IMG/VR virus record: IMGVR_UViG_3300035698_000975
Span: 1 to 26,706 of that record
Length of the DNA stretch: 26,706 bases
Source of the DNA: a virus
Direction: 5' to 3' (one strand)
The position numbers were made by a program, and so were the translations under genes. Each line of letters starts with the position of its first letter. Position 1 is the first letter of the stretch. Positions 1 through 26,706 of this stretch are shown piece by piece. The notes under the pieces are model-generated. The model was not told where the DNA came from and searched no databases. It worked only from the letters and a program-made list of their open reading frames with translations.

Positions 1-2
1 AA

Positions 3-131
3 CAGCTAGAGGCAGCGTTGCAAACCCTTTGCTACCACTGGGATCAGATGCTCAACAACCTAGATGATGGTGAAGAATTTGAAGCAAGGGAAGCCGCACG
101 GGCCGCACTGGGACAGGAGAAGGCAGAGTGA
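3..131 (+). CDS. 3' end of an unknown phage protein (partial)
   Basis: An open frame enters from the left edge and stops with TGA at 129-131, giving about 42 residues. The tail is acidic and probably helical (LDDGEEFEAREAARAALGQ). The next gene's GTG overlaps this stop and its AGGAG lies inside this reading frame, which supports it being coding. No motif is recognisable, and the protein's identity depends on sequence outside the window. Confidence 0.6.
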   Translation, partial: QLEAALQTLCYHWDQMLNNLDDGEEFEAREAARAALGQEKAE

Positions 132-286
132 TAGAACCACGTATAGTGGAGGGTAAGGAGAGATGGGCTAACCAGACAGACAGTGGACAGAACAGACTAG
201 GCCCCTCACCTGAGAGGGCTAAGGAGCGTAGCCGTACCTACCAAGGGATAGCTGATGCGATGGCTAACCAATGGGGGTGGCAATGA
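128..286 (+). CDS. Small hypothetical protein (52 aa, GTG start)
   Basis: The start is a GTG overlapping the previous stop, with a good ribosome binding site (AGGAGA at 115-120, about 8 bases upstream). The frame runs to TGA 284-286, which overlaps the ATG of the HNH gene. The product is hydrophilic and charged, with no cysteine, membrane segment or familiar motif. Chained start/stop overlaps on both sides are the main evidence that it is real. Function unknown. Confidence 0.6.
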   Translation: MIEPRIVEGKERWANQTDSGQNRLGPSPERAKERSRTYQGIADAMANQWGWQ

Positions 287-699
287 AGGAAAGGAACAGC
301 GGAACATGGACAGAAGCAAGGTTCAATAGCTTTATTAAAGGAGCCTTAAGGGCAGCATCAAACAGATGGGGTCCAAAGAACTCAGTGAAGAAGAAGGCTA
401 GGGTTAGTAGAGGTATCTATATGTGTGCTGGGTTTAAACGCCGAGCCCATAAAGTAACTGCTTCTCTACCTCCCAAGCCCGGCAACAAGAGACGTATTAA
501 CAATGCAGTGGTGGATCACATTCATCCTGTAGTGGACCCAGCCAAAGGGTTCGAGACATGGGACATCATGATTGATCGTATGTTCTGTGAAGAGACTGGT
601 CTGCAAATACTGTGCCATACCTGTCATAGTGATAAGACCCAAGAAGAAAGAGAAATAAGAAATGCAGCTAAACAGATTCGCAGCGAACGTGATGGCTGA
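283..699 (+). CDS. HNH endonuclease
   Basis: A 138-residue protein with an HNH-type layout: a cysteine near 'YMCAGFKRRAH', the central 'VVDHIHPVV' strand carrying the D-H catalytic pair, and a C-terminal 'LQILCHTCHSDKT' with a CxxC zinc knuckle and the last histidine. HNH enzymes of this kind nick or cut DNA with a single metal ion; in phages they act in homing, recombination or packaging. Here the gene sits among small early genes, away from the terminase, so a homing or early DNA-processing role is more likely. I prefer ATG 283 (ATGA overlap with the previous stop, G-rich GGGGGTGG just upstream) to the in-frame ATG at 271, which adds four residues. Confidence 0.8.
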   Translation: MKERNSGTWTEARFNSFIKGALRAASNRWGPKNSVKKKARVSRGIYMCAGFKRRAHKVTASLPPKPGNKRRINNAVVDHIHPVVDPAKGFETWDIMIDRMFCEETGLQILCHTCHSDKTQEEREIRNAAKQIRSERDG

Positions 700-880
700 T
701 GTGTTCATCGATCAGCGTGACGATGAAGGGAACATCACAGCTAAATGTGGTGAGATCATCAAGGATGTCTTTGGAGATGTGCCCCCTGAGTCACGAGCCG
801 ATACATACATTGCCTTCCTTGAAGTACTAGACAGTCGAGGCTTTGAGTATAGCTTGGATGAGATCCAAAGCATTCAGTAA
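692..880 (+). CDS. Small acidic hypothetical protein (62 aa)
   Basis: The frame overlaps the end of the HNH gene by 8 bases and ends in TAA, whose last base is the first of the next ATG. The product (MADVFIDQRDDEGN...) is acidic, with no membrane segment or known motif; the C-terminal half looks helical (YIAFLEVLDSRGFEYSLDEIQ). ATG 692 minimises the overlap. An in-frame ATG at 662 would add ten residues. Neither has a strong ribosome binding site, so translational coupling to the HNH gene is likely. Function unknown. Confidence 0.6.
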   Translation: MADVFIDQRDDEGNITAKCGEIIKDVFGDVPPESRADTYIAFLEVLDSRGFEYSLDEIQSIQ

Positions 881-1071
881 TGGAGCCGCAAACAGTAGAT
901 GACCTCATTGAATACCTCGACGAGGATAGGGACTCTGCTTATGTTTTATTGGTGAATGCACCTAATGGTATATCCATCCAAACTACAATGCCTAACGAAG
1001 AGATGAGAATGTTAATCTCTTACATGAATGGAATAATGAATGGCAATGAAGATACTGCTACTAGACACTGA
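880..1071 (+). CDS. Small hypothetical protein (63 aa)
   Basis: It starts at the ATG of a TAATG overlap with the gene before it. The product is acidic at the N terminus (MEPQTVDDLIEYLDEDRD) followed by a hydrophobic strand (AYVLLVNAPNG) and a methionine-rich helix (EEMRMLISYMNGIMNG). It resembles a small alpha/beta adaptor-like protein, but I do not recognise the family. The end overlaps the next mini-gene by 32 bases in another frame. Confidence 0.55.
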   Translation: MEPQTVDDLIEYLDEDRDSAYVLLVNAPNGISIQTTMPNEEMRMLISYMNGIMNGNEDTATRH

Positions 1072-1168
1072 GCTCACTTGGGCAGCGGGATTCTGGCCCT
1101 ACATGTGTAGTATAAAGAAGGCACAATGGAGCCAAACTCTTGAATCATTTAAGGAACAATACGTATGA
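1040..1168 (+). CDS. 42-aa mini-gene resembling the N terminus of the downstream exonuclease
   Basis: An open frame from ATG 1040 (in-frame ATG at 1046) to TGA 1166-1168, which overlaps the exonuclease ATG in ATGA. Its first residues, MAMKILLLDTE, closely match MTMKILLLDIE at the start of the exonuclease just downstream, and the DNA matches too (ATGAAGAT-CTGCT-CT-GA). After that it diverges (LTWAAGFWPYMCSIKK) and stops, so it keeps only the first catalytic motif of the fold. It may be a decayed partial duplication, or a leader translated to couple the exonuclease. No strong ribosome binding site was seen. Confidence 0.45.
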   Translation: MAMKILLLDTELTWAAGFWPYMCSIKKAQWSQTLESFKEQYV

Positions 1169-1926
1169 CAATGAAGATCTTGCTTCTTGATATCGAGACT
1201 GCACCGAATAGGGTGTATGCTTGGGGCCTTTGGGATCAGAATATTTACATCGATCAGATTGAGGAGCCCGGTTACACCATGTGTTGGGCTGCTAAATGGC
1301 TCGGTGATAAGGAAGTGATCTTCTCAAGCAGGCAAGAGACTACCATGGAGAAGATGGTAAAGAAGATATGGGATCTGATTGATGAAGCAGATGCCGTCAT
1401 CCACTACAATGGCACCAAGTTTGATATGCCAACTCTGAATAAAGAGTTCATCACCTACGGCCTAAGCAAGCCAGCTCCGTACAAGCAGATCGATCTCCTT
1501 CGTACAGCACGTAGTCAGTTCCGCTTTCCAAGTAATAAGCTGGACTATGTGACACAGTACCTAGGGCTGGAGGGTAAGCTTGAACATAAGGGCATGTCCC
1601 TGTGGCGTGACTGCATGGCAGGTAAGGACGCTGCTTGGAAGATCATGAAGAAGTATAACATTCAGGATGTTAAGATCCTTGAGGACCTATACCGACGCTT
1701 GCTTCCTTGGATTCCTAACCACCCCAACGTCAACCTGTATGATGAGTCTACTACACCTCGCTGTCCTAAGTGTGGAGGCAAGCACCTTCAGAAGCGTGGC
1801 TTTGCATACACCCCGACTATGGTGTACCAGCGTTACCAGTGTCAGACTTGTAAGTCTTGGAGCAGGGAGCGTACTAACAGTATGGACAAGGAGAAGAAGC
1901 GGAGTCTCCTAGTTGAAACTAAGTAG
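1165..1926 (+). CDS. DnaQ-like/RNase H-like 3'-5' exonuclease with C-terminal zinc ribbon
   Basis: A 253-residue nuclease of the RNase H-like (DEDD, YprB-like) superfamily. Motif I is LLLDIE (D9, E11), motif II is HYNGTKFD (N82, D87), and motif III is YNIQD (Y164, D168), consistent with two-metal 3'-5' cleavage. A separate C-terminal zinc ribbon has C200-x2-C203 and C226-x2-C229, probably for nucleic acid binding. No polymerase domain is attached, so it is likely a stand-alone early enzyme for DNA turnover or recombination; RNA cleavage cannot be excluded. The start overlaps the upstream mini-gene in ATGA, with AAGGAA about 10 bases upstream; M3 is an alternative start. Confidence 0.85.
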   Translation: MTMKILLLDIETAPNRVYAWGLWDQNIYIDQIEEPGYTMCWAAKWLGDKEVIFSSRQETTMEKMVKKIWDLIDEADAVIHYNGTKFDMPTLNKEFITYGLSKPAPYKQIDLLRTARSQFRFPSNKLDYVTQYLGLEGKLEHKGMSLWRDCMAGKDAAWKIMKKYNIQDVKILEDLYRRLLPWIPNHPNVNLYDESTTPRCPKCGGKHLQKRGFAYTPTMVYQRYQCQTCKSWSRERTNSMDKEKKRSLLVETK

Positions 1927-2033
1927 TGCATGAGATAGAAGGCCCGATTAAGGCCGTTGCTTGGGGGTTAGCTATCCTCTGGGCAATGGCCTTTGCCGCC
2001 TCGTTCCTAGCATTAACAGGAGTTATAGAATGA
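1926..2033 (+). CDS. Small single-pass membrane protein (35 aa, GTG start)
   Basis: The frame starts with GTG overlapping the last base of the exonuclease stop and ends in TGA 2031-2033, overlapping the next ATG. After a short charged head it is almost all hydrophobic (about residues 10-32, AVAWGLAILWAMAFAASFLAL), a clear transmembrane helix. No strong ribosome binding site precedes it; the AGGAG of the next gene lies within its end. It could be a host-membrane effector or an accessory lysis peptide. No specific function can be assigned. Confidence 0.5.
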   Translation: MHEIEGPIKAVAWGLAILWAMAFAASFLALTGVIE

Positions 2034-2236
2034 AGGTTAAGTATCGTATCACAGTCACACTAATGGATGAGACAGAGGACAACAGCTACGTTGCCTACTC
2101 AGCCGAGGAGGATTTACTACAGTCGATGACAGATGTGTATCATGAAGTGGTTAAGCGTGTAGGCTACGAGGGGGAATGGCCCAGTACCGGGAGGTTCGAT
2201 GCCTTCGTTGGAATGCAGGAGGATAACAATGGCTGA
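2030..2236 (+). CDS. Small hypothetical protein (68 aa)
   Basis: An AGGAG at 2018-2022, seven bases before ATG 2030, fixes this start over an upstream in-frame ATG at 1961 that lacks a good site. The protein opens with a basic beta strand (MKVKYRITVTLMDE) followed by an acidic helical part (AEEDLLQSMTDVYHEVVKRVG). No cysteines, membrane segment or known motif. Its end overlaps the DUF3310 gene by 8 bases, so the two are probably coupled. Function unknown. Confidence 0.65.
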   Translation: MKVKYRITVTLMDETEDNSYVAYSAEEDLLQSMTDVYHEVVKRVGYEGEWPSTGRFDAFVGMQEDNNG

Positions 2237-2516
2237 TATGGTTAACCACCCCCCTCACTACACAGACCATCCCTCTGGTGTGGAGTGTATTGAGATCACA
2301 GAACATATGGGGTTCTGCCTTGGCAATGCCATGAAGTATATATGGAGAGCAGATAAGAAAGGCAGTGCTACTCAGGACTTGGAGAAGGCTGTCTTCTATA
2401 TCAACAGGGAGATTAGTCTTAGGAAGAAGGAGACCACTCCCTCTCTAACCGAGATACTTGATAACCACATGGATGACCTGTTCATACACGGTCTACCAGT
2501 TAAGAGGGAAGCGTAA
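2229..2516 (+). CDS. DUF3310 (SaV-like nucleotide-kinase) family protein
   Basis: A 95-residue protein with the signature of the phage DUF3310 family: NHPPHY near the N terminus, GVECIEITEHMGFCLGNAMKYIWRA in the middle and DLEKAVFYINREI. These proteins are common beside nucleotide-metabolism and replication genes of phages; their biochemical role is not firmly established. The textbook AGGAGG at 2217-2222, six bases before ATG 2229, sets the start here, not at the upstream in-frame ATG 2199. The gene lies in the unit that ends with nrdJ, which fits a link to nucleotide supply. It overlaps the next gene in TAATG. Confidence 0.85.
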   Translation: MADMVNHPPHYTDHPSGVECIEITEHMGFCLGNAMKYIWRADKKGSATQDLEKAVFYINREISLRKKETTPSLTEILDNHMDDLFIHGLPVKREA

Positions 2517-3064
2517 TGAGCTTAGTATCTAGACTACTAACAGGCGGTGTCACTGGTGTCCTTGAGGCAGGGAATGGTATAGTCAAGACCATCTGGGGCA
2601 GCAAGCAGGAGAGGGATAGTGGGGATCAGGCAGAGCAGATGTCTGTCCAAGCCGCCTTCGCTGCACAGATGATGCCTCGGGATAACAGGACATACTGGGA
2701 CAGCCTAGTAGACGGGATCAATAGACTGCCCAGGCCAGCAATGACCTTCGGTATTATCTACCTGTTCTACTTCTGTCTGTCCTACCCAGCAGCATTCGCT
2801 ACCTCTATGACAGCCTTGGCTATTATGCCAGCAGCAGGCTGGGCATTGATGGCCACTGTCACAGCATTCTGGTTTGGTGGTAAGTACTTGAGAGACTTCA
2901 GAGCCCCTAATCCTATGACCCCAGAACAAGTTAAAGCTATCCTTGAAGCTATCAAGGCAATGAAAGAACTAGAAGAGAAGGAAGAAGATGAAACTAAAAG
3001 ACCCGAGCATCAACCTGATGGGGCTTCTACCACAGACCCTGTTCGCAATGCAGGCAATGGATGA
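2516..3064 (+). CDS. Holin of the GTA/3TM type
   Basis: A 182-residue inner-membrane protein with an amphipathic N terminus, hydrophobic segments at about 74-93 (MTFGIIYLFYFCLSYPAAFA) and 98-121 (ending WALMATVTAFWFGG), and a long charged C-terminal tail rich in E and K. The layout resembles holins found with small phage peptidases (GTA_holin_3TM family); such proteins open the membrane so the endolysin can reach the cell wall. The next gene is an M15-type peptidase, which supports a lysis role. Its last 77 bases are shared with the start of that peptidase in another frame. Family assignment is from overall pattern, not a clear motif. Confidence 0.72.
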   Translation: MSLVSRLLTGGVTGVLEAGNGIVKTIWGSKQERDSGDQAEQMSVQAAFAAQMMPRDNRTYWDSLVDGINRLPRPAMTFGIIYLFYFCLSYPAAFATSMTALAIMPAAGWALMATVTAFWFGGKYLRDFRAPNPMTPEQVKAILEAIKAMKELEEKEEDETKRPEHQPDGASTTDPVRNAGNG

Positions 3065-3314
3065 AGCGTACAAGGAATGTACTGCCAAAGAGCTCATAAT
3101 CACATCTGCAAACGATGCCCGTCACTCCGCCACGTCACTACATTATTCCGGAGCCGCCTTCGATTGCCGAACGACCTCCGCAGGGATTAGCACGGAGGAT
3201 CAGGAGAAAATTAAGGCTGTCTTCAAAGACAAAGTAGGACACAGCACCGACTTCGACTGTGTGATAGAGAGTGACCACATCCACGTAGAATACCAGCCTA
3301 AGCGGAGGGGCTAA
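2988..3314 (+). CDS. Endolysin: M15-type zinc peptidase (VanY/D-Ala-D-Ala carboxypeptidase fold)
   Basis: A 108-residue single-domain enzyme. The opening KDPSINLMGLLPQTL is typical of phage M15 peptidases. H52 and D59 in LHYSGAAFD form the HxxxxxxD zinc pair, and E94 with H97 in VIESDHIHVEY give the ExxH catalytic and third zinc residue, so every key residue of the family is present. Such enzymes cut peptide bonds of peptidoglycan. ATG 2988 (preceded by GAAGGAAGAAG) lies 77 bases inside the holin gene; later in-frame ATGs would remove the conserved N terminus. No signal peptide is visible, so export should depend on the holin. Confidence 0.87.
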   Translation: MKLKDPSINLMGLLPQTLFAMQAMDEAYKECTAKELIITSANDARHSATSLHYSGAAFDCRTTSAGISTEDQEKIKAVFKDKVGHSTDFDCVIESDHIHVEYQPKRRG

Positions 3315-3751
3315 TGGAGGAAAGGATACACTACGTATACATGCACACTGATCCAGCTAGTGACGACCTTTTGTATGTAGGTCATGGCTGTAGGGGGAGA
3401 TCTTGGACATCTCTAAGTCATAGTGAAGACCACACATTCCATCTAGAAATGATGACCAAGGCGGGATACACCGCAGATGACTGGGTGTCTATTGTGGAGG
3501 CAGGGTTAACTAAGCGAGCGGCTTGTGATATAGAGAGACATCTTATAGACGATCTACATCCTATGTATAATAAGGTCCAAGGGTTTAAGTTACTTAAGCT
3601 TACTCCGAAGGACTTGACTTTGGCTATGGAGCTTAGAGATACAGGAATGTCATACCAGAGCATAGCTAAACAGTTTGACGTATTTACTATGGTAGTATGG
3701 CGGGCTCTTACAGGGAACACTAAAAGTATGGGATTAAACTATGCAAGATAA
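3314..3751 (+). CDS. GIY-YIG-type endonuclease with C-terminal helix-turn-helix
   Basis: A 145-residue protein. Its N-terminal half has a GIY-YIG-like pattern: HYVYMHTDP, then LYVGHG-x-GR, and the later CDIERHLIDDLHPMYN segment carrying the metal-binding glutamate and terminal asparagine. The C-terminal part (about 98-140, MELRDTGMSYQSIAKQFDV-x-VVWRALTG) is a helix-turn-helix that could give site specificity. Proteins like this are usually free-standing homing endonucleases. It overlaps the start of nrdJ by 11 bases, matching the habit of homing nucleases of sitting in or beside phage reductase genes. GGAGG sits five bases before the ATG. Confidence 0.72.
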   Translation: MEERIHYVYMHTDPASDDLLYVGHGCRGRSWTSLSHSEDHTFHLEMMTKAGYTADDWVSIVEAGLTKRAACDIERHLIDDLHPMYNKVQGFKLLKLTPKDLTLAMELRDTGMSYQSIAKQFDVFTMVVWRALTGNTKSMGLNYAR

Positions 3752-5678
3752 GAGCGGACTTCCTACAGAGTTCCAGTCCTTTATACACAAGAGTAGATAC
3801 GCAAGATACCTCTGGGAAGCGGGACGAAGAGAGACATGGGATGAGACAGTGGATCGCTACCTGTCTTACATGGTCAACCGTGCTGAGTTTAGGCATGGGT
3901 GGGCTATGCCCGAGCCTCTATACAACGAGCTAAGGGATGCCATCTACAACCTAGAGGTTATGCCCTCTATGCGAGCTATGATGACAGCGGGGCCTGCTCT
4001 AGATAAGGAGAACATAGCCGGGTACAACTGTGCCTATGTAGCTATTGATGATGTACGTGCCTTTGATGAGATACTGTACGTCCTTATGAACGGTACAGGG
4101 GTGGGGTACTCTGTTGAGAGACAGCATATCCAGAAGCTTCCCGATGTACCTGAGATACTTACTGATCACCCTGCTGTTATAACAGTAGTAGATAGTAAGG
4201 AGGGCTGGGCCATAGGTATGGGGACTCTGCTTGAGTTCTTATACGGGGGCATCATCCCTGAATGGGATACGTCCAAGGTACGTGAAGCAGGTGCCCCACT
4301 CAAGACCTTCGGAGGAAGGGCCTCTGGTCCCGGTCCCCTTGAGGAGCTATTCAAATACACTGTAGCTATGTTCAAGGCAGCAGGGGGGCGTAAGCTCACC
4401 TCTCTCGAATGCTCCGACCTCGTGTGTAAGATTGCAGAGATCGTAGTAGTAGGGGGTGTGAGACGCAGTGCTCTCATCTGTCTGTCCAATGTATCTGATG
4501 ACCGTATGCGTCATGCTAAGAGCGGTCAGTGGTGGGAGAACGAGGGGCAGCGTGCCCTAGCCAACGTCTCCGCTGTGTACACAGACAAGCCTGACATAGG
4601 TGTGTTCATGACAGAGTGGCAAGCTCTCTACGACAGTAAGAGTGGGGAGCGTGGTATCTTCAATAGGCAGGCTGCTATTTCTAAGGTGAAGGAGAACGGG
4701 AGAAGGGATGCTGACTACGACTTCGGTACCAACCCCTGCTCTGAGATCATCCTTAGATCTATGCAGCTATGTAACCTGACTGAGGCTGTGATTAGAGCAG
4801 ACGATACTGCCCCTGATATCAAGAGGAAGGTTAGGCTCGCTACTATCCTAGGTACGTTGCAGTCCACTCTGACAGACTTCAACTATGTCCGTAGAGAGTG
4901 GCGGAACAACTGCGAAGAGGAGCGACTACTCGGGGTTAGCCTTACAGGCATAATGGATAACTGGATGACCTCGGACTACTCTAATTCCGATCTTCCCTAC
5001 ATGTTAGAAGATCTCCGTGGTGTGTCTATAGGCACTAACATGGAGTTTGCATACCTTCTAGGCATTGAACATTCAACAGCTATCACTTGCGTTAAGCCCT
5101 CCGGTACTGTATCACAATTGGTAAACAGTGCATCAGGTATTCATGCGAGGCATAGCCCATATTACATCCGTACTGTACGGGGGGATAAGAAAGACCCACT
5201 GTCCAGCATGATGGCAGACATGGGGTTCCCTGTTGAGGATGACGTTACCAAGCCTGAGCATAACCATGTGTTCTCGTTTCCGGTCAAGGCTCCTGAAGGC
5301 TCTATCCTTCGAGAGGAACGTAGTGCTGTAGAGCAGCTCCAGCTATGGCTGATCTATCAGAGGCACTGGTGTGAGCACAAGCCTTCTGTAACTATAAGCG
5401 TTAGAGAAGAGGAGTGGCTAGAGGTAGGGGCGTGGGTGTATGGGCATTTCGATGAGATGTCTGGTGTATCCTTCCTCCCCTACTCCGATCACACTTATGC
5501 TCAAGCTCCATACCAGGAGTGTACTAAGGAAGAGTATGAGGAGTTGTTAAAAAGAATGCCAGTCTCAGTTGATTGGGCTGAGCTGGCTAAGTACGAAGAT
5601 ACTGATCGTACGACAGGATCACAAGAGGTTGCCTGTGTAGGCGGCGTCTGTGAGATTGTAGACGTAGGTACTGTTTAA
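3741..5678 (+). CDS. nrdJ: Adenosylcobalamin-dependent (class II) ribonucleotide reductase
   Basis: A 645-residue monomeric class II reductase that makes deoxyribonucleotides using a cobalamin-generated thiyl radical. The residues match the Lactobacillus leichmannii enzyme pattern: C97 in YNCAYVAIDD and C344 in MQLCNLTEAV as the reducible pair, C333 in NPCSEI as the radical cysteine with N331 and E335, and the same spacing of 11 between C333 and C344. The C-terminal redox pair is C632-x4-C637 (ACVGGVC). All are intact and no intron or inserted nuclease is seen. The enzyme works with or without oxygen but needs B12 from the host. It is the last gene before a strong terminator. Confidence 0.93.
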   Translation: MQDKSGLPTEFQSFIHKSRYARYLWEAGRRETWDETVDRYLSYMVNRAEFRHGWAMPEPLYNELRDAIYNLEVMPSMRAMMTAGPALDKENIAGYNCAYVAIDDVRAFDEILYVLMNGTGVGYSVERQHIQKLPDVPEILTDHPAVITVVDSKEGWAIGMGTLLEFLYGGIIPEWDTSKVREAGAPLKTFGGRASGPGPLEELFKYTVAMFKAAGGRKLTSLECSDLVCKIAEIVVVGGVRRSALICLSNVSDDRMRHAKSGQWWENEGQRALANVSAVYTDKPDIGVFMTEWQALYDSKSGERGIFNRQAAISKVKENGRRDADYDFGTNPCSEIILRSMQLCNLTEAVIRADDTAPDIKRKVRLATILGTLQSTLTDFNYVRREWRNNCEEERLLGVSLTGIMDNWMTSDYSNSDLPYMLEDLRGVSIGTNMEFAYLLGIEHSTAITCVKPSGTVSQLVNSASGIHARHSPYYIRTVRGDKKDPLSSMMADMGFPVEDDVTKPEHNHVFSFPVKAPEGSILREERSAVEQLQLWLIYQRHWCEHKPSVTISVREEEWLEVGAWVYGHFDEMSGVSFLPYSDHTYAQAPYQECTKEEYEELLKRMPVSVDWAELAKYEDTDRTTGSQEVACVGGVCEIVDVGTV

Positions 5679-5681
5679 CAT

Positions 5682-5716
5682 AAGGGGGCTCTCTTCGGAG
5701 GGTCCCCTTTCTTATT
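5682..5716 (+). terminator. Rho-independent-like terminator after nrdJ (UUCG loop)
   Basis: A 12-bp stem (5682-5693 with 5698-5709, including two G-T pairs) closed by a TTCG tetraloop, four bases after the nrdJ stop. It is followed by TCTTATT, a short imperfect T-rich tail, on the + strand only. This is a strong hairpin that should end or reduce rightward transcription after nrdJ. The small genes beyond it would need read-through or another promoter. Confidence 0.8.
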
Positions 5717-5727
5717 GGAGAAATACA

Positions 5728-5763
5728 ATGGGCGATATGGCAGAGATGGACGCACTCAACTGA
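5728..5763 (+). CDS. Possible 11-codon peptide ORF, or the start of a broken gene
   Basis: ATG 5728 has a good GGAG seven bases upstream, but the frame stops at TGA 5761-5763 after MGDMAEMDALN. Skipping one base at the TGA would continue as ERIDTIEG to TAG 5786-5788, just before the next ATG at 5791, giving an amphipathic 19-residue peptide. It may be a leader peptide, a frameshifted mini-gene or chance. Evidence is weak apart from the ribosome binding site. Confidence 0.25.
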   Translation: MGDMAEMDALN

Positions 5764-5790
5764 GCGCATCGACACGATAGAGGGATAGGT

Positions 5791-6043
5791 ATGAGAGTAG
5801 AGGGGGGGATACGAGCGAACATACGAGTACACACCCTACCGTGTACCGAGGCCTTACAGAAGAACACGTCCTAAGAATGGGCCTCGTGTTCAGACGAGGA
5901 AGCAGTGTAATAGCTGCGGAGAGAAGAATCTCAATTGGGTGAACAAGGGAGGTAAGTGGAGATTATACTTTAACGGACAGGAGCATAAGTGTAAAGGTAG
6001 CCCTAGTCCTGTCAACTTTAGGAATGTAGGAGGAAAGAGATGA
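5791..6043 (+). CDS. Zinc-ribbon small protein, reading frame broken at a G7 tract
   Basis: From ATG 5791 (AGAGGG about 7 bases upstream) the frame reads MRVEG, meets seven Gs at 5802-5808, and as written stops at 5872-5874. Moving +1 at the G run (as if it had six Gs) opens an 83-residue protein ending at TGA 6041-6043. It is basic, with a zinc-binding C-terminal part (CNSCGEKNLNW ... GQEHKCKG, CxxC plus HxC), a layout common in small phage proteins. The +1 frame has no ATG, GTG or TTG start of its own, and its stop overlaps the next gene's ATG in ATGA, arguing that the fused frame is the real gene. It may bind nucleic acid. Confidence 0.6.
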
Positions 6044-6238
6044 AGAAGTATACATACGAACATAGCGAAGTAGAACCCGGTACCTATATAGTATTTGATC
6101 CTAACAACTGGGTACTTGAGGATTATTATGGTAATGTAGAGATGTTCAGCTCCAGGGATTCTGTTGAGGAGTACGTTAGTAGGGCTAATGAGCTGCTGAT
6201 GGAGCGTAGAAACACGAAAACCCCTTTAGGAATGTAGG
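6016..6238 (+). repeat. 15-nt direct repeat (6016-6030 and 6224-6238)
   Basis: CTTTAGGAATGTAGG occurs at 6016-6030 and again at 6224-6238, both just ahead of a start codon (ATG 6040 and ATG 6242) but in different reading frames. It supplies part of the ribosome binding region. The copies flank the 6040 gene and fit a tandem duplication that produced the two similar small genes. Confidence 0.7.
6040..6237 (+). CDS. Small hypothetical protein (65 aa), alpha/beta
   Basis: A textbook AGGAGG (6028-6033) lies six bases before ATG 6040, which overlaps the stop of the zinc-ribbon frame. The product has a strand-rich first half (TYIVFDPNNWVLEDYYG) and a helix (SRDSVEEYVSRANELLMER). The pattern 'strand, DxxG, strand, S/T-R-x-x-x-EEYV helix' recurs in the next ORF, so the two look like tandem paralogues. 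No catalytic motif was recognised. Function unknown. Confidence 0.7.
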   Translation: MKKYTYEHSEVEPGTYIVFDPNNWVLEDYYGNVEMFSSRDSVEEYVSRANELLMERRNTKTPLGM

Positions 6239-6241
6239 GTA

Positions 6242-6420
6242 ATGGAATACACGATACACAAGGGGGTGAGACAGTGGTATGTAAGAGATGAATGGGGGGG
6301 TACAACGTAGCAATAGGAGATGATGGTACCACGATGTACGATACTAGAGAAGAGGCAGAGCGGTTTGTAGAGATGTCAAATAATAGATCTATCTACATCG
6401 AACCAGATACGGTCATCTGA
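6242..6420 (+). CDS. Probable paralogue of the preceding gene, reading frame broken at a second G7 tract
   Basis: ATG 6242 opens MEYTIHKGVRQWYVRDEWGG, but after seven Gs (6294-6300) the frame hits TAG at 6308-6310. A -1 shift on the run (GGG GGG T) continues as YNVAIGDDGTTMYDTREEAE... to TGA 6418-6420, about 59 residues in all. The fused product resembles the 6040-6237 protein (strand, DG turn, then a T/S-R-x-x-AE helix). Alternatively ATG 6292, which overlaps the G run, could start the second part alone (42 residues). The last 45 bases overlap the end of the leftward nuclease gene. Confidence 0.5.
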
Positions 6421-6654
6421 TACGTTAAGCTTTCTAACACCTATCTCTACCTGTTCATCCTTTATCGGAGGCCCGCATCTGTTCCCTTTTTGAAACTTTA
6501 CATCTATTAGAACAGTTTCACCTGTATGGGGGTCTAATGCAATGATATCAACTGGCCCTGTGCAGCCCAAGTTTCGGAACACTTCGTAACCTTGCTTCAT
6601 TAACCACAGGGCTGCTTTGATCTCTGTGTAATCGCCTAGTCTATTACTATTCAT
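6376..6654 (-). CDS. PD-(D/E)XK nuclease, Holliday-resolvase/homing-endonuclease-like
   Basis: A 92-residue protein with the core of a PD-(D/E)XK enzyme: E11 in the first helix (RLGDYTEIKAALWLMKQGY), D36 in GPVDIIALD and D51-x-K53 in VLIDVKFQ. This matches small archaeal-type resolvases and the PDDEXK_5 homing-endonuclease group; substrate (branched DNA or a specific site) cannot be told. It is the last gene of the leftward unit, 140 bases after the tail fibre, and its end overlaps the last rightward ORF by 45 bases. Its ribosome binding site is inside a hairpin, which suggests controlled translation. Confidence 0.78.
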   Translation of the reverse strand: MNSNRLGDYTEIKAALWLMKQGYEVFRNLGCTGPVDIIALDPHTGETVLIDVKFQKGNRCGPPIKDEQVEIGVRKLNVSDDRIWFDVDRSII

Positions 6655-6657
6655 TTT

Positions 6658-6676
6658 GTCCCTCTACATGAGGGAC
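6658..6676 (-). promoter_or_regulatory. Hairpin that sequesters the ribosome binding site of the small nuclease
   Basis: On the - strand a perfect 7-bp stem (GTCCCTC paired with GAGGGAC, 5-base loop) ends three bases before ATG 6654. The 3' arm holds the only visible Shine-Dalgarno sequence (GAGG). When folded it would block ribosome loading on this mRNA, so translation may depend on an upstream-started or unfolded transcript. This resembles late T4 and T7 transcripts in which hairpins gate early versus late translation. The perfect stem is seen; the function is inferred. Confidence 0.6.
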
Positions 6677-6778
6677 CCCTGTATCGCCCTAGGAGGGGGT
6701 CTACAGAGGTTTCATGTCCTGTCGGGGATGTGGCTAGCCTAGGGGTCAGAGATGCGCACAGCGGACCCCTCCTAGGCT
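6674..6778 (-). terminator. Inverted-repeat cluster between tail fibre and nuclease (possible terminator or RNA-processing site)
   Basis: The 140-base gap holds a hairpin at 6736-6747/6764-6778 (8 bp plus 4 bp with a 3-base bulge, 16-base loop) and a second, weaker GACCCC/GGGGTC pair at 6674-6679/6696-6701. The sequence CCTAGGAGGGG(G)TC at 6688-6701 is also nearly complementary to 6764-6776, so alternative pairings are possible. CCTAGG occurs three times within 89 bases. No T run follows on either strand, so simple rho-independent termination is not certain. Confidence 0.5.
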
Positions 6779-6794
6779 GTGTTATTATGGCAGA

Positions 6795-8189
6795 TTACGC
6801 TGATCGCTTCCTGCGCCACACAGTTACATCTCCCTGTGCTTTGAAAAAGGCGCTGCTGCTCCAGAATAACTGGATACCGTTTACAGCGTCTGTTCCCTGC
6901 TTAAACTGACCCGCTCCAGTGATGGGTTCCATAGACACTGTGGAGTCAGAAGCCTGAACCGCGCCTATCCAATGCACCGATAGCCTTTCTGTGGAATTAC
7001 CGGGGTCAGGTATCGTAAGCTCGACAGAAGATGCCGAGCCTGCGTCGTTACCTCCTGCTGTTAGCATAGTTATCTCGGAGTCTGATATATCAAATACAGA
7101 AGTGTTGTCTGTCTGGTTATTAGCCCAGTTATAATCTGCTGCATCTGACTCGTAACTAGTCCCTCCGTCGTCAGAGAACCTTAGATTCAGATCCCTTAGA
7201 TCAGTAGCAGTGGCAAACCCGTTAACCTGCACGAAGTAATCGTATCCAGATTCAAAACCGTGTGTTATATCCGGGCTACCCCCTGCGGCTATTGAGAATG
7301 TAGATTGACTAGGTATAGAAGCAGTAGCTACAAACTCCAAAGCTCCTGGATTAACTGCTGCAATCTGGGCGTCAATGTAGGCTTTGATAGACTCGCCACT
7401 GGCTACGTTTGTAGCTGTCCCAGATAACAGTGAGTCATCATCAATCAGGGCAGCCGACAACAGAGCAGCGTCGTAGGCTTGAACGTCTGATCCTATAGCT
7501 ACCCCCAAAGCTGTTCTAGCTGCCGAGGCGCTGGTAGCCCCTGTGCCCCCCTTGGCTACTGATACAGTAGGGAGGAGATGGACATGATCCTCTCTAGAGA
7601 AATCATCTGCAATACCGGCAGATGCTGCTGAGAGGGACACATCCACACCAGCTACATCGGAGGCAAGCGCAGCCGTAGTAGTGATAGTAGTATGGGTATA
7701 GCCATCATTGGCTGCATTGCGTTTCACGAAGGTGCTGGCAACAGGGGTGTCTACTTCTCCGAAGGTACCTGTGAAACCAACCGGCCCTTTAAGGGTACGA
7801 TCCAGCTCTTCCTGCTGTTGTAGATCAACCATCGTAGCTTTGTCGAAAGCTGTCTCTTGCAGATCATGGAAGTACCCTCCTTGGTTTTCAAGGTCAAGGT
7901 CTTGTTCGATAGGTATAACACGCTTTATAGTAATGGTGGCCCCTGTAGCCAAAGGGGTGCCTCCAGAAGCAGGATATGTAATGCTGCCTGTACCGGGATA
8001 AGTGGCTACCGACACACTGTAGGTAGTCGAGGAGGCACCCTCAGATATGGTAGTCTCCACACCGGCAACAGAGGTGGTCGTTACAACCAAGTCCGTGCTA
8101 GCGAAGATTACGATAGGGCTAAAGGAGAACACTGTAGCAGCGTCGTTACCAGCACCCGTAGCTTTCTTAGCAGTTGTTGCAACAGTCAT
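6795..8189 (-). CDS. Tail fibre, T7 gp17-like N terminus
   Basis: A 464-residue receptor-binding protein. The first ~140 residues follow the T7 tail-fibre N-terminal domain (F-x-P-IVIFASTDLVV, GTPLATGATITIKRVIPIEQDLDLENQGGY split over two strands, then TAFDKATMVDLQQQEELDR), which docks on the tail. A tail-fibre linker follows (VAKGGTGATSASAARTALG). The C-terminal half is strand-rich and has no recognisable enzyme motif; it probably binds the host surface. T7 gp17 is longer (553), so the shaft is shorter here. It is last of the virion genes, as in T7, and overlaps the preceding gene by ATGA. Confidence 0.87.
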   Translation of the reverse strand: MTVATTAKKATGAGNDAATVFSFSPIVIFASTDLVVTTTSVAGVETTISEGASSTTYSVSVATYPGTGSITYPASGGTPLATGATITIKRVIPIEQDLDLENQGGYFHDLQETAFDKATMVDLQQQEELDRTLKGPVGFTGTFGEVDTPVASTFVKRNAANDGYTHTTITTTAALASDVAGVDVSLSAASAGIADDFSREDHVHLLPTVSVAKGGTGATSASAARTALGVAIGSDVQAYDAALLSAALIDDDSLLSGTATNVASGESIKAYIDAQIAAVNPGALEFVATASIPSQSTFSIAAGGSPDITHGFESGYDYFVQVNGFATATDLRDLNLRFSDDGGTSYESDAADYNWANNQTDNTSVFDISDSEITMLTAGGNDAGSASSVELTIPDPGNSTERLSVHWIGAVQASDSTVSMEPITGAGQFKQGTDAVNGIQLFWSSSAFFKAQGDVTVWRRKRSA

Positions 8190-11100
8190 TCTTTTATCTT
8201 CTCTATAATATAGGGTGAGTAGCCTAGGGCAAGTCTTCCGCCTTCAGCAGCAGTGTCTTTATCGAAGAGCATTCCTGCCCCCTTCATCTCATTGAAGAGC
8301 GTTCTAGCAGGTACACCCGTGATGCCGGAGACTAGTTCTAACAGGCTATCCAACACCTTCATCTGATCCTCTACATACTCGTAATCGAAGTCTTCATCAG
8401 CCAAGGTAGAGGCTAAGTCAGAGAGTGCAGCCAGGAACTGAAGAGGGTGTCTAGTTGATAGTTCGAAAGGATTATCCCCCATTACCGAGGTAGCCAGTAT
8501 TTCAATAGCATCCCCTATCATAAGCATACCAGTAAAACTGCCTAACAGGCTGGCCTTCAACTGGTCCTCTCCATCAACGCTGAACCCGTTAGCGGCTAGC
8601 ATGATAAAGTTGGGAACCATTAGATGGTAGATAACAAATCTCTTTGCCATCTCCGAGTTGCTGATCCTGCCTTTCTTCCATTCGCCGAAGGCCTCTATCT
8701 CTGCCCTGGTAATAGCATTGGCCGAGGACATGAACTGTGTCATGATACGGACAAATCCATTGCCCCGCTGTAGTTCAGTGACCTGATCAATATCAGCAGA
8801 CTGCTGTGTTCTATTAGCAAGTCTACTAAACTGGGCAAGCGCCTGCTCTTCAGACATACCGCTGTCCATCAGTGACTTAACATGGGCATAGCCTCCTACG
8901 AAGATGGCTGCCTTATCACCGTACCGAATAGGGAGCATCATAACTCTTGTGAAGTTAGGGTTGCGCCCCATAAAGTTCAGCCACTTCCCACTGACCATAT
9001 CGTTCTGTAGGTCATTAAGATCGATGTCCAAGTTCATGCCACGGTTGGTAAAGAAGTCCGCCTTCTGCATAAGCTTAACAGCGGCCTTGTAGTTAGCCGG
9101 GAGTGTAGCCAAGTTCTCAACAAACTTAGCAGGTGATACATCCTGTGCAAAGGCAGAGAATGATGCAAGCTGTTTCAGTCCAATCTGTGGCTTAGCCCCT
9201 AGCTGGGCGAACCCGAAGTTACGACTGAGCTGGACGATAAGTTTCTCACCAGTAGAGGCAACTTGAGCACCTTTCTTACCGAAGTACTCTATGTCCCTCT
9301 GGATAGTAGAAGCAGCTACAGAACCATGCTCGTCTTTGATACGGTTCATTACAGTATTGCCGTCTCCACCGAACACATCATTGATTAAGCTGACCTTCTC
9401 AGAGTAGGCCATGAAGTATTCCATCTCCATGACATGGGACACCAGAGTACTGATGTCTGCACGCCTCTGCAACCTAAACTTCTTAGATCCTTCACGGGAC
9501 TTAAGACTGCCAGGAGCTACGCTACCTCTGTACTGGATCGATTTCAAGAACTCGTCTACTTCAACGTCCATCCCCTCTCTTGAGATAGGGATGTAGTTCT
9601 CTACCTGCGGGAGATTAACCCCGTAGATTCTACGGTAAGCCTTATTGATACGCTCGTAGTACTCATTGTAGAAGTCTTGCTGTACAGAGATGACAGTGGT
9701 ATCGAACGTGTTAGACATCTCATTAGCTATGGCTTCTATGATGGCAGGTGTGTAGCCTTCAGTCTCAGGGTCCATCGCCAGCTCTCTAAGATCCTCATTC
9801 ATCAACTCCATATGGCGCTGACGTAATTCGGATTTAGTCATGGTAATGTTCTTACGAGTCACTCCGTCAGAGAGAGTGAAGGTTCCAATGTCTACCTCTG
9901 TGGTAGCATCACTCTGGAACTGCTTCAATACCTGCCGAGCAGTCATACCGAGGCGCTTAACTACTTCATTGTTAAACTTCTCCATAGACTCCTTGCGGCC
10001 TTTGTCGTATGCACGAGACTCCTCGAAGAAAGACAGCTTCTCTAGCAGCCCATCAACAAGTTTATTATCAGAGCTAGTCAGAACATGCTGAAGCTTGTTA
10101 CGCCACACCCCGCTCCAAGAGAGCCAGATGGTATTGCGTAAGTTCTTACGAGACATCTTCTTAGCCTTCTTAGTAGACTCCGGGATGTTGCCCATGCCGT
10201 CCAAGAACTCCATACGAACCTCGGCCACTTGCACGTCTCTCCAAAGCCGGTTAGCCTTGTTGATAGCCTTACCCTGTGCCACTGAGTCCTCAAGGCTGAG
10301 GAGGATATCCTCTACGTCCTTGATGTCAACGGAGCTTGAGTCAGCCTTGAGGCCTAGAAGCGTACCAATCATAGCATCGGAGGGATCGGTTATAATCCCC
10401 TCTCTGTTAATGATTGCAGCTATGCTATCTGAGGCTTCCTTCTTAGTCATCCCCATGATGTTGTTAACACGGGTTAGGAGGGCATCCACACGGGGATTGG
10501 TCTTAGTAGCCTTCTTCCCGTTAGCGGGTACCTTCAGGGCCTTCTTAACCAGCTTGGTTATAGCACCCTTGGCCTGAGCCTTACGCTGCTTATCCACCAT
10601 GTTCAGTATCTTAGCTTGGATAACAGGGAGTTGCTTTTGAAGCTGCTCTGTGCTAGCCATGTCGCTAACTGTGTTGATGAACTTAGCTTTGTTCTCATGA
10701 CTTAGATCGCTGTTCTGTATGAAGGTAGTCAGCACCTTCTGAGCAGCCTTGAAATCTTTACGGACTAAGGCCTTGGTGGCTCGGAAGGCCTTCTTAACAT
10801 CGGACACATTCTGCTTAGAGGAGTTTACATTGAGGCTGCGGAGCCGCTGCGCCTTGGTCTCTACCTTGTCCTTACCCTCTACGGGCTCCACTGGCGGACC
10901 TGTTACATTGAGCTGAGCCTGCTCTACTTCGAGCTTCTCCTGCCTTTCGACAAGCTGATCGAACTTGTTCTCTAACCGTTTAGTACCCTTGCCCTCTTCA
11001 GTACGCAGATCCACCTCAGCCGATGTGGCTTCAATATCCCTAGCAATACTGTTAAGCTCTGTGTCAATGGCAGTGTCTCTGCCTTGTTCCACAACAGCTT

Positions 11101-12871
11101 CAGTCTGAGCACGGGTGTCCTTTACTTGAGCGATGAGTTTATCAACCAGCTCCATGACTTCAGTAGTCTGGTTCTCAATTATATCGTTAACGTCAACGTT
11201 CTCTCCGCTCTTGAACTCTTCCAAGAAACTAAGTGTACGAGCACGCAATGTGGGTTCTACAGTCTCATCTGCCTCCAGTACAGCAGCAGCCTCGTCTCCG
11301 TTCTCTTCTAGATCAGTGGTGGCTTCCTTAACAGAGGGAACAACACCGTATGACAGGAAGTCAGACAACCCTTCGTAATGCTCTGTACCGAATACGAACT
11401 CAGCGAAGTTAGACAGAGGGATGTCAACAGTTGTATCACTATCGATAGCCTCCTGCACATTCGCCATATCTACACCGGCCTGTTCAGCAAACTCAACAGA
11501 GTTCTCCAAGCCATTAACATAGTCGTGGAAAGCCTGAGCATCTACTCCAACCGTTTCAATACCGCTCTCCTGAAGGATGGCTTCTCTATGACGAGCAGCC
11601 AAGTCAGGGGCTTGGGTAGTGATGTTAGAATCTAGTGCCGTCTCGTTAGCCTTGTCCATGTTGCGCTTCGCGCGAACGGCCCTGCTCTTGCCCGGAAGGG
11701 CTAAGGAGATAACTCCACCAACACCAGCACCGACAGCGCCATCTTCCCCGAGACCTTCAGACAGTATCTTATGCTCTGGATCTACCAGACCCATGATGAC
11801 AATGTTCTGTCCTATCTTCTCAAGTATTTCCTGAGCCCCTTCGGAGCCTGCACCTAGCAGCACTCTGACCATACGGTTACGAACGCTAGCTGGGATTTTT
11901 CTGAACAGAAGGTCTAGTCCAAACTTCTCAGTAACTAGGGTGACATAACCACCAAGCACACGGGCCAAGCCTGCAAACTCCGCATCAGCTTTCCCCTTAG
12001 ATTCAAGTTCATCGTTGACAGCCGTAACACCTTGCCCAAACAGCGCAAGACCTGCGGCTGTGGGGTTAAGCAGAACCAGCGCCATCTGAGCAGCAGCCTG
12101 CCCGACACCGCCTATAACCTTCTGAACATAGTCAGGATCTTCGGGCTGAATAGATCTACCGGCTTCTTTGATACCCTGACCAACAGCTCTCAACCCCTGT
12201 GCAGGGTTAAGCCAGAATGGGAGCTTAGGTCCCCCTGACTTAGACCCATTTAGAAAGTTCTGTGTAGCAATGGCGGCGTCCCTGTCAAAAGCTTGAACAC
12301 CCAATGTGATTACACGGATCATACCCTTTGCAGCATCGTCATTAACGATAGCGACAGACTCGATAACCATGCCGGGGAACTTGATAATCTCACCAGCAGC
12401 CATACCAGCAGCACCAGTAAGCCAGCTTGTCTCGGCTAGCTTATCCCGCTCTGCCTTTACGAATGTAGCAAAGTCAGAGTCCTGTTTAGCCAGATTAGCT
12501 GTAGCGGGGGCAGTCTGTCCAAGCAAGCGCATCTGCTCCTGCTCGTACATTAGCCTGATGCCGTCTCTATCTAGCTTAATCTCAGAAGAAGGGAGACCAG
12601 TGGTCTTGGCCCACTCCCTATCCTTAGCCACCTGTTCAGGGGAGGCATTGAATACCTCCTCTACGACAAGTCTTCCGATAGTATCACTGACACTGAAGTC
12701 AGTATCATTATCTGAATCTTCAGCCACAATACTATCTACCGAAGGTGTTACTTCTAATCCAGGAAGGGAAGGCTCTCCGACACCCTGCACGTCCTTAGAG
12801 AATGTATCTGATACATCGAAGGCACTAGGCGCTTCAGTATTGTCGATAAGACTTTTAGTTACTTCTACCAT
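8186..12871 (-). CDS. Internal virion / DNA-ejection protein, T7 gp16-like (very large)
   Basis: At 1561 residues this is the largest gene here. By position (after gp14- and gp15-like genes, before the tail fibre) and size it corresponds to the T7 gp16 ejection protein (1318 aa), which leaves the head and spans the cell envelope. I see no lytic transglycosylase motif at the N terminus, unlike T7 gp16. There are hydrophobic stretches (GVGQAAAQMALVLLNPTAAG; a C-terminal FVIYHLMVPNFIMLAANGF) and a charged coiled-coil-like region near residues 600-660. Middle parts (NYIPISREG, GFAQLGAKPQIGLKQLASF) look like those of other large ejected phage proteins. AGGA lies about six bases before ATG 12871. 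Confidence 0.75.
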   Translation of the reverse strand: MVEVTKSLIDNTEAPSAFDVSDTFSKDVQGVGEPSLPGLEVTPSVDSIVAEDSDNDTDFSVSDTIGRLVVEEVFNASPEQVAKDREWAKTTGLPSSEIKLDRDGIRLMYEQEQMRLLGQTAPATANLAKQDSDFATFVKAERDKLAETSWLTGAAGMAAGEIIKFPGMVIESVAIVNDDAAKGMIRVITLGVQAFDRDAAIATQNFLNGSKSGGPKLPFWLNPAQGLRAVGQGIKEAGRSIQPEDPDYVQKVIGGVGQAAAQMALVLLNPTAAGLALFGQGVTAVNDELESKGKADAEFAGLARVLGGYVTLVTEKFGLDLLFRKIPASVRNRMVRVLLGAGSEGAQEILEKIGQNIVIMGLVDPEHKILSEGLGEDGAVGAGVGGVISLALPGKSRAVRAKRNMDKANETALDSNITTQAPDLAARHREAILQESGIETVGVDAQAFHDYVNGLENSVEFAEQAGVDMANVQEAIDSDTTVDIPLSNFAEFVFGTEHYEGLSDFLSYGVVPSVKEATTDLEENGDEAAAVLEADETVEPTLRARTLSFLEEFKSGENVDVNDIIENQTTEVMELVDKLIAQVKDTRAQTEAVVEQGRDTAIDTELNSIARDIEATSAEVDLRTEEGKGTKRLENKFDQLVERQEKLEVEQAQLNVTGPPVEPVEGKDKVETKAQRLRSLNVNSSKQNVSDVKKAFRATKALVRKDFKAAQKVLTTFIQNSDLSHENKAKFINTVSDMASTEQLQKQLPVIQAKILNMVDKQRKAQAKGAITKLVKKALKVPANGKKATKTNPRVDALLTRVNNIMGMTKKEASDSIAAIINREGIITDPSDAMIGTLLGLKADSSSVDIKDVEDILLSLEDSVAQGKAINKANRLWRDVQVAEVRMEFLDGMGNIPESTKKAKKMSRKNLRNTIWLSWSGVWRNKLQHVLTSSDNKLVDGLLEKLSFFEESRAYDKGRKESMEKFNNEVVKRLGMTARQVLKQFQSDATTEVDIGTFTLSDGVTRKNITMTKSELRQRHMELMNEDLRELAMDPETEGYTPAIIEAIANEMSNTFDTTVISVQQDFYNEYYERINKAYRRIYGVNLPQVENYIPISREGMDVEVDEFLKSIQYRGSVAPGSLKSREGSKKFRLQRRADISTLVSHVMEMEYFMAYSEKVSLINDVFGGDGNTVMNRIKDEHGSVAASTIQRDIEYFGKKGAQVASTGEKLIVQLSRNFGFAQLGAKPQIGLKQLASFSAFAQDVSPAKFVENLATLPANYKAAVKLMQKADFFTNRGMNLDIDLNDLQNDMVSGKWLNFMGRNPNFTRVMMLPIRYGDKAAIFVGGYAHVKSLMDSGMSEEQALAQFSRLANRTQQSADIDQVTELQRGNGFVRIMTQFMSSANAITRAEIEAFGEWKKGRISNSEMAKRFVIYHLMVPNFIMLAANGFSVDGEDQLKASLLGSFTGMLMIGDAIEILATSVMGDNPFELSTRHPLQFLAALSDLASTLADEDFDYEYVEDQMKVLDSLLELVSGITGVPARTLFNEMKGAGMLFDKDTAAEGGRLALGYSPYIIEKIKE

Positions 12872-12900
12872 TTGGTTCCTATTCTACTAGAGAATTAGCT

Positions 12901-14646
12901 CTATTCATTAATACGTTTGAAGGCTTTCAGTATAGAAGCGGGATCACTAGGAAGCCCAAGCTTCTTCAAACCGTTACCTATGTCTGCGGCCACATCCTTG
13001 TCGATGTCACCAAACTGCTCTGCCTTAGAGTCGTCAGAGGAGGTTGAGGTGAACAGTCCAAAGATATGGGTGTTCTTCCTTATATTGGTGGGGTTGGTAA
13101 CATCTTCAATGATTGCGTCTATCTCAGTATCCTTAAGCTTCTTAATGCCACCGGCTGCTGATATTCTTCCGTATATCATAGATACGATATTACCGTAAGC
13201 CTCTTCATCCGACTTAGTTTTCCCCTGACCCATGCTGTTCAATCTAGCATTAATCTTCTGTGTTAGAGTAGCAGTAGTAGGGTCTCCTGCTTCCTTTAGC
13301 TGGTCTGTTTTTATGCCCTTAAAGGTAGAGAAGTCAGAGTCGTTCATAAGTTCCCTAGCAAAGGCTAGGGAAGTCGTTGCTAGTCTATCCGAATTACTAT
13401 GAGCCACGCTAAGTAGTTGAAAGCCCTCTGAAGTAGTCTCTTTAGGTGGAGCTATCTTAGCATCCATATAAGCTACTACGCCTGACTTCTTACTGCCAAG
13501 AAGGTACGTAGCAGAGGCAGGTATATCAGACTCCTTAGTCCATACGCCCTTATCTACATTATCTAGAGCCTGTAGAAGAGTAGCCTTTTGCGCCGTTTTA
13601 AGATCAGCATCCTGCTGTTTAGTTCTACGAGTAAGTTCTTTGTCTGCATCGTTCTCATGGGCTCTTCTTATATTGTCCACCCTAACAGCAGCGATTATAT
13701 CAGATGATAGAGTAGCTAAAGCTGCCTTCTCCAATTGCCCTTCTGAGTTGTCTTTAATGTACTGACGCTGGGCTGTAAGGTTTCCTGGGTTAAGAAGCTG
13801 AGATTTGTTAACCAAGTCCTGAGCTGATACAGAAAGTACCTCTCCTTGAAACTGAGCTACAGCAGCAGCCCTAACAAGAGGATCTATTGACCCTGCGTAC
13901 TTCCCGCCAGCAGCGGTATCGTTAAGGAGCCTACCAACAGTGGCTAAGTCCTTACCTGCCATAGCTGCCTTGAAGACCTTATTGAACTGAGTAGTAACCT
14001 CACCTCTTACCATGATCTGGGTAATAGGATCAGACTTATCGTATCCCAGCTTGGCAGCCTTCTTTACAGCCCAGTTAACACTCTCCACAATACCCTTATG
14101 AAACTCATCAGGGTTAGAGTAATCAGACGCAGCAGTGTTCTGTGCTATCTCAACCTTAGCTTCACCGAGGGCGTTCTCATGGTCATCTCTAGCTTTGTTA
14201 AGCTGCCTGCCCACCTGCCCACGGGTGGCTTCCTCTCTACTAGCAATGCGCTTAGTAAGGGACCGGGAGACAACTCCATTAGCCCCTTCGAAGGTCTGGG
14301 ATCGCAAGGCAGCTATACGTGCCTGTACCTCAGGGGCCGCTGAAAGGGCAGCCTTTCCCTGCAATGAGGTGAAGCCTGGGGAGCCAGCTACTGGATCTCC
14401 AAAGAGTATATCCTGTACACCTTTGGAATACTGGATCTCCCGCTCTGTGGCATCGTCCTCATTAGCTCTATCTATCATTGGCTGGATAATATTAGTAGAT
14501 ACCTTATCAACCTGATTAGCGAACTGAACTAAAGACCTACCTGAACTAGCCCCGAAATCATCAGGGGAGAACTGGGTTGTATCAAGGGTAGTATTCCGAG
14601 GGCTAGAAGATACAGATCTAGTTCCTAATACTGGTACTCTAGCCAT
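12901..14646 (-). CDS. Internal virion protein, T7 gp15-like
   Basis: A 581-residue, mostly helical and soluble protein, rich in A, K, D and Q. It sits between a gp14-like and a gp16-like gene, which is the T7 gp15 place; T7 gp15 is 747 residues. The segment GFTSLQGKAAL after an ILFGDP motif is typical of these tail-core proteins. It has no membrane segment or catalytic motif. It would form part of the ejected channel across the periplasm. Its ATG overlaps the preceding stop by one base (TAATG). Confidence 0.72.
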   Translation of the reverse strand: MARVPVLGTRSVSSSPRNTTLDTTQFSPDDFGASSGRSLVQFANQVDKVSTNIIQPMIDRANEDDATEREIQYSKGVQDILFGDPVAGSPGFTSLQGKAALSAAPEVQARIAALRSQTFEGANGVVSRSLTKRIASREEATRGQVGRQLNKARDDHENALGEAKVEIAQNTAASDYSNPDEFHKGIVESVNWAVKKAAKLGYDKSDPITQIMVRGEVTTQFNKVFKAAMAGKDLATVGRLLNDTAAGGKYAGSIDPLVRAAAVAQFQGEVLSVSAQDLVNKSQLLNPGNLTAQRQYIKDNSEGQLEKAALATLSSDIIAAVRVDNIRRAHENDADKELTRRTKQQDADLKTAQKATLLQALDNVDKGVWTKESDIPASATYLLGSKKSGVVAYMDAKIAPPKETTSEGFQLLSVAHSNSDRLATTSLAFARELMNDSDFSTFKGIKTDQLKEAGDPTTATLTQKINARLNSMGQGKTKSDEEAYGNIVSMIYGRISAAGGIKKLKDTEIDAIIEDVTNPTNIRKNTHIFGLFTSTSSDDSKAEQFGDIDKDVAADIGNGLKKLGLPSDPASILKAFKRINE

Positions 14647-15215
14647 TAAAAGCTTCTCCCTACACCTGTTTCAAAACCTGAACTACCGAAGTCATCAGTA
14701 GAAGTGGTACCGAAGTCGTAGTCAGCATAGGCATTAGCAGCCCCTCCTAGGAGCGTACCGAAGGCTTGTAATCTAGAGGCGCTCTGAGCTTGCTGTCCTC
14801 CGAACTGCGACACAGTTCCTTGATTACCGATATTAACAGACTCGGCCACTAGGTTAGTAGCTTCTCTCTCAGAGTTATTGATAAGCGTGAGCGCGTCGTG
14901 CTCGGCAAGGCCTGCGGTGTCTGTGGTGATATCTAAGGCGGAACCTTCGTCAACTACAACGCCATTTGCGGCAAACGCCACACGCTGCTGTGCAATGAGA
15001 AGGGCACCTTCTTTACGCTTTGTCCCCGCAGCGACTAGGCCACGCTTCCTAGCATCCTCTGCATCTAAACGTATACGAGCAGCGTTCTGATCTGCATTAG
15101 CTTTGGCAGCATCTCCAGCAGCCTCAGCCGCATTACCCTGCTGGATAGCCCCCACTGCCGAGACAGCCGCCACGGCAAGGGATACACCTAGCATAATTGT
15201 AGTTGGTTCGCACAT
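14646..15215 (-). CDS. Internal virion protein, T7 gp14-like
   Basis: A 189-residue protein beginning with a hydrophobic segment (MCEPTTIMLGVSLAVAAVSAVGAI) followed by long alanine/glutamine-rich helices (about 25-80) and a motif common to this family (QQRVAFAANGVVVDEGSALD). It is predicted to be ejected first and to sit in the outer membrane, by analogy with T7 gp14 (196 aa). AGGAG is six bases before the ATG, and the gene follows the gp13-like one directly. Family call rests on order, length and pattern. Confidence 0.77.
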   Translation of the reverse strand: MCEPTTIMLGVSLAVAAVSAVGAIQQGNAAEAAGDAAKANADQNAARIRLDAEDARKRGLVAAGTKRKEGALLIAQQRVAFAANGVVVDEGSALDITTDTAGLAEHDALTLINNSEREATNLVAESVNIGNQGTVSQFGGQQAQSASRLQAFGTLLGGAANAYADYDFGTTSTDDFGSSGFETGVGRSF

Positions 15216-15673
15216 TACTTTCTCCTGAATTCAAATTTCCTGAAGAGCATGTTATCAGGACCGTGTGGTGCGGGATCGTGAATGGTGAAGCCAAGCCACT
15301 TCAACCAAACTAGGGTCTTAGTGTTCCTGACATCAATGTAATTAGACAAGCTCTTGTATCTCTTCTTAATCTCACGGGTATACACCCTGTTCATACGAAG
15401 GAATACATGCTTGTTTTCTTCTATCAGATCGGACCCCAAGAGCCAAGGTGTTCCATCTTCCGATAAGAAAGACATTGTGGACACCCCGAAGATACAAACC
15501 ACCTTACCGTCTACAAGCCCCGTAAAGGGCTCCTCAGTAAGCGACACGCCATTGGTGAGGGCACGTAGGGGAGTGCTATGGTTAGCAGCCCACACCTCAT
15601 CCCTGTCCACCTGACGCATGGTTGTGGCTAGTTCCTCTATATGCTCTTGGGTCGTAGGTACTAAACTGTACAT
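15215..15673 (-). CDS. Gp13-like protein with acetyltransferase (GNAT) fold
   Basis: A 152-residue protein of the phage gp13 / DUF2833 type. Visible marks are the start with a helix carrying ELATTMRQVDRDEVWAANH, the strand DGKVVCIFGVSTMSF, GTPWLLGSDLI, and a C-terminal NYIDVRNTKTLVWLKWLGF segment that fits a GNAT fold. In T7 relatives it is needed for virion assembly and no acetylation is proven. It lies between the tail-tube B and gp14-like genes, the T7 order. Start overlaps the previous stop (TAATG), with GGAG upstream. Confidence 0.82.
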   Translation of the reverse strand: MYSLVPTTQEHIEELATTMRQVDRDEVWAANHSTPLRALTNGVSLTEEPFTGLVDGKVVCIFGVSTMSFLSEDGTPWLLGSDLIEENKHVFLRMNRVYTREIKKRYKSLSNYIDVRNTKTLVWLKWLGFTIHDPAPHGPDNMLFRKFEFRRK

Positions 15674-18441
15674 TAGTCTCCGATTTCTGTGTCTGGTGTT
15701 ACAGACAAGATCGTTACTGGGAGGGGGTACTTCTGTCTAGCGACAACAGAGCCTACCTCATCCCAAGCTGGGGGAAAGTGAACCGTCTTAGGCCCTGTGA
15801 ATAGATCAGTAGGTGCGCTAAGTTTCTCATCTTGACGCTGTTTAAGCTCATCCATCTGGGTAAGGGTGTGACCATAGAACAGACCTCTTGAGTCTTTTAG
15901 GTAGAAGGTGGCTTGTGATACCTTCTTCTTCCTATCTATGATCGTACCTTGGGTGGGTATCTCAAGATCCAAGCTCTCGAAATCACATACATAAGGCATC
16001 CCTAAGTGGATACGACTAGCTGCTCTTGCTAGGGTAACGGTACCATCCACGACAGTCATGCCGGAGATGTAGTTACCATCAGCAAGACCAACCAAGGTCT
16101 CCCCTTCAAGATGGTGTAATCCGCCTACAGTGGAGACAGCGCACCTGACATTGCCTCCTTCTACATAAGCGTTGTAAGACGTTCCGTCTATACCTGTCAG
16201 TTCAAAGGTGGTAGAGGTCTTGTTAGCTACCGTGAACTGGCTATAGTTAAGCTGATCAGGCTGGGTTTTACCATCATACACATCTACGTTAGGTACCCAC
16301 TCTATATCTGAAAGGCTGATAACGTCCCCGTCTGATAGTCCATGAGCTACCGAGGTAGTTACAACAACCGGGTTGGCTGACGTAACACCTGATACGGCTA
16401 TGGGGTGATCTAGAGATAGGCCTGAGTCTAAGAAGAAACAGTCCCTGACATCGGTAAACCTACGGGTGTGGTACTTCTCCACAAACCTAACAACGTTACC
16501 GTTTATGTTACGCTTAATCACGAAGTAGGTAGTATCTTCTATAGAAGTGCTGTCTGGATAGATAGAGGTTACACTCTCAAACTTACCATTAGTTTCCCAA
16601 CGAGTCCAAGCTATAACCTGCTGCTCCGGCTGATACGTCATAGCCAGCGCAACACCGTCCTCCCTTACTACCGCTGTAGTGGAGTTGGTCTTCATGTGTG
16701 CCCAGTCTACGATCTTATAGTTATCGAACATGTGATGGGAGAACAGAGAGACTTCCTCCGCTAAGTAGCCATCCCGTGTAAGGTCATACTGAAGCTGCCT
16801 AACAGCCGCCCTGTTACGAGAGACATACAAGGTAGTATTACCAATAGGAATAGGCCGTATATAGGAAGAACCCCAAGCACTCTGTGGCTTCTGCTTAAGA
16901 GTGTTAGCGGCTAGTCCTGTATCTGAGCTATAGTTGATCTTCCACTCGCTACCGGCTGTCAAGATAAGCATGTCATTCACTGGAACAAAATGCCTAATCG
17001 TGTTAACCTCTAGAGAGTTCAGCGTAGCTGTGATAGCATCGCTGGCTTGAAAGGGAGAGTGGACAGAGAAGTTGTTCTGATTACCGGTCCCTGAGTAGTA
17101 CGTAGTATCGGGCTTGTTATCAGACCCTCCGAATACCCTGCGCTGCTCATAGTAGCTTACAGCCCCTGGGTAATTACCGGTCCCTCTAAAGGGATTACGG
17201 GCCTTAGGTGGGGTTACATCTAGATCGGTAGCTAAGTTAAAATCTTGAAAAGATACATCAGTAGTGTCACCGATCCATCCATAGATACCATTGTCATATC
17301 TGTAGACCGAGTACCGGTCTGCCCCTGTTATAGCTGTCCAGGCAAGAGCGTTATCAGTAGAAGAAGCTCCATTAGATATAGACACGAAAGTGAGGTTGGC
17401 GGTTCCCCCTGTAGTTTCAGCAGCATAGCTTGATCCGTCCTCTTCAAAAAGCTCGAAGGTGTTGGTAGCCTTGTTGGCTACTGTGAAGCGTCTATGATTG
17501 ATCTCCGTCATCTCTACGAAGGCTCTTATCTCTATCTCGTCCCCGTCCAGTAGGCTGTGACCCGTAGCTGTTACTACAACAGGGTTAGCAGCAGTAGCTG
17601 ACTGGCAGGTGATATCTGTGCTGTTCAAGGCAGGGATAGACTCCTCGCCCGTATCTGCGTTAATAGCAGTCACCTGATAGATCTCAGCCTCAGATCCCGA
17701 AGTGGTAGCAGAGAGGGTAAGCCCTATAGGGTGATCTTGATCAGGTCGAAAAGAGGGTTCCGTGATAGTCCAAGCATTATGATCTGACCGGGTTAGCTCT
17801 CTAATCGTATAAGAGGGATGCACCATAGTCATAACATCCGCCGACTGCACATGGTTTACCTGAAATAGATCGGCTTCCACATAAGGGGTAGCCAGCTCGT
17901 AAACCTTAGCACTAACTCCAGCGGACCCGTAAGCCGTGTAGCCAGAGGTATCGACATTAGTTCCTATCTCCTGCGTGGTAAGCTCGAAAGTGTGGGTGGT
18001 CTTGTTAGCCACCTTGAACCATCTGCTGTTTACCTCGGTCATACCTACAACACCGGAGATCAGAACCTGATCCCCATCGGAGTAGCCGTGAGAGGTGGCT
18101 GTTACCACCCCTGGGTCAGCAGCAGTAATCCCGCTGATAACCACGTCAGCCTCATTAACGTATGCATCGTTACGGATGAACCTCATATAGAGATTGCCCA
18201 TTTCGATTACATACGCATCAGTGGCTTTAAACTGGAACGGTATAAGTCTGACAGCAGTGGAGTGGGTCTTGACAGGGCCGATGAACTGAAGGCCAGCTCT
18301 ATTCTCTGCTCCGCCATACTGCACTATATTGAAGTTGAGAGCCGTCTTGAGGGCCACCTTATAGGCAGCCGTGTCAGTTCTCCCGTATAGATCAGGAGCA
18401 ATCTCTCCCTTACCGAAGGAGGGCTGTAGCAATGCTGTCAT
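15673..18441 (-). CDS. Tail tubular protein B (T7 gp12-like nozzle) with inserted beta domains
   Basis: A 922-residue tail nozzle protein. The N terminus (LLQPSFGKGEIAPDLYGRTD) and the region YYEQRRVFGGS near residue 430 are hallmarks of the family. It is longer than T7 gp12 (794 aa) because of three FCCH-like beta modules (about 101-178, 276-352, 681-767) and fibronectin-III-like stretches near 232-280 and 353-410. I start it at ATG 18441: GGGGGAG lies just upstream and the gene then begins one base after the previous stop. The ATG at 18516 would add 25 residues that overlap the gp11-like gene and do not look like the family. It forms the outlet of the short tail. Confidence 0.87.
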   Translation of the reverse strand: MTALLQPSFGKGEIAPDLYGRTDTAAYKVALKTALNFNIVQYGGAENRAGLQFIGPVKTHSTAVRLIPFQFKATDAYVIEMGNLYMRFIRNDAYVNEADVVISGITAADPGVVTATSHGYSDGDQVLISGVVGMTEVNSRWFKVANKTTHTFELTTQEIGTNVDTSGYTAYGSAGVSAKVYELATPYVEADLFQVNHVQSADVMTMVHPSYTIRELTRSDHNAWTITEPSFRPDQDHPIGLTLSATTSGSEAEIYQVTAINADTGEESIPALNSTDITCQSATAANPVVVTATGHSLLDGDEIEIRAFVEMTEINHRRFTVANKATNTFELFEEDGSSYAAETTGGTANLTFVSISNGASSTDNALAWTAITGADRYSVYRYDNGIYGWIGDTTDVSFQDFNLATDLDVTPPKARNPFRGTGNYPGAVSYYEQRRVFGGSDNKPDTTYYSGTGNQNNFSVHSPFQASDAITATLNSLEVNTIRHFVPVNDMLILTAGSEWKINYSSDTGLAANTLKQKPQSAWGSSYIRPIPIGNTTLYVSRNRAAVRQLQYDLTRDGYLAEEVSLFSHHMFDNYKIVDWAHMKTNSTTAVVREDGVALAMTYQPEQQVIAWTRWETNGKFESVTSIYPDSTSIEDTTYFVIKRNINGNVVRFVEKYHTRRFTDVRDCFFLDSGLSLDHPIAVSGVTSANPVVVTTSVAHGLSDGDVISLSDIEWVPNVDVYDGKTQPDQLNYSQFTVANKTSTTFELTGIDGTSYNAYVEGGNVRCAVSTVGGLHHLEGETLVGLADGNYISGMTVVDGTVTLARAASRIHLGMPYVCDFESLDLEIPTQGTIIDRKKKVSQATFYLKDSRGLFYGHTLTQMDELKQRQDEKLSAPTDLFTGPKTVHFPPAWDEVGSVVARQKYPLPVTILSVTPDTEIGD
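16141..18141 (-). repeat. Three FCCH-like protein repeats inside tail tubular protein B
   Basis: Homologous segments are coded at about 17908-18141, 17386-17616 and 16141-16401. Each has ANPVVVT, then a H-x-L/Y-x-DGD-x-x-x-I core, then FTVANK-x-x-x-TFEL, and ends in a G-T/S-x-Y turn. The third carries an extra loop (WVPNVDVYDGK). The pattern is that of the beta domain called E1_FCCH in phage tail proteins. Copies have diverged in DNA, so they are protein repeats and not recent DNA duplications. Confidence 0.75.
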
Positions 18442-18442
18442 A

Positions 18443-19057
18443 TTATCTCCCCCTGATCCATTCAGCATCCCTAGGCGGCGCTCCCACACGCTCGTTAGCG
18501 TCATGGGCAGGAGCAATTCTCATAAGGTTGCTGTAGTAATTAAGCATATCCGCCTTAAGGTCCTTCTTCCCTGTCATGGTAAAGGCCATGTTAGCAGCCA
18601 GTAGGGCTGAAACGGTCTCGATAAAATGATAGGAGAATAGAGAGGTAGCTATAAGGTCGAACGTGTACACTAGGATAGCATCTTCCATGTTGGTAAGGAT
18701 AGTGTTAGTGCTGCCGTCTTCAGACGTTTCCTTCTCAAAAGGAACAGCATCTGCATCCTTACCAGCAGGGTTGACGATATACCTAGCACTCACACAGTCG
18801 CTAGGATATTGATAGCGGTAAGCCCACTCGTAGGCTACCGGGTCTCCTGTAGGCACCTCCTCAATAAGAGCGAGAGCCTGCCTCTTACGGGCAAAGCTCC
18901 AGTCAAACCCTTCTAGGGCCTGCACTCTAGAGAAGTCGTACCACAACTTAGCTTGGCGAGCAGCAGTACTAGCTTCATCGAAAGACTCGATGCTATCTCT
19001 GGCACCGATATTGCCTAGCGCAAAGTTGGCAATTGTTACTTTACTGATACTCGCCAT
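18443..19057 (-). CDS. Tail tubular protein A (T7 gp11-like adaptor)
   Basis: A 204-residue neck protein that sits between portal and nozzle. The N terminus (ANFALGNIGARDSIESFDE) and the following W-Y-x-x-R...FDWSFARKR pattern are typical of gp11 / P22 gp4-like head-completion proteins, as is the later YQYPSDC. Length matches T7 gp11 (196 aa). It precedes the gp12-like gene by a one-base gap, so the two are made together. AGGGA lies upstream of the start. Confidence 0.87.
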   Translation of the reverse strand: MASISKVTIANFALGNIGARDSIESFDEASTAARQAKLWYDFSRVQALEGFDWSFARKRQALALIEEVPTGDPVAYEWAYRYQYPSDCVSARYIVNPAGKDADAVPFEKETSEDGSTNTILTNMEDAILVYTFDLIATSLFSYHFIETVSALLAANMAFTMTGKKDLKADMLNYYSNLMRIAPAHDANERVGAPPRDAEWIRGR

Positions 19058-19060
19058 TGG

Positions 19061-19462
19061 TTATCCCTTTTCTTCGATATGTTTCAGAACATCGTTCTGG
19101 GTTACTCGTCCGTCTTTACCCGTTCCGATTACCGCAGCGGGATCAATACCTGCATTCTTGATAAGCTGTGCAGCATTGGATGTGATGATGGAGACAGATA
19201 CCTCATCAACACGCTCGTTAGCAATGTCATTCATTTCTCTAGCAGCGTCGAAAGACCTGAGAGTAATCGAAGGTACTGGATCGATATCCTCTACTTCAGC
19301 CTTGTACAAGAGATCTGCCTCCTCGTCTCTAGACACGATAACCGCATCTTTGGGGAGGGCGCTTAAGTACTCGTCTGGTACGTATACCGGGGTCTGATGG
19401 TTGGGGCTTTTCCGGATACGATACCCTACGAATAGGTTCTTCATTAGTATAACTTGTGCCAT
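19061..19462 (-). CDS. Head-tail region protein with C-terminal peripheral-subunit-binding (E3-binding-like) domain
   Basis: A 133-residue protein. Its first ~45 residues (GYRIRKSPNHQTPVYVPDEYL...) resemble small head-region proteins of phages. The C-terminal 38 residues (about 94-131: SNAAQLIKNAGIDP, then VIGTGKDGRVTQNDV) fit the peripheral subunit-binding domain of 2-oxo-acid dehydrogenase E2 chains, including the G-T-G-x-D-G-R-V/I-T-x-x-D-V core. No lipoyl or catalytic domain is present. It lies between the capsid/cement genes and the neck gene, so a structural or docking role in the virion is most likely. GGAG lies six bases before the ATG, after a hairpin. Confidence 0.75.
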   Translation of the reverse strand: MAQVILMKNLFVGYRIRKSPNHQTPVYVPDEYLSALPKDAVIVSRDEEADLLYKAEVEDIDPVPSITLRSFDAAREMNDIANERVDEVSVSIITSNAAQLIKNAGIDPAAVIGTGKDGRVTQNDVLKHIEEKG

Positions 19463-19475
19463 TGTATCTCCAAAG

Positions 19476-19501
19476 AAGGGGGAACCGTTAAGCTCCCCCT
19501 T
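19476..19501 (-). terminator. Hairpin terminator after the capsid genes
   Basis: An 8-bp perfect stem (AAGGGGGA with TCCCCCTT, 10-base loop) lies on the - strand between the cement protein and the E3-binding-like protein, followed by CTTTGG, a poor T tract. The place matches T7, where a terminator lies just after the capsid gene and lowers expression of the tail genes. Leaky termination is likely. Confidence 0.6.
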
Positions 19502-19517
19502 GCAATGTTTAACTTAC

Positions 19518-19994
19518 TTAGTTAGCAGCGTCTGCGAAGGACTTGAGCGACGTGGGCGGATCAAGCGTGAGATACGCATTGATAGCACCAGCAGTCGTGG
19601 TAGTCGTGGCAGTAACCGCCTGAACAGCGAGGTAACGTTCATAGAGCGCACCCTCACCCGGAAGGGCGATAACAAGCGGATATCCGCCTGCCTTAAGCTG
19701 CGCATCATTGGCGTCCGTACCGTCCGTAACGTAAGCTTGGGAAGCTGCATGAACGGTAGCTGAGCCATCCGTTGCAACTGTGGACGTTGCGTCCGATACG
19801 AGCTGGAACTTCAGCGTACCGGCATTGCCACCAGTGATGATCTCGGTATCGACATTGATAACGAGGTAGATCTGGGCATGTACCAAATCGCTGACAACAG
19901 AGCTATCGATGATATCTCCGATGTTGGCCGTACCAGCCGTAGCAGCGACCGAGACAGCATCAGCGAATTCAGTACGTTCGTCGAGAATAGCCAT
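19518..19994 (-). CDS. Capsid cement/decoration protein, Bbp16-like
   Basis: A 158-residue, strand-rich, Ala/Thr-rich protein with no cysteine. It matches the pattern of Bordetella phage BPP-1 Bbp16 family cement proteins: an N terminus MAILDERTEFADA followed by VSVAATAGTANIGDIID, a middle (LKFQLVSDAT), and GEGALYERYLAVQ near the end. Such proteins stabilise the capsid lattice. It directly follows the major capsid gene by 15 bases and has its own AAGGA. The family call rests on pattern plus position. Confidence 0.77.
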   Translation of the reverse strand: MAILDERTEFADAVSVAATAGTANIGDIIDSSVVSDLVHAQIYLVINVDTEIITGGNAGTLKFQLVSDATSTVATDGSATVHAASQAYVTDGTDANDAQLKAGGYPLVIALPGEGALYERYLAVQAVTATTTTTAGAINAYLTLDPPTSLKSFADAAN

Positions 19995-20009
19995 TATATA
20001 TTCCTTCTA

Positions 20010-21011
20010 TTAGGCAACAGCGGTTTCGGAAGTAGCAAGCGCATCTACTCTCCGGATCGGCACACCCTGGAAGGACGTAACCATTTTACCACCAACGTTC
20101 TCCATCTCAAGAGTCGAGGACTGCGTGGCGTAAGGAACCTGTCTACGGAGACCGGTACGCATACCTCGGCTCATATAGAAGGCAGGCCGGCCAGCACCGA
20201 GGTTCGGAACCAGATCCATAGCACGGAACATCAGATCCGGCAGATCGGGGCCAGTCGCGGCATCTTTGACGATAGCCGAGATATCGATGTTAGCAATACG
20301 CACAACATAGCGCCAATCACGAAGCGACAGGCCAGCATCCCAGCGATAGTGCGTACGATACGCGACCATCCGACCGGAGTTGGAACCATCAGAGGCATCC
20401 TCAATGACCGTCTCGCCCATGTCTTTAACAGACAGGCCAGCAGTCGATCCCTTGGGGACAATACCGTGAATCGTGTTCGGACCCCAGACAACCATCCAGA
20501 TAGACTGGAGATTGGAGGAGTCGCCTTCGTTGATAATGTTATCAGCGTTCTCAGCCGACAGCGAGTTGAAACGCGGAGCGAGACCCGTGAAGGCTTCCGG
20601 TTCCGTGGCTTCATTACCGTAGAACAGAGTGTCCGCAACTTCCTGGTTCATGCCCTCGATGTGAGCGCGATCTTCCTGAAGTCGGAAAGCTCCGGTGTTG
20701 CCGTTAAGATCGGCCAGTGCCTTATCGACTTCCGAGAATGCTTCGAGCATACCCGTGTTGTCGGTAACAGTCGCGCTGGTCGACTTGTTGGGCTGGACAC
20801 CGCCGTACAGCTTACGCCATGTCGGGGCGGGGATACCAGTACGCATGGTAGTGCGATGACCCGTAGGAAGATTACCTTCCATCCAAGTCATGTCATCGAG
20901 TATCTCATTCGTCTCGTTGAGAATCTCTACAACAGTAGCAATCTTGCCGTCCGGGTCGGTTACTTTCGCCAGGTCGAGCAAGGTAGTGTTTTTAACGCCT
21001 AGAACAGCCAT
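20010..21011 (-). CDS. Major capsid protein, HK97 fold, BPP-1 (Bbp17) type
   Basis: A 333-residue protein whose start (NTTLLDLAKVTDPDGKIATV) and the segment WMEGNLPTGHRTTMRTGIP are typical of BPP-1-like major capsid proteins, not of the T7 gp10 group. The later part (ADTLFYGNEATEPEAFTGL, and a GIPIRRVD-like end QGVPIRRVDAL) supports this. About 415 copies would form a T=7 head. It follows the scaffold gene by ten bases; AGGAG precedes the start. The GC-rich, more even codon use relative to small early genes suits high expression. Confidence 0.92.
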   Translation of the reverse strand: MAVLGVKNTTLLDLAKVTDPDGKIATVVEILNETNEILDDMTWMEGNLPTGHRTTMRTGIPAPTWRKLYGGVQPNKSTSATVTDNTGMLEAFSEVDKALADLNGNTGAFRLQEDRAHIEGMNQEVADTLFYGNEATEPEAFTGLAPRFNSLSAENADNIINEGDSSNLQSIWMVVWGPNTIHGIVPKGSTAGLSVKDMGETVIEDASDGSNSGRMVAYRTHYRWDAGLSLRDWRYVVRIANIDISAIVKDAATGPDLPDLMFRAMDLVPNLGAGRPAFYMSRGMRTGLRRQVPYATQSSTLEMENVGGKMVTSFQGVPIRRVDALATSETAVA

Positions 21012-21021
21012 TAATTAGCTC

Positions 21022-21645
21022 CTATTTCATATCAGGGTAAAGGACGGATTCAGCAGTCTTGGGTACGTCACCGGTTTCTTTGCCAAAGACCATCGTATCG
21101 TCACCCACTGCATTGCCGACTTTCGCCATCATGCGTAAGAACTCTACGTTGTTACCAATACCAGTCTGATCTAGTACGTCCTTAAGTTTTTGATTACCAA
21201 AGACATCAATGGCCTTGCGGGCATCACCGAGATTAGCTTGGAAGTTTGATCCTCCAATCTCTTTGTCTTGGGTCGCTTCTTCTTTCCACACTTTAAGGTG
21301 GTTGATCCACGCTTCCGTCTGAGCTTCACCAGCCGCTTTAAGCTTGGTAGCATACATGTCAAGGAACTTCTGGGCTACCTCCTTAGGCACCTCAGCGTCC
21401 TTAGCAATCTCAGTGAATTCTCCGAGAGCAGCCTCATCGAGGGCCTCGAATCCTTCAGGAACCTTAAAGTCGTAGGTGTCGGACTTCTCGGAGCTTTCGT
21501 CGGCTTTCTTCTCGCCGTCCGCCTTGCCCTCCGGCTCTTCACCTTTGCCTTCGGCTTCCTTAGCCTCAGCATCTTCATTGATTAGAGAGGCTTCTGCCTT
21601 CTCTTCTACAATCTCTTCTTTAACTTCTTCGACTTCATCAGCCAT
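21022..21645 (-). CDS. Scaffold protein
   Basis: A 207-residue protein placed directly upstream of the capsid gene. The first ~55 residues are almost all E, K, D and A (VEEVKEEIVEEKAEA ... EEPEGKADGEKKADE), a disordered acidic region. The rest is helical (YATKLKAAGEAQTEAWINHL, ARKAIDVFGNQKLKDVL). This charge pattern, place and size are usual for phage scaffolds, which guide head assembly and then leave. No protease motif was seen. Its start overlaps the previous gene's end region by 8 bases. Confidence 0.82.
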   Translation of the reverse strand: MADEVEEVKEEIVEEKAEASLINEDAEAKEAEGKGEEPEGKADGEKKADESSEKSDTYDFKVPEGFEALDEAALGEFTEIAKDAEVPKEVAQKFLDMYATKLKAAGEAQTEAWINHLKVWKEEATQDKEIGGSNFQANLGDARKAIDVFGNQKLKDVLDQTGIGNNVEFLRMMAKVGNAVGDDTMVFGKETGDVPKTAESVLYPDMK

Positions 21646-21964
21646 TTTTGTTTCTATACTTTCTTTCGATATACTCTTCTCGCATCCTAGAGTAAGCGTT
21701 TGGGGCTACTTCCTCTAGATCCTCGATAATCGTAACACCAACAGCACGTTTGCCATCCCTATACAGTGAATGTTCTGAGGGTAAGAACCCTGCATCGTAT
21801 ATACTGCATAGGGTGAGGATGTCCCAGAAGACTGCTCTACCTTCGTAGGTGTCAAGCACTGCCTTCCAGTTGACTTCCCTCTGCTCTTCATCAAGCTCTC
21901 GTTTGCTTACGAGGCGCTTAACCGTGTCGGGGTTACTTGTGTCATAGCTCTGATTCTTAGACAT
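21638..21964 (-). CDS. Bbp19-like small head protein
   Basis: A 108-residue protein with the Bbp19-like phage domain pattern: a middle 'VLDTYEGRAVFWDILTLC' followed by 'YDAGFLPSEHSLYRDGKRAVG' and a helical end with tyrosine/arginine (YSRMREEYIERKYRN). It sits between portal and scaffold, as in BPP-1-type phages. The role is not known; it is probably a minor head or assembly factor. It starts four bases after the portal stop and overlaps the scaffold start by 8 bases. Confidence 0.78.
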   Translation of the reverse strand: MSKNQSYDTSNPDTVKRLVSKRELDEEQREVNWKAVLDTYEGRAVFWDILTLCSIYDAGFLPSEHSLYRDGKRAVGVTIIEDLEEVAPNAYSRMREEYIERKYRNKNG

Positions 21965-21968
21965 CTAT

Positions 21969-23624
21969 TTATCCGTTAGAGGGCTCCTGTTCTGGGGTTA
22001 GAGTATCGACAGCTCCTGCACCATCCTTCGCAGCCTTAGCTGCTGTAGCGGCCATTTCTATCTGCTGAGCCTGTTGCTCCTGTTGAGCACGTTGCTCTCT
22101 TTCAGCAGCCACTACGTCATCAGACTTAACCATCTTAGGCGGGCTGTGAATAGCTTGGGCATACTCATCAATAGCCTGATCGAAGTCTACCTTGTCGAGG
22201 ACAGAAGGATCGAACTGAGCCATACCGCCTACGAACTGAACCAACCGTTCAATACCCCCTGTTGCCACAGCTCTTTGAGCCTGTGCAAGCGAGGAGATAT
22301 AGCTCACCTTAAGATCAACACCCTCAAGTTCCGGAGGGGCGGGCGGTAGCATGTTAGCTGCCACTAGCTGATTGAAGGTGCGGTCGATAAGGCTATCCAA
22401 GAACTCACCGTGAAGCTGCTCAAGGACTGGACCTAGTTGGAGGAGCCGTTCTTCGTTTCTCTGCGACAGTTCAAGCTGGTTCTTAGGCTGGATGCCTTCC
22501 ATGTTGGAGATAGCTAAGAACAGATCCATATGAAAGGCGTCGCCAATCCTACGCTCTGTCTTGTCAATGTCTTCCATCATAGCTTGTATCTGAGGGTTAA
22601 CCATGTACAGGGGGCCTAGCCCTTCCTGAGTGTTGGTACCATCATGAATAGTCAATCCACCAGGAAGCGAGCTTACAGGCACATTACGTACCGAAGCAGG
22701 TCCCTTAAGCGGGGGGTTGACACTCTTATCAATAGCCTGTGCCTTGCGCTTCTCTTGTATCTGGAGCCCCTTGACATCACCAAGGGCTACCATACCGGGG
22801 CAGTCCGTTCCGTATACGTCCTCTCCAGCAACACCCCATCTCGGGACATAAGCAGGGAACTCTTCGAATCCGGACTCTCTCAGTATCTTCTTATCAGCGT
22901 TGCCTGACTCGTAATAGATAGAACGGAAAGGCTTGTTAGTGTTAAAGGGGTTATCCATAGAACGCTCTTTGTTCGGTTCAATCATATGTATGATAGTGAA
23001 CCAAGCGTCGTAGTTGCCCTTAGCGTAAGCTGTGTTAACTGCTTGACTAACTTTATCAAGCCCGAACATGCTTACAATTCCGCTGACTTGCATATCGAAT
23101 TCGCGCATCAAGGTGTCTACTTCGTATCTATCATTCTGACCAACGAAGTAAGAACCGGCAGTCTGAGTGTAGAAACGGGCAACCTCTTTTGCGTCATCGA
23201 CATGGAGCATACACCCTGTGCCGAATAGAATGGTTTCCTCTAGCATTACAGGGGCCATGTTGTACAGATTGCCCTGATTAAACACGCCTCTCATAATACG
23301 CTCTACCTGGCTTAACCAGAAGGAGACAGGACCGAACTCCATAAGGCCGGGATCGGGAGTGCCGAGTCCAAACCAAGGACGTGTTGGAGACATGATACCT
23401 GAGAACATACCACCTTTAGCTGCTCGTAGCGCCTGAGTGCCTGCGCTGTTTATAATCAGGTTATGGCGACGGTCCCCGCTGTTCCTATCTGAAACAAAGA
23501 AGCGTCCTCGTCTAGGCTGAATGTTCTCAGACAGCGCCTTGTAGTGAGAGATAAACGACTGGCGTTCCTTCTTCAAGGAGCCCCTCCGTCTCTCTAAGTA
23601 ATTGAATAACGCTTCGTTTTCCAT
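21969..23624 (-). CDS. Portal protein (head-to-tail connector)
   Basis: A 551-residue connector of the podovirus head-tail connecting family. The N terminus is a basic helix (RRRGSLKKERQSFISHYKAL) followed by PRRGRF and SAGTQALRAAKGGMFSGIMSPTRPWFGL (motif split here: A-x-Q-A-L-R...G-M-x-S-G-x-x-S-P-x-x-P-W-F), a recognisable signature of this group. The C-terminal 40 residues are low-complexity QA-rich (REQRAQQEQQAQQIEMAA). Twelve copies would form the DNA channel at one capsid vertex. It lies next to the terminase region, as expected. Confidence 0.92.
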   Translation of the reverse strand: MENEALFNYLERRRGSLKKERQSFISHYKALSENIQPRRGRFFVSDRNSGDRRHNLIINSAGTQALRAAKGGMFSGIMSPTRPWFGLGTPDPGLMEFGPVSFWLSQVERIMRGVFNQGNLYNMAPVMLEETILFGTGCMLHVDDAKEVARFYTQTAGSYFVGQNDRYEVDTLMREFDMQVSGIVSMFGLDKVSQAVNTAYAKGNYDAWFTIIHMIEPNKERSMDNPFNTNKPFRSIYYESGNADKKILRESGFEEFPAYVPRWGVAGEDVYGTDCPGMVALGDVKGLQIQEKRKAQAIDKSVNPPLKGPASVRNVPVSSLPGGLTIHDGTNTQEGLGPLYMVNPQIQAMMEDIDKTERRIGDAFHMDLFLAISNMEGIQPKNQLELSQRNEERLLQLGPVLEQLHGEFLDSLIDRTFNQLVAANMLPPAPPELEGVDLKVSYISSLAQAQRAVATGGIERLVQFVGGMAQFDPSVLDKVDFDQAIDEYAQAIHSPPKMVKSDDVVAAEREQRAQQEQQAQQIEMAATAAKAAKDGAGAVDTLTPEQEPSNG

Positions 23625-23625
23625 A

Positions 23626-23841
23626 TCAACCTATCAATGTTGCATCTTCAGCGGAGTCTGTGATTAGCGTTCCGATGTCAGCCTTCTTCTTAGGGAGGGC
23701 GGCAATTGCCTTGTCTCTCTTAGAAGGGCTTCCTTTAATATCGTTTACAGTAGACTTTAAATCACTGAAAGGGTTTTTTAGATTATCCTTAAACGATCCT
23801 AAAGGATTAGAAAGCTTACTCTTAAATGCGCTTATGCACAT
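23626..23841 (-). CDS. Small hypothetical protein (71 aa) before the portal gene
   Basis: The ATG follows directly on the previous stop (TAGATG), and the stop is one base before the portal ATG. The product begins MCISAFKSKLSNPLG with repeated 'NPLGSFKDNLKNPFSDLKS' and is lysine-rich. It has no known motif or membrane segment. The tight place between two head genes suggests a minor virion or assembly role, but no function is assigned. Confidence 0.65.
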   Translation of the reverse strand: MCISAFKSKLSNPLGSFKDNLKNPFSDLKSTVNDIKGSPSKRDKAIAALPKKKADIGTLITDSAEDATLIG

Positions 23842-24054
23842 CTAGGCCCCCAGAAGGGTTTTACCCGATCCGGTATCAGACTCCAGCCCACCTGGATTGG
23901 TGTTAATTGTGGAGCTGCGACCTGCTGCCAATGCAGCTCGTTGCTTGTTCATTGTCTTAGCCCGCTTAATAGCCGGATCAGCCTGAGTAGGTGCCGGTGG
24001 CGCGGGAGGGGGTAGGGGTTGAACTTCTGGGGTTTTTGCTCCACCTAAGCACAT
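23842..24054 (-). CDS. Small conserved proline-rich protein (70 aa), head-packaging region
   Basis: The product starts MCLGGAKTPEVQPLPPPAPP with proline-rich segments and then DPAIKRAKTMNKQRAALAAGRSST and a final GSGKTLLGA. I recognise this layout as a small protein often coded between large terminase and portal in BPP-1- and T7-like phages, of unknown function. The end GSGKT looks like a P-loop but sits at the very C terminus and is almost certainly not an ATPase. It begins three bases after the terminase stop. Confidence 0.7.
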   Translation of the reverse strand: MCLGGAKTPEVQPLPPPAPPAPTQADPAIKRAKTMNKQRAALAAGRSSTINTNPGGLESDTGSGKTLLGA

Positions 24055-24057
24055 TGT

Positions 24058-25614
24058 TTACCAATCCGTTTCTAATGGGTTATAGTCTGCCTGAGTCTTC
24101 GGTGGAGTGTAGTACATTTCCACTGTTTCCTCTGGAGGCAGCTCTTCATAGAACGTTAGGGCTAGAGCATCCGCTATATTAGGGGAGTCCATTCCTCGTT
24201 CCTTCATATCTTTCTTACTCTCAAGGTTAACTTGACCCTTGATAGTGTAACCATATTCTCGTTGTGTTAGCTCCTCGTAGAGCTCAGGCCCTATCTTAGC
24301 CTGCTTAGTAGGAAGTGTCATCCCCTTACGGATGGCATCCTTCATATTACCCCACATCTCATCGATCTTATACCTGTACTTATCAGGGAACCGAGTCTTA
24401 TGTTGAGCCAAGACTTCAATAGGATTATAGCCCAGATGTTTAAGCTGATCTACAACTCCACCACCAACTCCGCCCCCATCTACAAAGATGGCACGAACTG
24501 TACGGCCAAGAGCTTTAAACTCATTAACCATGTCGATGACCGCCCCTGCTACCTGTACGGTATCCGCCCCTTGGAGCATACGAGGTTCAAACTGCCGAGC
24601 GTCTCGACCCATTCGTGGGTATAGGACGGATGCATCATCGCCGAAGCGGGCTACATCGACACCTATAACGAGGGGAGCTTTCTTGTCCTCTACGGACTCT
24701 CGTGTCATGGCGCTTGTTACATCTTCCGAGGATATGAACTGAAAGACACCGATGGAGGGGAAGACCCCTCTCACTCGGACTTTCACAAAATCGCTATCCT
24801 CTCCGTAGTCCTCTACCCATTCCGCAATACGTGCCTTACCTGTGATGGCTACGTCTCTTGAGTCAATGGAGCGGACTATATATCGATGTTTGAAACGCCC
24901 CTTGCAATTCTCAAAGAACTTACCCGTGTTACGAGTAGGGTTGCCGAAATCAAAGGTCATCGGCATTCCGTCCGTCGTCCCACCTTCCCTAACTTCAAAG
25001 ATCTTGTCAGGTACAGCGGACGCCTCATCAAAGATGTAGAAGGGGACGGAGCTGGCAGCGTGCAAACCTGCGAAGGATTCAGAGTTCTCCTCGCGACAGG
25101 TCTGAGCCAAACACTTCCAGCCTTGGGGATAGTCCACATGTACAATTGACATGTTCCCACGGCCAGAGTTGTATTTGAACCAATGCTGGGTGATACACAT
25201 TGCCCACCACTTACCTAGCTCTGCCCAGGTCTTAGACCGGAGCTGCTCAGCAGTGTTGGCTGTGACCACACCGTTGCATCGGGGATAGCAGGACATGATC
25301 CAAAGGATCAGCCAAGCTGTTAGCGTACTCTTTCCGATACCATGACCGGAAGCAGTAGAGAACTGGATAGGAGTAACAGCGTCTTTTCCGTTAAAGCCTC
25401 TTTGTTTAACCTGATCTCCTAGGTCCTCTAGGAAGTCAATAGCCCACTGATCAGGCCCGTGCTTCTTACCGAATCTCTTCTGGTACTTCTCAGGCATCTC
25501 AACCTGATCAATGGAGATTTCTTCATCCCAAGGGAAGGCATACATGACAAATCCTAAAGGATCTGATCCGAAGCCTCCCATATCCTCTCCAAGCATCTCT
25601 TCTGCTAAGCTCAT
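24058..25614 (-). CDS. Terminase large subunit
   Basis: A 518-residue DNA-packaging motor. ATPase: SGHGIGKST (89-97) is the Walker A loop; FYIFDEA (192-198) is the Walker B with D196 and catalytic E197. Nuclease: D320 in IGVDVARFGDD, D379 in IFVDGGGVGGG and the acidic DSPNIADAL (D476, D482) near the C terminus. It packages DNA through the portal and cuts concatemers. The small subunit is not visible in this window and is probably to the right, beyond the edge. Start at ATG 25614 follows a stop closely; no strong ribosome binding site, so it is likely coupled. Confidence 0.95.
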   Translation of the reverse strand: MSLAEEMLGEDMGGFGSDPLGFVMYAFPWDEEISIDQVEMPEKYQKRFGKKHGPDQWAIDFLEDLGDQVKQRGFNGKDAVTPIQFSTASGHGIGKSTLTAWLILWIMSCYPRCNGVVTANTAEQLRSKTWAELGKWWAMCITQHWFKYNSGRGNMSIVHVDYPQGWKCLAQTCREENSESFAGLHAASSVPFYIFDEASAVPDKIFEVREGGTTDGMPMTFDFGNPTRNTGKFFENCKGRFKHRYIVRSIDSRDVAITGKARIAEWVEDYGEDSDFVKVRVRGVFPSIGVFQFISSEDVTSAMTRESVEDKKAPLVIGVDVARFGDDASVLYPRMGRDARQFEPRMLQGADTVQVAGAVIDMVNEFKALGRTVRAIFVDGGGVGGGVVDQLKHLGYNPIEVLAQHKTRFPDKYRYKIDEMWGNMKDAIRKGMTLPTKQAKIGPELYEELTQREYGYTIKGQVNLESKKDMKERGMDSPNIADALALTFYEELPPEETVEMYYTPPKTQADYNPLETDW

Positions 25615-25618
25615 TTAC

Positions 25619-25855
25619 TTATACGCCTTTTTCAAACATATGAGATAGGAACGCTATAACGGTGGCAACACCTGCCGAAGCCCCTGTAGCGTATCCTATT
25701 AATCCGGCTTGCTTCTTCTCTATCACGTCTATACGTCCCCCTTGCTTATCATATCTTCCATCTCTAGCAGAGGAGGTTTCAAGGAGGATCTCTAACTTAC
25801 CCTCTATTCGTCCAAGTCGGGAAGCAGTATCTAGCTTATTGGCATCTTCTGGCAT
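25619..25855 (-). CDS. Small coiled-coil/transmembrane protein, possible holin or lysis accessory
   Basis: A 78-residue protein with a charged, heptad-like first part (ASRLGRIEGKLEILLETSSA ... GRIDVIEKK) and one hydrophobic helix at about 50-73 (GLIGYATGASAGVATVIAFL). The layout resembles hemolysin XhlA-like or class II holin-like proteins, and T7 also keeps lysis genes next to terminase. A holin candidate already exists at 2516-3064 beside the endolysin, so this may be an antiholin, pinholin or membrane anchor. Weak family evidence. Confidence 0.6.
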   Translation of the reverse strand: MPEDANKLDTASRLGRIEGKLEILLETSSARDGRYDKQGGRIDVIEKKQAGLIGYATGASAGVATVIAFLSHMFEKGV

Positions 25856-25856
25856 A

Positions 25857-26706
25857 CTAACTCTTTTCTAAGGGAGTATTAACAACCCTTTTTATATCTC
25901 TCACCAAGCCTCTTACTGTAGGTCTGATAGCAAACCAGAAGGTCCTTGGTGATTCCAGACCCAGCAAAGTGGATACAGCAGATACTAATGTCCCTGTTCC
26001 TTCGATTAGCACAGTTCCTCCAGAAGACATCTGGCTAAGCTGGGCTTGAGTAGCGCCTGAAACATCTATCTGTATTAGTACAGTGTCTCCTGCCATTACA
26101 GCGTCTGCTGCCTGTGAAGAGCCTGCTCCTGATATTACTGTAGTGCCCGTAGCGGACATAGTTGCAACAGCTACTTCCAGTGTCCCAGATGCATCTACGA
26201 GAACAGTACTGGTAGCAGACATTGTGGATACTGCCGAAGACAAGGTTCCGGATGCGTTTCTATCAAAGGCAGCAGAGGCTATATCAAAAGCCCCTATACT
26301 AGGTAGTGTAGCGTGCCTGGTTACACCGTTTATATCCGTTGTTGGCGCGGCACCACTGATGGTGTTGCCCGCCTGATAGAGTGGGCTGTCCACGTCAAGC
26401 AGTGACATATCTTCGCCAGCAGCATCACCGGGGTCGGTCCAAGCCGCTGCATGATCGGTTGACTGGGTTCCGGGTGAAATATTAACAGACCCGGTATCTC
26501 CAACAAACGGTGTCCGGTCACTCGCGTTGTAAGTCTTAGTAAGGGTGCCGCGCATGGTACCTAGAGCGAGGTCGTTTGTTGCTGAGTTTGCAGATGCGTT
26601 GTTGTGTAGGTTCCACGCACCTGTCGCCCCAACGGCGGGGTTCAGAACGATGTTAAAGGTGCCCTCGTAGACGGTATTATTAAATACATTCCATGTACCA
26701 GCAGAA
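25857..26706 (-). CDS. Beta-helix/repeat structural protein (N terminus beyond the window edge)
   Basis: The frame is open to the right edge and ends at TAG 25857-25859. The edge part (GTWNVFNNTVYEGTF, NLHNNASANSA) and the end of the main domain (DINGVTRHATLPSIGAFD) look like a right-handed parallel beta-helix, as in tail spikes and surface-glycan depolymerases; the IGAF-D ending is typical. About 4.5 copies of a ~21-residue repeat follow, then a basic tail (RGLVRDIKRVV). An ATG at 26555 is in-frame but is probably internal, since clear coding continues upstream. A tail spike or other adhesin is likely; no catalytic residues can be judged from this fragment. Confidence 0.68.
   Translation of the reverse strand, partial: SAGTWNVFNNTVYEGTFNIVLNPAVGATGAWNLHNNASANSATNDLALGTMRGTLTKTYNASDRTPFVGDTGSVNISPGTQSTDHAAAWTDPGDAAGEDMSLLDVDSPLYQAGNTISGAAPTTDINGVTRHATLPSIGAFDIASAAFDRNASGTLSSAVSTMSATSTVLVDASGTLEVAVATMSATGTTVISGAGSSQAADAVMAGDTVLIQIDVSGATQAQLSQMSSGGTVLIEGTGTLVSAVSTLLGLESPRTFWFAIRPTVRGLVRDIKRVVNTPLEKS
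25959..26249 (-). repeat. Tandem 21-residue repeat in the beta-helix protein
   Basis: Units start G-T/S/A at 26249 and repeat every 21-22 residues: GTLSSAVSTMSATSTVLV, GTLEVAVATMSATGTTVI, GSSQAADAVMAGDTVLIQI, GATQAQLSQMSSGGTVLI, then a half unit GTLVSAVSTLLG. A shared core is G-x-x-x-A-x-x-x-M-S-x-x-x-T-V-L/I. The units have diverged, pointing to an old protein repeat, likely a beta-solenoid stalk. Confidence 0.75.

Follow-up and report, generated by a model that had tools for sequence, protein, structure and literature searches.

The window, by which we mean the whole stretch of DNA that was analysed, comprises 26,706 bases and represents an IMG/VR virus record; its reductase, portal, terminase and other large genes are full length. 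A small zinc-ribbon locus has the ribonucleotide reductase gene on its 5' side and the convergent late genes on the other (Table 1). The reductase gene is followed by a probable terminator, a strong hairpin that folds at -21.6 kcal/mol (z -3.75). Beyond it, a mini-ORF (5729-5788) follows a good Shine-Dalgarno-like GGAG and reads MGDMAEMDALN up to a TGA stop, and its +1 frame goes on as ERIDTIEG to a TAG just 5' of ATG 5791; this very short stretch is possibly a third frame break besides the two described below, one that does not lie at a homopolymer. A protein of 92 aa is encoded at 6376-6654 on the minus strand, in convergent orientation to the small ORFs; Pfam assigns it to the UPF0102/PD-(D/E)XK nuclease type (E 8.9e-6). 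Further upstream, a 40-aa ORF at 1044-1168 (MKILLLDTELTWAAGFWPY...) starts similarly to the next gene, an exonuclease (MKILLLDIETAPN...), and is perhaps a duplication remnant.

Table 1. Features of the window at and around the interrupted zinc-ribbon gene
Feature	Position	Strand	Details
Early genes		+	HNH endonuclease, exonuclease, ribonucleotide reductase, others
DUF3310-like, holin-like and peptidase-like genes		+	Assigned by reading of the sequence
Ribonucleotide reductase	3741-5678	+	Stop 5676-5678
Hairpin	5682-5709 (about)	+	Strong; 4-base loop, then T-rich stretch; 3' of reductase stop
Zero-frame ORF	5791-5871	+	ATG 5791; 27 codons; MRVEGGIRANIRVHTLPCTEALQKNTS; stop TAA 5869-5871; no recognised domain
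First G7 run	5802-5808	+	Gene leaves frame here
Open stretch in +1 frame	5801-6043	+	Zinc-ribbon protein CNSCGEKNLNWVNKGGKWRLYFNGQEHKC; TGA 6041-6043
Next ORF	6040-6237	+	65 aa; ATG 6040; ATGA overlap with zinc-ribbon frame
ORF cut short soon after second G7	6242-6310	+	ATG 6242; MEYTIHKGVRQWYVRDEWGGTT; ends 6308-6310
Second G7 run	6294-6300	+	Only other G7 of the window; at apparent frame break, opposite direction
Continuation of second broken ORF	6292-6422	+	-1 frame; own in-frame ATG 6292
Late genes		-	Include portal and terminase

Translation from ATG 5791 gives MRVEG before the frame is lost at a run of seven Gs (G7), and joining these first five codons to the +1 frame yields a protein of 83 residues with a CxxC...HxC pattern, whose stop overlaps the start of the following ORF. 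Both points had been made in the earlier note, and the sequence and its translations bear them out exactly. The same note had stated that the downstream part has no standard start codon ahead of its CxxC motif; a scan of the +1 frame back to the upstream stop agreed and found no CTG or ATN codon either, in addition to the absence of ATG, GTG and TTG. The only start-like codon in this frame, GTG 5939, is located 3' of the motif. Codon-usage scoring was weak and did not clearly separate the frames of so short a gene, and no mutual similarity was detectable between the neighbouring small ORFs.

Searches of viral contigs, bacterial genomes, phages and plasmids did not recover a close copy of the locus, nor did searches of the nearest phages by reductase or by terminase, the latter (L003 and L004, 84% identity) being short fragments with late genes. 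The single viral contig that the protein search picked up (L001) matched by chance, within a DNA glycosylase/polymerase-like region, and a DNA scan with a degenerate zinc motif returned five loci, none of which matched the zinc-ribbon profile. The zinc-ribbon protein had no match in Pfam and only weak ones in PHROGs (E about 0.05). A tblastn search of phage records gave one weak, well patterned match in MW202455.1 (E 3), and starting from its protein we reached relatives in phages of Bordetella, Curvibacter and Aeromonas. These share with the window protein the zinc-ribbon family core C-x2-C ... W ... L ... H-x-C, the invariant alignment positions being C34, C37, W44, L53, H60 and C62. We built a profile from five proteins of other phages, using their motif region and leaving out the window's own protein, and ran it against the 729 stretches from all six frames of the window: the stretch 5801-6040 matched at E 1.8e-9, a value that is somewhat optimistic because the profile members were reached by chained searches starting from the window protein, and the next best stretch scored 0.22. 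So large a gap shows that the shifted frame encodes a genuine domain. These independent homologues support the claim of the earlier note that the fused frame is a real gene. The window copy differs from a continuous ORF with an in-frame start in that its frame is broken at the G7, which bears on the intactness of the assembled copy and not on the ancestry of the domain. No homologue was found for the N-terminal 30 residues, and MRVEG is joined to the zinc part because of its position and because there is no other start.

In each of the seven relatives found, an ordinary ATG starts the frame of the zinc motif, and the longest G or C run is at most four. The seven include two viral contigs carrying the same protein sequence, and all are distant. 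An arrangement in two frames is thus not a trait of the family; the conserved slip site and paired frames are missing from 7/7 of these single-frame relatives, from which the family is judged not to use frameshifting. The earlier note had named relatives with a separately started zinc-ribbon gene as a finding that would overturn its reading; continuous, ordinarily started relatives do exist, but at a distance, and this locus itself has no copy among them. Three relatives adjoin DNA metabolism genes (DNA polymerase, exonuclease and polynucleotide kinase), and the window gene comes after that for ribonucleotide reductase. With its ligand residues present, the protein is predicted to bind zinc, and its motif and the neighbours of its relatives suggest that its likeliest role would be that of a small nucleic-acid-binding accessory of early DNA or nucleic-acid metabolism.

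An apparent second frame break, which is not in the earlier note, lies at the one other G7 run in the window. Here the -1-frame continuation to 6422 scores as coding and the alternatives do not. This break is less certain because the continuation has its own ATG and may be separately started; no clear relative of this second broken ORF (6242-6422) was found. The number of G7 runs in the window is in itself not improbable (two seen vs 2.81 expected from dinucleotide content). However, the match of the shifted frame to the domain and the position of both G7 runs at frame breaks are beyond chance. All five G6 or C6 runs of the window lie inside intact frames, and in 1.3 Mb of other phage loci an open frame of 300 nt or more ran across 9/9 distinct G7 or C7 runs, a loose control in which an open frame in any of the six frames counted. 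The two breaks of the window would need opposite shifts.

With a probability of roughly 0.8, we conclude that one gene of about 83 codons has been interrupted by a changed length of its G run, either through a sequencing or assembly error or as a slippage allele. A single small phage gene would start at ATG 5791 and encode the zinc-ribbon protein, its stop overlapping the start of the 65-aa ORF; a change in the G run would then have interrupted the frame, in the data or in the sampled phage, and an event of the same kind probably affects the next G7. We infer the change in run length as the cause, and data error and replication slippage would each account for both G7 breaks. Between the two, a homopolymer length error at 5802-5808 falls a little short of even odds, and a genuine slippage allele, whether or not it is fixed, is a tentative choice somewhat behind it. 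If the data were Illumina, a miscall of G7 would be unlikely, and the odds would move towards a real allele or a functional shift. The break is most likely an ordinary event and not a new control mechanism.

Several other explanations have to be weighed against this one. The earlier note had put forward programmed frameshifting, on/off switching and a one-base data error; a change in run length, by error or slippage, is the part that we favour, and programmed frameshifting is disfavoured, because the relatives start normally in frame and the second G7 needs the opposite shift, so that two different events would have to stand side by side. In programmed +1 frameshifting, the P-site glycine tRNA would move by one base, from GGG to the GGA that precedes ATA, so that the seven-G template yields the 83-aa protein. 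The sequence GGG GGG ATA does permit such re-pairing, and two stable hairpins start 18 nt downstream (-21.6 kcal/mol, z -2.41), but stimulatory structures are usually closer to the slip site than this. Furthermore, the arrangement was seen in 0/7 relatives, ATA is not rare in the phage's own usage (13.9 per thousand), and the site lacks a stop codon of the prfB kind with its internal Shine-Dalgarno sequence; we regard this explanation as very unlikely. A little less probable again is on/off switching, in which the run would be a hypermutable contingency tract, with in-frame and out-of-frame versions in the population under selection. It is favoured by the closeness of two G7 runs that both coincide with ORF breaks, and in Campylobacter contingency tracts are searched for from seven Gs upwards; however, seven is also the bottom of the tract range there, switching having been demonstrated for tracts of at least eight and most tracts being nine or ten (PMC6321876). 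Moreover, no homologue keeps a G run, and a small zinc-ribbon gene is atypical of contingency loci, which as a rule serve surface or host-range functions. The broader proposition that two neighbouring small genes are under G-run control, through ribosomal slippage or slipped-strand switching, with their products made only by some of the ribosomes or in some of the infections, strikes us as quite unlikely.

Alternatively, the segment from the reductase to the late genes may be losing function, with neither broken ORF under selection now. This overlaps the slippage-allele half of our preferred explanation and adds that the genes are dead. Two frame interruptions in 600 bases, perhaps three with the mini-ORF at 5729, would fit such decay; no others were noticed in the rest of the window. 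Past the break, however, zinc ligands and core residues have remained intact, as has the ATGA overlap, and thus any decay must be very recent; we regard it as unlikely. As for a separate zinc-ribbon gene with an unrecognised start, the G-rich stretch might conceivably serve as its ribosome binding site, but the lack of any in-frame start codon before CxxC makes this extremely improbable.

To conclude, the zinc-ribbon gene is real and ordinary, and its break is probably an artefact or a slippage allele. The annotation should be corrected to one zinc-ribbon gene, flagged as frame-disrupted, which replaces the 27-aa ORF with the gap after it, and the contig's two G7 runs should be treated as suspect. 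A break that was real and conserved would represent an unusual role for a short G tract in an early gene of a phage. The closest likeness is to small phage zinc-ribbon proteins such as XRL27759.1 (Bordetella phage vB_BbrP_003), UZZ64535.1 (Curvibacter phage PCA1), QOI69656.1 (Aeromonas phage BUCT551) and an unannotated ORF of MW202455.1, which share the core and the small size of the window protein and several of which sit among DNA-metabolism genes; unlike the window gene they are uninterrupted, start at an in-frame ATG and lack long G runs, and the basic/aromatic N-terminal arm is the window protein's own. Like the programmed frameshift genes of phages (tail assembly chaperones and capsid extensions), the locus has overlapping frames at a one-base run, but it belongs to another gene class and its relatives have no conserved arrangement in two frames. 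Like the poly-G contingency loci of Campylobacter, it has a run of at least seven Gs inside an ORF and is seen in an off-frame state, whereas its run is the shortest in their range and its gene class an unlikely one for such a locus.
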